In this document: positions 1 to 64,000 of the stretch, piece by piece | How the letters are laid out: each line of letters begins with the position of its first letter | How positions within the stretch are numbered: position 1 is the first letter of the stretch | Origin: Verrucomicrobiota bacterium | Lineage (GTDB): Bacteria > Verrucomicrobiota > Verrucomicrobiia > Palsa-1439 | Direction: 5' to 3' | Length of the DNA: 64,000 nt | Assembly: GCA_003152315.1 (NCBI GenBank) | Contig: PLZV01000057.1 | Coordinates: 74,872-138,871, forward strand | Position numbers and translations under genes: made by a program | Notes under the pieces: generated by a model | Databases searched by the model: none | What the model saw: only the letters and a program-made list of their open reading frames with translations | Told to the model about the DNA's origin: nothing

Positions 1-341
1 GCGGTCGCGTTGATCGTCATCGACGTGCTGACCTTGTCGAGCGGGATGCCGGTGAAAACCTGCTCCATGTCCGCCAGCGACGAGATCGCGACGCCGACGC
101 GGCCGACTTCACCCAGCGCCATCGTGTCGTCGCTGTCGTAGCCGATTTGTGTCGGCAAATCGAACGCCATCGATAGGCCGGTCTGGCCCTGAGCGAGCAG
201 ATACTGGTAGCGCTTGTTGGTTTCCTTCGCCGTGCCGAAGCCGGCGTACTGGCGCATCGTCCAAAGTCTTCCGCGATACATCGTCGCGTGAATCCCGCGC
301 GTGAAGGGGAATTTGCCGGACTCTTCGCGTCGCTCACTCAT
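1..341 (-). CDS. Methylmalonyl-CoA mutase, large (substrate-binding) subunit, N-terminal part (runs off the left edge)
   Basis: The minus-strand reading gives 113 codons starting [16 protein letters not shown] and continuing with [31 protein letters not shown] and [11 protein letters not shown], all landmarks of the TIM-barrel domain that binds methylmalonyl-CoA. The enzyme interconverts (R)-methylmalonyl-CoA and succinyl-CoA using adenosylcobalamin. The ATG at 341 lies inside the end of the epimerase gene (8-bp overlap), so the two are probably translationally coupled. The N-terminus is short: homologues usually carry several dozen residues before the FPFTRG motif. I saw no better start upstream in this frame. 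The 3' end, including any cobalamin domain, lies outside the window. Confidence 0.93.
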
Positions 342-738
342 GAGGCTCACACAATTCCACGAGCACGCCGTGGGCGGACTTGGGGTGGAGGAAAGCGATC
401 TTGGCGCCGCTGGCGCCGAGGCGTGGTTTTTCATCAATCAGGGCCACGTTCGCGTCTTTCAACGATTTGAGCCGTTCGGCGAGATGGTCGGTTTGGAGAG
501 TCAGGTGATGCAGACCTTCGCCGCGTTTTTCGATGAAACGCTGGATGGGGCTGTCGGCCGAGGTGGGTTCGACCAACTCAATGGTGGTTTCGCCCACCTT
601 CAACACCGCCACACGCGCCTTTTGTTCGGGCACCTCCTCGATGTGCGAGAGTTTCAGGCCGAGAGTATCGACCCAGAACTTTTTGGCCTCGTTGATACTC
701 TTTACTGCGATGCCGACGTGGTCGATGCCCCGAATCAT
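334..738 (-). CDS. mce: Methylmalonyl-CoA epimerase (VOC superfamily)
   Basis: This 134-aa protein starts [18 protein letters not shown] and has the two beta-alpha-beta-beta-beta modules of the vicinal-oxygen-chelate fold. Likely metal ligands are His7 (DHVGIAV), the Glu of IELVEP, the His pair of GLHHL and the Glu of VELCE near the C-terminus. It converts (S)- to (R)-methylmalonyl-CoA in propionate metabolism. Its ATG overlaps the stop of the CoA-transferase gene (ATGA) and its end overlaps the start of the mutase gene. The length matches the family and the context makes the assignment very likely. Confidence 0.95.
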
Positions 739-1919
739 ATTGCGCCCGCCTTTTTTAATTTGGCGATGTCATCGTCCTTGTAGCCGAGATCGCGTAGCAC
801 TTCCTGCGTGTGCTGACCGAGCAGCGGCGGGGCGTCTCCCGCTTCGCCCGGCGTTCCGGACAACTTCACGGGCACGCCGGTCATTTTCACTGACTTGAGT
901 TTTGGATGGGGGCGTTCGATAACCATGTCGCGGGCGCGCACCTGCGGGTGCTCGAGCACTTCGGAGACGGAGTAGATGGGGCCACACGGAATGCCGCCTT
1001 TTTCAAGCAAGGCGAGCCATTCGTCGGCGGTTTTCCCAGCGAAAATCTTTTCCAACACCGGGTGCAGCTCATCATGGTTCTGAACACGCTTCGGATTCGT
1101 GGCGAATTTCTCGTATGTCTTCAAATCCGGCCGTCCGATCACATCACAGAATTGCTGCCAGAGGCGGTCGTTACCGGCGGCGAGATTGAACCAGCGGTCG
1201 CTCGCCTTGAAGGTCTCGTACGGCACAATGGTCGGGTGCTGGTTTCCTTTACGCGTTGGCGATTTGCCAGTGCCGAAATAAATACCGGCTTGATAGGTGA
1301 GGAACGAGATTTGTCCATCGAGCAACGACACATCGACCTTTTGTCCGTGACCCGTGCGCTGGCGGGCCTGCAACGCGAGGAGGATGCCGAGAGTGGCGTA
1401 GATACCGGCGGTAATGTCGGCCAGCGACGTGCCGGTTTTGTATGGCGAGCCGTTCGGGTCACCTGTGAGGCTCATGATGCCGCTTTGTCCCTGGATGGCG
1501 AGATCGTAGCCGGGTCGATCCGCCCAGGGACCGGTGTGGCCATAGCCCGTGACCGAGGCGTAGATGATTTTGGGATTCAGTTTCACGACCTCGTCGTAGC
1601 CGAACCCGATGCTTGCCAGATAGCCGCGGCGGAAATTCTCCAACAACACATCCGACTGCTGGATGAGTTTTGTCAGGATTTCGCGGGCGGCGGGCGTCTT
1701 GAGGTTGAGCGTGAGCGATTTCTTGCCGCGATTGATGCTGAGGAAGTACACACTCTCGCCCTCGAGGAACGGCGGTCCATAGGCCCGCGTGTCGTCGCCC
1801 TTGTCGGGGTTTTCAATCTTGATGATCTCCGCGCCGAAATCGCTCAACAGCATCGAGCAATAGGGCCCCGCCAAAATGCGCGAAAGATCGACGACCCGGA
1901 TACCATCAAGAGGCTTCAC
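735..1919 (-). CDS. Class III CoA-transferase (CaiB/BaiF/Frc family)
   Basis: The product is 394 aa if the GTG at 1919 is used; this places [19 protein letters not shown] at the N-terminus, as in the family. An upstream TTG (1955) would add 12 residues and is less likely. The catalytic aspartate is the D of SLADITAG, about residue 168, as in formyl-CoA transferase. The family moves CoA between carboxylic acids. The gene heads the unit with the epimerase and mutase (ATGA overlap with the epimerase), so a substrate in propionate/succinate metabolism is a reasonable inference; the exact acid cannot be read from sequence. Confidence 0.92.
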
Positions 1920-1983
1920 GCTGTCAAGGCTAACGATGCACGCTTGTCCCCGCAAGCGTTTTCCGCTACAACCGGGGGCTGGA

Positions 1984-2754
1984 ATGAGAATTTACCCAAT
2001 CCTCGCCCTGGCCTCTTTGCTTTGCCTGCCTGCATACGCCGATCCCGCGTCGACCAACCAGGACGCGCGGGTGATCCTGGAGCGGGTGCTGGCGAATCGA
2101 CCGGTGAAGGATTTTTCCTTGAAGTCGCGCTTGTTTGTGGGGAGCGAAGATCCTGTGATGGTGGAGATCCTCGTGAAGAACACGGCGACGGAGACGCGGA
2201 CCGTCTATCGGGCGGCGCAAACGCAGGCGCTGGTCGTACAGCCCGTGAATGGTGACCCACATTTTTTCCTGCGTGGCGTCGGCGAACTGGTCGGCGCACG
2301 ACGAACGGAGAAGCTGCTCGGGTCGGAGTTCAGCTATTACGACCTGGGGTTGCCGTTTTTACGGTGGCCCAATCCGAAGCTGCTCGACGCTGACGACCGG
2401 GTGCGCGCCCGGGATTGTTATGCGATTGAAGTCTCGGCGGAAGGCGAACCGTATGCGCGCGTCAAGATCTGGATCGACAAGGAGTACTATGCGTTGCTGC
2501 GGGCGGAAGCGTTTGATAAGAACTGGAATTTGGTAAGGCGTTTCGCGGTCACGAGCTTCAAGAAGATCGGCGAAGTGTGGATCCCGCGCGGCCTGGAGGC
2601 GGCGATTTTGCCGCCGGGACAATCGTTGCCGAACCAACAGAAATCACGCCTGGAAGTGTACGAAGGAAATTACGACACGCAACTGCCGGCGGACTGGTTC
2701 GCGACCGAGGGATTCCGCGCAGCCGTCAGCGGCGGCGGGAACGCAGCACCCTGA
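1984..2754 (+). CDS. Exported LolA-like / outer-membrane lipoprotein-sorting family protein
   Basis: This 256-aa protein starts at the ATG at 1984, which gives a clear signal peptide (MRIYPILALASLLCLPAYA). The longer in-frame extension upstream has no signal-peptide character. The mature part has the strand-rich pattern of periplasmic LolA-like proteins: VKDFSLKSRLFVG, then YYDLGLPFLRWPNPKLL, ARDCYAIEVSA, YARVKIWIDKEYYALLRAEAFD and GEVWIPRGLEA. Members of COG2834 look like this, and a role in carrying or sensing lipoproteins is inferred only from the fold family. It is transcribed divergently from the CoA-transferase gene and stands alone. Confidence 0.75.
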   Translation: MRIYPILALASLLCLPAYADPASTNQDARVILERVLANRPVKDFSLKSRLFVGSEDPVMVEILVKNTATETRTVYRAAQTQALVVQPVNGDPHFFLRGVGELVGARRTEKLLGSEFSYYDLGLPFLRWPNPKLLDADDRVRARDCYAIEVSAEGEPYARVKIWIDKEYYALLRAEAFDKNWNLVRRFAVTSFKKIGEVWIPRGLEAAILPPGQSLPNQQKSRLEVYEGNYDTQLPADWFATEGFRAAVSGGGNAAP

Positions 2755-2755
2755 A

Positions 2756-3070
2756 TCAGCCAAAACTTTCGTGCTTGGCCACCCACTGCTGGCCGCGGCG
2801 CTCCCAATTCTTCAGTTTCATCTGCAAGAACGAGACCTCGCCCAGGCCACGGATCTGTTGTTCGATGTGGAGGAGGGTTCGTTGCAGGCCCAGGTCTTTC
2901 TCGACGTTCTCGTCCTTTTTCTTGCCGGGGTGGTAATCGAAGACCTGGAAATCACCTTCGACATAGACGGAAGAGCCGATTACTTCCACGTCGAGCTTCT
3001 GGGTGTCAACGTAGTTGCGCACCAGAACGCCCTGCACCACCCGTAGAAGTCTGAGTTCCTCGAGAGTCAT
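2756..3070 (-). CDS. Hypothetical protein with a BON-like strand pattern
   Basis: The preferred start is the ATG at 3070 (104 aa, MTLEELRLLRVVQGVLVRNY), preceded by GGAG about 9 bases upstream; an upstream in-frame start would add 23 residues of unlikely composition. The central segment VEVIGSSVYVEGDFQVFDY resembles one module of a BON domain, and the second half is charged and helical (VEKDLGLQRTLLHIEQQIRGLG). No signal peptide is visible, so it should be cytosolic. It converges on the LolA-like gene with almost no gap. I do not recognise a specific function. Confidence 0.6.
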   Translation of the reverse strand: MTLEELRLLRVVQGVLVRNYVDTQKLDVEVIGSSVYVEGDFQVFDYHPGKKKDENVEKDLGLQRTLLHIEQQIRGLGEVSFLQMKLKNWERRGQQWVAKHESFG

Positions 3071-3140
3071 GGCCCGCACTCCGACCGCTGACGCCTGAAC
3101 GAACGAGCGTAGTGTAACAATTTGGGCGGCCGGTAGCAAC

Positions 3141-3347
3141 GCTGAGTTTTCAGCGGCGCGAGGTATGAAGTATGGTAAACTGACTATCTTCGAGCTCGCG
3201 GCGAGTTACGGGTTCGGTCTGGTGAACAATCATCCGTACGTTGATGGAAACAAGCGCATGGGTTCGCCGTGGCGGTCTTGTTTCCGGAACTCAACAGCTA
3301 CCGGTTTTATGCGACCGAGGCCAACGCGACCGTGCGCACACTACGAT
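3141..3347 (+). pseudogene. Doc/Fic-type toxin remnant, 5'-truncated and frameshifted
   Basis: Codons from about 3141 read KYGKLTIFELAASYGFGLV, then NNHPYVDGNKRMG, which is the Fic/Doc active-site motif HPFxDGNKR and its preceding helix. After GNKRMG the homology jumps to another frame (FAVAVLFPELNSYRFYATEA from about 3262), as if one base had been lost after ATGGG. Doc proteins continue exactly like this after the motif. The roughly 60 N-terminal residues and the final helix are missing, and no antitoxin gene is adjacent. Doc enzymes phosphorylate EF-Tu; this copy cannot be functional. Confidence 0.75.
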
Positions 3348-3391
3348 GCCGCGGTCAATCACGTTGCTCTCTCTTCGTCTCGGCCAATATC

Positions 3392-4576
3392 TTAAAACTT
3401 AAGCCCCAAAGACACGTCGCACTGTCTTTGATACTGTTCTGTAAACTGTTGTCGGCCTTCTTTGTAGTCGATGCCCAGTTGCACATTGCGGCTAGTGCCG
3501 ATCACATATCCCAGTTGCGTGATAAACAAGCGCGTGCTTCTGGTGCCGGAGTTAACAGCTTCATAGTCACGAAACGAGGTGGTTTCGATGAGCCGCCAAT
3601 CAAACGTTTGAGGCAAAGGGAATAGTTCGAGTTGAGTAAAGGGCCCGATTCGCACAAATGTATTCGGACCCTTGATTGTTGGATTCCCGCCGCGGTCGAA
3701 GATATCTCCTCCTTCCGCATGCGCGAAGATTCGCCAACGCACATCTAAGGCGTTGCGCGCGTCGGGAAACAGAGGCTGCCGCCGCCCAAGAGCGATTGAG
3801 TTAACACGCGGCTCCCACTCTAGTTCGCCACCTGTTTGCCCAGACTTAAAGTTCGTATCCGTGGAGTAGAACCAGCCGTATCGCACGGACTGGTAGAGAT
3901 TCAGCTCCGTCGACAAGGACGTCCGGAATACAAGGGAGTCCACTGAATTATTTGTCTGCACCGCTTGCACCTTGTTGACGGAAATGCTGGGCACAAACTC
4001 TGTCTGGTAGGATTTCGTGTCGAATACGTTTGTAAACAATCCAAACAGGGAGCCATTGATGTTCCAGTAACTCTTATCTTTGACCTGATCTCTGGTAAAC
4101 GAGACCTTCGCATAGTCAGCACTGTTAAGTGACGGAACCGGAACGAATCGACTCGGGTCCCCAGGGTCATCGATGACGAAATCCTGCCATTCGGCAAGCA
4201 CATGAAAATGACCTGCGGTTTTCTTGACAGTTTCGATAAAACGATTCGTTTCCGTTTCTGGCTCCCAAATCGGCTTCAGGAAATCATAAGTATAGGTTTT
4301 CTGAGGATCCAAAGGAGGTGTTCTTCCTGCCATCAGTTCGCCACTTTGGATTATAAACGGGGCGCGCCCATGGTCGGTCAGGTCTTCCCAACTCACACCA
4401 CTTACATTCTTCCTAATCATTAGGTCGTAAACGTACCGGATGTGATCTTCGGGTTTTACAATCCGATGGCCATTTACGTCCAGCGAGGTGTAGTTGATGA
4501 GCTTAACCTCATTAGTGGCTCCCAATAGGCTCGTGAGCGAGCCAAAGAACAGCAGCGCAAGGACGCTGCGTTTCAT
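3392..4576 (-). CDS. Exported protein of unknown function, probably an outer-membrane barrel
   Basis: This 394-aa protein has a signal peptide (MKRSVLALLFFGSLTSLLGA). The C-terminal two thirds alternate polar and hydrophobic residues with many aromatics (VRYGWFYSTDTNF, LDVRWRIFAHAEGG, RIGPFTQLELFPLP, RLFITQLGYVIG, CDVSLGLKF) and end in Phe, all typical of a beta-barrel. It is the last gene of a four-gene minus-strand run; its ATG overlaps the stop of the 117-aa gene by 4 bp. Lower GC than the flanking housekeeping genes suggests a laterally acquired block. I do not recognise the family. Confidence 0.7.
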   Translation of the reverse strand: MKRSVLALLFFGSLTSLLGATNEVKLINYTSLDVNGHRIVKPEDHIRYVYDLMIRKNVSGVSWEDLTDHGRAPFIIQSGELMAGRTPPLDPQKTYTYDFLKPIWEPETETNRFIETVKKTAGHFHVLAEWQDFVIDDPGDPSRFVPVPSLNSADYAKVSFTRDQVKDKSYWNINGSLFGLFTNVFDTKSYQTEFVPSISVNKVQAVQTNNSVDSLVFRTSLSTELNLYQSVRYGWFYSTDTNFKSGQTGGELEWEPRVNSIALGRRQPLFPDARNALDVRWRIFAHAEGGDIFDRGGNPTIKGPNTFVRIGPFTQLELFPLPQTFDWRLIETTSFRDYEAVNSGTRSTRLFITQLGYVIGTSRNVQLGIDYKEGRQQFTEQYQRQCDVSLGLKF

Positions 4577-4926
4577 GTGCTCAGCCCCAGTTGTTTAAGT
4601 GTGATGATCTGGACCAGCTTCCCGAAGGTTTTTGCGTCTGTAATCTCTTGAATTGTAAGAGTGACCCCAAAAAACTTTGGATCGCCTATTTCCTGGGAGA
4701 ATTGCTCCAGATCCTGCTGTGCGGAAAACACATCCTGGATCGCAGTATCATAAGTAACATTATACCCCATGCCGCCCTCATCCTCTGGGGCTGTCAACGT
4801 ATGCCAATTTGCAGCCCCCTTGGCTGCCAGATCCGTCATGGTCGGCCCAGCCCCGGTTAGGAAGTTCAACATTGACTTTTTAGGATCATGCTTCCCCGAT
4901 TTTGTCCTATACTTTGCCTTCATCAT
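4573..4926 (-). CDS. 117-aa hypothetical protein of the HExxH-peptidase cassette
   Basis: The gene has a strong Shine-Dalgarno site (GGAGGTG) just before two consecutive ATG codons; the second (4923) has the better spacing. The N-terminus is basic (KAKYRTKSGKHDPKKS) and contains the segment LTGAGPTMTDLAAKGAAN. The rest is acidic and helical (AIQDVFSAQQDLEQFSQEIGDP). There is no signal peptide or membrane span. Its stop overlaps the start of the exported barrel-like gene, and the peptidase and membrane-protein genes lie just upstream. I found no recognisable domain; it may be an adaptor or a substrate of the neighbouring peptidase. Confidence 0.6.
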   Translation of the reverse strand: MMKAKYRTKSGKHDPKKSMLNFLTGAGPTMTDLAAKGAANWHTLTAPEDEGGMGYNVTYDTAIQDVFSAQQDLEQFSQEIGDPKFFGVTLTIQEITDAKTFGKLVQIITLKQLGLST

Positions 4927-5024
4927 TTCACCTCCATTGTATCAACACACCTTACAATGCCTTCATTGCCCATCCTCACGACATCAATTGCGTTTCATGT
5001 TTTCTCGCACCTTCGCTGCGATTT

Positions 5025-5519
5025 TCAGGTGCGGCCATTACTGGGAGCCTGCTGACCAGATGGGATTGCGCTGCCTGGTGATATGCAGGCGACGAAGAAC
5101 GTGAAGATCGGCAGTAACACCGCACCATAGACCGGTTTGTATCCGTCGATGTCCGCAAAGGGTCCCCCAAGAGCAAACACCCACACGGCAAAAGAAAGCG
5201 TTGAAACTATCAATTGTACCCGCTTCGTGACATTTTGTGCGAACCGTAAATAGACCGGTGTACCAATTAGGCCTGCAGCAAAAATGACCCAGTACAAGAA
5301 ATGCGGGGCATTCTGTGTCGCGGCGACCACCGTACTGAGGCCGAGATAAAGCGTCACAGCTTCGGCTGGGATGTATTTGAACAGCTTGTCCCGGTACCGA
5401 TCCGGCGTTTCTTGTTGTTGTGCGGGAACCCCGCCCTGTGGTGGCGATACCTGAACGAGTTCGGAGAGTGCCCCCCTGACTACAGGCCTACTTGGAGCAG
5501 TGACGATGGAACGACTCAT
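5025..5519 (-). CDS. Multi-pass membrane protein of the HExxH-peptidase cassette
   Basis: This 164-aa protein has a soluble Pro/Gln-rich N-terminus (SPPQGGVPAQQQETPDRYRD) followed by about four hydrophobic segments (AEAVTLYLGLSTVVAA, FLYWVIFAAGLIGTPVYL, VQLIVSTLSFAVWVFALG, PVYGAVLLPIFTFFVAC) and a short polar tail. AGGAGA lies about 8 bases before the ATG at 5519. It begins 12 bp after the peptidase stop, so the two are almost certainly co-transcribed. I do not recognise the family; a membrane anchor or partner of the peptidase is a guess from context. Confidence 0.65.
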   Translation of the reverse strand: MSRSIVTAPSRPVVRGALSELVQVSPPQGGVPAQQQETPDRYRDKLFKYIPAEAVTLYLGLSTVVAATQNAPHFLYWVIFAAGLIGTPVYLRFAQNVTKRVQLIVSTLSFAVWVFALGGPFADIDGYKPVYGAVLLPIFTFFVACISPGSAIPSGQQAPSNGRT

Positions 5520-5531
5520 AGGCGGTCTCCT

Positions 5532-6872
5532 TTATGGTTGTACAGAGTTGAGTAGCGCTAGCAACATACTGAATTCAATGGTTCCGGGTTCGTAGACATC
5601 GGAGGCGTGTTCACGCGCGGATTTCCGAATGTCTTGCCTAACGCGGGACATATAGTCACGCGCGGAATTCATCATCGCGATCTTTCGCGGCTCCTTTGGA
5701 GCCAACACGACTTGCGTCTGTCCCTGCTGGCCCGCAACCTGCCTTATGGCGATCACATCGTTAATATCGCCGCCCCTGAGCAATTCGGCCACTAGGGTTC
5801 GCATCGAAGACAAGACGTCGTCCAGCGTGAGTTCGAATACGGGTGGTCGACGAAGTAGCATTTGCTCGATTGCTCGCCACAGTTGGTCGAACGCGAGCGA
5901 TGTGTTGGCTATTGCGTAAAACGTTCGCGAGCCGGCGGTCGCACGAAGTTTAGCACGGAGGGCCGCGATGCGATCGCCGGCTGTAGGGTGGGTCTTTTCA
6001 AAGCGCATCCCCACTGTTTCCATCGCCATCCGAACCCGCAATCCGAACTCAGCGCCTGCGTAAAACATCTGCCGCTGCGCACTGCCTGGCTTGGGGTTCA
6101 GAAGATAGTCGATCAACCATCGACTGGCAGTCGAGTCAGCCTGAATCTCTAATTCAAGAACATCGAGCTTCTTCCCCAAAATTCGCCAAAGCCTGAACGA
6201 ATGTTCATTGTAGATATGAGCGAGTTCGTGCATTAGGAAAAAGGTTTCGGCATGTACGGCAATGATGTTTGCCCAGCCCTGCTGATCTTGGGTCACCGGA
6301 AACGCTTGCGCCGTCGCGATCTTCTGTTCCTTGTAGTTCGTGAACAACTCGGCGACCTTTGCCGCCGCTTCTGGCGCTGAGAGCGCAGGCGTTAGCTCGC
6401 CACCACGGAACTGGCCACTGTCGGTGCCAGTTAGCGCTCGGGCCGCACTGTACACCAGGCGCATCAATCCGCTGTACATTTCGATCGCGTAGCCGCGTCC
6501 AATTTCAGTGACGCAAGCCACCGGTGTAAGCTCACCGATTTCTCCGCTGGCGATCAACCCGCGCGCCACCCGGGTTTGCATTATCGGCGGAGAAAAGTCG
6601 AGTGCTCCGCCAAATAAAGCCGCCCAGCCATCGGCAGTCTGATACTTCGGGGGATGCTGATGTTGCCGAGCTGCAATGTACTCGACTGGCTTGCGAAAGC
6701 GCGTGACGGGCGAGTTTTGCGCTTGGTTGAGGCCCCCAGCTGCGCTGGCTATTTCTGGCGCCTTTATCGTGAACGACGCGAGCATACGCTGGCCTTCCGG
6801 CGCGTCAATGGAGAAATCTTTCGGCCCGATTTGCAGCCAAAAAGGCAAGTTCATGTCTGCATTTGAGCGCAT
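5532..6872 (-). CDS. Putative zinc metallopeptidase with HELAH motif, first gene of the cassette
   Basis: This 446-aa protein has a zinc-peptidase signature: FFLMHELAHIYNEHS (His215, Glu216, His219) and about 25 residues later ELEIQADSTASRWLID, which supplies the expected third ligand Glu with the following ExxAD pattern. HPTAGDRIAALRAKL further on resembles the HPs/tAxxRI motif of M48-type peptidases. There is no signal peptide or membrane span, so it is probably cytosolic; the membrane protein immediately downstream may recruit it. The long N- and C-terminal regions match nothing I know. The start at 6872 is the first ATG; 6854 is an alternative. Confidence 0.72.
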   Translation of the reverse strand: MRSNADMNLPFWLQIGPKDFSIDAPEGQRMLASFTIKAPEIASAAGGLNQAQNSPVTRFRKPVEYIAARQHQHPPKYQTADGWAALFGGALDFSPPIMQTRVARGLIASGEIGELTPVACVTEIGRGYAIEMYSGLMRLVYSAARALTGTDSGQFRGGELTPALSAPEAAAKVAELFTNYKEQKIATAQAFPVTQDQQGWANIIAVHAETFFLMHELAHIYNEHSFRLWRILGKKLDVLELEIQADSTASRWLIDYLLNPKPGSAQRQMFYAGAEFGLRVRMAMETVGMRFEKTHPTAGDRIAALRAKLRATAGSRTFYAIANTSLAFDQLWRAIEQMLLRRPPVFELTLDDVLSSMRTLVAELLRGGDINDVIAIRQVAGQQGQTQVVLAPKEPRKIAMMNSARDYMSRVRQDIRKSAREHASDVYEPGTIEFSMLLALLNSVQP

Positions 6873-7368
6873 TCAACTGGACGACACTCATCGAGAATAG
6901 CTTCAAAGCGCTCTTGGAGTTTAGCCCAACGTCCTTCTCAGTGTGCCGGGGTACGCGACTCAGATGGCCGATGCCAGCCTGCAGGTAGTAGTCCCACGTT
7001 CCGCAGAGTTGATCCAAAACGACTTTTCACAGTTTTTCCACAATTTTACCTCTATGACATCAATGTTTACGCGCCCCCGGTAGGAAAGCTTCCAAACCTT
7101 CCAAAGCTTCCGAAGTGCACTCACGGGTTTCTCGGTATCGGCATAGGATAACCGTGTGACTTATGCACAGATGCGGTGGCGAACGGGTCGGTCAAGGTCT
7201 TCGGCGAATGGGGAGAAAGCTCCAAAAAACATGTGTTTCTGCGAAACGAACCCGAATTGTCCCAACGTTTTTTTTGATGTAACAATCGTCCTACGAGCGG
7301 ATTGCGTTGATGACACTGAAAAAACAATTCGGGTTCGTTTGGCGAGAATTGACCTGCATCCAAGAGGC
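6873..7368. other. Gene-free region upstream of the peptidase cassette
   Basis: About 500 bp without a convincing gene. It contains one 97-bp palindromic element (annotated separately), the near-repetitive stretch CTTCCAAACCTTCCAAAGCTTCC near 7089 and two isolated sequences resembling DnaA boxes (a TTTTCCACA-like site near 7034 and TTATGCACA at 7161). The promoter of the minus-strand cassette should lie in its left part. ORFs here have no homology that I recognise. Confidence 0.6.
7244..7340. repeat. 97-bp palindromic intergenic element, copy 1
   Basis: Perfect 17-bp terminal inverted repeats (AAACGAACCCGAATTGT at 7244-7260 and its reverse complement at 7324-7340) bound a 63-bp AT-richer middle. 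The left flank CATGTGTTTCTGCG is shared with copy 4. Size and termini match four other copies in the window. Confidence 0.85.
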
Positions 7369-8361
7369 CTACGTACTGATTGCTACCTTTTCGGTAACGG
7401 GCGCGGCGAGGTCGGAGAACGGAGGTTGCGGTACGAGTCCCAAGTCTTGCAGCAGGTTGTGATCGGCGTCGGTCTCGGGGTTTTGGGCGGTGAGGAGTTT
7501 GTTGCCGTAGAAGATGGAGTTGGCGCCGGCGAAGAAGCAGAGGGCCTGGGCTTCGCGCGACAGGCGGGAGCGTCCGGCGGACAAGCGCACCTTCGCGCGC
7601 GGCAACACGATGCGCGTCGTCGCGATCAAGCGCACCAGCTCGAAGACATCGACGGGCGGTTGGTCTTCCAACGGCGTGCCGGGCATGGTCATCAGGCAGT
7701 TGATGGGGACGCTTTCGGGCGGCGGATCGAAATTCACCAGCACTTCCAGCATACGGAGGCGGTCGGTGACGGTCTCGCCCATGCCGATGATTCCGCCGCA
7801 GCAAACGGACATGCCGGCGTTCTGCACGGCGCGAATGGTGTCGAGGCGATCCTGGAAGGTGTGGGTGGTCACGATCTGCGGATAGAACTCGGGGCTGGTG
7901 TCGAGGTTGTGGTTGTAGGCGGTGACGCCCGCATCTTTCAATTGTCGCGCGGCAACGTCGGTGAGTTGGCCGAGCGTGACACAAACTTCCATTCCCAACT
8001 TGCTGACCTCGCGCACGGTTTCGAGGACGGAGTCGAAAGCCTGGGTTCCTTCACGGACACCCTTCCACGCGGCGCCCATGCAGAAGCGGGTCGAGCCGTT
8101 GGACTTCGCGCGGCGGGCGACTTCCAGCACCTCGGCGGTGGACAAGAGCCGCTCGGTCTCCAACCCGGTTTCATAACGCGCGCTCTGCGAACAATAAGCG
8201 CAATCTTCGCTGCAGCCGCCGGTCTTGATGCTCAGGAGGGTGCAAAGTTGAACTTCGTTATTCGGCCAATTCTTCAAATAAACAGCCCGGCCTTGCTGGA
8301 TAAGGTCGAAAAAAGGTTGCGAATAAATTCGCTGAAGACGCTCGAAAGGGCTGGATTTCAT
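7369..8361 (-). CDS. bioB: Biotin synthase
   Basis: This 330-aa radical SAM enzyme inserts sulfur into dethiobiotin. The SAM-cluster motif GGCSEDCAYCSQS gives Cys50, Cys54 and Cys57. Cluster and substrate residues typical of BioB follow (NGSTRFCMGAAW, YNHNLDTSPEFY, SVCCGGIIGMGE, NFDPPPESVPIN). The length is normal and the start MKSSPFERLQRIY fits the family. It stands alone, transcribed divergently from the HEAT-repeat gene; no other biotin gene is visible here. Confidence 0.97.
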   Translation of the reverse strand: MKSSPFERLQRIYSQPFFDLIQQGRAVYLKNWPNNEVQLCTLLSIKTGGCSEDCAYCSQSARYETGLETERLLSTAEVLEVARRAKSNGSTRFCMGAAWKGVREGTQAFDSVLETVREVSKLGMEVCVTLGQLTDVAARQLKDAGVTAYNHNLDTSPEFYPQIVTTHTFQDRLDTIRAVQNAGMSVCCGGIIGMGETVTDRLRMLEVLVNFDPPPESVPINCLMTMPGTPLEDQPPVDVFELVRLIATTRIVLPRAKVRLSAGRSRLSREAQALCFFAGANSIFYGNKLLTAQNPETDADHNLLQDLGLVPQPPFSDLAAPVTEKVAIST

Positions 8362-8493
8362 GAGTTAGCAGCCTCGCAAAATGCTATCCTGCAACCACTT
8401 ATGCATTCCAAATGCCATGCCATTAAAGGGAGGTTATAAGAAACGCGCCTGCATTGCAAGTACGCGGTCGTTCTGTTAGCGTATCGGCCCGAT

Positions 8494-10167
8494 ATGGACA
8501 AAACCCTCCAGACCATTTGCAACATGCTGCAAAGCCCGGACGGAATGCGGCGTTGCGCGGCGGCAATGGTTATTGCCGAACTGCGACCGAAGCAGGACGT
8601 GGTCATTAAGGCGCTGGGCGCGAGCTTGAAGGACGCGAACCAACTGCTGACGCGCTACGTGCTGGAAGCGTTTGAGGCGCTCGATTCGCGCGCGGTAGTC
8701 CCGTATGTGTTGCCGTTGCTGGAGGCGCCGGAGACAGAAACCAAGCTGCGGGCCGCCGCCATCATCGCGCGCACGGGCGGCGAGAACGTCGCCAGTCTCC
8801 GCGATCAATTTGCCAAGGCCAACCCGCAGCAGAAGCGGGTTCTCGTCGATATTCTGGCCCGCATTCACAACCGCGACGCGATGCAACTCATTCTCGATGC
8901 GTTGTTCGATCCCGATTTCGAGCTGGTCAAGGAGGCCTGCCAGGCTGTTCGCCGGCATATTGTTGATGCGACGCCGAAGAACCAGGTGGCCCTGCACAAG
9001 CAAGTCGCCACGTTCATGACCTCAGCGCGCGCGAAGAAGAACGACCGAGTGCTGACTTCCTGTCTCTTGCTGATCGGCTATATCGGCGCACCGGATGCCC
9101 GGAAGATCTTGTTGAAATATACCACGTCGAGGAATCTCGGTTACATCCGCCGCAATGCGCTCATCGGTCTCAAGGGCTTGCAGTACACGGGTGCCGCCGT
9201 CAACCAGATCAGCAGCCAGATGCTCAAGTATCTTGCGGAACCGGATTACCAGAACATTGTCCAGAACGCGTTGGACATCATCGAGAAGCTGCCGCTCGGC
9301 AAGACATACGACGCCCAGTGGCGCAAGTTGCTCAAGAGCAAACACCCGAGTGTTCGCGCGTTTGCCACGCGCAAGCTCGCGTCGAATGACAATGCCGCCA
9401 GCAATCGGCTGATGATGACGCTGCTCGCCCACCCGGACACACAAGTCAGCGAAATCGCGGCGGGCGCGCTGGCCCGGCACAAGAGCGCGACCAAACTATT
9501 GCTCGCCGCACTGGCTCGTGAACGCAAATCAGAACCCGCCTGGCGGCTGGCCAAGATCCTCAAGCCGCATAGCCCGGCGGTGGACCGGAAGACGCTGAAG
9601 AAATTCGTCGCTCTGGCTGAGCGCGCCATCCAGGACGGCGATCAACGTTATGAGACGTTGCTCTATTTCCTTCGCAACATCGACCCGAAACTGGCTGACA
9701 ACGTCTATCGCGAGGTCGGCTTGAAATACAAGAAGGCCCGGAAGTGGGCCAAGGCCGTGGATTGCCTGAAGCAGGTGTTGCGTTCCGAGGCGTCCGACGC
9801 GGAATTGCGCTTCGAACTCAGCGTCTGCAACGTTAAACAGTCCGCGAAGGACCTGACGCCGCATCTGCGGGCGGAAGACCAGGCGCTGCGGGGATTTCAG
9901 GCGCTGCTGCCGGACAAGGGCTTCAAGCTGTTTGACCGATTGAAGAAGGAGAAGGCGCTGGAAGCGGCCGACCTCTCTTACATCGGGTTCCACTTCAGCG
10001 AAGGCACGGGTGAAGAGCAGAAGTTTGGCCGCAAGATTCTCGAATACGTCGCGAAGCGGTGGTCGAAAACCAAAGAGGGCAAGGCGGCCAAGAACAAGCT
10101 CAAGCTTCCGCCGCGCTCACAGTCCATCACGCCCACGCCGGTTCCGCACGCAAGCGTCGAAGACTGA
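8494..10167 (+). CDS. HEAT-repeat protein of unknown role
   Basis: This 557-aa soluble protein is built almost entirely of alpha-helical pairs of HEAT type (for example QSPDGMRRCAAAMVIAELRP, PETETKLRAAAIIARTGG, KHPSVRAFATRKLASNDN, HPDTQVSEIAAGALARHK). The last third (DNVYREVGLKYKKARKWAKAVDCL) looks more TPR-like, and the tail is basic and Pro-rich. There is no signal peptide. Such scaffolds mediate protein-protein contacts; the partner is unknown. It converges on ksgA. Confidence 0.82.
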   Translation: MDKTLQTICNMLQSPDGMRRCAAAMVIAELRPKQDVVIKALGASLKDANQLLTRYVLEAFEALDSRAVVPYVLPLLEAPETETKLRAAAIIARTGGENVASLRDQFAKANPQQKRVLVDILARIHNRDAMQLILDALFDPDFELVKEACQAVRRHIVDATPKNQVALHKQVATFMTSARAKKNDRVLTSCLLLIGYIGAPDARKILLKYTTSRNLGYIRRNALIGLKGLQYTGAAVNQISSQMLKYLAEPDYQNIVQNALDIIEKLPLGKTYDAQWRKLLKSKHPSVRAFATRKLASNDNAASNRLMMTLLAHPDTQVSEIAAGALARHKSATKLLLAALARERKSEPAWRLAKILKPHSPAVDRKTLKKFVALAERAIQDGDQRYETLLYFLRNIDPKLADNVYREVGLKYKKARKWAKAVDCLKQVLRSEASDAELRFELSVCNVKQSAKDLTPHLRAEDQALRGFQALLPDKGFKLFDRLKKEKALEAADLSYIGFHFSEGTGEEQKFGRKILEYVAKRWSKTKEGKAAKNKLKLPPRSQSITPTPVPHASVED

Positions 10168-10178
10168 ACTCGCGCTCG

Positions 10179-10991
10179 TCACGTTCTCGGGTGCAGTGAG
10201 TTCGCGAGCACAATCCACTGGTCGATGGCCAATTCCTCGGCGCGCGCGGTGGCGGCCACGGAAGCGGCGGCAAATGCCGCATCCACGTCGCCAAACTTAG
10301 CCAGCAATTTGCGCAGCATCTTGCGGCGCTGACCAAAACCCGCGCGCACCAAATCGTGAAACGGCGCGCCGGCCAAGAGTTTCACGCGTGGATCGCGTCG
10401 CTCCAGGACCACGATGGCACTGTCCACATGCGGGGCAGGGTAGAAGCATCCCGGCGAGATGAGGTGCGCGATCGTGACGTGATACCAGAGCTGCGTGAAC
10501 ACCGTCAGCGCGCCGTAGTCCTTGTGTCGCGGCGTTGCGGCGAGTCGGTTCGCGACTTCACGCTGCAGCGTGAGAACCATCGCGCGCGGCTGGTCCTTGC
10601 GTTCGACCAGCCGTTCGAGGATCGGCGTGGAGATGCTGTAAGGCAGATTCGACACGACCTTGTAGGGGGCGGCGATGCGGAAGTCAGGTTGCTCCAGAAT
10701 CTTCACAGCGTCGCCTTCGATCAATTCCACCCCGTCCACGTGATCGCGCAGATACTGGCAGAGCCGCTTGTCTCTTTCGATGGCGACAACCCGTTTGGCG
10801 CGCGCCACCAATTCGAGGGTCAGCGCCCCCAATCCCGGGCCAATTTCCAGCACGGTTTCATCACCGCGAAGATCCGCTTGTTCGATAAGAATCCGCAGGA
10901 TGTTGCCGTCGATAAGAAAGTTCTGCCCGAGCGCCTTGCTTGGCCGGATGTCAAATTCGGCGAGGAGTTGACGGACTTGCGTGAGCGTCAT
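10179..10991 (-). CDS. rsmA: 16S rRNA (adenine1518-N6/adenine1519-N6)-dimethyltransferase
   Basis: This 270-aa protein (KsgA) has the N-terminal motif KALGQNFLID, the SAM-binding loop LEIGPGLGALT, the acidic VVAIERDKRL and the catalytic motif NLPY (VVSNLPYSISTPI). It dimethylates two adjacent adenines of 16S rRNA late in 30S assembly. Its ATG overlaps the stop of pdxA by 4 bp, continuing the surA-pdxA-ksgA order known from E. coli. Confidence 0.97.
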   Translation of the reverse strand: MTLTQVRQLLAEFDIRPSKALGQNFLIDGNILRILIEQADLRGDETVLEIGPGLGALTLELVARAKRVVAIERDKRLCQYLRDHVDGVELIEGDAVKILEQPDFRIAAPYKVVSNLPYSISTPILERLVERKDQPRAMVLTLQREVANRLAATPRHKDYGALTVFTQLWYHVTIAHLISPGCFYPAPHVDSAIVVLERRDPRVKLLAGAPFHDLVRAGFGQRRKMLRKLLAKFGDVDAAFAAASVAATARAEELAIDQWIVLANSLHPRT

Positions 10992-11833
10992 TTTGTGGTC
11001 GCCAACTGCGCCGCCATGTTGATCGCGGCGATCATGCCATCGGGACGGGCGATGCCCTTGCCGGCGATGTCGGGAGCGGTGCCGTGGTCGGGCGACGTGC
11101 GGATGAACGGCAAGCCCAGTGTGAGATTCACGCCATTGTCGAAGGCGATCAACTTGAATGGCGCGAGCCCCTGATCGTGGTACATGGCCACCACGGCGTC
11201 GAACTCTCCGTGTGCGGCGCGATAAAACAGCGTGTCGGCCGAGTACGGTCCGCTGACGTCGATGCCGGAACGCGCGGCGCGTTTCACTGCCGGCCCGATG
11301 ATGCGCCGTTCCTCGTCACCCAGCAGACCGCCTTCGCCGGCGTGGGGGTTGAGTCCCGCGACGGCGATACGCGGACGTCGGATGCCGAACCGACGGCAGA
11401 TTTGATTCGATAATTCGATCACTTCCACGATCTTGCGCCCGGTAATGAGCTTCGCGACATCGCGTAACGGCGCATGCGTCGTCACCAGCGCCACGCGCAA
11501 CGGTCCGCCCGCGAGCATCATGGCGAATCGCCTGGTGTGCGAAAGGTGAGCCAGCAGTTCCGTCTGGCCGGTGAACGGATAGCCGGCGCGATGCAAGAGG
11601 TCCTTGGTGATCGGCGCGGTGGCGAGTGCGGCGAGATCACCGCCGAGGCAGCGTTTTGCGCCTTTGACAACCCAGTCCGCAGCATCGGCGTGGCGTTTCG
11701 CACGGGGGTCGCCGATGACCTCGTAGTCGAAATGGCGGTTGAGCCGGCCCGATTTCAGCGCCTTGGCCACGACCTCCGGCCCGATGCCCGCAGGGTCGCC
11801 CAGCGTGATCCCAATGCGCGGATGGTTTGGCAT
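10988..11833 (-). CDS. pdxA: 4-hydroxythreonine-4-phosphate dehydrogenase (short form)
   Basis: PdxA oxidises 4-phosphohydroxy-L-threonine in pyridoxal-phosphate synthesis. The start MPNHPRIGITLGDPAGIGPEV is diagnostic. Metal-binding histidines are present in TTHAPLRD, NPHAGEGG and MYHDQG. The protein is only 281 aa against about 330 in the family; the gap falls between EVIGDP and CLGGDLAAL, where homologues have an extra segment of the N-terminal domain. The usual TGHTE motif reads TGQTE here. Activity on the standard substrate is likely but not certain. Confidence 0.93.
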   Translation of the reverse strand: MPNHPRIGITLGDPAGIGPEVVAKALKSGRLNRHFDYEVIGDPRAKRHADAADWVVKGAKRCLGGDLAALATAPITKDLLHRAGYPFTGQTELLAHLSHTRRFAMMLAGGPLRVALVTTHAPLRDVAKLITGRKIVEVIELSNQICRRFGIRRPRIAVAGLNPHAGEGGLLGDEERRIIGPAVKRAARSGIDVSGPYSADTLFYRAAHGEFDAVVAMYHDQGLAPFKLIAFDNGVNLTLGLPFIRTSPDHGTAPDIAGKGIARPDGMIAAINMAAQLATTK

Positions 11834-11837
11834 TTGC

Positions 11838-13046
11838 TTAGAAGAGGTGGATGTAGGCTTTGGCGCGGAGGTCCTTGACCCAGTCCTCCTGCATTTTGGC
11901 CCGTTGCTGTTGGAGGAGAATCTTCTCGATATCGTCGCGCACCTCGGCCAGCGCGACCGTGTGCGCCGCCTTCACGTCTTCGACGTGGAGAATGTAGTAG
12001 CCTTCCGCCGTCTCGATGATGCGGCTGTGCTGGCCGGCTTTCAGCGAGAAGGCGATTTCGTTGAGTTCCTTGCGAAGGACGTCCTTGCCGATCCAGCCCC
12101 AATCGCCGCCCTCTTTCGCTTCCTTGCCTTCGGAGTAGACACGGGCCATGCTTTCGAAGCTGTCGCCGGCATCCAGTTTCGTCAGGATTTCTTCCGCGAG
12201 CTTGCGCTGTAGATCGATTGGCGGCGGGGCAGGGGCGGCTGGTTCCCGGGCGATCGCCGGGGTGTTCGTCTCGCTGATGGAAGCGGTCGCTGTTGCATTC
12301 GTTGTCACGGTATCGGCGGCGTTTGTCACCGCCGTCGTCGCTTGCAAAACCGTTGTCGTCGAAGTGGCGGCGGTGACTTTCACGGTCGTGTTGGTGACGG
12401 TCGTTTCCGAGTTGGTCTGTGACAGTTGGTTTGTCGAGGCCGACGGAGCCTGTTCCGCAAGGCTCGCGGGAGGGACGGGTTCGCCGCGTTTGATGAAGAT
12501 CATGCGCAGCTTGATCTGTTCGCCGACTTTGTACTGGTCGAGATTCTCGCTGTAATACTTCTCCATTTTGTGGGGCGAGACCACGACGGTCTGCTGCGTT
12601 TTGTGGCCGCGCATGGCCTGGATGATCACGCGTTCGCGCACCTGGTCGCGGTACTGCGACAAGGTGAGGTTCTCGGCTTCGAGCGTTTTCACAAACGCCG
12701 CGCGGTTGCCGCCGTAGTCGCTCGAGATAATGTCGTTGATCTGTTGCTCAATGACGGTCTCCGGGATCTTGTAGCCCTTCTCTTTGAATTCCTGGATGAT
12801 AAGCGCGCGCTCAATGAGCTGGTTGAGAGCGTCCATTTCCGCTTTGCGGACTTGATCGACCAGGTCCTGGCCGGAGAAGTTGCGGCGGAGTTGCTGCGCA
12901 ACGGGCTGGACGAAACCACGGACCTCGCTGTAGGTGATGACCTTGTCGTTGACGATGGCCGCAACACCATCGACGATCTCTGCGGCCAGCGACCCGCCGG
13001 CAACCGCCAGCATCGCGACCGCCAGTACTGCAAACTGTCGCTTCAT
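11838..13046 (-). CDS. surA: SurA-like periplasmic peptidyl-prolyl isomerase with a Thr-rich insert
   Basis: This 402-aa exported protein has a signal peptide (MKRQFAVLAVAMLAVAGGSLA), a SurA N-terminal chaperone region (VDGVAAIVNDKVITYSEVRG; MDALNQLIERALIIQEF) and a parvulin domain. The parvulin domain starts with IKLRMIFIKRG, is interrupted by roughly 75 residues rich in Thr, Ala, Asn and Pro (about 195-270), and resumes with AEEILTKLDAGDSFESMA and GGDWGWIG. SurA escorts outer-membrane proteins across the periplasm. The gene lies between mntR-like and pdxA genes, with a 4-bp overlap at its start. Confidence 0.9.
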   Translation of the reverse strand: MKRQFAVLAVAMLAVAGGSLAAEIVDGVAAIVNDKVITYSEVRGFVQPVAQQLRRNFSGQDLVDQVRKAEMDALNQLIERALIIQEFKEKGYKIPETVIEQQINDIISSDYGGNRAAFVKTLEAENLTLSQYRDQVRERVIIQAMRGHKTQQTVVVSPHKMEKYYSENLDQYKVGEQIKLRMIFIKRGEPVPPASLAEQAPSASTNQLSQTNSETTVTNTTVKVTAATSTTTVLQATTAVTNAADTVTTNATATASISETNTPAIAREPAAPAPPPIDLQRKLAEEILTKLDAGDSFESMARVYSEGKEAKEGGDWGWIGKDVLRKELNEIAFSLKAGQHSRIIETAEGYYILHVEDVKAAHTVALAEVRDDIEKILLQQQRAKMQEDWVKDLRAKAYIHLF

Positions 13047-13468
13047 GACTCCCTTTCGTGACGACCGGAGTTCAATTTCGCCAAAATGCCGATGTTCTTC
13101 TTTAGGAACAGCACGAGTTCCTCGATCCTTTCGACACTGGCGGGGCTGAGGTGGTGCTCAATCCCCTCCAAATCGAGTTGCGCCGTGTGGCGATCCACGC
13201 CGAGCAGTTCAAAAAATTCCTCCAGCACCCGATGCCGCCGGCGCACGGCGCGCGCGACACCTTTGCCCTTCGAGGTCAGCACGAGGCCGCGATATTTCTC
13301 ATAACGAACGAAACCGTGTTCGCCGAGCTTCTGGACCATCTGCGTCACCGAAGCCTGACGGATACGCAGGGAACGCGCAATGTCCACCATGCGGGCGCGT
13401 CCCTTGTCCTCGGTCAGCTCGTAGATGCGCTCCAGATAATCCTCAGCGCTCTCGGTGGTTTTCGGCAT
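13043..13468 (-). CDS. DtxR/MntR-family metal-responsive repressor
   Basis: This 141-aa protein has a winged helix (EDYLERIYELTEDKGRARMVDIARSLRIRQASVTQMVQKL) followed by the DtxR dimerisation domain with the metal-site residues of RRRHRVLEEFFELLGV and GIEHHLSP. It lacks the SH3-like third domain, like MntR. It probably senses Mn(II) or Fe(II). It is the first gene of the chain mntR-like, surA, pdxA, ksgA, and its stop overlaps the surA ATG. Confidence 0.9.
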   Translation of the reverse strand: MPKTTESAEDYLERIYELTEDKGRARMVDIARSLRIRQASVTQMVQKLGEHGFVRYEKYRGLVLTSKGKGVARAVRRRHRVLEEFFELLGVDRHTAQLDLEGIEHHLSPASVERIEELVLFLKKNIGILAKLNSGRHERES

Positions 13469-13549
13469 GGAAGCGAAGCATAACCAAAGGAACGAGTCGG
13501 CGCAAGCGTCGTGGGCCGAAGCCGCCTCGGGAAAGCGACCTGCAATGTC

Positions 13550-15127
13550 CTACACCTTAGGCCCGGCCGCCACGATTTCTGCGGACACGCCTTGAAACTG
13601 CTCGAAGTTCTTCACGAATTTGCCCGCCAGGTCCTTCGCGCGGCGGTCGTAGTCGGCCGCGTCCTTCGCGCCGTACCGTGGCGCCAGCAATTCCGCGGGA
13701 ACACCTGCCAGGGCTTTCGGCACTTCGAAACCGAACGTCGGGTCCTTCTGGAACTGGGCCTTGTCCAGCGCGCCGTCGATGATGTGTGTCACGTTTTCCC
13801 GATTGATCTTGAGCGGGATGCGCGGGCCCTGGCCGAAGGCGTTGCCAACCCAGCCGGTGTTGAGCAGATAACAGTGGACATTGTGCTTGCGCATCTTCTC
13901 CGCGAGCAGTTGGGCGTATACCTGTGGCGGCAACGGCAGGAACGGCGCCCCGAAGCACGTCGAGAAGGTCGGCGTCGGATCCTTGCCCATGTTGGATTCT
14001 GTACCCGCGAGCGCCGCGGTATAGCCGGCCATGAAATGGTACATGGCTTGCGAGGGGTTGAGCCGCGCCACGGGCGGCATCACACCGAACGCGTCGCAGG
14101 CGAGGAAGACGATCGCTTTCGGATGTCCGCCCATGCCACTGGGCACGGCGTTGGCGATGTAATCCAGCGGATACGCGCAGCGCGTGTTCTCGGTGAGCGA
14201 GTCATCCATGTAATTGGGTTCGCCCGACGCCGGATCAACCACCACATTCTCAATCACCGATCCGAACCGGATCGCGTCCCAAATGAGGGGCTCCCGTTCT
14301 TTTGTGAGATTGATGCACTTGGCGTAGCAACCGCCTTCGAAATTGAATACGCCGTGATCGCTCCAGCCGTGTTCGTCGTCGCCGATCAACTCGCGGTCCG
14401 GATCGGCCGACAACGTGGTCTTGCCCGTGCCGCTCAATCCGAAGAAGATCGCCACGTCGCCAGCCTTGCCGACGTTGGCCGAGCAGTGCATCGGGAACAC
14501 GCCTTTCTGGGGGAGCACGTAGTTGAGCACGGAGAAAATGCTTTTCTTCATCTCGCCGGCATATTGCGTCCCGCCGATGAGCACGACCTTGCGCGAAAAG
14601 TCCGCGACGATAAACGTCTCACTGTTGAGCCGGTGCTTCTTCGCATCGGCGGCGAACCGGCAGGCGTTGATGACTGTCCATTCTGGGACATGCGACTGGA
14701 GTTGCTCGGGAGTCGCGCGCCGGAAAAGCTGTTTCACGAAAAGATTGTGCCACGCAAACTCGGTCACAATGCGGATCGGCATCGAATAGCGCGGATCGGC
14801 GCCTGCGAATCCGTCCATCACGAACAATTCACGGCCCTGCAGATAGGCGAACACTTCCTGTTGCAGGCCGAGGTAGTTCTCCTCGGAAATGGGTTGGTTG
14901 ACCTTGCCCCACCAAATCTCGTCGCGGCTCGACGACTCCTCCACGGTCCACTTGTCGCGCGGCGACCGTCCTGTGCGCTTGCCCGTCAAGGCATTCAACG
15001 CGCCGCTGCTGGTCAGCCGGCCTTCACCGCGGCGGATCGCCTCCTCGACCAACGGCGCCACCGACAGGTTCCAATGCACCTTGCCCGTGCCCACAATACC
15101 GTGATTTTCCAGACCGTAATGACTCAT
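13550..15127 (-). CDS. pckA: Phosphoenolpyruvate carboxykinase (ATP)
   Basis: This 525-aa protein starts at the ATG at 15127 (MSHYGLENHG), with GAGG 9 bases upstream; an 11-residue longer frame is unlikely. ATP-PEPCK hallmarks are TGKRTGRSPRDKW, FIVADFSRKVVLIGGTQYAG, the kinase loop FFGLSGTGKTTLSADP with GDDEHGW, and FNFEGGCYAKC. It converts oxaloacetate plus ATP to PEP plus CO2. A PPi-dependent PEPCK lies 35 kb away in this window, so the organism has two enzymes for the same step with different phosphoryl donors. Confidence 0.97.
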   Translation of the reverse strand: MSHYGLENHGIVGTGKVHWNLSVAPLVEEAIRRGEGRLTSSGALNALTGKRTGRSPRDKWTVEESSSRDEIWWGKVNQPISEENYLGLQQEVFAYLQGRELFVMDGFAGADPRYSMPIRIVTEFAWHNLFVKQLFRRATPEQLQSHVPEWTVINACRFAADAKKHRLNSETFIVADFSRKVVLIGGTQYAGEMKKSIFSVLNYVLPQKGVFPMHCSANVGKAGDVAIFFGLSGTGKTTLSADPDRELIGDDEHGWSDHGVFNFEGGCYAKCINLTKEREPLIWDAIRFGSVIENVVVDPASGEPNYMDDSLTENTRCAYPLDYIANAVPSGMGGHPKAIVFLACDAFGVMPPVARLNPSQAMYHFMAGYTAALAGTESNMGKDPTPTFSTCFGAPFLPLPPQVYAQLLAEKMRKHNVHCYLLNTGWVGNAFGQGPRIPLKINRENVTHIIDGALDKAQFQKDPTFGFEVPKALAGVPAELLAPRYGAKDAADYDRRAKDLAGKFVKNFEQFQGVSAEIVAAGPKV

Positions 15128-15373
15128 GAGACTTTCCTCACCAAAGGGTTTCCCCGCCACCTATGCGCCTGCACGATTTAGACGGAAATTCCCTCAAGGC
15201 GCAACTGAAAAAAACCGTACTACACTCGCGAGCAAGCGTTGTATCAGTTCCACCAATTCTACCGATTGGGTGTGACCGCGAGGTGCGGGGTCGCGTCCTA
15301 ATTCGACTAGCCCTCGTAAATGACGCAAATGCTTTGGCGGCGGCAGCAGCTTTGCGCAGCAATCTTTCTCCTA

Positions 15374-15475
15374 AAACGAACCCACTTTTCGCTGAAGCCG
15401 AGTCGGACGAGACGCCGCGATGTGGTGTTCGCGGCAACCGAACCCACCAAAAACTCCCCAAAAATGGGTTCGTTT
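15374..15475. repeat. Palindromic intergenic element, copy 2 (about 102 bp)
   Basis: The terminal arms AAACGAACCCA (15374-15384) and TGGGTTCGTTT (15465-15475) are inverted. It is slightly longer than the other copies and lies five bases from copy 3. A further CGAACCCACC half-site lies inside. Confidence 0.75.
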
Positions 15476-15480
15476 TTCCT

Positions 15481-15577
15481 GAACGAACCCATTTGCAAAC
15501 GCTGCTGCAAACAGCATAACATTCTGCGGATAAAGTCGATACATCGAAAATTCCTCGAAAATTAAATGGGTTCGTTT
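15481..15577. repeat. 97-bp palindromic intergenic element, copy 3
   Basis: Terminal arms AACGAACCCATTT (15482-15494) and AAATGGGTTCGTTT (15564-15577) are inverted over 13 bp. The right flank CGCAGAAACG is the reverse complement of the TTTCTGCG flank of copies 1 and 4, so this copy lies in the opposite orientation. Confidence 0.83.
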
Positions 15578-15784
15578 CGCAGAAACGTATAGGGGCCCCC
15601 TTGCCGGCAATCACCGCAACAATCCCGACAGACACCCCATCCCTTGGCCTTCATAGCACCCTCAAAAAGGAGGTCCCCTTGTCAAAGAACTGTGCCGACT
15701 ATACCTATTTCAGCACACCATGTCCAGTAGAATTATTAATTAACGATTGTAGAGCGCAGCACTGGCTGTGCGACACGCCATCAT

Positions 15785-16645
15785 TCACTGTCCATAGAAA
15801 CTCTCGGCGTTGACGCCCGCCTCCACACGCACTCGCTCCGTGATCGCATCCACTTCCGCATTCGAGAGAGCAGTGACGAATTGCCAGGCGGGAACGCCAT
15901 CCACAATGGTCATCGCTTTGCGGGCAACCGTGTAGACCTGAACCAGCTTGATGTTGCCGATTTCGCGGAGGCGCTGGCAAAAGGCGGTGATCTCGGCCTC
16001 GCTCGGGCCGACACCACGAATCTTCAGGAACAGGCTCTGGATGACGATTCGGCGAGCCTTCGCGGCTTCGGAAATATTCTTCAGGATGCGCACGAAAGGG
16101 ATCTTCGTGCGATTGATCAACTTGAAGTAATCTTCCGTACCGGCATCGAGTTTCGCCCAAACTTCGCCGTTGTTGGCATCCATGATTTCGAGGCCGCGCT
16201 TCACATCGGCGCGATCCAAACCGCCCGCATCGGTGATGAGAACAATCTTCGCGTCGGGTGGTTTGATGCGCGCGATTGTCTGGATCGTTTCGGAGAAGTT
16301 CGGCAGCGTGGTCGGCTCGGCATCGCCGCTCAAGGCGATGTCATTCAAACGGATAAGTTCGCGGGGGACCGAGTTGAATGGCGGATGTTGCGCGATCTCG
16401 CCGGAGCGCACCATTTCGAGCATCTCACGCAGCTCCTGTTCCGCCACGGACAGGTCAAATTTCTTCACCGCCGACTCGGTGGTGCGATCAACCTGGCAAT
16501 AGATGCAATCAAAGTTGCACGCCTTGTCAGGATTGATATTCAGGCCGATGGAAATGCCATGCGAACGCCGCGAGAGTACGGGATAGACGTACTTGAACTC
16601 TTCAAAACGACGCGAATGCTGCCGGTGTGCCGCGAGAATGGTCAC
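15785..16645 (-). CDS. Radical SAM protein
   Basis: This 286-aa protein carries the SAM [4Fe-4S] motif CNFDCIYCQVDR near residue 43 after SRRSHGISIGLNINPDK. Later motifs (IALSGDAEPTTLPNF, IVLITDAGGLD, WAKLDAGTEDYFKLINR) are those of a group of standalone radical SAM enzymes distantly related to wyosine-forming and activase proteins. The substrate is unknown. It lies 9 bp downstream of a conserved hypothetical gene that itself follows a nitrite/sulfite reductase gene; the three probably form one transcript. Confidence 0.85.
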   Translation of the reverse strand: MTILAAHRQHSRRFEEFKYVYPVLSRRSHGISIGLNINPDKACNFDCIYCQVDRTTESAVKKFDLSVAEQELREMLEMVRSGEIAQHPPFNSVPRELIRLNDIALSGDAEPTTLPNFSETIQTIARIKPPDAKIVLITDAGGLDRADVKRGLEIMDANNGEVWAKLDAGTEDYFKLINRTKIPFVRILKNISEAAKARRIVIQSLFLKIRGVGPSEAEITAFCQRLREIGNIKLVQVYTVARKAMTIVDGVPAWQFVTALSNAEVDAITERVRVEAGVNAESFYGQ

Positions 16646-16654
16646 GCCGCTATT

Positions 16655-17176
16655 TTAGCTGCGAGTGACCATGAAAGCCAGCCGTTCGCGCGGGTCAGCA
16701 GATTGGGGTGCGAGTGCGGTTTTGCCCAGCGTACGAGCGATGACCGGCTCAAGTTTTGTGCGTGCTCCCGCATCGTTTGGCGCGAGAAGGCGGTCATTGG
16801 TCAGAACAAGAATTTCTTTGGTGTTGAATTTAAGGCCGTCCAGTTTGGGCTCGGATTCCAAAAGCGTGCAGGCTTGAAGGGCTGTCTGCGTGACGCTCTT
16901 CAGGTTCGCTTCGAAGCCGCCCTCAAGCGGTCGTTTGCGATAGTAGAAAAGGCCAAGGCGTCCGCCTTCCTGATCCATGCTGAAGTTGCCTTCATGCGCG
17001 ACGAGCAGTATGCCGGGGCCGTTGTGGACGTGCGAGTAGTCATGCACGTCGATCAACTGATGGCCCGCGATCTTCTGCTGCTGAATCCAACCGTGAAACA
17101 CCGGGATAAAATCGCGGAGACGCACCGCCTGCGGGTTGGTAACGAATAGCTTGATGCCGATTTTGTAAAGGTCCAT
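16655..17176 (-). CDS. Conserved hypothetical protein of the nitrite/sulfite reductase operon
   Basis: This 173-aa soluble protein begins MDLYKIGIKLFVTNPQAVRL. It contains HDYSHVHNGPGILLVAHEGNFSMD, a His/Asp/Glu-rich stretch that could bind a ligand or metal, and ends AFMVTRS. There is no signal peptide. The gene starts 16 bp after the stop of the large reductase gene and ends 9 bp before the radical SAM gene. I recognise it only as a protein found beside such genes; no reaction can be assigned. Confidence 0.72.
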   Translation of the reverse strand: MDLYKIGIKLFVTNPQAVRLRDFIPVFHGWIQQQKIAGHQLIDVHDYSHVHNGPGILLVAHEGNFSMDQEGGRLGLFYYRKRPLEGGFEANLKSVTQTALQACTLLESEPKLDGLKFNTKEILVLTNDRLLAPNDAGARTKLEPVIARTLGKTALAPQSADPRERLAFMVTRS

Positions 17177-17192
17177 GTCGAATCCGCTTCCG

Positions 17193-19445
<2,253 letters not shown>

Positions 19446-19574
19446 GTCGCCAACAATCTGTAGCAAATTCGCCGGAACACAACAAGAAAGACAAAGTCTT
19501 CAGGGCCTTATGATAGGCGCGTCACCCATGATTCATCACGAAGGCTTCGTACTCTTCAAGCCCTTCGTGGTAGA

Positions 19575-20522
19575 ATGGGCGCAGTGGAACAGCCAACAGA
19601 TCCAAATTTCAAATCCGGCCTTGCCGTGCTGGTTGGGCGCACCAACGTGGGTAAATCGACGTTGCTCAACGCGCTCGTCGGTACCAAGATAGCCATCGTC
19701 ACACCGAAGCCGCAAACCACACGCGATACGTACCACGGCATCGTCCATCGACCGGAAGGCCAGATCGTTTTCGTCGACACGCCCGGCATCTTCAAGACGC
19801 AACCCAGCCGGCTCGTGCAAAACCTTCATCATAAAGTCCGCGATGCGCTTGAGGGCATCGAAGTCCTCGTCCACGTTGTCGATCCGACGCGTTCCATCGG
19901 CATTGAGGACGAGCGCGTCAACGGCATCGTCGCCCACGCCGTGCAGCCGAAGATTCTTGTCATCAACAAGCTCGACCTGCCCAATCGCTACTACCGCGAC
20001 TCGTGGCTGGAGTACGCTCAGGGCGGTGTCGCCGGCGTCACGGCGGCCGAGGCGGGTGCAAGCGCGCCCAAAGCTCGTTACGCTTCTGTCATCGAAGTCT
20101 CCGCGCTCAAGGACAAGAACATCGAGTTGGTCATCCAGGCGATCTTTCGTCACCTACCTGTCGGCCCGGCGCAGTATCCACTGGGCCAGGTGACCAATGT
20201 CACGAATGAATTTTGGATCGGTGAACTCATTCGCGAGAAGCTTTACCTGCAAACCAACCAGGAGGTTCCTTACACCGCCGCCGTGCACGTCGAACTTGTC
20301 GAAGACCGCAAAGACAAGCAGGGGAAACCGCTCGTGTACATCAAAGCCGCCATCCTGACGACCGACGACCGCCATCAGCGCATGCTCATCGGCCAGGGCG
20401 CCCGGATGGTCAGGAACATCGGTTCCGCCGCCCGCAAAGAACTCGAAGTTGCCATGAACAAGAAAGTCTTCCTCGACCTCGCCGTCTTGATCGACGACGA
20501 GTGGATGGATAGACTTTCGTAG
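19575..20522 (+). CDS. era: GTPase Era
   Basis: This 315-aa protein has G1 GRTNVGKST, G2 in PKPQTTRDTYHGI, G3 DTPG, G4 NKLD and the C-terminal KH domain (HQRMLIGQGARMVRNIGSAARKELE). Era binds the 3' end of 16S rRNA and checks 30S maturation. Between G4 and the SAL motif (EVSALKD) there is an extra Gly/Ala-rich stretch of about 20 residues (GGVAGVTAAEAGASAPK) not present in typical Era. Confidence 0.96.
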   Translation: MGAVEQPTDPNFKSGLAVLVGRTNVGKSTLLNALVGTKIAIVTPKPQTTRDTYHGIVHRPEGQIVFVDTPGIFKTQPSRLVQNLHHKVRDALEGIEVLVHVVDPTRSIGIEDERVNGIVAHAVQPKILVINKLDLPNRYYRDSWLEYAQGGVAGVTAAEAGASAPKARYASVIEVSALKDKNIELVIQAIFRHLPVGPAQYPLGQVTNVTNEFWIGELIREKLYLQTNQEVPYTAAVHVELVEDRKDKQGKPLVYIKAAILTTDDRHQRMLIGQGARMVRNIGSAARKELEVAMNKKVFLDLAVLIDDEWMDRLS

Positions 20523-20618
20523 AAGTTGAATTTCTGTCCTCCCCGCGCCCGTTTTTACCGGGCCACTTGCTTGTCTCCAATAAAGGCGTAAATTAAGGTA
20601 GAACTGGTTGAATGACTC

Positions 20619-21299
20619 ATGAAGGTGATTCTTCCAATCAAATCCGGGTCGCACTGGGCAAGCGTCGCAGTATCCGACTACGCGACTCCGTTGCAAGGCG
20701 CCGAGCTGGCCGTTGGCTGTCGTCTGAAAAACCTCGGCAACATCATCGAGCCACTCATCGACGAACATACAATGGGAAGCGTGGATCAGGCGACGACGCG
20801 GCTCCATATCAAGGCCGCGCTAACCCGCAACGGGAAGCTGCCCTACTTTAAAATCGGCGATGTTCGGCAGGAACTCGACAGCGAATGGCTGGACCTGGTG
20901 GTCAGGATCAATACCGACCTGGTGTGTGGCCATTGTAGTTTTGTTCAGGGCATCGATCCGGAAGTCTTGGACGCATATCCAGCGCGGGAACTGATCCAGG
21001 TCAAGGGCGGAACAGAACCCTACGATTGGAAGTCGCGCTGGATTGAGTCAGGTGGAAAAACTCACAGCGGTCGGATGATCGCCCTCAAGGGTGATCCCGT
21101 CTGGTTGAAGATAAGCGATTTTGGGCATCCGCACCCGCCGTTTGCTTTTGGGAGCGGCATGGACATGGTCGATGTCAGCCGGGTTGAGGCCGTGGAACTT
21201 GGGTTGATCGGCTGGCGCAACGAAATCAGGGTTTCTCCCTGCCCGATCTGCGACGGGGGCTCCAACTCTGGCAACGGTAATGGCGGCCCGGTCAATTGA
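20619..21299 (+). CDS. Hypothetical protein with phage head-protein-like C-terminal region
   Basis: This 226-aa protein reads ILPIKSGSHWASVAVSDYATP at the N-terminus. The C-terminal half (YDWKSRWIESGGKTHSGRMI, then ALKGDPVWLKISDFGHPHPP and FGSGMDMVDVSRVEAVELGL) resembles proteins I associate with phage Mu-like minor head (F) relatives, where a similar GRMIALKxDPxW...PPFxFxSGM pattern occurs. Two CxxC pairs (VCGHC and CPIC) could hold a metal. No other phage gene is adjacent, so this may be a domesticated or stray gene. Confidence 0.62.
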   Translation: MKVILPIKSGSHWASVAVSDYATPLQGAELAVGCRLKNLGNIIEPLIDEHTMGSVDQATTRLHIKAALTRNGKLPYFKIGDVRQELDSEWLDLVVRINTDLVCGHCSFVQGIDPEVLDAYPARELIQVKGGTEPYDWKSRWIESGGKTHSGRMIALKGDPVWLKISDFGHPHPPFAFGSGMDMVDVSRVEAVELGLIGWRNEIRVSPCPICDGGSNSGNGNGGPVN

Positions 21300-21369
21300 C
21301 ATCTTCCTCGAAACGATTGTGACCAGCTCCTTGCCAAGTCCTCGCTTTGCGCTACAGTAGCGGCGCGAG

Positions 21370-24300
21370 ATGGCGACCAATTCTTCTGATTTTATCCTCA
21401 TTGAAGGCGCGCGGCAGAACAATCTCAAGGGCATTGATCTCCAGTTGCCTTTGGGTGAGTTGATTGTCGTCACGGGCGTCAGTGGGTCGGGCAAATCGTC
21501 GCTGGCGTTTGACACGATTTACGCGGAGGGACAGCGGCGGTACGTCGAGACGTTTTCACCCTACGCGCGGCAGTTCCTCGACCGCATGGATAAACCGAAG
21601 GCCGACCGTATCGACGGCATCCCGCCCGCCATCGCCATCGACCAGACCAATCCCGTCAAAACGTCGCGCTCGACCGTCGGCACGATGACGGAACTCAACG
21701 ACCACCTGAAGCTGCTCTTTGCGCGGGCGGCACAACTGTATTGCCGGGGTTGCGGGAAACCCGTGCGGCGCGACACCGCGGATTCGATTTATGAGCAACT
21801 GCCGCAAGCCGGGGGAGAATTGCTCATTACGTTTCCTGTCCCGGTCCCGAAGAACTTCACGGAAACGGAAGTGCTCGATCTGCTGGCGAAACAGGGTTAC
21901 CGCAAAATTCAGGCGCGGGCCGACGGCCTCCTCGAAATCACCCAGGACCGCATTGCGCTGTCTGCCAAGAACCGGGCCCGCATCATCGAGGCTCTCGAAG
22001 CCGCGCTGAAAGTCGGCAATGGGCGCGTCGCGATCAATGGACGGAAATTCTCCAGCGATCTGCATTGCGCGGAATGCGATATCCACTACCGCGATCCGGT
22101 GCCGAGCTTGTTCTCGTTCAATTCGCCGATCGGCGCGTGCGAAACGTGTCGTGGGTTCGGTCGCACCATCGGCATCGACTACGATCTGGTGATCCCCGAC
22201 GACACGAAAACGCTGGCTGGTGGGGCCATCAAGCCGTGGCAAACCGAAAGCTACGAAGAGTGCCAGGACGACCTGAAGAAGTTCGCGCGCAAACGCGACA
22301 TCCCGCTAAAAGTTCCCTGGCGCGAATTGACGGAGGCGCAGCGGAGATGGGTCATTGACGGTGAAGGCGAGTGGGAGGACGGCGTCTGGTACGGCGTAAA
22401 GCGGTACTTCACATGGTTGGAGACGAAGAGCTACAAGATGCACATCCGCGTGCTCCTTTCGAAGTACCGCACCTATGTTTCCTGCAAAACTTGCGGCGGC
22501 GCGCGGCTCAAAGCGGAAGCGTTGTTGTGGCGATTGCCGGGCAAAGCGGGGGAGATCGGGCTCACCATTCATGACGTGGTGTTGTTGCCCATGGACCGTT
22601 GCCACGAATTCTTCAACGAACTCAAACTGCCTGCGCCGCTCGACGAGGCTTCCGATCTTCTGCTCACTGAGATTCGCACGCGCCTTCGGTATCTGGTGGA
22701 CGTGGGGCTTGGCTATCTCACGCTTGATCGCCAATCGCGGACGCTCAGCGGGGGCGAAGTCCAACGTGTTAACCTCACCACAGCGTTGGGCACCTCGCTG
22801 GTCAATACTCTCTACGTGCTCGACGAACCGAGTATCGGCCTGCATCCGCGCGACATCAACCGGCTCATTGGCATCCTGCAGCGGCTCCGCGCCGCGGGCA
22901 ATACACTGCTCGTCGTCGAGCACGATCCGGATGTCATCCGCGCGGCGGACCGCGTTCTCGACCTGGGCCCGGGTCCGGGCGAACGCGGCGGTGAAATTGT
23001 TTTTTTTGGCACCCAGGCGGAATTGAAGAAGTGCGCTGGCTCGCTGACCGCGCAATATCTCACGGGTCAGAAACAAGTGGCCGCGGCTTCGGGACGACGC
23101 GACGTTTCCCTGAGGACCCCTCGCTTGAAGATCCTGGGCGCGCGCGAGCACAACCTGAAGAACATCAATGTCGAGATACCCCTCAATCGATTGGTCTGCA
23201 TCACGGGCGTCAGCGGTTCGGGGAAATCGACGCTGATCCAGGACGTGCTCTACAACGCGCTGTGCAAGCTCAAGCACAAGCCCGAGGAACCGGCGGGCCG
23301 GCATCGGGCCATCATGGGCCACCAGGGAATCGAAGACATCGTGATGGTGGACCAATCGCCCGTGGGCCGGACCACGCGCTCGAATCCGGCCAGCTACGTC
23401 GGCGCGTTCGACGCGATCCGTAAACTTTTCGCCGCGCAGCCGGTGGCGAAGGAGCGCAGTTATACGGCGGGCACGTTTAGTTTCAATTCCGGCGAAGGCC
23501 GCTGCCCGACGTGCGGCGGGAACGGCTTCGAGCACGTTGAGATGCAATTCCTCAGCGACGTCTATTTGCGCTGCCCCGACTGCGACGGGAAACGGTATCG
23601 CAGCGTGGTGCTCGAGGTGAAGGTCAACGGCAAGTCGATTGCCGAGGTCCTCGATATGACCGCCAACGAGGCGTGCGGATTTTTTGTCGGCCATAATGAC
23701 ATCCTGCGCGTACTCGAACCATTGCGCGCCGTTGGTCTCGGTTACATGAAACTTGGTCAACCCGTGCCGACGTTGAGCGGTGGCGAAGCGCAACGCTTGA
23801 AACTCGCGGGACACCTCGCGGAGACAACCAGCAGACGCACGCTCTTTCTCTTCGATGAACCAACGACGGGCCTGCACTTTGATGACATTGCGACGTTGCT
23901 TCAGGCATTTGGCCGGCTCCTCGAACGCGGTCACTCGGTCGTGGTTATCGAGCACAACCTCGACGTGATTCGCGCGGCGGATTGGATCATCGATCTCGGC
24001 CCGGAAGGCGGCGACGCGGGTGGCGAGGTGGTTTGCGTCGGCACGCCGGAAGACGTGGCCAAATGCGATCGCAGCCATACGGGCGTGGCCTTGCGAGGGC
24101 CGGCTGTTCCGAACCAAGTGGCGGAATTGCCTGCGAAGTTGTACAGGGCGAAGGCCGACAATGCGATACGCATTCACAACGCGCGCGAGCACAACCTCCA
24201 GAACATCGATGTTCGCATCCCGCGCGACAAATTCATCGTCATCACGGGCATTAGCGGCAGCGGCAAGAGCACGCTCGCGTTCAATATCCTTTTTGCGGAA

Positions 24301-26724
24301 GGCCAGCGACGCTATCTCGAATCGCTCAATGCCTACGCCCGGCAGTTCGTCCAACCCGCCGCGCGGCCCGACGTCGACGCCATCTTCGGCATTCCACCGA
24401 CGGTGGCGATCGAGCAGCGCACGAGCCGCGGCGGACGCAAGAGCACAGTTGCGACCGTCACCGAGATCTACCATTTCCTGCGGCTGTTGTTCGTGAAACT
24501 CGGGACGCAGTACTGTCCTGACTGCGATATTCCAATCCAGCCCCAGACGCGCGAGGCAATCATCGCGAAACTATCGAAGGACTATCGCGGTCAGCGAGTG
24601 GAGTTGTTCGCGCCGCTGATCGTGGCGCGCAAAGGGTATTACACCGACCTGGCCCAATGGGCCGGGCGCAAGGGTTTCTCCCATCTGCGCGTCGACGGAG
24701 CATTGCTGCCGACGGACCAATGGCCGCGACTGGATCGTTTCAAGGAACACAATATTGAGCTGCCGGTGGGCGGTTCGGAAGTGACGCCGAAACGCGAGAC
24801 GCAGTTGCGCGCGGTGCTGGATATCGCGCTGGAATTTGGGAAGGGCCTGGTCCTCGTCGGAACCGGATCCTCGCCGGGAAATGAGTTCCTGTTTTCGACA
24901 CGGCGCGCCTGTCCGAAATGCGCCCGGAGTTTTCCCGAACTCGACCCGCGCCTGTTCTCGTTCAACTCGAAACACGGCTGGTGCCCGAAGTGCTACGGTA
25001 CCGGGCTGCAGTTTCACGGATTCAGCGAAGAACACACGGGCGACGAGGCGTGGTGGAACGAGTGGTTTGAAGGACAGGAACGCTCTTGTCCCTTGTGCCA
25101 CGGACAGCGACTGCGACCGGAAGCGTTGGCGGTGAAGTTTCAGGGACGGAACATCGCCGACATGACGGCGTGGTCGGTCACGGAGGCGGAGCGACATTTC
25201 GACGCGTCAAAACTGCACGGGCGGGAAGGGGAGATCGCACGGGACATCGTGACCGAACTGCAATCGCGGCTGCGATTCCTGGAACAGGTTGGCCTGTCGT
25301 ACCTCGCGCTCAATCGAGCGGCCCCGACGTTGAGCGGAGGCGAGGCGCAGCGGATTCGGCTCGCGTCGCAACTCGGCTCGAACTTGCGCGGCGTCTGCTA
25401 CATCCTCGACGAGCCGACCATCGGGCTGCATCCACGCGACAACCAGATGCTGCTCGATACGTTGCACAGTCTGGGGGCGAAGGGAAACACAGTGGTCGTG
25501 GTCGAACACGACGAAGACACAATCCGTCGCGCCGAGCATATTATTGATCTCGGTCCCGGTGCGGGTCACAACGGTGGACGCGTGGTGGCGGAGGGAAGCC
25601 TCAAGGAGATTCTCGCCAGCCGGGAATCGCTCACGGGGAAACTGCTTCGCGAACCGCTGCGGCATCCCTTGAAGGGAATTCCACGTCCGACCGCCATGAA
25701 ATTCGTGGAGATCGTCGGCGCGAAGTTGCACAACTTGAAGCACGTTCGCGTGAAGATCCCGCTGGGCCAGCTCGTTGCCGTGACGGGCGTGAGCGGGAGC
25801 GGCAAGAGCACGTTGATCCGCGACGTGCTGTACAAAAACTTGAAGGACCGGTCGCACCACCTGGGTTGCGAGCAGATTCACGGCGCGGAGAATGTGTCGC
25901 GCGCGCTCGAAGTGGACCAGGCGCCGATTGGCAAGACGCCGCGCTCGTGCCCGGCGACGTACGTGGGATTTTGGGACGACATCCGATTGTTATTCGCCAA
26001 CATTCCCGAGGCGAAGATGCGTGGATACGGGCCGTCGCGGTTTTCCTTCAATGTCTCGGGCGGCCGCTGCGAGGAGTGCGAAGGGCAGGGCATGAAGAGG
26101 ATTGAGATGAGTTTTCTGCCGGATGTATCGGTCACCTGCGACGCGTGCCGGGGGAAGCGATTCACGCCCGAGACGCTGGACATCCGCTTCAAGGAGAAAT
26201 CCATCGGGGAGGTGTTGGGGATGAGTGTCGATGAGGCGGTGGAGTTCTTTTCCGCGCACCGTTACATTCACCGTGGCTTGAAATTGCTGCAGGAGGTGGG
26301 GCTGGGCTACGTCACGCTCGGCCAGCCCAGTCCGACGTTGAGCGGCGGCGAGGCGCAACGCATCAAGCTGGTGACCGAGTTGGCGAAGGCGGAAACCGGC
26401 GAACGCCGGGAAGGCCCCGCCACGCTCTACGTGCTCGATGAGCCGACGATTGGGTTGCACATGGCGGACGTGGAGAAGCTGATTCGCGTGCTGCATCGGT
26501 TGGTGGACGCCGGCAACACGGTGGTTATTATCGAACACAATCTCGACATCATTGCCGAAGCGGACTGGATTATCGATTTGGGCCCCGAAGGCGGCGATGG
26601 CGGCGGCAAGATCGTGGCCCAAGGCACCCCGCAACAGGTCATCAAGGCCGCGTCCTATACGGCGAAGTTTTTGGCAGAGTTTCTCCGGGAGCGTACTGGC
26701 AGGCTCACTTTGGCTTCAGTTTGA
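21370..26724 (+). CDS. uvrA: Excinuclease ABC subunit A, tandem double-length form
   Basis: This 1784-aa protein is two UvrA units fused in frame. Four ABC ATPase modules are visible, with Walker A loops GVSGSGKSS (about 36), GVSGSGKST (about 612), GISGSGKST (about 960) and GVSGSGKST (about 1473), each matched by an LSGGE signature. Zinc-finger CxxC pairs occur in both halves (CETCRG, CPTCGG/CPDCDG, CPKCYG, CEECEG/CDACRG). UvrA scans DNA for bulky lesions with UvrB. Normal UvrA is about 940 aa; chlamydial UvrA is duplicated to almost exactly this length, pointing to a PVC-lineage trait. Confidence 0.97.
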
Positions 26725-26774
26725 GATCCGAGTCAGACTTGTGCAGAAAGGCGAACAGGATATTTGTCCACCGC

Positions 26775-27563
26775 CTACTGAGCCGCTCCTGCAAACTTAT
26801 CGTCCTTCCATGAACCTTTGTCCGCCTTCCCGTCGGGATAAGTCATTTTGCCCTGCCCATCCATCTTTCCATCACGAAATCGACCCACGTACATGTGACC
26901 ATCGGGCCAGGTCATCGCCCCCGCGCCGTCAGGCAGTTCGACAGCTCCAAAAGCGAGCTTCCAGTCCCCCGCATATTCGCAGCCATCTTTCCACAGAATT
27001 GTCCCGCCGCTCAGGCTGCCATCGGTGTTCCAGGTTCCTTCCTCTCTTGTGCCATCGGGTGCGACCCAGGTTCCGCTCACCTTGTACTCTTTCCCTGCGC
27101 GCCACTCGCCGCGTTGGTTCGTCCCGTCTGAGGCAGTAAGGCTTCCCTGTCCGTTGGATTTGCCGTCCTTAAACTCGCCCGCGTACTGTCTTCCATCAGG
27201 TGTCGTGGTGGTCCCGTGACCGTTCGGGATGCCACGCTGTAACTGCCCGACGTACTTCTTTCCATCCGATGTTGTAATCGTGCCAAAACCGGTCGGGATG
27301 CCATCCGTAAATTCGCATTCGTACCGCATTCCATTGGCCAACGTGCTGATCCCTTTTCCGTTGGGCTGCCCATTTTTAAACTCTCCCACGTAAACCGCTC
27401 CGCGACGCGACAGCATTGTACCGTGGCCATTCGGCTGGCCATCCTTCCACTCACCGACGTATTTGTCTCCATTGGGCAGTGTGTTCGTCTCCTGGCCGAT
27501 GCAAGTTGATGTGAACAGGTGTGGGGAAAAAATCAGCGCCAGGAAAAATCCGAGTCGTTTCAT
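26775..27563 (-). CDS. Exported MORN-repeat protein
   Basis: This 262-aa protein has a signal peptide (MKRLGFFLALIFSPHLFTSTCIG) and about seven to eight MORN repeats of the form YVGEWKDGQPNGHGTM, beginning near residue 33 and running to the end; two central repeats are degenerate. MORN repeats make an elongated beta-sheet and often bind lipids or proteins. No catalytic domain is attached. It converges on uvrA. A periplasmic or surface structural role is inferred. Confidence 0.88.
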   Translation of the reverse strand: MKRLGFFLALIFSPHLFTSTCIGQETNTLPNGDKYVGEWKDGQPNGHGTMLSRRGAVYVGEFKNGQPNGKGISTLANGMRYECEFTDGIPTGFGTITTSDGKKYVGQLQRGIPNGHGTTTTPDGRQYAGEFKDGKSNGQGSLTASDGTNQRGEWRAGKEYKVSGTWVAPDGTREEGTWNTDGSLSGGTILWKDGCEYAGDWKLAFGAVELPDGAGAMTWPDGHMYVGRFRDGKMDGQGKMTYPDGKADKGSWKDDKFAGAAQ

Positions 27564-27697
27564 CGTTGCTTTCGGTTCGGGCTGTTTCTCATTGGCGATT
27601 GGATTGTATGACTGTTGAGGCCATGCAGCCGCAAACGTTCCATCGGTTCGACATCACGCTTTGAGACAGCGGGAACAACCAAATGAGAATCCGACGC

Positions 27698-27991
27698 TCA
27701 ACTCCCCATTCTACAATCTGCTGAACCACCCGGAGCAGGGGGCTCGGCTTTCGGTTGCCCCAAGGAGAGGATGACCCGACTCTCGACGGGAGTCTTATTG
27801 AACTCAATCACTTCATTGAGCGTATCGCGAAAAAGTTCAAGGCCCGTCGTCGGAATAATGATTGAGTTGCGGCGACCATTACCGACCTCTTCGGTGATCC
27901 GCAAGAATGTCCCTTGCAAATTCTCTTTCAGATCAAAGGTGAATTGCTTGCGTTCGACACGAATATGAATCTTGCGTAATTGTGCATCCAT
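27698..27991 (-). CDS. PUR-domain (DUF3276-like) nucleic-acid-binding protein
   Basis: The ATG at 27991 gives 97 aa starting MDAQLRKIHIRVERKQFTFDL; a GTG three codons upstream is possible. The pattern of four strands and a helix ending in GRRNSIIIPTTGLELFRDTL followed by NEVIEFN matches the small PUR-type proteins that bind single-stranded DNA or RNA. The C-terminal tail is Pro/Ala-rich. The regulatory target is unknown. Confidence 0.75.
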   Translation of the reverse strand: MDAQLRKIHIRVERKQFTFDLKENLQGTFLRITEEVGNGRRNSIIIPTTGLELFRDTLNEVIEFNKTPVESRVILSLGQPKAEPPAPGGSADCRMGS

Positions 27992-28000
27992 AGTAGCCAC

Positions 28001-28389
28001 GTAGACTTGTTGCTTTCGCTCCTCCTTTGGGGCAAATTGCGGTAGATAGTATAACAGCCGCAGTGAATTACAACAGCAGTTTTATTTCCATTCTTTACCG
28101 TAGCGAGGAAAGAGGGGGGGCACTTGGGTCGTGTCGGAAAAGACTCCCTATAAACACGGCAACGTCACATCATTTCGCTTGTGTTCCCACCAGTATCTTT
28201 ATTCCTTTACTAGCGCTCCCAGGGAGGGGGACGAGCCACATGCGGGGCTGGTATACAGGGAAGGTATGGGAATTTCCATGGGACGACCAACTTCGGTGGG
28301 GCGTTGCAGCCGCAAGGGTTTTATTGATTTGACATAACACCTTGAGGGCAAGGAGGTCGGCTGGCAGGCGTAATGCTCTTTTTACTAGT
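28001..28389. other. Gene-free AT-richer stretch
   Basis: Left part of a gene-poor region. Short ORFs on both strands have no recognisable composition or motif. It should hold the promoter of the PUR-domain gene on the minus strand. Nothing else can be supported. Confidence 0.5.
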
Positions 28390-28590
28390 ATGACCGACAA
28401 TACGGTCGGCAATCAAAGGCGTCTTGCAGACACGGAGAAGTGTCGGACCAGATATCTGGGGCAATCTCTTGATTTCTCGGATTGCCTGGTGGAAAACCCC
28501 GACGGTTGCAAGTATGCGCTACGTTTTGGTTCTGGCGTCCTTTGCCGCCATCCTAATCGGCGGAGCTTCGAGAAGATCGATCCGCGTTGA
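28390..28590 (+). CDS. Possible small Cys-containing protein
   Basis: The 66-aa frame MTDNTVGNQRRLADTEKCRT continues with RYLGQSLDFSDCLVENPDGC and ALRFGSGVLCRHPNRRSFEK. Four evenly spaced cysteines and a protein-like composition (unlike the Arg/Ser-rich shadow frames around it) suggest a real small protein, perhaps metal-binding. No good ribosome-binding site precedes the ATG, and the start may be further in. The function is unknown. Confidence 0.4.
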   Translation: MTDNTVGNQRRLADTEKCRTRYLGQSLDFSDCLVENPDGCKYALRFGSGVLCRHPNRRSFEKIDPR

Positions 28591-29050
28591 CGCCTCTCCA
28601 GTAGTCTTTACCACCGAAGCCCGGCCATTATCGAATCCGCCGCCCGCATAAACTCTTGATCACACGAGAACTGGGCCGAGAAATACGAGGCGCTATTGAT
28701 ACTCCCGCAGTTCCTTCCTCGGCATCGCCATCAATCGGCCCGGTCTGCCCGTCCTGTTGACCGCTCCCATTCCATCGGGGTCGTGGTTGACAGAGGCTTC
28801 CAGAGGCCGGACATTCTACCGGCAGTGTAGAGGCTGACATGCTCTTCCTTCGACATCCTCCGTCGAAGCACCTCCTTGGGGGTGTGATCGGGCGCTACAC
28901 TGCCAGTATTGAAGTCGGTCGTACCGACAATAACTTGCCCCGGGGCTTCAAGGTGTTTGCAGCCATTTGGTAAAAAGCGGACCGGCAGGGATCCAGCGCA
29001 AGCATCGAACCGGCCACGGTCAGGCGGCACGAGTACAAGACCGTGGTGTA
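28591..29050. other. Gene-free stretch with hairpin repeat copy A
   Basis: About 460 bp without a convincing gene. It contains the first copy of the CTTCGAC/GTCGAAG hairpin repeat (annotated separately). Frames across it have the biased composition of non-coding DNA. Confidence 0.5.
28844..28875. repeat. Hairpin repeat, copy A
   Basis: A 7-bp perfect stem (CTTCGAC at 28848-28854, GTCGAAG at 28862-28868) encloses a 7-base loop. The surrounding 32 bases recur with one change at 29498-29529. On the minus strand a GGAGGTG sequence precedes the stem. Confidence 0.75.
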
Positions 29051-29260
29051 TTAGCCCCGCTTGCCAATTTCGAGGAAGACTTCGTCGATGGATTTTCGCT
29101 TGGTGATGGCACGGTCGATCATTTCGCTGTAAACGTCATCGTCGACCACGATGTGTTGCGTGGGACCGGCTTTTTCATCGGACCAAGATACATAGAGAGG
29201 CACCCGCTTTCGCAGCACGCGGAAGACGGGAGTGGAGATTTCCAGCACGTGTTTATTCAT
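29051..29260 (-). CDS. Small hypothetical protein (69 aa)
   Basis: The frame from the ATG at 29260 reads MNKHVLEISTPVFRVLRKRV and ends KRKSIDEVFLEIGKRG, with a composition typical of a folded protein. The much longer upstream extension in the same frame is Arg/Cys-rich and unlikely. A basic strand-rich N-terminal half followed by an acidic helix resembles small DNA-binding or antitoxin-like proteins, but there is no firm match and no toxin partner beside it. Confidence 0.5.
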   Translation of the reverse strand: MNKHVLEISTPVFRVLRKRVPLYVSWSDEKAGPTQHIVVDDDVYSEMIDRAITKRKSIDEVFLEIGKRG

Positions 29261-29773
29261 ACCCTTCACCCTACCGGGGGGTACCCTATTGCATCGGCAA
29301 TGCCAACGTGATGGCGCTTTTGCGCAGGCGTGCAAGCTTCTCACGCGAAGGAGATTGCGAGGACGGCGGGTCGGACGGCATTGCCGGGGCGACTGACACG
29401 TTGGCATAAGCAGCGTGTACGGGCCGACAGTCTGTCGGATTGGATGCAGCATCCCAGGCCGAATGAACCAGTCCCAGAGTAGAACGACTGAATCGCCCTT
29501 CCTTCGACATACTCCGTCGAAGCACCTCCCGGGGGCCAGGAAACAACTGATGCTTCGGTGGTAGATGGCGGCGGAAATTGGCGGGGGCGGACATGGTCCA
29601 CTTTATTATTGCTCTTATGGCTGCCCGGCCTATCATCAACCCAGTTAGCCGATAGAAGCCGCTCACAGTGAGATTGGTAGATTATCAGGCGAGCATGGTT
29701 GCTCGGTGACAATCTGAAACCCGAATCCATCGGGAACTCTCACTGGGACCTCCTACCGCAGCAGAAAGAGATA
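29261..29773. other. Gene-free stretch with hairpin repeat copy B and the RRM-gene leader
   Basis: About 510 bp with no supportable gene. It holds hairpin repeat copy B and the region upstream of the RRM gene, where promoter and 5' leader should lie. RRM cold-shock-type genes often have long regulated leaders, but I cannot identify a specific structure. Confidence 0.5.
29498..29529. repeat. Hairpin repeat, copy B
   Basis: The same stem (CTTCGAC 29502-29508, GTCGAAG 29516-29522) and flanks as copy A, with a one-base difference in the loop. The two copies are 654 bp apart, in the same orientation. Confidence 0.75.
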
Positions 29774-30040
29774 ATGGCAACGAAACTATACGTAGGCAAC
29801 CTGTCACACAACACGACGGAAGGCCAGGTTCTCGAACTTTTCAAGCAGGCGGGCAACGTGGTCAGTTGCCAGCTCATCATGGACAAGATCACCAGCAAGT
29901 CCAAAGGATTTGCCTTCGTGGAGATGGGCTCGGATGCCGAGGCCGCCAAAGCGATGGCTGATTTCAATGGCAAGGAAGTGGATGGTCGGCCGCTGAAAGT
30001 CAACGAAGCCAAACCTCGTGTTGATCGCCCCCCGCGATAA
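29774..30040 (+). CDS. RRM-type RNA-binding protein
   Basis: This 88-aa single-RRM protein starts at the ATG at 29774 (MATKLYVGNLSHNTTEGQ). RNP2 is KLYVGNLS and RNP1 is KGFAFVEM. The tail is short and Pro/Arg-containing. These proteins bind single-stranded RNA and are often cold-induced in cyanobacteria and PVC bacteria. It is monocistronic. Upstream in-frame codons are unlikely to be translated because the RRM fold starts at this Met. Confidence 0.93.
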   Translation: MATKLYVGNLSHNTTEGQVLELFKQAGNVVSCQLIMDKITSKSKGFAFVEMGSDAEAAKAMADFNGKEVDGRPLKVNEAKPRVDRPPR

Positions 30041-30269
30041 TTCCGCCGGCAGCGGCGGCCGGTGATGGTCCTGGAAGCAGGACCAGCGGTCAAAACGGGC
30101 GCACGGGGATTTAGTGATCCCAGGTCGCTTCCTGTATTTGGGTTCGTTTGCCGTGAAAACTACATCGCGGGTTTGCCGCAGATGACAGCGGCGTCTCGTC
30201 GGACTCGGCTTCGGGACGAAGGCGCTTTGTAGAAACCCAGCTACAACTACGATGCCAGGCAGACCGTGA

Positions 30270-30911
30270 CTAGAGAAGGACCTCGCGAACTTCGTCGTAA
30301 TTGCGGGCGACGAGGTCGGCGCGCTTCAATTTTTCGGGCGGGAGGCTGGTGGCGAGGCCGATCACGGTCATGCCAGCCATCTTGGCGGCCTGAATGCCGG
30401 GAGTGCTGTCTTCGATGACGCAGCAGGTTGACGGTCGGACACCAAGTTTTCGGGCGGCGGTGAAATAGATCTCGGGGTCGGGCTTCGGAAAGCGAATATC
30501 TTCGCGGGCGATGATGGCTTTGAAATGGGACTTCAGCCCGGAGATTTCCATGACGACTTCCGCGACCTGATGCGGCGAGCTGGTGGCGACGGCGAGTTGG
30601 TAGCGCTTCGCGAGTTCGGGAATCAGGCTGTGCAACCCGTTAAAGATGGGGCGATGTTCGCGAAGGTAGCGGAGAAAGTAGTTCAGCTTTCGCTTGTTCA
30701 GGTCTTCCAGATCGTGTTGCAGTCCGGTCTTCTGGAGGAAAGCACGCAAGGTGGAGTGGTCGGACAGTCCCACCTGCTCGGAGAAGACGACGCCGTGATC
30801 GTGTTTCCGGCCGAGTTCCGCAAACAGATCTTCAAACGCCTTCTGGTGCAGGGGCTCGCTGTCGACAATGACCCCGTCGAGATCGAAGATGACCGCGGAG
30901 AATTTCTTCAT
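30270..30911 (-). CDS. HAD-superfamily hydrolase (beta-phosphoglucomutase-like)
   Basis: This 213-aa protein starts at the ATG at 30911 (MKKFSAVIFDLDGVIVDSEP). The catalytic DxD is Asp10/Asp12. Motif II is VATSSPHQ, the Lys is in FPKPDPEIYF and the acidic motif IV is VIEDSTPGIQAAK. These are the motifs of subfamily IA phosphatases and phosphoglucomutases; the substrate is a small phosphorylated metabolite that sequence alone does not identify. Its ATG overlaps the stop of the upstream membrane-protein gene by 4 bp. Confidence 0.9.
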   Translation of the reverse strand: MKKFSAVIFDLDGVIVDSEPLHQKAFEDLFAELGRKHDHGVVFSEQVGLSDHSTLRAFLQKTGLQHDLEDLNKRKLNYFLRYLREHRPIFNGLHSLIPELAKRYQLAVATSSPHQVAEVVMEISGLKSHFKAIIAREDIRFPKPDPEIYFTAARKLGVRPSTCCVIEDSTPGIQAAKMAGMTVIGLATSLPPEKLKRADLVARNYDEVREVLL

Positions 30912-31291
30912 GCGCGGTAAACACGCACCTGGGCGCGGTCGGGGCGCAGGAACAGGTTCAGCAGGCAACTGACGATGCTGATGACGAGCGCGCCACCCAC
31001 AGCGGTCCAGAAGCCTTCGACGTGAAAGGCGGGGATGAGCCAACTGACCAGCTTCAGCATCAACGCGTTGATGACGAGGGTGAAGAGGCCGAGCGTGAGG
31101 ATGTTGATGGGCAAGGTCAGGATGACGACGAGCGGACGCAGGTAGGCGTTGACGAGCGCCAGGACTACGGCGGCGACGATGGTGGCTTGTTGGTTGTCGA
31201 ACCAGATTTTATGAAATATCTGGGCAGCCAGCAGCAATGCCAGCGCGTTAATCGCAAGCTTCACCAGGAAAATAAGGAGTCGATACACCAT
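30908..31291 (-). CDS. Four-TM membrane protein of the phage-holin-4 family
   Basis: This 127-aa protein has four hydrophobic spans (LLIFLVKLAINALALLLAA, IVAAVVLALVNAYLRPLVVI, LTLGLFTLVINALMLKLVSW, AVGGALVISIVSCLLNLFL) and the NAYLRPLV and TLPINILTLGLFTLVINA motifs of the bacterial family annotated as phage holin family 4. Despite the name, these are chromosomal housekeeping membrane proteins of unknown role. Confidence 0.85.
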   Translation of the reverse strand: MVYRLLIFLVKLAINALALLLAAQIFHKIWFDNQQATIVAAVVLALVNAYLRPLVVILTLPINILTLGLFTLVINALMLKLVSWLIPAFHVEGFWTAVGGALVISIVSCLLNLFLRPDRAQVRVYRA

Positions 31292-31309
31292 CGTTCCACC
31301 GACGGCAAT

Positions 31310-31846
31310 TTACATCTTCCACTTGATTGTGCAACCGATGGCGTGCGTGACCGGGTTGGCGACCTTCTTGTGGGCGAGCACGGCCTCGATGGCGTCGCGC
31401 AGATCGTGCGTGCGGGCTTTATCGGGATGCTGCCAGTTGTCGTCCACGCGGCCGATATAACGCACTTCAAGTTTGGAGTTGAGCACGAAAACTTCGGGCG
31501 TGTACTCCGCGCCGTAGGAGCGCGCCACGCGTTGCGCCTCGTCGCGCAAATACGGGAAGTTGAATTGCTTCTTCTTGGCGCGCTTGACCATGTTCTCGAA
31601 ACCGTCCTCGGGATAACCCGCCGAGTCGTTGGCGTTGATGGCCACGAACTGCGCGCCTTTGGCGGCGAAATCGCGCTGGATGGTGACCAGGCGATCCTCG
31701 TAGGCCTGAGCGTAAGGGCAATGGTTGCAGGTGAACAGCACGACGACGACTTTCTTGTCCTTGAATGAATGCAACGTGTAATCTTTGCCGTCGACCCCCG
31801 GCAGGGAGAAATCCGGCGCACGCTGTCCGATTTCGAGTTTCTTCAT
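31310..31846 (-). CDS. Thioredoxin-fold redoxin (AhpC/TSA-like)
   Basis: This 178-aa protein begins MKKLEIGQRAPDFSLPGVDG, typical of peroxiredoxin-like redoxins. It has the redox pair CNHCP (Cys40, Cys43) after VVVVLFT and the cis-Pro region YTPEVFVLN. No signal peptide is visible. A cytosolic thiol-disulfide or peroxide-handling role is likely. It lies 18 bp upstream of the four-TM membrane-protein gene, so it may head that transcript. Confidence 0.88.
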   Translation of the reverse strand: MKKLEIGQRAPDFSLPGVDGKDYTLHSFKDKKVVVVLFTCNHCPYAQAYEDRLVTIQRDFAAKGAQFVAINANDSAGYPEDGFENMVKRAKKKQFNFPYLRDEAQRVARSYGAEYTPEVFVLNSKLEVRYIGRVDDNWQHPDKARTHDLRDAIEAVLAHKKVANPVTHAIGCTIKWKM

Positions 31847-31951
31847 GATTTTACGAATCCCAAATCTTCAACCCGTTGTTCCGAAGCTATGCAGTTATAA
31901 GACTTGTAGAGCGTATGCAGCGACGCGGAAAAGGTCAAGGTCTTGTTGAGG

Positions 31952-31986
31952 GGCCCTGAAAGAGATTGAGCGGGCCGGGTTTTTTT
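31952..31986 (+). terminator. Possible hairpin followed by a T-run
   Basis: GGCCC at 31952-31956 can pair with GGGCC at 31972-31976, followed by a run of T residues at 31980-31986. No plus-strand gene lies just upstream, so its role is unclear and the call is weak. Confidence 0.25.
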
Positions 31987-32061
31987 GTTAGAGACATCGG
32001 GCGTGATTACAGCACAGCAACTTCAGTCCCGATCCCACAGCTCGATTCCTGAGGGCAGGAA

Positions 32062-33177
32062 TTGAGCTCGGGAAAATTGTCCCAACGCGCGGCGCGTATC
32101 CTGGGCGCCCAGGCCCAGACCCTTGTCGATAAAAAGGTCACCATTGGCCTCGATGGTTTCGTTGACGAAATCATCAGCGTGGTCGATAAGCGCGAGTCGG
32201 CTGAGAAATTTACGCGGGTACCCACGCTGGCCAGTTTCGGGGCGCGTATCAGCGCTGCCGCGGGCAAGAGCGCCAATGCCGAGTTGGTCGTCGAGCGTGT
32301 GAAACTGGGCGGTAACGGCCCGATCATGGCGAACGCGCTGGCCGCCTTCGGTACCCGGGTGACGTACATTGGCAATCTCGGTTACCCGAACCTTCATCCC
32401 GTCTTTGCCGAATTCGCGAAATCCGCCACGGTACACAGCATCGCCGAGCCGGGTTTCACCGATGCCCTGGAGTTTGATGATGGAAAAATCATGATGGGCA
32501 AACACGCTTCGCTGGGCGAGGTGAACTGGGAAAATCTTGTCGAGCGCGTTGGCCGCGATGAACTCGAACGGTGTTTTGTCGCTGCGAACCTGATTGGGCT
32601 GCAGAATTGGACGATGCTGCCGCACATGAGCGAAATCTGGGAGCATGTGCTCACGGAAATCTGCCCGAAGATGCCGTCGCAGCCGCGCCACACATTTTTC
32701 TTCGACCTGGCCGATCCTGAAAAACGAGACCCCCGGGACATCCGCAGGGCCACGGAACTGATCGGCCGGTTCCAGAAATATCTCGACGTTTACCTCGGGC
32801 TCAATGAGAAGGAATCGTTCCAGATCGGCGAAGTCCTGGGCTACCAGGGCGCGCGTGAGGGTGAAGGGGCGGTCCAGGCTGTCGCGGAATTCATCCATGA
32901 GAAGATCCGAACCTCTGGAGTGGTTGTCCATCCACGGGCCTACGCGGTCGCCGCTTCCGCCGCCGGGGTCGTCACGGTGAGTGGCCCTTTTGTCGGTAAA
33001 CCGCTCATCAGCACGGGCGCGGGCGACCACTTCAACGCCGGTTTCTGCCTCGGCAAGTTGCTCGGGGCGGACAATGAGGTTTCGCTGCAACTGGGCGTGG
33101 GTACCTCCGGGTACTATGTGCGCACCGCCAAGAGCCCCAGCGCCATGGAATTGGCAGACTTTTTGCAGTCATTGTAG
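32062..33177 (+). CDS. PfkB-family carbohydrate kinase
   Basis: This 371-aa protein starts at a TTG (32062) preceded by GGCAGGA. N-terminal GLDGFVDEII, the VKLGGNGPIMANALAAFG segment and the C-terminal PfkB signature (STGAGDHFNAGFCLG, catalytic Asp) identify a ribokinase-like fold. The segment around LGLNEKESFQIGEVLGYQG is the adenosine/sugar kinase ATP-side region. The substrate (sugar or nucleoside) is not predictable by eye. It is followed 3 bp later by a small membrane-protein gene. Confidence 0.88.
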   Translation: MSSGKLSQRAARILGAQAQTLVDKKVTIGLDGFVDEIISVVDKRESAEKFTRVPTLASFGARISAAAGKSANAELVVERVKLGGNGPIMANALAAFGTRVTYIGNLGYPNLHPVFAEFAKSATVHSIAEPGFTDALEFDDGKIMMGKHASLGEVNWENLVERVGRDELERCFVAANLIGLQNWTMLPHMSEIWEHVLTEICPKMPSQPRHTFFFDLADPEKRDPRDIRRATELIGRFQKYLDVYLGLNEKESFQIGEVLGYQGAREGEGAVQAVAEFIHEKIRTSGVVVHPRAYAVAASAAGVVTVSGPFVGKPLISTGAGDHFNAGFCLGKLLGADNEVSLQLGVGTSGYYVRTAKSPSAMELADFLQSL

Positions 33178-33180
33178 CGT

Positions 33181-33498
33181 ATGGCAACTTTTGTCACCCA
33201 GAACCGGGACCTTCTCGGCATGATCATCCTGCTCGGGGTGTCATTGGGCGCAAACATCTTGCTGCACTGGATCGTCGTTTGTCGCCGGCTCTATCGTCAC
33301 GGCGCCCGCTTCCCAACGGGACTGTTTTTCTGGCGGGTTTTCCCGGAATTGCGCAAGTACCGGGATCTCACCTGCGCGGCGGCGAGGCCGCTCACATTTT
33401 ATTATATTTGCTTCATCCTCGCTTGGTTCAACCTGTTGTTCGCCTTCGGAGTGGCCGTGCGCATCCTGTGGCTTCAGTCACAATCGGGCGTTTATTAA
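33181..33498 (+). CDS. Small membrane protein
   Basis: This 105-aa protein has two clear transmembrane segments (LLGMIILLGVSLGANILLHW and FYYICFILAWFNLLFAFGVA) joined by a basic loop (CRRLYRHGARFPTG). It starts 3 bp after the kinase stop, so the two are co-transcribed. I do not recognise the family. Confidence 0.7.
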   Translation: MATFVTQNRDLLGMIILLGVSLGANILLHWIVVCRRLYRHGARFPTGLFFWRVFPELRKYRDLTCAAARPLTFYYICFILAWFNLLFAFGVAVRILWLQSQSGVY

Positions 33499-33591
33499 CC
33501 CCGGCGGGCTTCGCGGGTGGGCGACTCGCGATCCTGGCGGAGGGATTGCGTCTTGCCTCACGTGTCCGCCGTCTGCTATTTTTCCGCCACG

Positions 33592-34917
33592 ATGAGCTTC
33601 CGAGTTAGATTTGCGCCGAGTCCCACTGGTTTCCTCCATATCGGGAGCGTGCGCACGGCGCTGTTCAACTGGCTGTACGCCCGTCGCACGGGTGGCACAT
33701 TTGTCCTGCGCATCGAAGACACGGACACAGCGCGCAATACGGAGCAATCCCTCCACACCATTCTCGACGGGCTGCGGTGGCTGGGGTTGGACTGGGACGA
33801 GGGTCCGGAAAAGGGCGGTCCGTTCGGGCCCTACTTTCAATCGCAGCGCGCGGCCATCTACCAGCGCCGGGTGAAGGAGCTCATCGACAAGGGTCTGGCC
33901 TACGAACGCGAAGGTGCGATCCGCTTTAAGATGACGCGCGCGCCGATCGAGGTGGCGGATCTCATTGCTGGTCGCGTGGTGCGTCCGCTCAACGAGACGG
34001 AAATGCTCGACCCCGATTTTGTGATCGTCCGCAGTGACGGCAATCCGGTGTTTCATTTCGTCAATGTCGTGGACGACATGGAGATGAAGATCACGCACGT
34101 CATTCGCGGTGAGGATCATCTCTCGAACACGCCGAAGCACATCGCGCTCTTTCGCGCGTTCGGCGTCGAGCCACCGCAGTACGCGCACATCCCGATGATC
34201 CTGAATCCCGACGGCACGAAGATGAGCAAGAGCGACCCGGATGTCGCGAAAGCGCGGCTCGCTTCACTGCAGACGTATGTCGAGGATGGTTACGTGCCCG
34301 AGGCAGTGCGGAACTACCTTTGCCTGCTCGGTTGGTCGCCCAAAGATAATCGCGAAGTCATGCCCCTCGAGGAAATCGTCAAGCTCTTCGATCTGCCGCA
34401 GATTCTCCGGAACAACGCCCGCTTCGACTCCACCAAGTTGCTATGGATGAACGGCGAATACATTCGCGCTCTGCCGCTCGACCGCTTCCTCACATTGGCG
34501 CGACCGTTTACGGGTGGCCGCGATGATCCGAAAGTGCTCGGCCTCGTTAAAGAGAAGGTCAAACTCCTGAAGGAGCTGCCGGATTGGATCGGTTATTTCT
34601 TCACGGACGACTACCCGTTCGATCCCGAGGCCGTGAAGAAATCCTGCGGTAGCCCGCACACCAGTGAGCGACTGTTGAAACTGGCCGACAAGTTCTCCGC
34701 CATTGCCGCGTGGGACGCCGCCGGTCTCGAAGCCGTATTGAAGGCACTCGCGACGGAGATGGCGATCAAAACGGGTGAACTCATTCACCCCTGCCGCGTT
34801 GCTGTCAGCGGCAAATCGGCGGGTCCCTCACTATATCATATGCTGGAGGTGCTTGGTCGCGACCGTGTACTCGCGCGTTTGCGGCGCGGCGCCGAGAAAT
34901 TTCGCAGTGTGGTGTAA
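33592..34917 (+). CDS. gltX: Glutamyl-tRNA synthetase
   Basis: This 441-aa class I synthetase starts at the ATG at 33592. The HIGH-type motif is HIGS (residues 16-19) in PSPTGFLHIGSVRTALFNWL, and KMSKS lies at about 210-214. GxxxxxxxxRIEDTDTAR and the anticodon-binding region LLGWSPKDNRE are intact. It charges tRNA-Glu (and possibly tRNA-Gln). It is slightly shorter than the usual 460-490 aa in the C-terminal domain. Confidence 0.97.
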   Translation: MSFRVRFAPSPTGFLHIGSVRTALFNWLYARRTGGTFVLRIEDTDTARNTEQSLHTILDGLRWLGLDWDEGPEKGGPFGPYFQSQRAAIYQRRVKELIDKGLAYEREGAIRFKMTRAPIEVADLIAGRVVRPLNETEMLDPDFVIVRSDGNPVFHFVNVVDDMEMKITHVIRGEDHLSNTPKHIALFRAFGVEPPQYAHIPMILNPDGTKMSKSDPDVAKARLASLQTYVEDGYVPEAVRNYLCLLGWSPKDNREVMPLEEIVKLFDLPQILRNNARFDSTKLLWMNGEYIRALPLDRFLTLARPFTGGRDDPKVLGLVKEKVKLLKELPDWIGYFFTDDYPFDPEAVKKSCGSPHTSERLLKLADKFSAIAAWDAAGLEAVLKALATEMAIKTGELIHPCRVAVSGKSAGPSLYHMLEVLGRDRVLARLRRGAEKFRSVV

Positions 34918-34956
34918 GAACTCGGGAACAAGAAGGCTTACGATAAATCCTGATTT

Positions 34957-34977
34957 CCTCTCCTCTTGGGGGAGAGG
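34957..34977. repeat. CCTCTCC/GGGAGAGG palindrome, copy 1
   Basis: Inverted repeat at the left border of the DUF559 gene, with the adjoining ATTAAGGTGGG. The same palindrome and flank recur, inverted, after the gene and again near 62565. Confidence 0.75.
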
Positions 34978-34983
34978 ATTAAG

Positions 34984-35463
34984 GTGGGTGTTGGGACGTT
35001 GAAAACGCAGAACAGATCATTCGTCAAAACTTTTCGCCACAACCCGATAGAGGCCGAGAAGAAACTTTGGTACCATCTGCGAAATCGCCGGGTTCTGGGT
35101 GCAAAGTTTCGTCGCCAGCAATCGTTTGGGCCATACATTTTGGATTTTTATTGTGCTGAATCAAAATTGGCCATTGAGTTGGATGGCGGACAACATGGCA
35201 AGCTGAAAGGAATCATCCAGGACGAGCAACGGGATGAGTATTTGAAACAGGAAGGCGTGACGGTGTTGCGATTTTGGAACAATCAAGTGTTTGATGAAAT
35301 TGAAGGCGTCCTCGACATGATTTACACGATGCTGGAAAGGCGGACCCCTCACCCTAACCCTCTCCCCCAAGGGGAGAGGGAAAGATCTTATGTTGACGAG
35401 CTTCACTCCAACCCTCTGTCTCAAGGGGGAAGGGAAGGACATTTGAAAGCGGATTCTTACTGA
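34984..35463 (+). CDS. DUF559 (Vsr-like) endonuclease-domain protein
   Basis: A GTG start at 34984 gives 159 aa; a TTG at 34966 inside the repeat is an alternative. The core (FRHNPIEAEKKLWYHLRNRR, FRRQQSFGPYILDFYCAESK, LAIELDGGQHG, VTVLRFWNNQVF) is the DUF559 domain of the PD-(D/E)XK/Vsr endonuclease group; catalytic residues are the Asp of ILDF and the Glu and Asp of ELDGGQH. The last 40 residues are simply translated palindromic repeat (PHPNPLPQGERE). Repeats at both ends suggest a repeat-associated mobile or repeat-processing enzyme. Confidence 0.85.
   Translation: MGVGTLKTQNRSFVKTFRHNPIEAEKKLWYHLRNRRVLGAKFRRQQSFGPYILDFYCAESKLAIELDGGQHGKLKGIIQDEQRDEYLKQEGVTVLRFWNNQVFDEIEGVLDMIYTMLERRTPHPNPLPQGERERSYVDELHSNPLSQGGREGHLKADSY
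35358..35380. repeat. CCCTCTCC/GGAGAGGG palindrome, copy 2
   Basis: Perfect inverted repeat with central CCAA, preceded by CTCACCCTAA. It is read through as the C-terminus of the DUF559 protein. An imperfect further copy lies at 35411-35436. Confidence 0.8.
35411..35436. repeat. CCCTCTGTCTC/GGGGGAAGGG palindrome, copy 3 (imperfect)
   Basis: A degenerate copy of the same palindrome with TCCAACCCTCTGTCTCAAGG in place of the perfect stem. It forms the last codons of the DUF559 frame. Confidence 0.6.
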
Positions 35464-35464
35464 C

Positions 35465-36061
35465 ATGACGCTGCCGAACAAGATCACGATTGCCCGCATT
35501 CTGTTGATCCCCATTTTCGTGTGGCTGGCGCTGGATTACATACGCGATTACCAGAAGGACCAGGAACAGGAATGGGAACGGGTCCTGGCCTTTACGATCT
35601 TCGCGGTCGCCGCCATCTCCGACGGCGTGGACGGCTATATCGCGCGCCGTTATCACCAGAAGAGTGAGTTGGGCACGTTCCTCGATCCGCTCGCAGACAA
35701 GGCGCTGCTGATTTCTGCCCTGATTCTCCTGAGCATCCGCTTCAAGGACGGCACGCCCTTTGACCAGTTGCCGTTGTGGCTTCCCGTGCTGGTGATCAGT
35801 CGCGACATGATTCTGCTGGGCGGCACCATCTTGATCCACATGCTTTCCGGTCACGTGACGGCCCGACCGCGCCTCGTCGGCAAGTGCGCCACGTTCTTCC
35901 AGATGATCACGCTCGGCTGGGTGCTGCTGCGGGTCGATCGTCCGTCTTACGAATGGCCGCTGTACGCCGCCGGTTTCTTCACGCTCATCTCGGGCATCTG
36001 GTACATCTTCGATGGCGTCAAACAACTCAGCATCCACGAACAGAAGACGCCGGCGGCGTGA
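35465..36061 (+). CDS. pgsA: CDP-diacylglycerol-glycerol-3-phosphate 3-phosphatidyltransferase
   Basis: This 198-aa integral membrane enzyme carries the CDP-alcohol phosphatidyltransferase signature D-G-x2-A-R-x8-G-x3-D-x3-D, seen here as DGYIARRYHQKSELGTFLDP followed by LADK. The N-terminus MTLPNKITIARILLIPIFVW is typical of PgsA. It makes phosphatidylglycerophosphate. The start is 1 bp after the DUF559 stop; because the DUF559 block looks inserted, pgsA probably once followed gltX more closely. Confidence 0.93.
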   Translation: MTLPNKITIARILLIPIFVWLALDYIRDYQKDQEQEWERVLAFTIFAVAAISDGVDGYIARRYHQKSELGTFLDPLADKALLISALILLSIRFKDGTPFDQLPLWLPVLVISRDMILLGGTILIHMLSGHVTARPRLVGKCATFFQMITLGWVLLRVDRPSYEWPLYAAGFFTLISGIWYIFDGVKQLSIHEQKTPAA

Positions 36062-36114
36062 GTGCGGCGTGAAGTGTCGACGAAGGGCCATGGTAATGTC
36101 CTAATTTGCCGTTT

Positions 36115-36175
36115 GGAGGGACGCGCTCCGTCGCGTCCGTTCGCTCAATGCGGCCACGACGGAGCGTGGCCCTCC
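36115..36175. repeat. 61-bp imperfect palindrome (GGAGGG...CCCTCC)
   Basis: Left arm GGAGGGACGCGCTCCGTCG (36115-36133) and right arm CGACGGAGCGTGGCCCTCC (36157-36175) are inverted with two mismatches. It lies in the leader of the BMP-protein gene. Only one copy is seen in the window. Confidence 0.75.
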
Positions 36176-36243
36176 ATGTTGGGACACTACCAGGGCCATC
36201 CGCACCTTGACCCCGCGTCCCTTTCGGCCTACAAGAGGAGATT

Positions 36244-37254
36244 ATGCGACCTTTCCCTGATGCGTGTTTGAGGAAATGTGGGCGGACGGCGCTCCTATGG
36301 ATGGCGGTCCTTGTGTTCTCGTTGTCGTCGGCTTTTGCCGATTTCAAAGTCGGCCTGGTCCTTGATCGTGGCGGCAAGGACGACAAATCTTTCAACGCCT
36401 CGGCCTACGAGGGAGCGATGAAGGCGAAGAAGGAGCAGGGGATTTTCCTCAAGTACGTCGAAGCCAGCGACGATAATGCCTTCGAACCGTTGCTGCGGGC
36501 CTTCGCACAGAAAGATTTCGACCTGATCATCGGCATCGGCTTTGCCCAGAAGGAAGCGATCAAGAAGGTCGCGGCGCAGTTTCCCGCAAAACATTTCGCC
36601 ATCGTGGACGCCGACGTGAACGCGCCCAATGTTCGCTCGCTTCTGTTTGAAGAGCACGAAGGCGCTTACATCGTTGGCGCCATCGCGGCCCTGACCAGCA
36701 AGACCGGAAAGGTTGGGTTCGTGGGCGGGATGGATGTTCCGCTCATTCGACGGTTCGAGATGGGTTATGAAGCGGGCGCGAAGAAGATCAACCCGCAGAT
36801 TTCCGTGACGCCCAACTTCTGCGGCGTCACCAGCGAAGCCTGGAATAATCCGCCGAAAGGCAAGGAGCTAGCCATGGTGCAATATGATGGCGGCGTGGAC
36901 GTCATCTTCGCCGCGGCGGGTGCCTCTGGCTTCGGTGTCTTCGACGCCGCCGAGGAACGGAAAAAACTCGCCATCGGCTGCGATTCCAACCAGGACTGGA
37001 CCAAACCGGGTCTAATCCTGACCAGCATGCTCAAGCGAGTGGACCTGGCTGTCTACACCACCATCGCCGAGGCCAAGGCCGGCAAATTCGCCGCCGGCCC
37101 CAAACGCTTCGGTCTGGCCGACAAGGGCGTTGATTATTCCATCGACCAGTACAACGAGAAGCTCCTGCCCGATTCCGTGCGCCAGCGAGCCGATGAACTG
37201 AAAACCGAAATCATCGCCGGCAAGATCGTCGTTCCCGATTATTACAAGAAGTAG
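36244..37254 (+). CDS. BMP-family ABC transporter substrate-binding protein (nucleosides)
   Basis: This 336-aa protein follows a strong Shine-Dalgarno (AGAGGAGA). It has a signal peptide (to SSAFA, about residue 32) and the BMP/PnrA/Med fold: FKVGLVLDRGGKDDKSFNAS, DLIIGIGFAQKEAIKKVAAQ, VGFVGGMDVPLIRRFEMGYE. BMP proteins bind purine nucleosides. The matching ATPase and permease genes lie 1.8 kb downstream, separated by two unrelated genes and a palindromic element. Confidence 0.93.
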   Translation: MRPFPDACLRKCGRTALLWMAVLVFSLSSAFADFKVGLVLDRGGKDDKSFNASAYEGAMKAKKEQGIFLKYVEASDDNAFEPLLRAFAQKDFDLIIGIGFAQKEAIKKVAAQFPAKHFAIVDADVNAPNVRSLLFEEHEGAYIVGAIAALTSKTGKVGFVGGMDVPLIRRFEMGYEAGAKKINPQISVTPNFCGVTSEAWNNPPKGKELAMVQYDGGVDVIFAAAGASGFGVFDAAEERKKLAIGCDSNQDWTKPGLILTSMLKRVDLAVYTTIAEAKAGKFAAGPKRFGLADKGVDYSIDQYNEKLLPDSVRQRADELKTEIIAGKIVVPDYYKK

Positions 37255-37376
37255 ACGAAATATGTGATTGTGCGGGGCTGACCCCTTTCTGTCCATGTCC
37301 GTTTTGAGGAAGGCTCCGGCGTAAATTGGGTGTGGTGTTGGTTTGCCACGTCTTGGACACAGGAGTGACTCTAGTA

Positions 37377-37739
37377 ATGAAAATGTCAAAGACATCATTA
37401 GTGACAGCTGCAGATGTGACCTGTGCGGTTATCGTGCTCGCCCTATGGTTGTGTGGATGGATCTGGCCACTAACTGGCAAAACTATTTGCATGATTAATT
37501 TGAATATCATTCAGGAGGCCAAAGTAAGTTGGATGAACGAGAATCATAAGACGCTTAGTGATACTCCCAGTATGGATGATCTTAAGCCTTATTTTGGTTC
37601 GCGCGCCAACGACGCTGGGTGGTCGAATGGGGTTCCAGTGTGTCCACAAGGCGGACATTATATATTGGGGCGAGTTGGTGAACCCGCAAGGTGTTCCATT
37701 GGTGGGATAGGACATTCATTGAATGGATCTGTATTCTAG
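37377..37739 (+). CDS. Small pilin-like membrane-anchored protein without a prepilin motif
   Basis: This 120-aa protein starts at the ATG at 37377 (AGGAG about 11 bases upstream). It has one N-terminal membrane span (CAVIVLALWLCGWIWPLTG), then a C-terminal domain of the kind found in small verrucomicrobial pseudopilins: CMINLNIIQEAKVSWMNENH, DTPSMDDLKPYFG, PVCPQGGHYILGRVGEPARC. The usual GFTLIE cleavage site is absent. It may be a pilin-derived protein anchored by an uncleaved signal. It lies downstream of the BMP gene and is read in the same direction. Confidence 0.65.
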   Translation: MKMSKTSLVTAADVTCAVIVLALWLCGWIWPLTGKTICMINLNIIQEAKVSWMNENHKTLSDTPSMDDLKPYFGSRANDAGWSNGVPVCPQGGHYILGRVGEPARCSIGGIGHSLNGSVF

Positions 37740-37799
37740 AAGCCATTTTGGAAAGGCGTCAGTCCCGCATAATCGCATCTTTGAAGCGCCGCGCGATCT

Positions 37800-38609
37800 T
37801 CACTTCTTCCTGCCAATATATAAAAGATGCCGCGATGCTCCGATGATTGATTTCTCGGTGCCTATTTCTCTTAGTAAATCGAGCCACAGTTCGCGTTGTC
37901 TTCCCTGAAGTTTGTTATAGCTCTCATCATCCGCGGAGATTGCAGGTTCAATCCCCACGACTGTTATCGTTTCGAATCCAATCGTTTCGTGTAAAGGCGC
38001 GATCTCGGATGCTTTTGCTGAGTATCCACGAAACCCACCGCGAGGATAATCATCCGGACGTTTGCCACCTGCCAGTAACGACCGCACTTCGGCTTGATCC
38101 TCAATCCAGCCGGGTTTGTTTCTAAGCAACTCGCCAAGAATGCCAAAGCGGCTCAGGAACGATGAGAAGATGATGCCGCCGGCTCGCAGCCGTTTGAAGG
38201 CTTCTTTCAACGTCACTTTACGGTCGGCTTCTTCAATCAGATGATAAAGAGGGCCCATGAGGAGAACGGCGTCAAATCCCGTTTCGGTTACTTCGCCGAG
38301 ATCGCGCGCATCCGCGACGACGAGTCGCACTCGCTTCTCGACCCCTTCGGCCACGATTCTCTTCCGGCATTCCTCGATGAGCGCCGATGACAGGTCAACC
38401 GCCGTTACCGTATAACCGCGTCTGGCCAATTCGAGAGTATATCTTCCGGAAGCAGCTCCAACCTCCAGGATGGATCCTTGCGGTGGCAGATACTGATCCA
38501 AATAGCGCCAGGTAAGCTCATACTCCAGTTGATGCCGCGCCAACCGTTCGTGTTCCTTTTGCGGGTCGCTATTGTAAAAAGCAGCAATATCGCTGACATC
38601 GTCGCTCAT
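37800..38609 (-). CDS. SAM-dependent methyltransferase (class I)
   Basis: This 269-aa protein starts at the ATG at 38609, with GGAG 7 bases upstream. Motif I is ILEVGAASGRYTLELARRGY, motif II TAVDLSS, followed by VVADARDLGE and FDAVLLMGPLYHLIEEADR. These define a Rossmann methyltransferase of the UbiE/small-molecule type. The substrate is unknown. It is on the opposite strand to the surrounding nucleoside-transporter genes, which suggests insertion. Confidence 0.9.
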   Translation of the reverse strand: MSDDVSDIAAFYNSDPQKEHERLARHQLEYELTWRYLDQYLPPQGSILEVGAASGRYTLELARRGYTVTAVDLSSALIEECRKRIVAEGVEKRVRLVVADARDLGEVTETGFDAVLLMGPLYHLIEEADRKVTLKEAFKRLRAGGIIFSSFLSRFGILGELLRNKPGWIEDQAEVRSLLAGGKRPDDYPRGGFRGYSAKASEIAPLHETIGFETITVVGIEPAISADDESYNKLQGRQRELWLDLLREIGTEKSIIGASRHLLYIGRKK

Positions 38610-39017
38610 ATCGTTCTCCGGCTGACACCTTCTGCCACCCGCTCCACGGTCGGTCAATTAGATAATGAATGGACCCGGCCTACATCATTCCATCCAGTTT
38701 GGGGTGGACATCGTATTCCGATAGTGATATAGTTCGCGGTATGGACTTTGAGAGGAAAGGGAAGGATGAGATACCCGCGCCAGTAAGGGGGATCCGCCGT
38801 CGCACTTCGCGCTATGGCGGACGAGGAGGACCTCGAAACATGTGTTTCTGCGAAACGAACCCGAATTGTCCCCGCAGAGTTTCCAGCGTAAGCGGCACAT
38901 CGACAGTCAATTGTGATTTTGGAACACATTTTTTAATTCGGGTTCGTTTGGACGGATTTTCGCAGTTTGACGGGCGTCGCTCCACTACGGTAAGGGACCG
39001 ACAGCAGCATTGACTCT
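38610..39017. other. Gene-free region with palindromic element copy 4
   Basis: About 400 bp upstream of the ABC ATPase gene. It holds the 97-bp palindrome and the CTTCGCGCTATGGCGGACGA sequence near 38807, which also precedes copy 5 near 62672. Promoters of the methyltransferase (minus) and ABC (plus) units should lie here. Confidence 0.65.
38853..38949. repeat. 97-bp palindromic intergenic element, copy 4
   Basis: Perfect 15-bp arms AAACGAACCCGAATT (38853-38867) and reverse complement (38935-38949). It is exactly the same length as copy 1 and has the same left flank (CATGTGTTTCTGCG), but its middle differs. Confidence 0.85.
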
Positions 39018-40583
39018 ATGGATTCAAATTCGGACACTGCGGCAGTGATGGCAACCAGCACAACTGCGGCGGTTGAATTGCGCGGACTGACCAAGCACTT
39101 TGGCAGTGTGCAGGCCAACGCGGGCGTGAATCTTCGGGTTGAACCCGGCACCATTCACGGTGTAATTGGCGAGAACGGGGCGGGGAAGTCCACCGCGATG
39201 AAAATGCTCTACGGCATTTTCCCGCCGGATGCGGGAGAGATTCTCGTCAACGGAAAGCCGTGCGCCTGGAATTCTCCTGCGGATGCCATCGCCGCGGGTA
39301 TCGGTATGGTTCATCAGCACTTCATGCTCGCCGGTCCTTACTCGGCGCTGGATAACATCCTGTTGGGGGCTGAGCCCCTGCGCTGGGGAATGATAGTCGA
39401 CCGGAAAAAGGCTCGGGCGGAACTGCAGGCCCTAGCCAGCCGCTACGGTCTGGCGGTGAATTGGGACGAGCCCATCGAAACGCTTCCCGTAGGCGTCCAG
39501 CAGCGGATCGAGATCCTGAAGTTGCTGTATCGCGACGCGCAGATCTTGATTTTGGATGAACCCACGGCGGTGCTGACGCCACAAGAAACGAATGACCTCT
39601 TTCGCAACCTGAAGAAGCTGCGCGATGAAGGGAAGACGATCCTGCTCATCACGCACAAGCTCAGGGAAGTGATGTCGTTCACGGATCGGGTGACGGTGTT
39701 TCGCGCCGGCAAGGTGACGGGCGAAGTGCCGACCGCCCAGACCAATCCTCAGGAACTTGCGAACCTGATGGTCGGGCGAAAAGTAGTTCTGAATATCGAT
39801 GTTCCTCCCGCTCGGCTGCGCGAGGAGCAAGCGATTGAAGTTACGGACCTGTGTCTGGCGGGTACCGTGGCAGGAAGTCGTCACAAGCTCACGGAGATAA
39901 GCTTTTCCGTGAAGCGCGGGGAAATCGTGGGGATTGCCGGGGTGGAAGGCAACGGCCAAACGGAATTGTTACAGGCGATTCTTCATCCGCGCGACCCGCG
40001 TTGTCGGACTTCCGGCACGGTCAAGTTTCTGGGCGAAGACGTGACGTCCTACGAGACCTTGCGGATTCGCGATTTGGGCGTGGCAGTCATCCCCGAGGAC
40101 CGGCAACAGGAAGGTCTCTTGCTCGAGAGACCGGTGAGTGAGAATTTCCTGTTGGGTTTGCAGAGAAGTCCGGCCTTCAGTCACGCGGGTTTCCTGAATT
40201 CGACCAACCTGCAGAAAGCAGCCGCGCAGGCGGTCGAGGAATACGATGTTCGACCGCGAGACTTGACGCTGCCGGCGGGAAAGCTTTCCGGTGGGAACCA
40301 GCAAAAGCTCATTGTGGCGCGGGAATTTCAGCGGAAGCCGCGAGTGTTGATTGCGGCCCAGCCGACACGCGGGGTGGACGTGGGCGCTATTGAGTTCATC
40401 CACAACCGAATTGTTCGCGCGCGCGACGAAGGAGCGGGAGTGTTGCTCGTATCCTTTGAACTCGATGACATTCTGACTTTGTCCGACCGCGTCCTGGTGA
40501 TGTACGAAGGCCGGATCGTCGCGGAGTTCAGCCGCAGCGAAGTTTCCGAACGCGAACTCGGATTGAAGATGGCGGGATCATGA
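39018..40583 (+). CDS. Nucleoside/simple-sugar-type ABC transporter ATP-binding protein (two ATPase domains)
   Basis: This 521-aa protein has two ABC domains. Domain 1 has Walker A GENGAGKST and Walker B LILDEPTAVLTP with a degenerate signature (LPVGVQQ). Domain 2 has the divergent P-loop GVEGNGQTELL and a good signature LSGGNQQK. This asymmetry is usual in the nucleoside/ribose importer family. It energises uptake with the two permeases that follow (ATGA overlap with the first) and presumably uses the BMP protein encoded at 36244. Confidence 0.94.
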   Translation: MDSNSDTAAVMATSTTAAVELRGLTKHFGSVQANAGVNLRVEPGTIHGVIGENGAGKSTAMKMLYGIFPPDAGEILVNGKPCAWNSPADAIAAGIGMVHQHFMLAGPYSALDNILLGAEPLRWGMIVDRKKARAELQALASRYGLAVNWDEPIETLPVGVQQRIEILKLLYRDAQILILDEPTAVLTPQETNDLFRNLKKLRDEGKTILLITHKLREVMSFTDRVTVFRAGKVTGEVPTAQTNPQELANLMVGRKVVLNIDVPPARLREEQAIEVTDLCLAGTVAGSRHKLTEISFSVKRGEIVGIAGVEGNGQTELLQAILHPRDPRCRTSGTVKFLGEDVTSYETLRIRDLGVAVIPEDRQQEGLLLERPVSENFLLGLQRSPAFSHAGFLNSTNLQKAAAQAVEEYDVRPRDLTLPAGKLSGGNQQKLIVAREFQRKPRVLIAAQPTRGVDVGAIEFIHNRIVRARDEGAGVLLVSFELDDILTLSDRVLVMYEGRIVAEFSRSEVSERELGLKMAGS

Positions 40584-41605
40584 GGAAGGTCCTTCAACCC
40601 ATCCTGGCCGTGGCTCTTGGGCTGGCCTTGGGGCTGGGAGTCACGCGCATCGCCGGTGAAAGCCCGTGGCATGTCCTGCAAATCCTATGGAGGAGCGCGT
40701 TTGGATCGAACTACGATTTTGGGATGACGTTGTTCTATTCGACTCCGCTCATCTTGACCGGGTTGGCGGTCGCGGTGCCATTCCAGGCGGGACTCTTTAA
40801 CATTGGCGCCGAAGGCCAGCTTACGTTGGGTGCTCTGGCGGCAGCAGCGGTGGGCGCTCTCTGGCCGGTGATGCCGTGGCCGTTGGCTCCGGTGCTTGCC
40901 ACGCTGGCGGCCATTCTTGCGGGGACGGTTTGGGGGGCGATTCCCGGCTGGCTCCGGGCGAGGCGTGGGAGCCACGAGGTCATCAATACCATCATGCTCA
41001 ATTTCATCGCGGCCGGCCTCGCGAGTTACGTGACGCTTTATCTTCTTAAGAATCCTGACTCGCAGAATCCAGAAACCCGGCCCATTGGCGCTGGATATCT
41101 GATTCATCAGTTCGGTGTTTTTGGCGGCGCGCCGGTGAGCCTGGCGCTGCCGCTGGCAGTCATGGCGGCGGTTCTCGTTTGGATTTTGCTGTGGCGAACG
41201 GTCCTGGGTTATGAAATGCGCGCTGTAGGGCAAAGCGAGCCAGCCGCACGCGCTGCCGGAATCAATCCAGGACGGATCCGAATCATCGCCATGTCGGTGG
41301 CGGGTGGATTGGCGGGGTTGGTGGGCGTGGGCGAGGTGTTGGGGAATGCGGGAAAATTCCGACTCGGATTTTCACCCGAGTATGGATTCATTGGCATAGC
41401 CGTGGCGCTGTTGGGACGAAATCAGCCGGTGGGAGTGGTCGCCTCCGCCTTGCTCTTCGGCGCGCTTCACAAAGGCGCGGCCGATTTGGATCTTGAAACC
41501 GAGCATGTGACCCGTGAGTTGTCGCTCATCCTGCAGGCTTTGATTATTTTATCGGTTTCCGCGGAAGGGCTTTGGAGTTGGATGAAGAAGAGGAGGGAAG
41601 CATGA
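40580..41605 (+). CDS. Nucleoside-type ABC transporter permease 1
   Basis: This 341-aa membrane protein has 8-10 hydrophobic spans and the family motifs FNIGAEGQLTLGALAAAA and ARRGSHEVINTIMLNFIA of the BMP-system (YufP-like) permeases. Its ATG overlaps the ATPase stop, and its end overlaps the next permease. Confidence 0.93.
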   Translation: MRKVLQPILAVALGLALGLGVTRIAGESPWHVLQILWRSAFGSNYDFGMTLFYSTPLILTGLAVAVPFQAGLFNIGAEGQLTLGALAAAAVGALWPVMPWPLAPVLATLAAILAGTVWGAIPGWLRARRGSHEVINTIMLNFIAAGLASYVTLYLLKNPDSQNPETRPIGAGYLIHQFGVFGGAPVSLALPLAVMAAVLVWILLWRTVLGYEMRAVGQSEPAARAAGINPGRIRIIAMSVAGGLAGLVGVGEVLGNAGKFRLGFSPEYGFIGIAVALLGRNQPVGVVASALLFGALHKGAADLDLETEHVTRELSLILQALIILSVSAEGLWSWMKKRREA

Positions 41606-42474
41606 CCGCGCAACTCGTCGCGTCGACGCTTCGCGTTTCGACGCCGCTGATCTTCGCGGCGCTGGGCGGTATGTTCTGCGAGCGGTCCGGGGTGATCAAT
41701 ATCGCGCTCGAAGGCATGATGTTGATGGGCGCGTTCGGCGCGGCGGTGGGAACGTTGGTGAGCCATTCGCCCTGGCTCGGATCGGTCTGTGGAATGGGCG
41801 CGGGTGTTGCGCTGGCGGCGATTTACGGACTTTTTGTGATTCGCCTGCGGGCTAATCAGATCGTGGCGGGAATGGCGATCAATATGCTGGCCATGGGCTT
41901 GACGCCTTTTATTTGCAAGATCCTTTACGATGTGACCGGCTCGACGCCGTCGATTCCGATTGCGGAGCGCTTTCAATCCGCGCCGCTTTATTTGAGTTGG
42001 GGGCTCGTCGTGATTTGTTTTCTCTGGATGAGATACACGCCGACAGGGCTGTGGGTGAGTTTTGCTGGCGAACATCCCGAGGCGCTCGCGGCGGCGGGAA
42101 TACGGGTCAATCGCGTCCGCTGGGTGGCGGTCTTGGTGAGTGGTGCGCTGGCGGGAATGGGCGGCGCTTCGCTCTCCATTTTTCTCTCTTCTTCATTCTC
42201 GCGCGACATGACGGCCGGCCGCGGCTTCATGGCGCTCGCGGCGTTGATCTTTGGGAAATGGAAACCATTGCCGACGGCACTCGCGTGCCTTCTGTTTGGC
42301 TTCGCTGATGCCGTGCAAATTCGGCTTCAAGGCGTGGCCCTGTGGGGCGACCAACCAATTCCCGTCCAATTTATCCAGATACTCCCGTATCTGGTGACGA
42401 TCCTCGTGCTGGCCGGATTCGTGGGTCGCTCGCGTGCACCGAAGGCCCTGGGTACAGCATTTCAGGAGGGATAA
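41602..42474 (+). CDS. Nucleoside-type ABC transporter permease 2
   Basis: This 290-aa membrane protein starts at the ATG at 41602 (MTAQLVASTLRVSTPLIFAA), overlapping the first permease by 4 bp. ERSGVINIALEGMMLMGAFG and LRANQIVAGMAINMLAMG are characteristic of the YufQ-like partner permease. The adenosine deaminase gene follows 11 bp later, supporting a purine nucleoside substrate. Confidence 0.93.
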   Translation: MTAQLVASTLRVSTPLIFAALGGMFCERSGVINIALEGMMLMGAFGAAVGTLVSHSPWLGSVCGMGAGVALAAIYGLFVIRLRANQIVAGMAINMLAMGLTPFICKILYDVTGSTPSIPIAERFQSAPLYLSWGLVVICFLWMRYTPTGLWVSFAGEHPEALAAAGIRVNRVRWVAVLVSGALAGMGGASLSIFLSSSFSRDMTAGRGFMALAALIFGKWKPLPTALACLLFGFADAVQIRLQGVALWGDQPIPVQFIQILPYLVTILVLAGFVGRSRAPKALGTAFQEG

Positions 42475-42485
42475 CTCTTGGTTTA

Positions 42486-43376
42486 ATGAACTTCAAGCAA
42501 CTACCCAAGATTGATCTTCATTTGCATCTCGACGGGGCGATCCGGGTGTCGACGATTGCGGAGTTGGGGGATGAATTGGGAGTCAAGGTGCCGACGTACG
42601 GTCCGCGGGAGCTGGCAAAGTTTGTGCAGGTGGACCGCGATTGCCGCAGCTTGACGGACTTCCTCAAGCGCTTTGAAATCTTCTACCCGATTTTGCCCTA
42701 CGCCGTTACACAGGAGCGCATCGCGTACGAGTTATGCGAAGATTGCGCGCGCGACAACGTGATCTACTTCGAGGCGCGGTTTGCGCCGGCGCTGGCGTGC
42801 AGCGGGGAATTCACGATGGAAGATGCGGTTGTCGCCGCGCTCGAAGGACTGCGGCGCGGCCAGCGCGACTTTGGCATCCACTGTGGACTGATTCTCTGCT
42901 GCTACCGGTCCATTACTTTGCAGCAAAACATCGATACAGTGAAGTTGGCAGCGAAATATCGCCATCAGGGCGTCGTCGGCATCGATCTCGCGGGCGACGA
43001 ACTTCGTGATCCGGCTGCCCCACATGCGGAGGCATTTGCGTTGGCGCGCAGGCTGGAGATGCCGATTACCATCCACGCCGGGGAAGGGGGGAAGGCGGAG
43101 AATATACGCGAGGCCGTCTTCGACCACGGTGCGGCCCGCATCGGTCACGGCGTGGCGTTGGAGCGGGACACGGAATTGCTCAAGCAAGTGCGCGATAGGG
43201 GGACAGTGTTTGAGATTTGCCTGACGAGCAATTTGCAGACGTGCAGTGTCCCGTCGCTCTCGAAGCATCCCTTCAAGAAATTCCTCGACGAGAAAGTGCG
43301 TGTGACGCTCAATACGGACGACCCCGCTATCAGTAACATTACGCTCACGGACGAATTTGAGTTGGTCGAGTGCTAA
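42486..43376 (+). CDS. add: Adenosine deaminase, ended early by an in-frame TAA
   Basis: The 296-aa product starts at the ATG at 42486. Zinc and catalytic residues are all present: HLHLDG (HxH), ITIHAGEGG, IGHGVAL and LNTDDPAIS. The enzyme deaminates adenosine to inosine, fitting the nucleoside importer upstream. The frame stops at TAA (43374-43376) after EFELVEC, but codons immediately after it continue the family's C-terminus in the same frame to 43556. Either the protein lacks the last helices, or the stop is a recent mutation or a sequence error. Confidence 0.88.
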   Translation: MNFKQLPKIDLHLHLDGAIRVSTIAELGDELGVKVPTYGPRELAKFVQVDRDCRSLTDFLKRFEIFYPILPYAVTQERIAYELCEDCARDNVIYFEARFAPALACSGEFTMEDAVVAALEGLRRGQRDFGIHCGLILCCYRSITLQQNIDTVKLAAKYRHQGVVGIDLAGDELRDPAAPHAEAFALARRLEMPITIHAGEGGKAENIREAVFDHGAARIGHGVALERDTELLKQVRDRGTVFEICLTSNLQTCSVPSLSKHPFKKFLDEKVRVTLNTDDPAISNITLTDEFELVEC

Positions 43377-43556
43377 TACAATCTGACGCCAGCGCAGATC
43401 CACGAGTTGCTCGTTAACGCGGCCAATGCGGCGTTTGTGGAACCGTCGGTCCATGCCCAGTTCGCCAAGGCATTGGCGGTAAAGTCCTTAAGTGAGTCGG
43501 ATTCCGCGGCGCTTTCGGCAGGAATCCGAGCCGGCAACGTCCCCAAAAAAAGTTAA
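43377..43556 (+). pseudogene. Detached C-terminal end of adenosine deaminase
   Basis: These 59 codons lie in the same frame as add, directly after its TAA: YNLTPAQIHELLVNAANAAF, VEPSVHAQFAKALA, ending PKKS and TAA. They match the terminal helices of adenosine deaminases (x-LxxEEIxxLxxNAxxASFxx). No start codon or ribosome site precedes them, so they are a severed end and not a separate gene. Confidence 0.8.
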
Positions 43557-43564
43557 AAATACTT

Positions 43565-43620
43565 GTTGCAATAGTCTATTGAATTGATAGACTTATATTG
43601 TCTACTAAATTAGTATACAA
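43565..43620 (+). promoter_or_regulatory. Promoter/operator 1 of the proposed Rrf2 regulon
   Basis: GTTGCAAT (43565-43572) is followed by a 21-bp palindrome with arms AGTCTAT/ATAGACT (43573-43593), then TATATT and a second 21-bp palindrome TGTCTACTAA/TTAGTATACA (43599-43619, one mismatch). The two centres are 26 bp apart. The same arrangement occurs before the 67-aa/porin unit and, in a single-palindrome form, before the Rrf2 gene. Confidence 0.7.
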
Positions 43621-43631
43621 ATTAGGTATAG

Positions 43632-43844
43632 GTGCAACAGAGCGCGCAGCGGGCGAAGAACAAAGATGTCCAGTGGCTGGCGTTGGTACGGCAGCAGGTG
43701 GAATCGCTGCAGTGCGGCGTCGTGCAGATTGTGGTGCATGACGCCCGCGTGACGCGAATTGAGCGTACCGAAAAGCTGCGATTGGAGCCGGGGGGCAAGA
43801 TCGCAGCGGCGTCGACCGAGAGCAGCGGAGACGCAGAAGAATAA
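43632..43844 (+). CDS. YezD-like DUF2292 small protein
   Basis: A GTG start (43632) gives 70 aa. The segment [20 protein letters not shown] followed by [17 protein letters not shown] is the DUF2292/YezD core (xxGxVxIxVHDGxVxxIExxEKxRL). YezD-type proteins are recurrently encoded beside sulfate and cysteine genes, which fits the sulfonate transporter in this locus. The molecular role is unknown. It is the first gene after operator 1, and the pseudopilin and STAS genes follow in the same direction. Confidence 0.82.
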
Positions 43845-43903
43845 TAACGAAATGTAAGGCTGACCGGTCCGCCGGAAGTTCCTTTCCAGAGGCGAAAGAG
43901 AGC

Positions 43904-44752
43904 ATGAAGAATCGGAAGACGAAAACTGTAGGAGAGGTAGCGACGGGGATCGGATGCCTTGTATCGGGGCGACGAAACCAGGGGCGGAATGGGGTGGGGG
44001 CGGCCGGCGCGTTTACCCTGATTGAACTGCTGGTGGTCATCGCCATCATTGGAATTCTGGCGGCGATGTTGCTGCCGGCATTGGGCGCGGCCCGCGAGAA
44101 AGCCAAGCAGGCGAGGTGCCTTTCGAACATCCATCAGATCACGCTGGCGTTTGTGAGCTACGCGGATGACCATGATGGACATTTCCCATTTGCCGTGACG
44201 GAACGGGAAGCCACGGACGCAGGGCGATTTGGCGCTATGGCGGACACGGCGGCCGCGCGGGCCCCGTTCTCAGCGCGCGCGCAACTCGAACCGTACATCA
44301 AGAACGTCAATGCCGGCGGGTCCGAGGATCACAATGTATTTCGATGCCCGTCACAAAAGGTGCTATGGCCGACGCCGGGACCCGGGCAGTGGTACACGAC
44401 CGATTACGGCTTCAATCTGAACGAAGGGAAATACTCCAGCGGCTTCGGCCAGTCCGCTTGGTACAAGGCGAACCCGGATTATGGCTTCAATGAGGACTAT
44501 ACGAGCTCGGACCTCGCCAACGCGTCCGAGTTCATTGTTGTGGCCGACGCGGCCCGTGCAGACGGGAACCCGTCGCGAGGCGGGTTGTATCCGATGCAGA
44601 TAATCGCTCCTTCGGTCACGACGCAGGCGCGGATGGACGAGCGCCATAATAGGGGCGCCAACATTGGGTATGCCGATGGTCATGCCGCCTACACGACGTT
44701 CCAAAACACATGGGACGCAAGACAATGGAAGCGCACACCATCACTTCCATGA
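43904..44752 (+). CDS. H-X9-DG pseudopilin (DUF1559-type) in the sulfur-type regulon
   Basis: This 282-aa protein has a type IV prepilin signal after a long 36-residue leader: [20 protein letters not shown], with Ala instead of Gly before the Phe. [20 protein letters not shown] follows, and near the end [16 protein letters not shown] gives the H-X9-DG motif typical of PVC pseudopilins. It should be processed by prepilin peptidase and assembled in a type II-like system. Its stop overlaps the ATG of the STAS gene. Its place behind operator 1 suggests induction under sulfur limitation. Confidence 0.88.
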
Positions 44753-45129
44753 GCCAGCGATTCGAAATCGCGGTGGAAGAAACACGTGGTCTACCCGTCG
44801 TGCGTGTCGCAGGCCGCTTGGAGCAGGAAAGTGTTTCCGCCGTTGAACGTGTTCTGCGCGGCTTGCTGCAGCAGGGGAGGTTTCAGATCGTTCTTGATTG
44901 CAGCCGTTTGACGTACCTCAACAGCGCCGCGGGGCGCGGGTTGTTGCTTTGCCAGCAAGAGGCACGAGACGGAGGCGGCGATTTGAAATGGGCGGGGTTG
45001 CGCGACGACGCCCTGACAATGCTGCTCTTGTTGCAGGGCAAGGGGAGCCTCTGGTCCTTCCAGACCTGTGAAGAAGCCCTGATTGCCTCGACAAAAAAGG
45101 GCGAAAAAAATGTTGCAATAGTCTACTAA
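44749..45129 (+). CDS. STAS-domain protein (anti-sigma-factor antagonist type)
   Basis: The ATG at 44749 overlaps the pseudopilin stop and gives 126 aa ([20 protein letters not shown]). Strands, the loop [19 protein letters not shown] and the conserved Ser (the phospho-site in SpoIIAA-like proteins) are visible. STAS proteins relay stress signals or control transporters. No partner kinase or sulfate transporter is adjacent. The last codons (VAIVY and stop) are encoded by the left half of operator 2. Confidence 0.85.
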
Positions 45130-45167
45130 ATAACTAGACTTATAAAAGTCTATCATATGAGTAGACA
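45112..45167 (+). promoter_or_regulatory. Promoter/operator 2 of the proposed Rrf2 regulon
   Basis: GTTGCAAT (45112-45119) is followed by a palindrome with arms AGTCTA/TAGACT (45120-45140), TATAAA at 45141-45146 and a second, weaker palindrome AGTCTAT...GTAGACA (45147-45167). The layout, including the 22-bp distance between TTGCAA and TATA, is the same as in operator 1. It overlaps the end of the STAS gene. Confidence 0.7.
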
Positions 45168-45184
45168 AAATAGGAGATGCCACC

Positions 45185-45388
45185 ATGACTCGAAAGCGAG
45201 AAGTAATAAGCGAAGTAGAACAACTGCGACAGGTAGAACGGCAGGCGACATCACCGCACCCGGTGACCCGCAGCCGCCGAATTGTGGGGATCGAAAGGGC
45301 GGAACAACGGCTCTTCGTCCCTGTCGCTCCATCTTCCACGTTGCTCGCCGGCGAGGAGAGTTTCATCACGGATTGGGCAGACTCCTAA
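45185..45388 (+). CDS. Small hypothetical protein (67 aa) before the porin gene
   Basis: ATG at 45185 follows AGGAGATGCCACC. The product starts MTRKREVISEVEQLRQVERQ and ends LLAGEESFITDWADS. The composition is charged with no membrane span. It is the first ORF after operator 2 and ends 25 bp before the porin. I do not recognise it; it may be a leader or a small regulator. Confidence 0.5.
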   Translation: MTRKREVISEVEQLRQVERQATSPHPVTRSRRIVGIERAEQRLFVPVAPSSTLLAGEESFITDWADS

Positions 45389-45413
45389 ACCAACCAGACA
45401 ACTGGAGGAAAGC

Positions 45414-46886
45414 ATGAGAAATCGTCAACGAATACTCAGTCTGATTGTAGCGGTCACGATCGCTGTAACGACGGGCACACGCCTGTACGCCGATGATACC
45501 AATGCGGCGCCGGCCAGCACCATGGACCAGAGGATCGATGCGCTGGAGAGGGAGATTCAAGACCTCAAGCGCCAGCGCGAGCTTGACCAGGAGGCGGCCC
45601 AGCAAGCGGCCGAGAAGGCGAAGAGCGCGCCAATAATCACCGCCGGGCAGAATGGCCTGGGGCCGGATGGCTTCAAGCTTCAGTCAGCAGACAGTAACTA
45701 CGTCCTGCGAGTTGGCGGGTATGCGCAGGCGGACGGGCGGTTCTACCTGAATGACAGGGCCAACAACGGAACCGACACCTTTCTCCTGAGGCGTGTCCGT
45801 CCGATTCTTGAAGGCACACTGTACCGGGACTTTGACTTCCGCATCATGACGGACTTCGGGAATGGCGCGCCCCAAACGTCCCTTCTTCAGGATGCCTATG
45901 TTGAGTGGCACCATTGGCAATGGCTGAAGCTCCGAGTCGGAAAATACAAGCCACCGACCGGATTGGAGTGGCTGGAGTCTGACACCGATCTGCTCTTTGT
46001 CGAGCGCGGGTTGCCTACCGACATGGTTCCACAACGCGATGTCGGCGTCCAATTGTCGGGGAGCTTACTGGATGGGGTGGTCACGTATGCCGGCGGGGTA
46101 TTCAACGGAGTGGTCGATGGCGGCATCGGCGATGCGGACACGACGGACTCAAAAGACCTGGCGGCACGGATATTCTTCGTGCCATTCAAGAAGACGGACG
46201 TCAGGTTTCTGCAAGGATTCGGCTTCGGAAGTGGTGGGACGATTGGTCGCGAGGAGGCCAGCAGTACGACCACGAATCTGCCGACTTACAAGACGACCGG
46301 ACAACTGACGTTCTTCTCTTACGGCAAAGGGGTTGCGCCTGATGGCCAGGAACTGCGCTATACGCCGCAGGCCTACTACTACCTGGGGCCGTTTGGCTTG
46401 TTGGCCGAATATAACGTCTCCGACCAGAGCGTTCGCTCCGGAGTGCACACGGCAGACATTGACAACACTGCCTGGCAAGTGGCCGGTGGCTTTTTCCTCA
46501 CGGGCGAGGAACAGCGATACCGTGGCTCGCCTTACTCGCCGTTGGGCGCAGTCACCCCCCGCCACCCGTTTAAGCCGGGGAGTGGCGGATGGGGCGCCTT
46601 TGAATTCGTGGCACGATATGGTGATCTACGCATCGATCCGAATGCCTTTAATAAGAGCCCGGCGTCGTCGGGCTTGCGGTTCGCCAGCCCGATCACGTCC
46701 GCCCAAGAGGCGCGTGAGTGGGGTGTTGGCCTCAATTGGTACCTGAATAGGAACGTCAAGATCTCGCTTGATTACGATAATACGACGTTCGATGGAGGTG
46801 CGGGTACCGCAACCTCGACCGTGTACGATATAAGAAACCGTGGGGCAGAGCAGGATCTCGTTACCCAAGCGCAGTTTCTATTCTAA
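45414..46886 (+). CDS. Phosphate-selective-porin-like (OprO/OprP family) outer-membrane porin
   Basis: This 490-aa protein starts at the ATG at 45414 after GGAGGA. Signal peptide: LSLIVAVTIAVTTGTRLYA. A coiled-coil follows (MDQRIDALEREIQDLKRQRE), then the porin barrel beginning YVLRVGGYAQADGRFYLND and LRRVRPILEGTLYRDFDFRI, ending in Phe. The fold family is OprP, but members carry various anions. Control by operator 2 next to a sulfonate transporter suggests sulfonate or sulfate entry across the outer membrane. Confidence 0.9.
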   Translation: MRNRQRILSLIVAVTIAVTTGTRLYADDTNAAPASTMDQRIDALEREIQDLKRQRELDQEAAQQAAEKAKSAPIITAGQNGLGPDGFKLQSADSNYVLRVGGYAQADGRFYLNDRANNGTDTFLLRRVRPILEGTLYRDFDFRIMTDFGNGAPQTSLLQDAYVEWHHWQWLKLRVGKYKPPTGLEWLESDTDLLFVERGLPTDMVPQRDVGVQLSGSLLDGVVTYAGGVFNGVVDGGIGDADTTDSKDLAARIFFVPFKKTDVRFLQGFGFGSGGTIGREEASSTTTNLPTYKTTGQLTFFSYGKGVAPDGQELRYTPQAYYYLGPFGLLAEYNVSDQSVRSGVHTADIDNTAWQVAGGFFLTGEEQRYRGSPYSPLGAVTPRHPFKPGSGGWGAFEFVARYGDLRIDPNAFNKSPASSGLRFASPITSAQEAREWGVGLNWYLNRNVKISLDYDNTTFDGGAGTATSTVYDIRNRGAEQDLVTQAQFLF

Positions 46887-46910
46887 ATGCGGCAGCCTCA
46901 GGAAAAGAAG

Positions 46911-46939
46911 GTTGCAATTCTCTAGTTAACGCATAGAGT
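46911..46939 (+). promoter_or_regulatory. Promoter/operator 3, upstream of the Rrf2 gene
   Basis: GTTGCAAT (46911-46918) followed by a 21-bp near-palindrome with CTCTA/TAGAG arms, ten bases before the Rrf2 start codon. It shares the GTTGCAAT box and arm core with operators 1 and 2, as expected for autoregulation. Confidence 0.6.
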
Positions 46940-46948
46940 TTGGTTGCC

Positions 46949-47425
46949 ATGCGGGTTTCCAAACGAGGCGAGTATGCCCTGCGGTCGCTGATCAATCTCG
47001 GTATAGCCCGGGAATTGGGACGGCCGATGCTGCAGATCCGTCAATTGGCCGAGAAAGAAAATATCCCGGTCAAATTCCTCGAAGCCATTTTGCTCGAGTT
47101 GAATCGCGCGGGTTATTTGGGCAGCAAACGCGGTAAGGGCGGGGGGTATTTCCTCAAGAAGCCGATGAACAAGATTACCATTGGCGAGATTGTTCGGCTG
47201 ATCGACGGACCGCTGGCGCCGATCTCCTGTGCGAGTGTGACCGCGTACCATCCGTGTTCCTGTCCCGATGAAGCCCATTGCGGACTGCGCCTGTTGATGG
47301 TGGATGTGCGCAACGCCATTGCCAACATTCTGGATCGGTACACGTTGGCCGACACCGTCGAGGTGACCCTGCGCAAGATGCGGCGAGATAAAGTGCCATT
47401 GCCATTCCTGGAAACGAAGAAATGA
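46949..47425 (+). CDS. Rrf2-family transcriptional regulator
   Basis: The ATG at 46949 gives 158 aa (MRVSKRGEYALRSLINLGIA). The winged helix (IRQLAEKENIPVKFLEAILL, GYLGSKRGKGGGYFLKKP) is of Rrf2/IscR type. Cysteines 94, 103, 105 and 111 lie in the cluster-loop region, as in IscR-like proteins that bind an Fe-S cluster, although the spacing differs. The gene overlaps ssuA by 4 bp and lies behind operator 3. CymR, a family member, controls sulfur metabolism, which fits this locus. Confidence 0.93.
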   Translation: MRVSKRGEYALRSLINLGIARELGRPMLQIRQLAEKENIPVKFLEAILLELNRAGYLGSKRGKGGGYFLKKPMNKITIGEIVRLIDGPLAPISCASVTAYHPCSCPDEAHCGLRLLMVDVRNAIANILDRYTLADTVEVTLRKMRRDKVPLPFLETKK

Positions 47426-48456
47426 AATCATTGAGACCGTTATTGTTCGTTTTGCTTGCGCTGGGCATGGGCGCCGCCTGTCGCGCGGAGAAAATCGTCC
47501 TGCGTGTCGGCCATTTCCCGAACGTGACACACGCGCAGGCCGTGATCGCCCACGGGTTGAGCCGCACGGGGAAGGGATGGTTTGAGGAGCGACTTGGGCC
47601 GGACGTGGAAGTGCAGTGGTTCGTTTACAACGCCGGGCCGAGCGCGATGGAGGCGGTTTTCGCGCGCTCGATCGATCTGACATACGTTGGCCCAAATCCC
47701 GCCATCAATGCGCACCTGAAATCACAGGGCGAGGAAATCCGTATTGTCGCGGGCGCCTGCAGTGGCGGCGCGGCGCTGGTGGTACAACCCGATGGCCGCA
47801 TCAAAACGGACGCGGATTTCAAGGGCAAGAAGGTCGCCACGCCGCAATTTGGCAACACCCAGGACGTGGCGGCCCGAGCGTGGCTGCAGTCAAAGGGACT
47901 GCGCATCACGATGACAGGCGGAGACGCCTTTGTCGTCCCGACCGCGAATCCCGACCAGCTTTCACTTTTTCAGAGAGGCGAGATGGACGCCGTGTGGACT
48001 GTCGAGCCGTGGGTGAGCCGGCTGGAGTTGGAGGCCAAAGGGAAGGTTTACCTCGAGGAGAGTTCGTTGTGGAAGGATACCAATGGGAAGTACGTCACGA
48101 CGCATCTCGTGAGCAGCGTAAAGTTCCTCAAGGAACGCCCCGACCTGCTGAAGAAATGGATCGCCGCACATGTTGAGTTGACGAAATGGATCAACGACCA
48201 TCCCGACGAAGCCAAGCGAATTCTCAACGAAGAAATGAAGGCTGAGACCACCAGGGCACTGCCGCAAGCAACCTTGGACGGCGCGTGGAAGCGTTTGGAG
48301 ATCACCTATGACCCGGTCAGTGCCTCGCTGCTAAAATCCGCCGAGGACGCGTACCGCATTGGATTCCTGAAGGAGCACCCGGACCTGTCGCGCATTTATG
48401 ATCTCAAGCTCCTCAATGAGGTCCTGCGTGAAAAGGGATTGGCCGAAGTTAAATGA
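47422..48456 (+). CDS. ssuA: SsuA/TauA-type ABC transporter substrate-binding protein
   Basis: This 344-aa exported protein (signal to ACRA, about residue 22) has the nitrate/sulfonate/taurine-binding fold: VLRVGHFPNVTHAQAVIAHG, VQWFVYNAGPSAMEAVFARS, YVGPNPAINAHL, GKKVATPQFGNTQDVAARAW and MDAVWTVEPWVSRLE. It binds an oxyanion such as an alkanesulfonate. It starts inside the Rrf2 stop. The ligand is inferred from family and context; nitrate or thiamine-precursor binding is less likely. Confidence 0.88.
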   Translation: MKSLRPLLFVLLALGMGAACRAEKIVLRVGHFPNVTHAQAVIAHGLSRTGKGWFEERLGPDVEVQWFVYNAGPSAMEAVFARSIDLTYVGPNPAINAHLKSQGEEIRIVAGACSGGAALVVQPDGRIKTDADFKGKKVATPQFGNTQDVAARAWLQSKGLRITMTGGDAFVVPTANPDQLSLFQRGEMDAVWTVEPWVSRLELEAKGKVYLEESSLWKDTNGKYVTTHLVSSVKFLKERPDLLKKWIAAHVELTKWINDHPDEAKRILNEEMKAETTRALPQATLDGAWKRLEITYDPVSASLLKSAEDAYRIGFLKEHPDLSRIYDLKLLNEVLREKGLAEVK

Positions 48457-49268
48457 TGGCGGTCCACGAAGAACTGCAAAACGTTCCACCCGAAAAGCTG
48501 GTGGTGGAAGGCGTGTCGAAATGGTTTCGGACGCGTCGCGCCGCGGTGCACGCGCTCGACAACGTCTCCTTGACCATCCACGAAGGCGAGTTCGTCTGCC
48601 TGGTCGGTCCCTCGGGCTGCGGCAAATCGACGCTCCTCAATATCATCGCGGGCCTGGAAATACCTGACAGCGGGCAGGTGCTGGCCGACGGAAAGCCCGT
48701 TCTGGGTCCGGGACGCGAACGAATGATGATGTTCCAGGAGTCGGCCCTCTTCCCGTGGCTGGACGTCATGGATAACGTATTGTTTGGCCTGAAACTAAAG
48801 CCGAACTTGAAGAGGAAAGAGCGCCGTGAAGTCGCGAAGTATTATCTCCACCTCGTTGGCCTGGAGAAGTTCATGGCCGCCAGTATCCACGAATTGTCGG
48901 GTGGCATGAAGCAGCGCGTCGCGCTGGCGCGCGCGCTGGCGCCGAACCCGCGGGTACTGCTCATGGATGAACCGTTCGCCGCCCTGGACGCGCTCACACG
49001 CGAACAACTGTACGGCGACATCCAGCGCATCTGGCAGGAACGCAAAAAGACCATCGTGTTCGTCACGCATAACGTCCGCGAAGCGGCCTGCCTCGGCAAC
49101 CGCGTCGTGTTATTCTCGCCACATCCTGGTCGCATTCAAGAGAAGTTTCAGATCGATTTACCGCGTCCACGTGACATCAACAGCGTCGATCTCGCGAAAT
49201 ACTCGAGCGAGATCATGAGTGCGCTCAAGCGCCACCTGAATTCGGAACTGGCCGAGGTGGCGGGATGA
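48453..49268 (+). CDS. ssuB: SsuB/TauB-type ABC transporter ATP-binding protein
   Basis: This 271-aa protein has Walker A GPSGCGKST, signature LSGGMKQR and Walker B VLLMDEPFAALD, and the MMMFQESALFPWLDV Q-loop region of this subfamily. It overlaps ssuA and ssuC by 4 bp each, so the importer is a single transcript. Confidence 0.93.
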   Translation: MMAVHEELQNVPPEKLVVEGVSKWFRTRRAAVHALDNVSLTIHEGEFVCLVGPSGCGKSTLLNIIAGLEIPDSGQVLADGKPVLGPGRERMMMFQESALFPWLDVMDNVLFGLKLKPNLKRKERREVAKYYLHLVGLEKFMAASIHELSGGMKQRVALARALAPNPRVLLMDEPFAALDALTREQLYGDIQRIWQERKKTIVFVTHNVREAACLGNRVVLFSPHPGRIQEKFQIDLPRPRDINSVDLAKYSSEIMSALKRHLNSELAEVAG

Positions 49269-50032
49269 GGCGCACCCTGGTAGTCATTGCCTTCTTCGTG
49301 CTGCTCCTTGGGATGTGGGAAGCCCTCGTGCGGACGAAGATCTGGTCACCGGTGTTGGTACCGTCGCCCCTGAGTGTGGCGAGGTACATCAAGGACGGCC
49401 TTCAGAGTGGCGACCTCGAGCACGCGTCCTTCGTGACAATGCGGCGGCTGCTAATCGGTTACGTGCTGGGGTTGGTGTTCGGTTTGCCGTTGGGGTTGCT
49501 GACGGCGCGATTCAAATCCTGCGAGGACACGCTCGGCGTCATTGCGCTCGGATTACAGACTCTCCCCAGTGTGTGTTGGGTGCCGCTGGCGTTGTTGTGG
49601 TTCGGGCAAACGGAGGCGGCGATGCTCTTTGTCGTGGTCATGGGGACGTTGTGGTCGGTTGTGATCGCCACGGACAACGGCGTGCGCACCGTCCCGCCGA
49701 TTTTTGCGCGCGCGGCACGCACCATGGGGTCGAAGCAGTTACATACGTGGATCAAGGTGATCGTACCCGCCTCACTGCCGTTCATCGTCAGCGGCATGAA
49801 ACAGGGCTGGGCATTTGCGTGGCGTTCGCTGATGGCGGCGGAGATTTACGTGACGATTCTCAGTGGATTCGGGCTCGGGTCCCTGCTGAATTACGGACGC
49901 GAACTGCAGGCCATGGATCAAGTCATCGGCATTATGTTGATCATCATCGTCATCGGTTTGCTTGCCGACAAGATTCTCTTCTCACCCTGGGAACGCTTTC
50001 TCTATCGCCGCTGGGGAACGGCAAAGAACTAA
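49265..50032 (+). CDS. ssuC: SsuC/TauC-type ABC transporter permease
   Basis: This 255-aa membrane protein has about six spans and the coupling-loop motif ARAARTMGSKQLHTWIKVIV before PASLPFIVSGMKQGWAFAWR. GYVLGLVFGLPLGLLTARFK and LPSVCWVPLALLWFG are typical of the SsuC/TauC family. It ends the operon that begins with the Rrf2 gene. Confidence 0.93.
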   Translation: MRRTLVVIAFFVLLLGMWEALVRTKIWSPVLVPSPLSVARYIKDGLQSGDLEHASFVTMRRLLIGYVLGLVFGLPLGLLTARFKSCEDTLGVIALGLQTLPSVCWVPLALLWFGQTEAAMLFVVVMGTLWSVVIATDNGVRTVPPIFARAARTMGSKQLHTWIKVIVPASLPFIVSGMKQGWAFAWRSLMAAEIYVTILSGFGLGSLLNYGRELQAMDQVIGIMLIIIVIGLLADKILFSPWERFLYRRWGTAKN

Positions 50033-50134
50033 GCGGAGAAACCGAGTTTCGTTTTCGCCGGCTGGTGCGTTTTGAGCAGGGCGGAAAAATCCGGCCAGTG
50101 ATGGCGGGTGTCTCTCTGGATGTTCTGTAACAAA

Positions 50135-50151
50135 TGTTGATCCGGTCAACA
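50135..50151. promoter_or_regulatory. Possible operator upstream of the PPi-PEPCK gene
   Basis: Perfect inverted repeat TGTTGA-TCCGG-TCAACA about 70 bp before the start codon of the PPi-type PEP carboxykinase. Its position and symmetry suggest a regulator site; no regulator is identified. Confidence 0.35.
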
Positions 50152-50221
50152 ACCTGCTATTGTTAACGGCGTAAATCATGTTTGCTGGCGTCGTGGCAGT
50201 TGTGTTTCTGTTGGAGGAATC

Positions 50222-53200
50222 ATGCAGGCGGGAAACAATATCGGATTGGGGACAGCGTCGGAACTCACCGATCCGAAAACGATCCGGTACATCAACCTGA
50301 AGTTGGCGCTGCTGGGCTTTCCAGCAGTGGCGGCGAGTTCCGACCCGGAGTTCGATGAGTTGACGGCGGCGTTGCTGCAGCGCCAGCACGAGACCGATCG
50401 GCTGCTGGCCGACTATCTTTGCCCTGCGGACCAGCGGATCCAGGTTTTTCTGAATGATTATCTCAAGGAGACCGGCCCGGCAATCAAATTGCCGGGACGG
50501 ACGTTTGTGCTGGATCGATATGGCCTGGCCCGCGTGCTTTCCCTGCCACCGGATCGTGACGAATTCATCTCAGAACACGTGCGGTCTTATCGTGTCAAGC
50601 AAGGTGTTCTGCACAATCCGCAGTCCGACCGCCGCACGACGCAGGGGATTTTTCACATCGCGGAGGGCGGGTTGGGCATTCCAGACGACAAACGCAGTGT
50701 GCCGAAAGGCGTATTTGGCCGGCTGCTGCAACTGGCGTTGGTGCCACCGCCGGAGTTGTTGCGACTTCCGTTTACGGCGTCGTCGGAACCAGTGGAGTGT
50801 TTCGTCTCGCTTCTGTTGCGGCCGTTGGTTGTTCCCGAGGTTCCCGGGTACATCGCGGAGAAAACGATGGAGATCCGTTTCTTCGCGCCGGGGAATCTGG
50901 TGAGCAACCTCGACTTCGTGGAAAGTATCTTTGGCAACGGGGGCGACCCTTTCCTGCCCGAATATGACGCGAGTCTGGACGTGGAACACTGGATGGGTCA
51001 CACCGGTTGTGTGATTCTCGCGCCGCATCTGGTCAAGATTACCAAGAAAGAAGCGGGCCTGCCGCATTGGGACGTGGCCACCGAACGGCAGCGCCGCGAC
51101 AGCATGTGCTGGCGCACCGAGACGGAGCGCTACAACGACGGTCTGGCGTTCAAGCTCACCTGTCGTGACACGCGGGGAGTGATGGTCACCATCATTGCCG
51201 ACAATTACTTCGGATATTGCAAGAAGGAGGTCAAAACCCAGATCAGTTACTCGGCCAATTTGTTTGGGCTGTGCGAGGAGGAACACGCGGGTGGGGCCCT
51301 GGTTTATCCCTGCTACGATCTGGGTGAGGAGTTTAGCGGTGATCTCCACGCGCCACGGCTCGACTATAAATTTGAGGAAATGATCTCCCTTTTTGGCGAA
51401 CTGCTGGACGTGAAACCCGAAGGTTATGCGGTCGATAAGAAGTTTCCCGACATACTGTATGTGCCGGAAGATGTACATTTTGACCTGCTGCGCCAGACGG
51501 TGAGTTGGTCCCGCAACAACGGTACGCAGAGGATCAAACTGCTTCCCGGGAAGACATACGTTCGCCCGTCGGGTTACAAGGTCCAGATGGAAAAACCGCC
51601 CGGTGGCCGTTCGTGGGGACTCGTGGGCACCGGAGCGGAGCCGACCCTTTGCCACAAGCCCTGCACGGTTTCCGGCGGAGGGAAGTCGGAAATCTCCAAA
51701 CCGATCTCCGATGCCATTATCCAGGGGCCCGTATTCATCGCCGACTTCAAGCGCGAGTTCGATTTCGCTAACAAGCTGATCAAACGCAATTACGCCGACC
51801 GCTTTCGCGGCGAGACAAAACCCAAGAAGGACAGCCGCCCCATTCTCAGTTCCGAACGCTCACTTGGGTCCGTGGTCAAATTGCTCACGCCCTCGGATGA
51901 GTACACCGCCGAGTACAATGAGTGGCTGGCCTCCATCCCGCAATACATCAAGGAATTGGTCTTCGTCGTGAAGCGCTACTACAAGCCGGAGATGGGGGAT
52001 GGCTGGCGCGAGCACTTTAGTGTGGACATCATCGACGGTAAGCCCGGCAACGAGCTGAAGTTTGACAACCGCAAACTGGTGGCCAATTACCTACGCGTCG
52101 GGTTTGACTACGACGGCTCGTGGCGCACGTTTGGGCTGCGGAAAGATTTTCATCCAGCCGCCAAATTGCAGGCGGAAGACGATATCACCGCCTCGGTGGT
52201 GGTGCCGACCAGGTATTTGTCGGGTTTGGATCCGCAGTACCGTCAGCCGTCGGTGAAGTTCGTCCAGAACTGCGAATACCGACTGTTCCAGAGGCCCGAC
52301 GACGCCGTTCACCGCGGTTATGACAAGCAAACCGAAGCGGATTTCTCCAAGCCGGGGAATTTCTTCTCCAACTACGAACCCATCACCGTTGCGCAAGGAC
52401 GTGAATTGATCGAGGACGCCATCGGCTTCGACAAATTCACCGGACCGATGCAACGATTGATCCGCGAATTCGTGGCGAGCGGCAAGCCGTCATACGTTGT
52501 CTCCTCGGCGCATCCGAGGCTGGTGAACGGCAAGCCCTCGAAGAATCCACGTTATCTGCAAATCCGGCCCGACCTGCTGGATGCCCGCGCCGTTTATCTC
52601 GCGGAAATGAGCACGCGCCTGCGTCGCCGCATTCCTCCGGGTCAGCCGCTTTTCACGCCCGTGAACGCCGTCCTGCCCGGTCGCCGCAACAATCCACCAG
52701 AGACCAATTCACAGCTTCGTTCGCTGGCGATGTTCAACCCGATTCATTACCTGGAACTACCCGAGTTGTTCATGGGATTCATCTGTAGCATGACCGGCAA
52801 ATCGCCGTCCACCACGGGTGCTGGCTCCGAAGGAGCGCTGACGAAGGGGCCATTCAACGCGCTTCCCCCCATCATCGATCTGAACAACGCGTTGGTTTCG
52901 CTGCTGCTGACAGGGGACCACGTTTTTATCACGGCCGCCGGGTATGTTGGTCCGCACGTCCGTGTCGATCACGATGTCAGCCTGCTGGTCCCGGAAATCT
53001 GGAGCCGCATGAGCGTGGAAGAGCGCAACCCGCAGTTTCTGATTGAGCATGGCTACCTTGAGCAATGCCGGGACTTCGAGCACAACGGCCAGCGGGTGCT
53101 CGCCAGCCGTCTGGGTTATCGCATCACGAAGCGATTCGTCCTCAGTTTCTTTGGACGCGTATTCCATCATCCGCATTCGGTCTTTACCGAGAAGATGCTT

Positions 53201-53665
53201 CGTCCCGAGACACAGGATTACGACATCTTCGCAGACGGCATGGAGAACATGATTGAAGCCCACGAACGCATCGCCCGGAGTTATTTCGACGATGGCAGCA
53301 TTCAGGAGGCTTGTTCGCCGCTGAGGGCCCTGCTGCATATTATGGCGCACGGGCAGTACGAGGGGAAGGACCTCAACCACCCGGAGTTCCGCGCCTTGTT
53401 TACCCGCGAGAACATGCTGGCCGGCGGCTGGTACGGCGAACGTCTCGCCGCCAAACAGATCTTCGACATCCATCTGTGGGAGCAAAACGTCCACCGTCTG
53501 GAAGAGTTGCTGGGAAAATCGAGTTACGCCGGTGAAGCAAAACGACTGGGCATCCGTGAGCGCTTGGAGATGGCCCGCAGCCAACTGCAACGGGTACAAG
53601 CTCCTGACTATCTGGGCTTTTTGCATGGTTCGAGTGGTGCACACCCTTGGAAACCTGTCGTGTAA
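50222..53665 (+). CDS. PPi-type phosphoenolpyruvate carboxykinase
   Basis: This 1147-aa protein begins after GGAGGA. It matches the long PPi-PEPCKs of Propionibacterium and Entamoeba (about 1140 aa): RYINLKLALLGFP near the N-terminus, GVLHNPQSDRRTTQGIFHIA, VTIIADNYFGYCKKEVKTQI, the loop VSGGGKSEISKPISDA (about 490) and TGKSPSTTGAGSEGALTKG (about 857). It interconverts PEP, CO2 and phosphate with oxaloacetate and pyrophosphate. It is unrelated in length to ATP-PEPCK and lies alone between the sulfonate operon and the Nfn-like pair. Confidence 0.93.
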   Translation: MQAGNNIGLGTASELTDPKTIRYINLKLALLGFPAVAASSDPEFDELTAALLQRQHETDRLLADYLCPADQRIQVFLNDYLKETGPAIKLPGRTFVLDRYGLARVLSLPPDRDEFISEHVRSYRVKQGVLHNPQSDRRTTQGIFHIAEGGLGIPDDKRSVPKGVFGRLLQLALVPPPELLRLPFTASSEPVECFVSLLLRPLVVPEVPGYIAEKTMEIRFFAPGNLVSNLDFVESIFGNGGDPFLPEYDASLDVEHWMGHTGCVILAPHLVKITKKEAGLPHWDVATERQRRDSMCWRTETERYNDGLAFKLTCRDTRGVMVTIIADNYFGYCKKEVKTQISYSANLFGLCEEEHAGGALVYPCYDLGEEFSGDLHAPRLDYKFEEMISLFGELLDVKPEGYAVDKKFPDILYVPEDVHFDLLRQTVSWSRNNGTQRIKLLPGKTYVRPSGYKVQMEKPPGGRSWGLVGTGAEPTLCHKPCTVSGGGKSEISKPISDAIIQGPVFIADFKREFDFANKLIKRNYADRFRGETKPKKDSRPILSSERSLGSVVKLLTPSDEYTAEYNEWLASIPQYIKELVFVVKRYYKPEMGDGWREHFSVDIIDGKPGNELKFDNRKLVANYLRVGFDYDGSWRTFGLRKDFHPAAKLQAEDDITASVVVPTRYLSGLDPQYRQPSVKFVQNCEYRLFQRPDDAVHRGYDKQTEADFSKPGNFFSNYEPITVAQGRELIEDAIGFDKFTGPMQRLIREFVASGKPSYVVSSAHPRLVNGKPSKNPRYLQIRPDLLDARAVYLAEMSTRLRRRIPPGQPLFTPVNAVLPGRRNNPPETNSQLRSLAMFNPIHYLELPELFMGFICSMTGKSPSTTGAGSEGALTKGPFNALPPIIDLNNALVSLLLTGDHVFITAAGYVGPHVRVDHDVSLLVPEIWSRMSVEERNPQFLIEHGYLEQCRDFEHNGQRVLASRLGYRITKRFVLSFFGRVFHHPHSVFTEKMLRPETQDYDIFADGMENMIEAHERIARSYFDDGSIQEACSPLRALLHIMAHGQYEGKDLNHPEFRALFTRENMLAGGWYGERLAAKQIFDIHLWEQNVHRLEELLGKSSYAGEAKRLGIRERLEMARSQLQRVQAPDYLGFLHGSSGAHPWKPVV

Positions 53666-53742
53666 ATCGACGCGGCTACCGCACGTGAACGTCTGCGCTT
53701 GCAGGGAATCCGCCGGGGCATTACAAATGATTGGCTTGAACC

Positions 53743-54639
53743 ATGGGAATCGAGGGATTTAGCATCGCGGAAGCGCGCTTCCTGGCACCGGACGTCAAAT
53801 TGTTCCGTGTCGTGGCTCCGCGCGTCGCGCGAAAGCAACAGCCCGGCCAGTTTGTCATCATTCGCATTCACGAGCATGGCGAACGCATCCCGTTGACCAT
53901 CGCGGATTCCAATCCGACGGAAGGTACAATTACGATCATCGTGCAAGGCATTGGCAAAACGACCAAGTTGCTGAACCGATTGAACGCGGGCGATTTCATC
54001 CTCGATGTGGTTGGGCCGCTCGGTCGGCCGTCGGACGTCCGTTTATTTGGGACGGTGGTGGTCATTAGTGGTGGTGTCGGGACCGCGATAGCGTATCCGA
54101 TCGCCAAGGCACTTCAACGTGCCGGCAACCATGTGATCACCATTCTCGGTGCCCGCACCAAGAACCTACTCATCCTGGAGAACGAGGCTCGTGCTGTCAG
54201 CGACGAGGTGTTTGTGATCACGGACGATGGTAGCTATGGCGAGAAAGGTTTGGTCACGGGCAAGCTGGATGCGTTGATCGCGGGCGGGAAGAAGATTGAC
54301 CTGGTTTTGGCAATTGGCCCGATCCCGATGATGCGAGCTGTCGCCGAGAAGACGCGTCCCTGTGGTATCAAGACGATCGTGAGCCTCAACCCAATCATGG
54401 TGGACGGCACCGGCATGTGCGGCGGCTGTCGCGTGCAGGTGGCGGGCCGCAGCCAGTTTGCCTGCGTGGACGGCCCGGAATTCGACGCGCACGAGGTGGA
54501 CTTCGACGGCCTGGCCAAACGCAACGCCATGTACCGCGAATCCGAGCGCCAGGCGCTGGAGCAGTTTGTCAGCGAACCAGAGTCGGGCCCGGAACTGATC
54601 CGGCACCGATGCAAACTCGAAGATGTCGCGCCTCGCTGA
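53743..54639 (+). CDS. Sulfide/ferredoxin-NADP oxidoreductase FAD/NAD-binding subunit (NfnA/SudB-like)
   Basis: This 298-aa protein has a ferredoxin-reductase fold: QPGQFVIIRIHEHGERIPLT for FAD, VVVISGGVGTAIAYPIAKAL for NAD(P), and a C-terminal [2Fe-2S] region GTGMCGGCRVQV with QFACVDGPEFDAHEVDFDGL. It pairs with the flavoprotein encoded next to form the NADH-dependent ferredoxin:NADP oxidoreductase (Nfn) or sulfide dehydrogenase (Sud). The two names cover the same architecture and cannot be separated by sequence here. Confidence 0.92.
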   Translation: MGIEGFSIAEARFLAPDVKLFRVVAPRVARKQQPGQFVIIRIHEHGERIPLTIADSNPTEGTITIIVQGIGKTTKLLNRLNAGDFILDVVGPLGRPSDVRLFGTVVVISGGVGTAIAYPIAKALQRAGNHVITILGARTKNLLILENEARAVSDEVFVITDDGSYGEKGLVTGKLDALIAGGKKIDLVLAIGPIPMMRAVAEKTRPCGIKTIVSLNPIMVDGTGMCGGCRVQVAGRSQFACVDGPEFDAHEVDFDGLAKRNAMYRESERQALEQFVSEPESGPELIRHRCKLEDVAPR

Positions 54640-54646
54640 TTCTGTT

Positions 54647-56077
54647 ATGGCCAACCCATTGCCACCAAAAGAACGCACCAAAATTCCTCGGCAGAAGATG
54701 CCGGAGCAGAAACCGGAGGAGCGACGGCAGAATTTTGCCGAGGTCAACCTTGGTTTGAATTTTCATCTGGCCACGCAAGAGGCGATGCGCTGCCTTGAAT
54801 GCGCCAACCCGAAGTGCATTGACGGCTGCCCGGTCGGGGTAAAGGTGAAGGACTTCATTGCGTTGGTCCTGACGGGCGATTATCTCGGAGCGGCCGCCAA
54901 GATTCGCGAGGACAACATACTGCCCGCGGTCACCGGCCGGGTTTGTCCGCAGGAAGACCAGTGCGAAGGCACATGCATCATGAACAAGAAGTTCGGGGCG
55001 GTGGGGATCGGGTACCTTGAGAGGTTCGTTGCGGATTATGAACGCGAGAGCGGCCAGATCGGTCTACCGCCCATCGCGCCGCCGACGGGCAAGAAAGTCG
55101 CAATTGTCGGCAGCGGCCCGGCAGGTTTGAGCGCGGCGGGCGACCTGGTCCAGAGGGGACATCAGGTCACCGTATTTGAAGCGCTGCACGAGGTTGGCGG
55201 CGTGCTGGTCTACGGCATTCCCGAGTTTCGGCTCCCGAAAGAGATCGTCCGACAGGAAGTCGAGAACATGAAGCGGATGGGGGTCGAGTTTCAGACCAAC
55301 GTTGTCGTTGGCAAGACGGTCACGGTGGACGAACTGTTTGGGGAAGAAGGTTACCATGCGGTACTGGTCGCCACCGGCGCGGGATTGCCCCAGTTCCTCG
55401 GCATCCCCGGCGAAGACCTGTGCGGCGTCTATTCGGCCAATGAGTTCCTGACCCGCGTCAACCTGATGAAGGCGTACAAATTCCCCGAATACGACGAGCC
55501 GATTTACAATTGCCGCGGCAAGAACGTGGCCGTGGTTGGCGGCGGCAACACCGCGATGGACGCCATCCGCAGCGCGTTGCGGCTTGGCGCGAAGAACGCG
55601 TACGTTATTTATCGACGTTCCGTAGCCGAAATGCCGGCCCGTGCCGAGGAAGTCAAGCACGCCAGGGAAGAGGGCGTCCAATTTCTTTTGTTGAACAATC
55701 CAATCGGGTTCCTCGGCGACGAAAAGGGCTGGTTGCGGGCCGTGCAGTGCATCAAGATGGAACTCGGCCCCGCCGACGAGTCCGGCCGTCGTCGTCCCGT
55801 GCCGGTTCAAGGTTCGGAATACGTGCTGCCACTGGACGTGGCGATCATTGCTGTCGGCACCAGTAGCAACCCGCTCGTGCAGTCCACCACACCCGATCTC
55901 AAAACGCGCAAGGGAGGCTATATCGAAGCCGATCCCGAAACTCTCAAGACTTCAAAGATGGGCGTGTTCGGAGCCGGCGACATTGTCACCGGCGCCGCCA
56001 CCGTGATCCTGGCGATGGGCGCCGGCCGCAAAGCCGCCACCGCCATCGATGAATATCTCCGCACGGGCGTGTGGTAG
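54647..56077 (+). CDS. GltD/NfnB/SudA-type NADPH flavoprotein (glutamate synthase-like small subunit)
   Basis: This 476-aa protein starts at the ATG at 54647 (MANPLPPKERTKIPRQKMPE); an 8-residue longer version from 54623 is possible. N-terminal Fe-S cysteines are in CLECANPKCIDGCPVGV and CPQEDQCEGTC. Two nucleotide-binding folds follow: VAIVGSGPAGLSAAGDLVQR and VAVVGGGNTAMDAIRSALR. Directly behind the FAD/NAD subunit it completes the Nfn/Sud pair, which links NADH, NADPH and ferredoxin pools. No glutamate synthase large subunit is nearby. Confidence 0.93.
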   Translation: MANPLPPKERTKIPRQKMPEQKPEERRQNFAEVNLGLNFHLATQEAMRCLECANPKCIDGCPVGVKVKDFIALVLTGDYLGAAAKIREDNILPAVTGRVCPQEDQCEGTCIMNKKFGAVGIGYLERFVADYERESGQIGLPPIAPPTGKKVAIVGSGPAGLSAAGDLVQRGHQVTVFEALHEVGGVLVYGIPEFRLPKEIVRQEVENMKRMGVEFQTNVVVGKTVTVDELFGEEGYHAVLVATGAGLPQFLGIPGEDLCGVYSANEFLTRVNLMKAYKFPEYDEPIYNCRGKNVAVVGGGNTAMDAIRSALRLGAKNAYVIYRRSVAEMPARAEEVKHAREEGVQFLLLNNPIGFLGDEKGWLRAVQCIKMELGPADESGRRRPVPVQGSEYVLPLDVAIIAVGTSSNPLVQSTTPDLKTRKGGYIEADPETLKTSKMGVFGAGDIVTGAATVILAMGAGRKAATAIDEYLRTGVW

Positions 56078-56220
56078 TAACAGGGAGTGGAGTCAGATCG
56101 TCAACATGGCAGACCCGCTTTGTTATTCCCGCTGGAGCGGAAACTCCACGGGAGCCTACGATCCAGCCTCACGTGAAGTCCTCCTCGACGAAGGCAGCCA
56201 TCCTCGCTAGCATTGGTTGC

Positions 56221-57831
56221 ATGAAAGCGCTGGCGTTTCAAATTTTCCGAAGCCGGCTTCTGGTGGCGCTGTTGCTGCTGGTCGGCGCGAACGCGTGGGG
56301 CGCCACGGCATTTTTCAACGTGTTGGATTACGGCGCCCATCCGGATGGTTCGGCGAGCTCGACGGAGGCGATCCGTTCCGCCATTCATGCGGCCAAGGCT
56401 GCCGGTGGGGGAAGGGTATACTTCCCGCCGGGTAACTATGTCACCGGGCCGATCGAACTGGTGAACAATCTAGTGTTCGATGTCGACGCGGGCGCCACGC
56501 TGCGGTTCCCGGCAATACGGCTTCCCTTTACGAAAGGCAGGGAGCAAGGAATCGAATGCCTTACCCCCGTTCCTTTGATCGGTGGGCGAAACCTGCAGAA
56601 CGTCACCATCACGGGCCGGGGCCTGCTCACCACCGACAACGCCGAGTGGCTAAAGATCATGCCCCGAACGAAGCGCGCCGGGTCGGACCCGGGATCGGCG
56701 TTCGGCCCTAACTGGGAGCGCTTGCTGCAAGACCTCGAGGTGAAGACCCCCGCGCCCGGTGAGGAATACGAAAAAGCGGCTCCCGAACTCCGGCCCTCGT
56801 TCGTCCGCACCATGGACAGTACGAATGTCCTGATCGAGGGAGTCCACTTTGTGGGTTCGTCGATGTGGACGATCCATCTGCTGTACACGGACAACGCCGT
56901 GGTCCGCAATGTCATCATCGAGACGTATCCGGGAGTGCACACGGACGGCATCGCCGTTGATTCCAGCCGCAATGTGCGAATTTCCGATTGCTATATCGAC
57001 ACCGGCGACGATGGCATCGTGATCAAATCCGGCAAGGACGCCGATGGGCGGCGGGTCAACAAGCCGACCGAAAACGTGTCCATCGCCAATTGCACCGTTC
57101 ACCACGCGCATGGCGCAGTCACGCTGGGCAGTGAAATTGCGGGTGGGATCCGTAACCTGGTGGCCAATAACATCACCTGTGATGGCACCCAGATGGGCGT
57201 GCGCATCAAGAGCCGGCGCGGACGGGGCGGCGTGGTCGAAGACGTCCGGTTCGACAACTGGACGATGGAAAACGTCGGTCAGGCCATCAATGTGACCAGT
57301 TACTATCTCATGGAAGGCGAAGTGAGAACTTCCGCACAACCCGTGTCGGAGAAGACGCCGCTATTCCGCAACATTGCCATCAGCCATATGACCATCAACG
57401 GCGCGCGGGTGGCGATCAACATCGAGGGACTACCGGAGATGCCGATCACGGGGCTGCGAATCAGCGATATCATCGCCTCGGCGAAGATTGGAATGAAAGC
57501 GCACAATACCCAGGCGTTGGAACTGCATCACGTGCAAGTGAATGCCGATGGCGGACCGGCCTTCCTGGTGCAAGATTCGAAAGAACTGGAACTGGATGGC
57601 GTGTCGACGCGACAGCCGTTGGCGGGAACTCCCGTGATCCGGCTGGACCGTTGCCCCGGTGCCATTGTGCGAGACAGCCGGGCGTTTGCCGGCACCGGCA
57701 CGTTTCTCTCCGTCGCGCCGGGCGAACTGAAGGGTATCGTACTCCATGGGAACGTGCTCGACGGCGCGCGGCAGGCAACGGAAGAGGTGGTGGGCCCTGA
57801 GCCAACGCACGAACCTCCAACGGAGGACTGA
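56221..57831 (+). CDS. Glycoside hydrolase family 28 (polygalacturonase-like), exported
   Basis: The ATG at 56221 gives 536 aa with a signal peptide (RLLVALLLLVGANAWGA). The right-handed beta-helix begins FFNVLDYGAHPDGSASSTEA. GH28 catalytic features are in DSSRNVRISDCYIDTGDDGI (the Asp and DD), HHAHGAVTLGSE (HG) and MGVRIKSRRGRGG (RxK). It should cleave galacturonan-type or related polysaccharides in the periplasm or outside. An upstream in-frame extension to 56071 has no signal character. The cupin gene follows directly. Confidence 0.93.
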   Translation: MKALAFQIFRSRLLVALLLLVGANAWGATAFFNVLDYGAHPDGSASSTEAIRSAIHAAKAAGGGRVYFPPGNYVTGPIELVNNLVFDVDAGATLRFPAIRLPFTKGREQGIECLTPVPLIGGRNLQNVTITGRGLLTTDNAEWLKIMPRTKRAGSDPGSAFGPNWERLLQDLEVKTPAPGEEYEKAAPELRPSFVRTMDSTNVLIEGVHFVGSSMWTIHLLYTDNAVVRNVIIETYPGVHTDGIAVDSSRNVRISDCYIDTGDDGIVIKSGKDADGRRVNKPTENVSIANCTVHHAHGAVTLGSEIAGGIRNLVANNITCDGTQMGVRIKSRRGRGGVVEDVRFDNWTMENVGQAINVTSYYLMEGEVRTSAQPVSEKTPLFRNIAISHMTINGARVAINIEGLPEMPITGLRISDIIASAKIGMKAHNTQALELHHVQVNADGGPAFLVQDSKELELDGVSTRQPLAGTPVIRLDRCPGAIVRDSRAFAGTGTFLSVAPGELKGIVLHGNVLDGARQATEEVVGPEPTHEPPTED

Positions 57832-57836
57832 TAAGG

Positions 57837-58496
57837 ATGGTCTGCAGGAAAGTTCAGATGGATGTTCGAAACTGGCTTTGTGGACTTGCGTTGATCCTGC
57901 TACCCGTGCCCGGTGTATTGGCTGTCAACCAAACAGAGAAGGTTCGGAACGACAAGGTACTGGTTGTGGAGCAGACCCTGGCACCGGGTGAGACCGTGTC
58001 GTTGCCAGGCGACCGGGCCGGCGTGGCGGTTTACCTCGACGACGGATCGGTTGAAGTGACGCTCACTCAAGGAACGCCTTGGACGGAAGCAGTCAGACGC
58101 GGCGAGGCGGTGTTTCGGACGGCGCAAGTTGGAACCGTGAAGAACAGTGGTTCCTCCACCTTGCGGATTGTGCTGACCGAGTATCTCGGAAAGGGCGGTT
58201 CGGATACATGGGGCAGTGCGGGGCTTGCCCCGAATTACATGTTGCTCTTCGAGAACCAGTACGGGCGGGTTTACGACATTCGGATGGCAGCAGGGAAGAG
58301 CGAACCACTCCACAGCCATCATGATCGCGTGGTGGTTTGCCTCTCCGGAGCCGAACTGGAGCACGAGATGCCAGATGGCCGGAGAGAAACCTCCACCTTG
58401 AAAACCGGCGAGATTGCCTGGCGGCGCAGCGCGACCCACATCGGCCATAATCTGGGCAAAACGGACCTCTGGGTGATTGCCATCGAGCCGAAGTAG
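57837..58496 (+). CDS. Exported cupin-fold protein
   Basis: This 219-aa protein has a signal peptide (NWLCGLALILLPVPGVLA) and two cupin-like halves. The second has GKSEPLHSHHDRVVVCLSGA and ETSTLKTGEIAWRRSATHIG, supplying the His ligands of a metal site; the first half lacks them. It begins 5 bp after the GH28 gene, so a role in uronic-acid or sugar handling is possible. The reaction is unknown. Confidence 0.78.
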   Translation: MVCRKVQMDVRNWLCGLALILLPVPGVLAVNQTEKVRNDKVLVVEQTLAPGETVSLPGDRAGVAVYLDDGSVEVTLTQGTPWTEAVRRGEAVFRTAQVGTVKNSGSSTLRIVLTEYLGKGGSDTWGSAGLAPNYMLLFENQYGRVYDIRMAAGKSEPLHSHHDRVVVCLSGAELEHEMPDGRRETSTLKTGEIAWRRSATHIGHNLGKTDLWVIAIEPK

Positions 58497-58633
58497 GGCG
58501 GATAAACAAACCCGCTCTGTTTGGGACAGGGCATGTGTTAGCCCGAGGCCACTGTGGATGCTCGTGCAATCAAAGAATCGTCATAGTCGTCGTTCTGAGT
58601 ATCTTCGTGAAAAACTCTGGATGGAATGGCGGC

Positions 58634-59173
58634 TTAGTGCTGGGACTGACTTCCCGCAGGCGAATCCTGGCGCGCGAGGGCATTCGTAACGGATTCGGGA
58701 AGCTTGTCCGCGTTTGCCAGGAGCAGGCTGATCTGCCAAAGCTGTTCGTCCTTCAGGGTGCTGCGGAATCCGGGCATCCCGGTAAGACGGATCCCGTTGA
58801 CCACCTTCCAGTAAGTCTCTCCAGGCTCATCGTCGGTCACTCCCTTTCCGTGGAACAGTTGTGGAGGGGGCGGGAACATCCCTGCGGCGATGGCGGTCTT
58901 TGATTTGCCGGGCAAACCATGGCAGACCGCGCAATTCTCTTTGTAGGGCGCCACTCCTGACATCAGATTGGCTTCGGTTGGCTCGATGGGCACCTTCTTG
59001 GGCATTTCTTTCTCCAACCGAGCCTGCAGCGCTTTATTGGCCAGCATCTTCTCGAATGGCATCGGCGGAGCCGAGGTTGCCACCGGAGCGTAGCCTCCGG
59101 AAAAGTAGAAAAATGCGCCAACAGGAATAAGCAGGATACCCACAATCAGTCCGATAAGAAAACCGAGTTTCAT
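58634..59173 (-). CDS. Membrane-anchored c-type cytochrome
   Basis: This 179-aa protein has an N-terminal membrane anchor (FLIGLIVGILLIPVGAFFYF) and one haem motif CAVCH (Cys81, Cys84, His85) after MSGVAPYKEN. The axial Met is probably in GMPGF near residue 132. Class I monohaem cytochromes of this sort serve periplasmic electron transfer. It converges on the cupin gene and has no oxidase genes next to it. Confidence 0.9.
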   Translation of the reverse strand: MKLGFLIGLIVGILLIPVGAFFYFSGGYAPVATSAPPMPFEKMLANKALQARLEKEMPKKVPIEPTEANLMSGVAPYKENCAVCHGLPGKSKTAIAAGMFPPPPQLFHGKGVTDDEPGETYWKVVNGIRLTGMPGFRSTLKDEQLWQISLLLANADKLPESVTNALARQDSPAGSQSQH

Positions 59174-59272
59174 CAGGATAGCTCTCCCTTCTTCCTCTCA
59201 CAACAAGACAGACACATATTCCCACAGAGAAATCGGAAGCACCAGAACGAACCCAACTATCGATCCTTGCGC

Positions 59273-61153
59273 CTATGGAACGAGTCGGACCCGGTAGTAA
59301 CGACCGGGGCCGTTGGTGGCCCCTTCGCTGTCGAGATAATTGGTGATGGCGTCGCCGCTGCCCGGGATGATGATGAACGGGCTCAGGTCGACAAAGTTGG
59401 TTGTGTACGAGCCGTCCACGTCCCCACCACTTACCTGCACCACATTGGTCCTTCCGCCGGCGGTGGCCCACGTGACCAGGATATTGGCGCTCTGGGGGGT
59501 CACGGCGATGATGTGGAAGAACGAGGCGCTGTTGGTCGGGTCGGTGCCCGAGAGAAATTCGCAGAGATTATTGCAGCCATCGCCATCGGGATCGGCGTTT
59601 TGTACCGCAGCCGGGTTGGTGGTGCTGCCGAAGTACTGAACCTGCCAGCTTTGGAATGCTGTGAGGGCAGTAATGTAATTGAGCTGCGAATTGGTGCTGA
59701 CACCGCCGGGACCGGTAACGACCAACGTGACGCCATACGTGCCGGCGGCATAGGTGTGGGCCACGATGTTGGTTGTGACGTTAGTCGTAGTCGTGTCACC
59801 GAAATCCCAGGACCGATTGGTGATGGTGCCCGTCGAGGTGTCGCTGAAGGTCACCAATAATGGTTCTGTCCCACTGGTCGGACTAACGTTGAAACTGGCG
59901 GACGGTGGTGGTGGTCCCGCGCTGCTGACCACGATGTAGCCCGACTTGGTGTTGGTGGCGGAGCCGCCAAGACCGCTCACAATCAGCCTCACGGTGTTGG
60001 TGCCGGCCGCGTTGTAGGTATATTGCACGCTGGTCGCCGTGGTATTGCTGGTGCCCCCGTTCCCGAAAGTCCACGCCCGATTGCTAATCGAGCCGGCGGA
60101 GCCGTCGGTGAACGTCACGGTCAACGGCGCCGTGCCGTTGGTCGGGGCGCCGCTGAAAATGGCCGTCGGTGGCACATTCGGCCCGACATTCGTGAGGCCC
60201 AGGGTGATCCATTCCACGGGCTGGGTGATTGTCACGCTCGAGCTGGCGCCCAGCGATGCGACCACATTGGAGATTCCCAGCATATCGACGCGGTTCAATA
60301 AGTTCACCGTAACCGTTTGATTCGATCCCAAAGCTGTGGCGACGGTATAGGCGACGGTATTGGTGATGAGGCGGCAGCGCATCACGCGCGCGCCCGAGAT
60401 CGCACCGGCCGGAGAGTTGGTGGGATGAAATGTAATGTATGAGCTGGTGGAATCGCTCGTGAGCGTCTGCACCACTTGGCCGTCAAATTGGCCATAGTTG
60501 GCGGTATCGACCCCTGCGGAGGTGGGATAGGTAATCACCACGCGGTTGTTGTCGGACAGGACCGTGACCGTGACTTGCTGATTGGCGCCCGACGCCATGT
60601 CCTGGTATGTGCTGAGGGCGTACCCCGTCCCGTAGGTGTCCGGCCGGATGGTATTATGGTAATTGTTGGCAACGACAAATGCGGTTCCATTCCAGGTGTC
60701 CTGCTCCGTCATAGGGTGGATCTCATACTTAATCTCGCCCGCGTGCTCGTGGTAGTAGCGAAAGATGCCGCGTGACTTGGCGTGAGTGATGCTATTTGGC
60801 AAAAGGCTTCCCGCGGCATTGATGATTTCGGCAACAATCTCTGAGTCGCCGTTGTTGAGATTGTTGCAATTCGCGCCGAGGCCACTGGCATTCAGCGCCA
60901 TGTTGATGTGTTCGTCGCCATCAGACGCTGTGGAGCCGCTCGGCTGCATATACTCCCAGCTGCCAGTGGTGGAACACGAAGGCTGTGCATCGAGGATGAG
61001 CTGCGCATTGGCGAGCGGCGAAATCTGGACGCTGTCGACCTCCCAGTAACCGGCCATCTGGGCGATTTCCGGCCGGGTGTTAGTGATGGTGGTTGCGCGA
61101 GCGACTTGCGCGCAACACAACAGGACAACAATGGCATAAATGCGTCTCGGCAT
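59273..61153 (-). CDS. Exported PKD-domain protein with verrucomicrobial C-terminal module
   Basis: The ATG at 61153 gives 626 aa with a signal peptide (IYAIVVLLCCAQVARA). The first 320 residues are of unknown fold and are Cys-containing. Two PKD domains follow (PTAIFSGAPTNGTAPLTVTF; PSASFNVSPTSGTEPLLVTF), then a calcium-type loop DPDGDGCNNLCEFLSGTDP and a C-terminal module TWATAGGRTNVVQVSGGD... ending YYRVRLVP. That module recurs as a relic at 61868. Probably a secreted or surface protein; the ligand is unknown. Confidence 0.88.
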   Translation of the reverse strand: MPRRIYAIVVLLCCAQVARATTITNTRPEIAQMAGYWEVDSVQISPLANAQLILDAQPSCSTTGSWEYMQPSGSTASDGDEHINMALNASGLGANCNNLNNGDSEIVAEIINAAGSLLPNSITHAKSRGIFRYYHEHAGEIKYEIHPMTEQDTWNGTAFVVANNYHNTIRPDTYGTGYALSTYQDMASGANQQVTVTVLSDNNRVVITYPTSAGVDTANYGQFDGQVVQTLTSDSTSSYITFHPTNSPAGAISGARVMRCRLITNTVAYTVATALGSNQTVTVNLLNRVDMLGISNVVASLGASSSVTITQPVEWITLGLTNVGPNVPPTAIFSGAPTNGTAPLTVTFTDGSAGSISNRAWTFGNGGTSNTTATSVQYTYNAAGTNTVRLIVSGLGGSATNTKSGYIVVSSAGPPPPSASFNVSPTSGTEPLLVTFSDTSTGTITNRSWDFGDTTTTNVTTNIVAHTYAAGTYGVTLVVTGPGGVSTNSQLNYITALTAFQSWQVQYFGSTTNPAAVQNADPDGDGCNNLCEFLSGTDPTNSASFFHIIAVTPQSANILVTWATAGGRTNVVQVSGGDVDGSYTTNFVDLSPFIIIPGSGDAITNYLDSEGATNGPGRYYRVRLVP

Positions 61154-61398
61154 TCGTAAATTCACTTCCGTAGGCTGCGACCCCTTCAATTGTCAAACAA
61201 TACTTTAGAAACCACCGTTTGCAAGGCAAATGCGAATTGTCGTTTGACGAAGCAATGGTTACCGGCAAACCCCTATATTCCTTGTTCGGACTGCCTTCAT
61301 TTGCTACGGTATTTGGTGATGGTGAGCCACGTGTTTGCAAGGCAGGGAACTCATCTTCACAGCCAAACCCAACCGAGCGGAAGGTTAGGAGAGCGCAC

Positions 61399-61830
61399 AT
61401 GCAACCAAGTAAGACGCAGAGAATAATAATCCTGTCAGTCATGGTATTCGCCAGCGTAGTCCTGGTGCGCGCGGGCGTGGAGGATGCGTCGAAATCGCTG
61501 GATGGGACGAAATGGAAGATCAAGGCGGTTCCCGACAAGGCGACCGCTGACAAAGGCGGGAAAGTAATTGAGGACGAATGGGTATTCGCCGGCGGCAAAT
61601 TCATCTCAACGGCCATGGCGCGGGAAGGGTTCAAGCCAGCCACGTATCGATTGGAGACGGAGCCGGGCGAGATTGAGTTTGAGATCGAGCAATCCAAGGC
61701 AGTCAAGGCGACCAACGATGTCGTCATTTGGACAGCCACAATCCAGGGCACAAACGCGACGGGCGGGTTGCAGTGGAAGAAGAAGGTGAACGGCGACTTC
61801 CTCTACGATGTCACCGGCACCAAGAAGTAG
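61399..61830 (+). CDS. Small exported protein of unknown function
   Basis: The ATG at 61399 (after TAGGAGAG) gives 143 aa with a signal peptide (IIILSVMVFASVVLVRAG). The mature part (SLDGTKWKIKAVPDKATADK; DEWVFAGGKFISTAMAREGF; ATYRLETEPGEIEFEI) is strand-rich and reminiscent of small lipocalin-like or META-like proteins in which a standard component is measured as 'DGTKWKIK'. An upstream extension to 61219 is unlikely. No firm family. Confidence 0.72.
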   Translation: MQPSKTQRIIILSVMVFASVVLVRAGVEDASKSLDGTKWKIKAVPDKATADKGGKVIEDEWVFAGGKFISTAMAREGFKPATYRLETEPGEIEFEIEQSKAVKATNDVVIWTATIQGTNATGGLQWKKKVNGDFLYDVTGTKK

Positions 61831-61867
61831 GTGACCCGGCACTGACCCGGCGAACGCCGCATCGGCA

Positions 61868-62099
61868 TTTCGGATTATCGGCGTGACGCTTCAGGGCAAC
61901 GATGTCAGTGTGATATGGGCGACTGCGGGAGGCCGAACCAACGTCGTGCAGGCAACCCCCGACCTGGGTGTGGCGTTATTCTGACGTCAGTTCAAACATC
62001 GTCATCTCGGGGAGTGGCGACGCCATTACCAACTACCTCGACTCTGGCGCAGCGACCAACATCCCATTGCGCTTCTACCGCATACGGCTGGTGCCGTAG
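61868..62099 (+). pseudogene. Relic of the PKD-protein C-terminal module
   Basis: 61868 onward reads FRIIGVTLQGNDVSVIWATA, then GGRTNVVQATPDLGV, ending at a stop; after a frame change it continues YSDVSSNIVISGSGDAITNY and FYRIRLVP with TAG at 62097-62099. This is the same module that ends the exported PKD protein on the opposite strand. No signal or upstream domain remains, so it is the decayed end of a second exported protein. Confidence 0.75.
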
Positions 62100-62206
62100 C
62101 GGCGGGTGCTGCATTCTGGAGTCAGGTGCCGCGTCAGACTGGCCTGGAGGAGTCCTTACAGCGGACTGCGGACGAACCAAGCAAAGCGCATTTTCCCTTG
62201 AAAACA

Positions 62207-62232
62207 AAGGCCCGGACAAGCGTCCGGGCCTT
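62207..62232 (-). terminator. Rho-independent terminator of the initiator tRNA gene
   Basis: An 11-bp perfect stem (AAGGCCCGGAC / GTCCGGGCCTT) with a 4-base loop, followed on the minus strand by TGTTTTC. It lies 6 bp beyond the tRNA 3' end. Confidence 0.8.
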
Positions 62233-62238
62233 CATAAT

Positions 62239-62315
<77 letters not shown>

Positions 62316-62347
62316 GTCAAAGTCTGCTGCACCTTAGTGGGGCATTG

Positions 62348-62372
62348 CGGGTACGTCAAGCACGCGTTTCAG
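62348..62372. repeat. 25-bp direct repeat, left copy
   Basis: CGGGTACGTCAAGCACGCGT followed by TTCAG; identical over 25 bp to 62951-62975. On the minus strand this copy contains the TTGACG that serves as the -35 element of the tRNA promoter. Confidence 0.9.
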
Positions 62373-62564
62373 GGGGTGGTGTCCTCATTTGGCCTTGAGC
62401 GAGCGATGGTTCTGATAGGACGGGACGGCTACACCGGGAAGCGATTTTCGCTCGTGTATCGGCAGGCGATAATTTTGCTGGACACGGTGTATTAGAAGGG
62501 GTATAGTCGGCGCCAGTTCTTTGACATCCGTCTTCGCCAAGGTGCAAACACCCCTCACCTCAAT

Positions 62565-62585
62565 CCTCTCCCCCAAGGGGAGAGG
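62565..62585. repeat. CCTCTCC/GGAGAGG palindrome, copy 4
   Basis: Perfect inverted repeat with the CCTCACCTCAAT flank shared with the copies around the DUF559 gene. Confidence 0.8.
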
Positions 62586-62737
62586 AAGAGACAAGCCACC
62601 GTCGCGGGGGGGGCGAGCCTACTTCGCGAGGACGCTTCCTCCTTCGCCAAGGCTTCCGCCGCCCCGCTTTGCGCTATGGCGGACGAGTCGGCGGGCAGGT
62701 CGAAGGCCAAGAAGGACCCCCTATATATGTTTCTACG

Positions 62738-62835
62738 AAACGAACCCACCGTTTTTGCGGACGATTTTTTGTGTATCATCCATATTGAAAGATACTTATG
62801 TCGTTTGCAGAGTTGGTTTGCAGGTGGGTTCGTTT
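62738..62835. repeat. Palindromic intergenic element, copy 5 (98 bp)
   Basis: Arms AAACGAACCCACC (62738-62750) and GGTGGGTTCGTTT (62823-62835) are perfectly inverted over 13 bp. The left flank ATGTTTCTACG resembles that of copies 1 and 4, and a further AACGAACCCA half-site follows at 62840. Confidence 0.83.
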
Positions 62836-62950
62836 TGGAAAACGAACCCAAAATAGGGGGGTAAAAGGGGCCCGGGAAGCGAGTTAGGGGTGGAAATTGC
62901 CGCGAAAACCGCGTCGTGGTGTATCAGTTGCGCCTGAAAATACGCTGGCG

Positions 62951-62975
62951 CGGGTACGTCAAGCACGCGTTTCAG
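62951..62975. repeat. 25-bp direct repeat, right copy
   Basis: Identical to 62348-62372; its last bases include the ftsB stop codon. Confidence 0.9.
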
Positions 62976-63295
62976 CGGCGTGGAGCCGCGGTTGTCGGGG
63001 GTGCTTCAAAGCGGAAGATGACTTCGTTGGGGCGGGCCAGATTCAGTTTGTTGCGGGCGGTCCGTTCGATGAAGCTGGAATCGGTTTTCAAGGCTTCGAT
63101 CTCGGTCTTTTGCTTTTTCTCGAGGGTCTCTTGCTGTTCGATTTCGCGGTCGAGCCGCGCGATGTCCTGTTGCATTTCATGCCGTTGCTGCAAGAGGGGC
63201 ACGAAAAGCAGGGCGATCCCGCAACCGACAATCGCCACGAAGACAAAGAATCCGAGTGACTGCAGTTTGCCCCAGAGGACTGACGGCCAGCTCAT
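62972..63295 (-). CDS. ftsB: FtsB/DivIC-type septum formation initiator
   Basis: This 107-aa protein has one membrane span (LGFFVFVAIVGCGIALLFV) followed by a coiled coil (QQDIARLDREIEQQETLEKK) and the DSSFIERTARNKLNLARPNE segment typical of FtsB/DivIC, then a short Pro/Ala tail. It is part of the FtsBLQ complex of cell division. It starts 3 bp after eno, a very common gene pair. Confidence 0.92.
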   Translation of the reverse strand: MSWPSVLWGKLQSLGFFVFVAIVGCGIALLFVPLLQQRHEMQQDIARLDREIEQQETLEKKQKTEIEALKTDSSFIERTARNKLNLARPNEVIFRFEAPPTTAAPRR

Positions 63296-63298
63296 CGC

Positions 63299-64000
63299 CT
63301 ACAGTTTTCCTCCGTACACGGCATTCTTGCCGAGAATCTCCTCGATGCGCAGCAACTGGTTGTACTTGCAAACGCGATCCGTGCGGCAGAGCGAACCGGT
63401 TTTGATCTGGCCCGCGTTGGTCGCCACGGCGATGTCGGCAATCGTGGTGTCCTCCGTCTCGCCCGAGCGATGGCTGATGACCGCGGTGTAACCGGCTTCC
63501 TTCGCCATCTCGATGGCATCGAGGGTTTCGGTAAGCGTGCCGATCTGGTTGACCTTGACCAGAATCGAGTTTGCCGTGCCGGAGTCGATGCCCCGCTTGA
63601 GGAACTTGGTATTGGTAACGAACAAATCGTCGCCGACGAGTTGCAGCTTGTCGCCGAGCTTGTCGGTCATTAACTTCCAGCCCTCCCAGTCGCCCTCCGC
63701 GAGGCCGTCTTCGAGCGAAACAATCGGGTACTTCTTGCATAGGTCGCTGTAGAACTCGATCATCTGCACCGCGGTGTGCGTTGAACTGTCCGACTTTTTG
63801 AAAATGTAATTCTTGGTAGCCGCATCGTAAAACTCGCTCGCTGCGGGATCGAGTGCGATGAAGATGTCCTTACCGGGTTTGTAGCCGGCCTTCTTGATCG
63901 CGGCGAGGATCACTTCGAGTGGGTGTTCGTTGTTCTTGAGCACGGGCGCGAATCCGCCCTCGTCACCGACCGCCGTGCTGAGTTTGTTCGCCTTCAGCAC
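63299..64000 (-). CDS. eno: Enolase, C-terminal part (runs off the right edge)
   Basis: At least 233 residues. The start lies outside the window. [22 protein letters not shown], the metal-binding [14 protein letters not shown] and [22 protein letters not shown], the catalytic Lys region, and the signature [20 protein letters not shown] are all present. It converts 2-phosphoglycerate to PEP. The C-terminus [18 protein letters not shown] is complete. Confidence 0.98.

Follow-up and report, generated by a model that had tools for sequence, protein, structure and literature searches.

Immune systems of bacteria and animals alike repeatedly rely on killing that a protease activates. Lit is a phage-exclusion peptidase that cuts EF-Tu when activated by the Gol peptide of phage T4, and Lit-like peptidases are known mainly from one prophage gene. 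Gasdermins open when a protease cuts them (described in PMC13236601), and trypsin-activated nuclease-protease pairs combine a protease gene with a separate pro-effector and have been recruited by unrelated systems (PMC12799240). For the VMAP/MoxR/vWA ternary systems (Kaur et al. 2020, PMC7159879), the portions of the published account on which we draw name Trypco1/2 as trypsin partners, and not the transmembrane (TM) family considered here. We analyzed a window of 64,000 nt, the whole stretch of DNA under study, with attention to four genes, A to D. In our best reading, the membrane protein encoded by gene B is an effector or partner controlled by whichever cytosolic protease is coupled to it.

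An imported island with two gene pairs

The first-pass annotation had described four closely spaced minus-strand genes, lower in GC than their flanks and bordered by a decayed toxin gene, as a single cassette. The spacing, the composition and the broken gene were all confirmed, and the features referred to below are as follows.

3130..7074, no strand: island, an insertion of ~3.9 kb without counterpart in a congener
3165..3395 (about), plus strand: broken-frame remnant of a Fic/Doc-family gene, matching Pfam Fic at 3.3e-8 over HPYVDGNKR
3392..4576, minus strand: gene D, exported, probable outer-membrane barrel, 394 aa, overlapping C by 4 bp
4573..4926, minus strand: gene C, soluble protein of 117 aa, first of the C-D pair, with its own ribosome-binding site
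5025..5519, minus strand: gene B, four-TM membrane protein of an unnamed family, 164 aa (31-sequence alignment), starting 12 bp after A
5532..6872, minus strand: gene A, putative cytosolic zincin metallopeptidase, Lit/U49-like, 446 aa (profile matches and a Phenylobacterium homologue)
5967..5993, minus strand: THPTAGDRI motif, A residues 294-302, with THPxAG invariant in three homologues
6135..6149, minus strand: ExxAD, A residues 242-246, likely third zinc ligand by analogy with M48-type zincins, also in the Phenylobacterium homologue
6216..6230, minus strand: HELAH zinc-binding/catalytic motif, A residues 215-219, invariant in three homologues

The insertion is directly visible in the alignment with the congener G010, which ends at window position 3129 (locus 9086) and picks up again at 7075 (locus 8976). 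The genes flanking the island in the window, one for a 127-aa protein and bioB, are direct neighbors in G010 and three further relatives (four relatives without the island), and GC3 is 0.55-0.62 in A-D vs 0.71-0.79 in the flanking genes. A search of the island edges for direct or terminal repeats found none. Phage or plasmid origin was rejected: phages lacked a homologue of A or B and plasmids lacked a close one, and neither A, B nor two-row alignments matched anything in viral contigs. The island contains no sensor or NTPase gene, and none of the ORFs neighboring A-B was recognized as a MoxR, vWA or VMAP gene.

The common strand, close spacing, equally low GC3 and single insertion event would be consistent with one integrated four-gene system, in which D would signal from the cell envelope via C to A-B. 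Against this, Phenylobacterium carries A-B without C-D, a genome of the window's class (L120) carries a D homologue with a small overlapping gene and without A-B, and in the island itself, where A and B are separated by 12 bp and C and D overlap by 4 bp, a 98-bp gap separates B from C; strong ribosome-binding sites precede both B and C. Because A-B and C-D occur apart in other genomes, we rejected the four-gene unit and consider such an integrated system very improbable. The island is imported and carries two gene pairs rather than one system.

C-D is separate cargo with its own distribution. The predicted D protein begins with a stretch resembling a signal peptide, ends in Phe and is a probable exported outer-membrane barrel. 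Its homologue in L120 is 29% identical and lies behind a small ORF with a 4-bp overlap, to which C is weakly similar (p about 0.02-0.035). A family search with C returned no match.

The peptidase and its membrane partner

The complete M48 motif set (HExxH + ExxAD + HPxxxxRI) is present in A, as had been noted at first pass, and HELAH, ExxAD and THPTAGDRI are all retained in the Phenylobacterium homologue. Its Pfam M48 score is 15.6, under the cut-off of 20.3, and concerns the C-terminal part only, where the weak match at residues 276-307 overlaps THPTAGDRI. Pfam Peptidase_U49 matched at 3.8e-5 over residues 198-304, including HELAH, with a score of 23.9 (cut-off 23.9; 16.6 for the Phenylobacterium homologue), the NCBIfam Lit equivalog at 7.1e-10 (38.6 bits, below the cut-off of 274), and the PADLOC profiles peptidase_U41 and Lit at 2.6e-9 and 1.4e-8, respectively. 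By profile, A thus stands closer to Lit/U49 than to M48. A plain M48 housekeeping protease was rejected, and A appears to be a divergent cytosolic zincin, closest to the Lit/U49 phage-exclusion peptidases and under the Lit family threshold. Within the phylum, the peptidase_U41 profile matched 11 other HExxH proteins, mostly unrelated small ones, none of them accompanied by B.

Gene B encodes the multi-pass membrane protein of the first-pass annotation, with four predicted TM helices, which in an AlphaFold model span residues 52-67, 74-95, 100-117 and 129-145 and are preceded by a disordered tail. K/R counts are 4.5 in the tail, 3.4 in loop 2 and about 0.3 in loops 1 and 3, a distribution that places the N-terminal tail in the cytosol. 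Arg3 is invariant in the 31-sequence alignment, and the MxRxI start is conserved irrespective of the protease partner. The family extends over at least seven phyla; in the window's own phylum it occurs in 3/376 genomes, and searches of that phylum with A or B alone returned the window as sole match. We found no family model for B in Pfam or NCBIfam, and no Pfam match of the B family to the gasdermin profile. Trypco1 and Trypco2, models that we take to be both in Pfam, were absent from the 22 families matched by 31 B members. A Foldseek search with the all-helical model of B gave no PDB fold match, with nothing below E 0.5 (potassium-channel matches at TM 0.2 were noise), and no match in fold identifies B as a pore.

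Protease neighbors of B in other genomes

Relatives of B were located with a DNA pattern for B that was blind to context, and 24 of the 37 B loci have a direct protease neighbor. An EAD1-trypsin gene lies directly upstream of B on the same strand at 16 cyanobacterial loci and in Fischerella (17 cyanobacterial in total). In Fischerella and other cyanobacteria the B homologue follows the EAD1-trypsin and precedes VMAP genes, and several of these loci are VMAP/MoxR/vWA conflict systems. In four Bacteroidales an S8 subtilase gene takes the directly upstream position, again on the same strand. Only two zincin-B loci were found. The Phenylobacterium A-B pair has the same gene order, with a 4-bp overlap and identities of 53% (A) and 46% (B), and its B forms one clade with that of the window (support 96/95). 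Two later matches, which played no part in forming the idea of protease pairing, are a Bradyrhizobium B gene 13 bp before a CHAT protein gene, beside QueC-like and ASCH genes, and a remote B in a genome of the window's class (L069), inside an S8 subtilase/caspase/lipase/trypsin-NucA cluster.

The partner proteases carry active-type motifs (TNYH, GSSG, GTS), and the type of partner tracks the B tree, with 7 changes vs 14.4 when shuffled. B is coupled to unrelated protease classes in distant bacteria, several of them in predicted self-destruct or antiviral systems. That B is kept while the class of the neighboring protease differs suggests a protease-controlled membrane effector. The first-pass suggestion of a signaling, processing or defense module fits the A-B half of the island, a mobile pair of protease and membrane protein; in other genomes, relatives of B form part of conflict systems known from the literature.

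Not every B has a protease beside it: at least six loci lack one (two Clostridia, three cyanobacterial, one archaeal), and at three loci in spirochaetes and beside one remote B an FGE- or Lcl-domain gene stands in the protease's place. These occurrences, including an archaeon and spirochaete contexts (FGE, phosphoesterase) that are not defense-like, might be expected if B were an ordinary partner in membrane-protein processing or quality control, as housekeeping substrate or cofactor without a conflict role. We regard this as improbable, given the patchy distribution in the phylum, the inserted island with its foreign GC3, and the presence of B in VMAP ternary systems and a trypsin-NucA/caspase cluster.

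Conservation of neighbors would be compatible with B as substrate, anchor or sensor. As a membrane sensor or anchor, B would detect membrane disturbance and tether or release the protease, which would cut a vital cytosolic target. The known activity of Lit/U49, the nearest relatives of A, is cleavage of a host protein, the disordered cytosolic tail with invariant Arg3 could bind a protease, and an adaptor domain is already present in EAD1-trypsins; on the other hand, one small 4-TM protein would have to regulate four unrelated protease clans, and A lies well under the Lit family cut-off (38.6 vs 274). We consider this alternative rather unlikely.

We return to B as the controlled effector. The reading of A-B as a mobile conflict module of two genes, with B gated by the A protease, seems to us to fall just short of an even chance. 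Here we infer cleavage of B, toxicity, a phage trigger and phage defense in the following form. B would sit in the inner membrane with its tail in the cytosol, and A, encoded just ahead, would be activated by a trigger, probably phage-derived; activated A would cut the N-terminal tail of B or free B from restraint, and B would then disturb the membrane, so that the cell is killed or arrested. In other lineages trypsin-EAD1, subtilase or CHAT, each with its own sensor, would take the place of A. More tentatively, B may represent an unrecognized kind of membrane effector under protease control, comparable to gasdermins but built of membrane helices, which different lineages have coupled to proteases from four or more unrelated clans (trypsin, subtilisin, metallo, CHAT/caspase). 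If B is an effector, it would open a small and experimentally tractable way into an effector of VMAP conflict systems, and A-B offers a partner for Lit-like peptidases. The pattern MxRxI...DxYxxRLxKYIPxE...WVFALGGPF may serve as a B marker for finding further pairs.

Comparison with described systems

Like Lit (Peptidase_U49), A is a predicted cytosolic HExxH peptidase, with a profile match over the catalytic region. However, A falls below the Lit equivalog cut-off, exceeds the 309-position Lit model by about 140 aa, carries ExxAD together with a THPxxxxRI motif of the M48 type, and is coupled to a 4-TM protein. The B family directly follows the EAD1-trypsin in cyanobacterial copies of the VMAP/MoxR/vWA ternary systems, whereas the window pair has no adjacent MoxR, vWA, VMAP or EAD1. 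The remote B of L069 lies in a cluster of the NucA-trypsin multi-peptidase type (System 3 of PMC7159879), while the window's island lacks a nuclease. As in bacterial gasdermin-protease operons, a protease gene adjoins the gene of a protein that would act on the membrane; in contrast to gasdermins, B resides in the membrane constitutively as a four-helix protein, it has no gasdermin profile match, and its cleavage is presumed. Finally, the window shares with the trypsin-activated nuclease-protease pairs the logic of a protease gene with a separate pro-effector, but those pairs combine an MBL-type nuclease with a trypsin-like protease, and the window a 4-TM protein with the zincin A. The class of B's partner protease also varies: B is kept and the protease exchanged, the opposite of what is seen in the nuclease-protease pairs, where an unchanged protease meets different host systems.

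Layout and origin of the island

The four genes considered here, A to D, are carried on the minus strand of the window by an island, an insertion of approximately 3.9 kb:

6872-5532, minus strand: gene A, 446 aa, predicted cytosolic zincin
5519-5025, minus strand: gene B, 164 aa, predicted four-TM protein
4926-4573, minus strand: gene C, 117 aa
4576-3392, minus strand: gene D, 394 aa, putative exported outer-membrane barrel
Between D and the left neighbour, plus strand: Fic/Doc remnant, broken frame (Pfam Fic, 3.3e-8)

The first-pass annotation had described a tightly arranged, low-GC group of genes bordered by a decayed toxin gene. We recovered the same coordinates and spacing (12 bp between A and B, 98 bp between B and C, and C and D overlapping by 4 bp), a third-position GC of 0.624, 0.558, 0.551 and 0.572 for A to D versus 0.71-0.79 in flanking genes, and the Fic/Doc remnant at the border. 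Ribosome-binding sites are clear for B (AAAGGAG) and C (GGAGGTG).

In the congener genome G010, about 500 bp extend from the 127-aa left-neighbour gene to bioB, and alignment to the window stops at window position 3129 (locus 9086) and restarts at 7075 (locus 8976), leaving ~3.9 kb extra in the window and ~110 bp that differ in the congener. The same cassette-free adjacency was found in three more relatives. This empty site, together with our finding no close homologues of A, B or D in the window's genus or family, supports horizontal acquisition of the whole inserted stretch. Neither terminal repeats nor an integrase were seen in the island. Just to its right lies an inverted repeat (window 7241-7343; 20-nt arms, 63 nt between them) containing the 14-mer CGAACCCGAATTGT, which recurs at 38856 and is present in 3 copies in the window versus 0.03 expected, possibly marking a dispersed repeat element.

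The B family and its protease neighbours

No Pfam or NCBIfam model matched B. Relatives were sought in 84,980 species genomes with a context-blind DNA pattern derived from W-x-x-A-x-G-x-P-F-x5-Y-x-P, which returned 35 stretches, most of them encoding true homologues. The hosts are cyanobacteria, Bacteroidales, spirochaetes, Clostridia, Desulfospira, Phenylobacterium and one thaumarchaeon, and the invariant residues include Met1, Arg3, Lys48, Pro51, Trp113, Ala116, Gly118, Pro120, Phe121, Tyr127 and Pro129. The thaumarchaeal protein (1.2e-45; L032:3472-3855, a metagenome-assembled genome) has no protease neighbour and is either a true archaeal copy or from a mis-binned contig. The Desulfospira member (L061:2251-2883) carries an APS reductase beta-subunit C-terminus domain (Pfam 1.6e-18), probably within its long N-terminal tail.

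An AlphaFold model of B built from 30 sequences predicts that residues 1-40 are a disordered tail and that a short helix (42-49) precedes four others, at 52-67, 74-95, 100-117 and 129-145, with pLDDT of about 87-95 across residues 51-140; no PDB fold matched below E 0.5. Loops 1 and 3 of the family members have a mean K+R of about 0.3, against 4.5 in the tail and 3.4 in loop 2, a positive-inside pattern that would place both termini in the cytosol.

A protease gene is the direct same-strand neighbour of B in 24 of the 37 loci with readable context. An EAD1-trypsin lies upstream in 17 cyanobacterial loci (gap mostly 8-71 bp, once 340 bp; Pfam-verified in Fischerella and five other loci). In Fischerella the complete set of VMAP, MoxR and vWA genes follows downstream, and one further cyanobacterial locus has a confirmed VMAP-C. 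In four Bacteroidales loci an S8 subtilase precedes B by 11-190 bp (verified by Pfam in one locus, called by motif in three), while a zincin adjoins B in the window and in Phenylobacterium. The Bradyrhizobium B, which came from a subsequent search started with a B protein of Bacteroidales, lies 13 bp before a CHAT-domain protein gene, followed by QueC-like and ASCH genes; this plasmid row (pUSDA123-1, L135:5974-12196), which also encodes a glycine-rich protein between the CHAT and QueC-like ones, has the appearance of a Qat-related defence locus not yet described. In Desulfospira, a subtilase is found about 750 bp upstream. Within the window's class, a remote B accompanies a GDSL lipase, an S8 subtilase, a caspase, a class 3 lipase and two trypsin-NucA proteins in a large multi-protease conflict cluster (L069:2119-16167). 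Other neighbours are an FGE-domain gene in three spirochaete loci (one Pfam-verified), an Lcl-domain gene beside one remote copy and a peptidoglycan-binding protein fragment in one Bacteroidales locus; 6 of the 37 loci have no evident partner.

As a rough background, the B loci contain 328 ORFs of 200 aa or longer, and 19 of these have protease-like motifs, counting the partners themselves. Since the cyanobacterial loci are related, the 24 are not independent events, and the recurrence of four unrelated protease clans beside B is the stronger point. Partner type clusters on the maximum-likelihood tree of B, with 7 changes where shuffles give 14.4. The same tree joins the zincin-paired B proteins of two different phyla in a single clade (96/95), as would be predicted for a B that moves together with A. 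The pairing of B with proteases is strongly supported. Neither the B family nor the zincin-B pair was found in the literature searched; supplements and subscription papers lay outside it, so a prior mention in a supplementary table is possible.

The peptidase A and the C-D pair

A carries HELAH, ExxAD and THPTAGDRI, the peptidase motifs initially noted. The proposed M48 likeness holds for the motifs, but the Pfam M48 match is below cut-off and restricted to the C-terminal part, and the nearest profiles are Lit/U49: Pfam Peptidase_U49 (3.8e-5, score exactly at cut-off), NCBIfam Lit (7.1e-10, yet scoring 38.6 bits where the cut-off is 274) and, in PADLOC, peptidase_U41 (2.6e-9) and Lit (1.4e-8). 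No signal peptide was found in A. The motifs are kept in a Phenylobacterium homologue (53% identity), and HELAH and THPxAG in a more remote relative (25-26%) on an Ensifer megaplasmid. These scores and motifs place A as a divergent zincin in the Lit/U49-M48 neighbourhood, and by its motifs it would act like a protease of that type. On the Ensifer adhaerens megaplasmid, the Lit-like zincin lies near HNH-type and caspase-like genes, identified by reading the sequences, in a region (L002:5618-11807) without gene annotation in the genome collection used.

C and D had been taken as part of a single four-gene cassette, a view that the one D relative found among 141 genomes of the class weakens. This homologue (29% identity across residues 116-394; L120:8821-10262) is preceded, with a 4-bp overlap, by a 90-aa ORF, and A and B are missing from the locus; it is accordingly preferable to regard C and D as an independent pair, the second on this island. 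The ORF weakly resembles both C (p about 0.02-0.035 by shuffling) and acyl carrier protein (E 0.07), and C had no other copy among 49 genomes. An outer-membrane role for D is putative, based only on a signal-peptide-like start and a C-terminal Phe.

Proposed gating of B and comparison with known systems

With its disordered cytosolic tail and a protease encoded directly before it, B is plausibly a membrane effector that this protease would gate. Tail length varies with partner (19 residues for trypsins, 26-33 for subtilases, 30-39 for zincins), although these differences also track the B tree and are not independent evidence. We infer that B would be the protease substrate and toxic, with phage as the trigger. 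In the main rival reading the protease would do the killing and B would serve as sensor or anchor, which is respectable given that Lit itself attacks EF-Tu; at NCBI's own threshold, A falls outside Lit proper.

The gated-effector reading is modelled on systems in which proteolysis activates a partner: protease cleavage of the pro-nuclease has been demonstrated in AVAST and Hachiman nuclease-protease pairs (PMC12799240), and proteolysis opens bacterial gasdermins (as described in PMC13236601). Peptidases of VMAP and related systems are likewise proposed to free effectors by proteolysis, with Trypco1/2 named as trypsin partners, by Kaur et al. (PMC7159879). B showed no match to a family of the Trypco1/2 type.

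Follow-up and report, generated by a model that had tools for sequence, protein, structure and literature searches.

We propose that a sulfur-starvation regulon in a verrucomicrobial bacterium is governed by an Fe-S-type Rrf2 repressor that also controls its own gene, and we give this reading a probability of about 0.72. The gene cluster lies in a 64,000-nucleotide stretch of DNA (the window; coordinates refer to it and all features are on the + strand). One operator family joins a DUF2292-pseudopilin unit, a porin gene, rrf2 and a sulfonate-type importer. The first-pass annotation of this DNA had seen a single regulon here, and this is partly supported: the box is kept at the rrf2 and porin promoters of relatives, a fourth site in the genome goes with cysK, the neighbourhood recurs in the class and the pilin is tied to sulfur import. 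The STAS-domain protein, which had been counted as a member, is not supported as one. A literature search found no description of such a regulator, operator and gene set for sulfur control in Verrucomicrobiota; we offer one here.

Operators in the window and in the genome

Three promoters in the window each carry GTTGCAAT followed by a 21-bp palindrome with TCTA/TAGA arms. Operator 1 (43565..43619) comprises TTGCAA (43566-43571), an AGTCTA-N9-TAGACT palindrome (43573-43593) with TAGACT at 43588-43593, and a second palindrome with one arm mismatch 26 bp on (43599-43619). Operator 2 (45112..45167) repeats this with TTGCAA, the AGTCTA-N9-TAGACT palindrome at 45120-45140, TAGACT, and a second palindrome 27 bp on (45147-45167). 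Operator 3 (46911..46939) has TTGCAA and a weaker palindrome (46919-46939) without a second one. The positions agree with what the first-pass annotation had read from the letters, i.e. the composite element at three sites, a further palindrome about 26 bp on at 43565 and 45112 and a third site 5' of the Rrf2 gene. It was also right that TTGCAA and TATA are spaced by an identical 22 bp in operators 1 and 2. TTGCAA to TAGA(C/G)T is 16 bp at all three sites, and this pair reads better as -35/-10 than TTGCAA with TATA. The three sites had been called transcription starts; we take them as presumed starts, and a consensus promoter scan called none of the three.

Taken singly the elements are not distinctive. 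Neither the 8-mer GTTGCAAT, which has a further copy at 60863 (4 matches versus 2.6 expected), nor the palindrome in its loose form, where as many as 2 mismatches are allowed (10 versus 9.0), is significant. The composite TTGCAATWSTCTA-N9-TAGAST matches exactly three times in the 4.89-Mb genome, each time within this cluster. Allowing up to 3 mismatches gave 6 matches, the three window sites, one site on contig C49 and two others, versus 0 for a reversed-pattern control. This excluded chance as the origin of the composite site. Exact GTCTA-N9-TAGAC occurs at four places genome-wide, three in the window and one on C49. The C49 palindrome has the same tandem layout and precedes the one further DUF2292 gene that the genome has, in a DUF2292-DUF3034-cysK cluster outside the window of the earlier reader.

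Over 52 bp operators 1 and 2 are direct repeats of each other (77% identity), 1547 bp apart. Possibly, a DUF2292-pilin-STAS cassette was recently inserted together with its promoter, and the two are similar through copying and not through selection for shared control; a relative of the same genus, G002, indeed has just one operator, and its deaminase and porin genes have no cassette between them. Yet the sites at C49, at rrf2 and at the porin genes of G001 and G002 have box and layout in common although their flanks are barely alike, and the arms stay complementary though the 9-bp middles differ. We consider recent duplication highly improbable.

Conservation of the operator

In related genomes the boxes were looked for upstream of orthologues, as the first-pass annotation had suggested. 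A box with at most 1 mismatch precedes rrf2 in 5 of 7 family orthologues, and such boxes are also present at the porin promoters of G001, G002 and G007. At the setting used the box was found at only 14 of 125 class loci; most loci show none, and boxes of the window type do not occur throughout the class. Nevertheless, 17 distinct 21-bp palindromes with a CTA/CGA core were counted in 276 class regions upstream of DUF2292, rrf2, porin or pilin genes versus 1 in 552 control regions, the controls being upstreams of long unlabelled ORFs, some of them spurious and not intergenic. Without the window genome the figures were 15 of 271 and 1 of 510. Because the CTA/CGA core was picked after the sites had been seen, all 64 cores were compared. 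When palindromes were counted regardless of sequence, the regions upstream of DUF2292 and rrf2 showed no clear peak at width 21; the signal at this width emerged only after the core was restricted to CTA or CGA.

Gene content varies as well. G001 and G002 belong to the genus of the window genome and both are without the pilin; G002 has rrf2 and operators, and no DUF2292 or pilin match was obtained there. G006, G007 and G008 have rrf2 and no DUF2292 match, two of these three genomes being 80-85% complete. In the L247-type loci shared non-palindromic elements were noticed upstream of DUF2292.

The Rrf2 regulator

The regulator gene (46949..47425; PF02082, 121 bits) encodes an Rrf2 protein with the pattern C-x8-C-x-C-x5-C, our proposed repressor. 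Its clade has the C-x8-C...C pattern in 80 of 80 members, and three Cys of the dimer/effector region are conserved. Therefore, the protein probably is an Fe-S sensor rather than a CymR. CymR is the Rrf2 regulator of cysteine metabolism in Bacillus and Staphylococcus. In both cases an Rrf2-family regulator adjoins sulfur-uptake genes, and the nearest solved structures include those of CymR. However, in the aligned CymR chains the conserved Cys cluster is gapped or unaligned, operator and gene set are different, and the CymR equivalog NF047409, although the best equivalog model, scored 74.9 bits against a cut-off of 195. With IscR, NsrR and RirA the protein shares a triad of Cys residues behind the winged helix, the expected layout of a cluster ligand set. 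Unlike these it has the spacing C-x8-C-(1-2 extra Cys positions)-x5-C, it scores far below all three cut-offs, and it adjoins sulfur import instead of Fe-S assembly or NO genes.

Does this protein read the palindromes? The sulfur regulon might be shared but read by another regulator, the Rrf2 of the window merely being one of its targets. The genome has three further Rrf2 genes, and in L247-type pilin operons, which have rrf2, no such palindrome was found. On the other hand, the three other Rrf2 proteins lack the Cys pattern of this clade, and rrf2 is located beside or between boxes in many lineages. In f6 the box is altered to TAACGAC-N7-GTCGTTA, and a related palindrome is also found 5' of the f6 rrf2. 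A different reader of the palindromes thus appears quite unlikely.

Accepting autoregulation by the window Rrf2, signaling might proceed as follows. When sulfur is plentiful, Rrf2 dimers would occupy the 21-bp palindromes which take up the -35/-10 spacer together with the -10 box; at the strong promoters Rrf2 would also bind the second palindrome over the presumed start, and RNA polymerase would be kept off. Upon a drop in cysteine or Fe-S supply Rrf2 would release the DNA. Four units would then be expressed: DUF2292-pseudopilin(-STAS), porin, rrf2-ssuABC and, on the other contig, DUF2292-DUF3034-cysK. The porin would provide outer-membrane passage for organosulfur anions, SsuABC would import them and CysK would lead to cysteine. 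DUF2292 may be an OscA-like helper, and the low-sulfur pseudopilin subfamily may replace or supplement ordinary pseudopilins in starvation.

Genes of the cluster

The first unit starts with a DUF2292 (YezD/OscA-like) protein of 70 aa with a GTG start (43632..43844; PF10055, 44.8 bits, cut-off 22). OscA of Pseudomonas is a DUF2292-type protein of the sulfur-starvation response, encoded beside a sulfate-binding protein gene (PMC3596284). Both belong to the same small protein family; however, the window protein reached 32 bits with the OscA model NF033785 (cut-off 85), and it is found under an Rrf2-type box with porin, pilin or DUF3034 genes. The Porin_O_P outer-membrane porin has 490 aa (45414..46886; PF07396, 114 bits, cut-off 20.9). 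Because of the neighbouring genes we argue for sulfur anions rather than phosphate as its likely substrate. Behind rrf2 a SsuA-family substrate-binding protein (47422..48456; TIGR01728, 199.5 bits, cut-off 163.5), an ABC transporter ATPase of the sulfonate/taurine/nitrate type (48453..49268; PF00005) and a SsuC/TauC-type permease (49265..50032; PF00528) are adjacent in one unit, the arrangement of SsuABC. For ATPase and permease all equivalog models shown were below cut-off (SsuB 204.7 versus 395; SsuC 86.8 versus 347), and the predicted importer substrate is backed at the subfamily level only.

The neighbourhood recurs in the class. Of 112 DUF2292 loci, 71 encode an Rrf2 and 54 a porin no more than 5 kb away. 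At least one other gene of the set lies within this distance in 96 loci and none in 16, a tally in which pilin matches are not counted as sulfur genes.

Two ORFs remain. The STAS-domain protein (44710..45129; 139 aa from the first start; PF13466, 41.8 bits) overlaps operator 2 with its 3' end, and a 67-aa ORF (45185..45388), a doubtful gene, had no family match. Neither had a homologue in the 148 other stretches searched. As regulon parts both were rejected for this reason, including the STAS protein of the first-pass annotation; probably they are passengers.

A sulfur-linked pseudopilin

The pseudopilin of 282 aa (43904..44752) is above cut-off for PF07963 (24.4 versus 21.2 bits) and PF07596 (30.1 versus 23.3), as required of a DUF1559 pseudopilin. 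Subfamily and context assign it to a narrow sulfur-linked subfamily, PILIN-S, which is spread over Verrucomicrobiota and Armatimonadota. With the DUF1559/H-X9-DG pseudopilins of planctomycetes and verrucomicrobia PILIN-S shares the prepilin motif, the DUF1559 match and a C-terminal H-x9-DG. It differs by its own conserved blocks (VTER, TDYG, GFNE, SRGG, RH and DGH), by less Cys+Met and by its linkage to sulfur import.

Sulfur-import genes were present within 1.5 kb in 25 of 29 PILIN-S loci, retrieved by two peptide patterns and not a full count, versus 0 of 30 for ordinary pseudopilins, whose control stretches were slightly shorter than most PILIN-S stretches. Four of the 29 loci (L235, L236, L237, L241) apparently repeat G081, G015, G275 and G381; if these are left out, linkage holds for 21 of 25. 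The unlinked loci are L249, L252, L259 and L256, the last having its pilin at the edge of a contig. An ordinary surface or secretion pilin may of course have landed in the operon, so that pseudopilin and STAS protein both are passengers without a role in sulfur metabolism. The STAS protein has no counterpart in the 148 stretches, both same-genus relatives do without the pilin, and ordinary pilins also adjoin DUF2292 at L182 and L217. For the pilin, however, the linked loci come from different orders and phyla, and among 385 class genomes its closest relatives each lie no further than 1.3 kb from DUF2292 (5 of 5, of which four are in the profile); a weak relative in G561 (33% identity) had no gene of the sulfur set within 1.5 kb. 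A pure passenger role is unlikely.

Low-sulfur replacement proteins are known from cyanobacteria. In four of four genomes Cys+Met of PILIN-S was lowest among the pilins sampled (the comparison sets were 8, 7, 10 and 7 generic pilins drawn from the 30 control loci and not from whole genomes), with small margins in three (2.44 versus 2.53, 2.03 versus 2.18 and 2.10 versus 2.15 percent). The pooled values, 1.96 percent for PILIN-S and 3.85 percent for the others, treat related proteins as independent; therefore, we rely on the within-genome ranks. We would give even odds to a dedicated sulfur-starvation pseudopilin of at least two phyla, low in Cys/Met, induced with sulfate/sulfonate importers and here under an Fe-S Rrf2. 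It would either swap into a secretion or pilus apparatus, thus sparing sulfur, or display a conserved surface site which captures sulfur compounds. Two predicted structures were of low confidence (mean pLDDT 46 and 55), and Foldseek gave no match at an E value of 0.001 or lower. As a sulfur-sparing isoform the pilin would extend the idea of low-sulfur replacement to pilus-like proteins. On the evidence of gene context the linkage points to an unstudied surface component of the bacterial response to sulfur shortage.

DUF1559-type pseudopilins exist in many copies in these bacteria, mostly without assigned roles, and PILIN-S, whose nutritional context is firm, offers a concrete way into these roles. 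The window genome has 21 matches, and PMC13274419 mentions a cultured verrucomicrobium in which one pseudopilin has 67 homologues.

A palindromic operator shared by three units

The locus at 43565-50032, all on the forward strand, comprises in order an operator, genes for a DUF2292 protein (70 aa), a pseudopilin (282 aa) and a STAS protein (139 aa counted from the first start), a second operator, a 67-aa ORF, a Porin_O_P porin gene, a third operator, the rrf2 regulator gene and an importer consisting of SsuA-family binding protein, ATPase and permease. Because 4-base overlaps join rrf2 and the three importer genes, each to the next, rrf2-ssuABC is probably a single unit. The first-pass annotation had united the DUF2292, pseudopilin, STAS, porin, Rrf2 and importer genes in one Rrf2 regulon. 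The operators on which it relied were recovered. GTTGCAAT is located at 43565, 45112 and 46911, immediately followed 3' in each case by a 21-bp palindrome with TCTA/TAGA arms; at 43565 and 45112 a second palindrome follows, 26 and 27 bp further on. At all three sites 16 bp separate TTGCAA from TAGA(C/G)T. With this distance the first palindrome would occupy both the spacer and the -10 element of a plausible promoter, a normal position for a repressor. A consensus promoter scan called none of the three operator sites.

By itself the GTTGCAAT 8-mer was not more frequent than expected by chance. The composite 28-mer had three exact genome matches, all within this locus, and with up to three mismatches six matches were obtained versus none for a reversed-pattern control. 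The perfect palindrome GTCTA-N9-TAGAC occurs at four places in the 4.89-Mb assembly, i.e. the three sites noted before and one on another contig, C49. The latter has the same tandem layout and lies directly upstream of the only other DUF2292 gene of the genome, which is followed by a gene for a 304-aa outer-membrane-type protein (its DUF3034 label derives from the Pfam match of its homologue in L094, a stretch from another genome) and by cysK. Because this site was located without reference to the gene, it independently bears out the prediction.

Operators 1 and 2 are contained in a 52-bp direct repeat (43546-43597 and 45093-45144) flanking the DUF2292-pilin-STAS cassette, which may therefore have been gained or lost via the repeats. 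The related genome G002 has a single operator region between the deaminase and porin genes; neither a DUF2292 nor a pilin match was found in G002, nor a STAS homologue in its stretch L088. The adenosine-deaminase-type gene upstream (42492-43376) has an early TAA (43374-43376) relative to the G002 homologue, and homology of the frame continues past the stop. Directly after ssuC, a 1147-aa ORF (50222-53665) without a match in Pfam or PHROGs has a G002 homologue at the equivalent place (L088:3023-6466).

Not all proposed members were retained. The STAS protein, counted as part of the regulon in the first-pass annotation, and the 67-aa ORF had no homologue in 148 other stretches and are probably passengers.

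Conservation of the operator

An rrf2 orthologue (at least 74% identity) was present in 7 of 11 genomes of the same family, window genome counted (57 genomes examined). In five of the seven (G000, G001, G002, G006 and G010) the box just upstream of it deviates at no more than one position; G007 and G008 have weaker forms, and TTGCAA was retained in five of seven. The gene immediately preceding rrf2 in G001 is cysK. Boxes were also detected at porin promoters of related genomes: tandem in G002, tandem and less well kept in G001, and, in G007, starting about 48 bp upstream of the porin ORF. When up to three mismatches were allowed, a threshold at which unrelated matches also arise, the search additionally marked sites before DUF2292 in G001 and G004.

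Of 385 sampled genomes of the class, 126 contained DUF2292. We examined 112 loci (100 stretches from these genomes plus 12 others; L103, which has no DUF2292 ORF, was left out). Within 5 kb of DUF2292 were rrf2 (71 loci), porin (54), permease (52), an AstE/AspA-like (M14-like) hydrolase (49), ABC ATPase (41), cysK (29) and SsuA (10); 96 loci had at least one member of this set besides an ATPase, and 16 had none. One common order is Rrf2-DUF2292-porin-sulfate-binding protein-hydrolase-permease-permease-ATPase; in L159, L196, L198 and L212 SsuA-ATPase-SsuC is present instead. A total of 276 upstream regions (of DUF2292, rrf2, porin and pilin genes) contained 17 distinct palindromes of 21 bp built on a CTA or CGA core, from 14 of 125 loci, versus one in 552 control regions (Fisher 7e-8). 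Leaving out the window genome gave 15 in 271 versus 1 in 510 (Fisher 1e-6). Among 64 cores CTA ranked first (11 regions versus 0) and CGA second (7 versus 1). Window-type boxes were located upstream of both DUF2292 and porin in G179 and, as ACTCTA-N9-TAGAGT, between divergent rrf2 and pilin-DUF2292 in G381; its form in family f6 is TAACGAC-N7-GTCGTTA. At the setting used, 111 of 125 loci had no such palindrome, so the box is changed or absent across much of the class. L247 (3530-3590), L246 (1880-1940) and L262 (1800-1870) have in common, ahead of their DUF2292 operon, a AATCTACATCAAACAGGTTGACTCAATAGAGATTC stretch that is not palindromic and is perhaps a diverged Rrf2 operator.

In L102 (G015) a single open frame (9191-10384) is an apparent fusion of DUF2292 (residues 21-56) and a sulfate-type binding protein (94-347). 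The recurrence of the AstE/AspA hydrolase in sulfur operons (L102:11516-12340, L247:5912-6778, L094:6950-7765) suggests an organosulfur or amino-acyl hydrolysis step.

The Rrf2 regulator

The analysis shows the sites and their conservation, the gene families and their linkage; Rrf2 binding, the direction of control, the effector and the substrates are inferred. In the most probable reading, Rrf2 would repress rrf2-ssuABC, the porin gene and both DUF2292 units (the one with the pilin and the one with cysK) when sulfur is sufficient; sulfur starvation would release this repression. The nearest equivalog model is CymR, with a score far under the cut-off. The cysteines C94, C103, C105 and C111 are invariant in six family members; at this cluster, solved CymR chains have gaps in the alignment or do not align. 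A C-x8-C...C pattern is present in 80 of 80 Rrf2 proteins of its clade and absent from the three other Rrf2 proteins of the window genome. Judged from the sequence, the regulator is probably an Fe-S sensor that makes the control of sulfur genes depend on Fe-S status.

The pseudopilin is the new element

A literature search (open-licence papers, mostly by search listing) yielded no description of a combined Rrf2-DUF2292-porin-importer-pseudopilin regulon. A precedent is OscA, which belongs to the same small family as DUF2292 and is linked to a sulfate-binding gene (PMC3596284). The new element is the pseudopilin. Among 387 sampled phylum genomes its C-terminal part had one strong (58% identity, G015) and one weak relative (33%, G561). 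A profile search identified the pilin in 5 of 385 class genomes, each time with DUF2292 within 1.3 kb; four of these five were themselves in the profile. Scanning of named genomes gave 29 pilin loci, from Verrucomicrobiota, five Armatimonadota and one bin labelled Actinomycetota. Sulfur-set genes (sulfate-binding protein, SsuA or SsuC, permease, DUF2292, hydrolase, cysK, porin or rrf2) were within 1.5 kb at 25 of the 29, versus 0 of 30 loci of ordinary DUF1559 pseudopilins from four genomes (Fisher 8e-13), and at 21 of 25 once loci overlapping the earlier genome sample were removed. The order of the genes varies among loci: L242 has SsuA-DUF2292-pilin-SsuC-ATPase, L247 has DUF2292-SBP-SBP-hydrolase-pilin, and in L263 the pilin gene is divergent from a sulfate ABC cluster. 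The linkage is thus not a single inherited block.

The mature pilin has retained two cysteines and contains few methionines. Its Cys+Met content was the lowest among the pilins sampled in each of four genomes, with small margins in three. A sulfur-sparing isoform and a surface capture protein both fit: the low sulfur content favors sparing, the many invariant polar residues favor a specific site, and the two readings are compatible. The window genome has one prepilin peptidase gene and 12 T2SSE-type ATPase matches above cut-off, as is also the case in most genomes.
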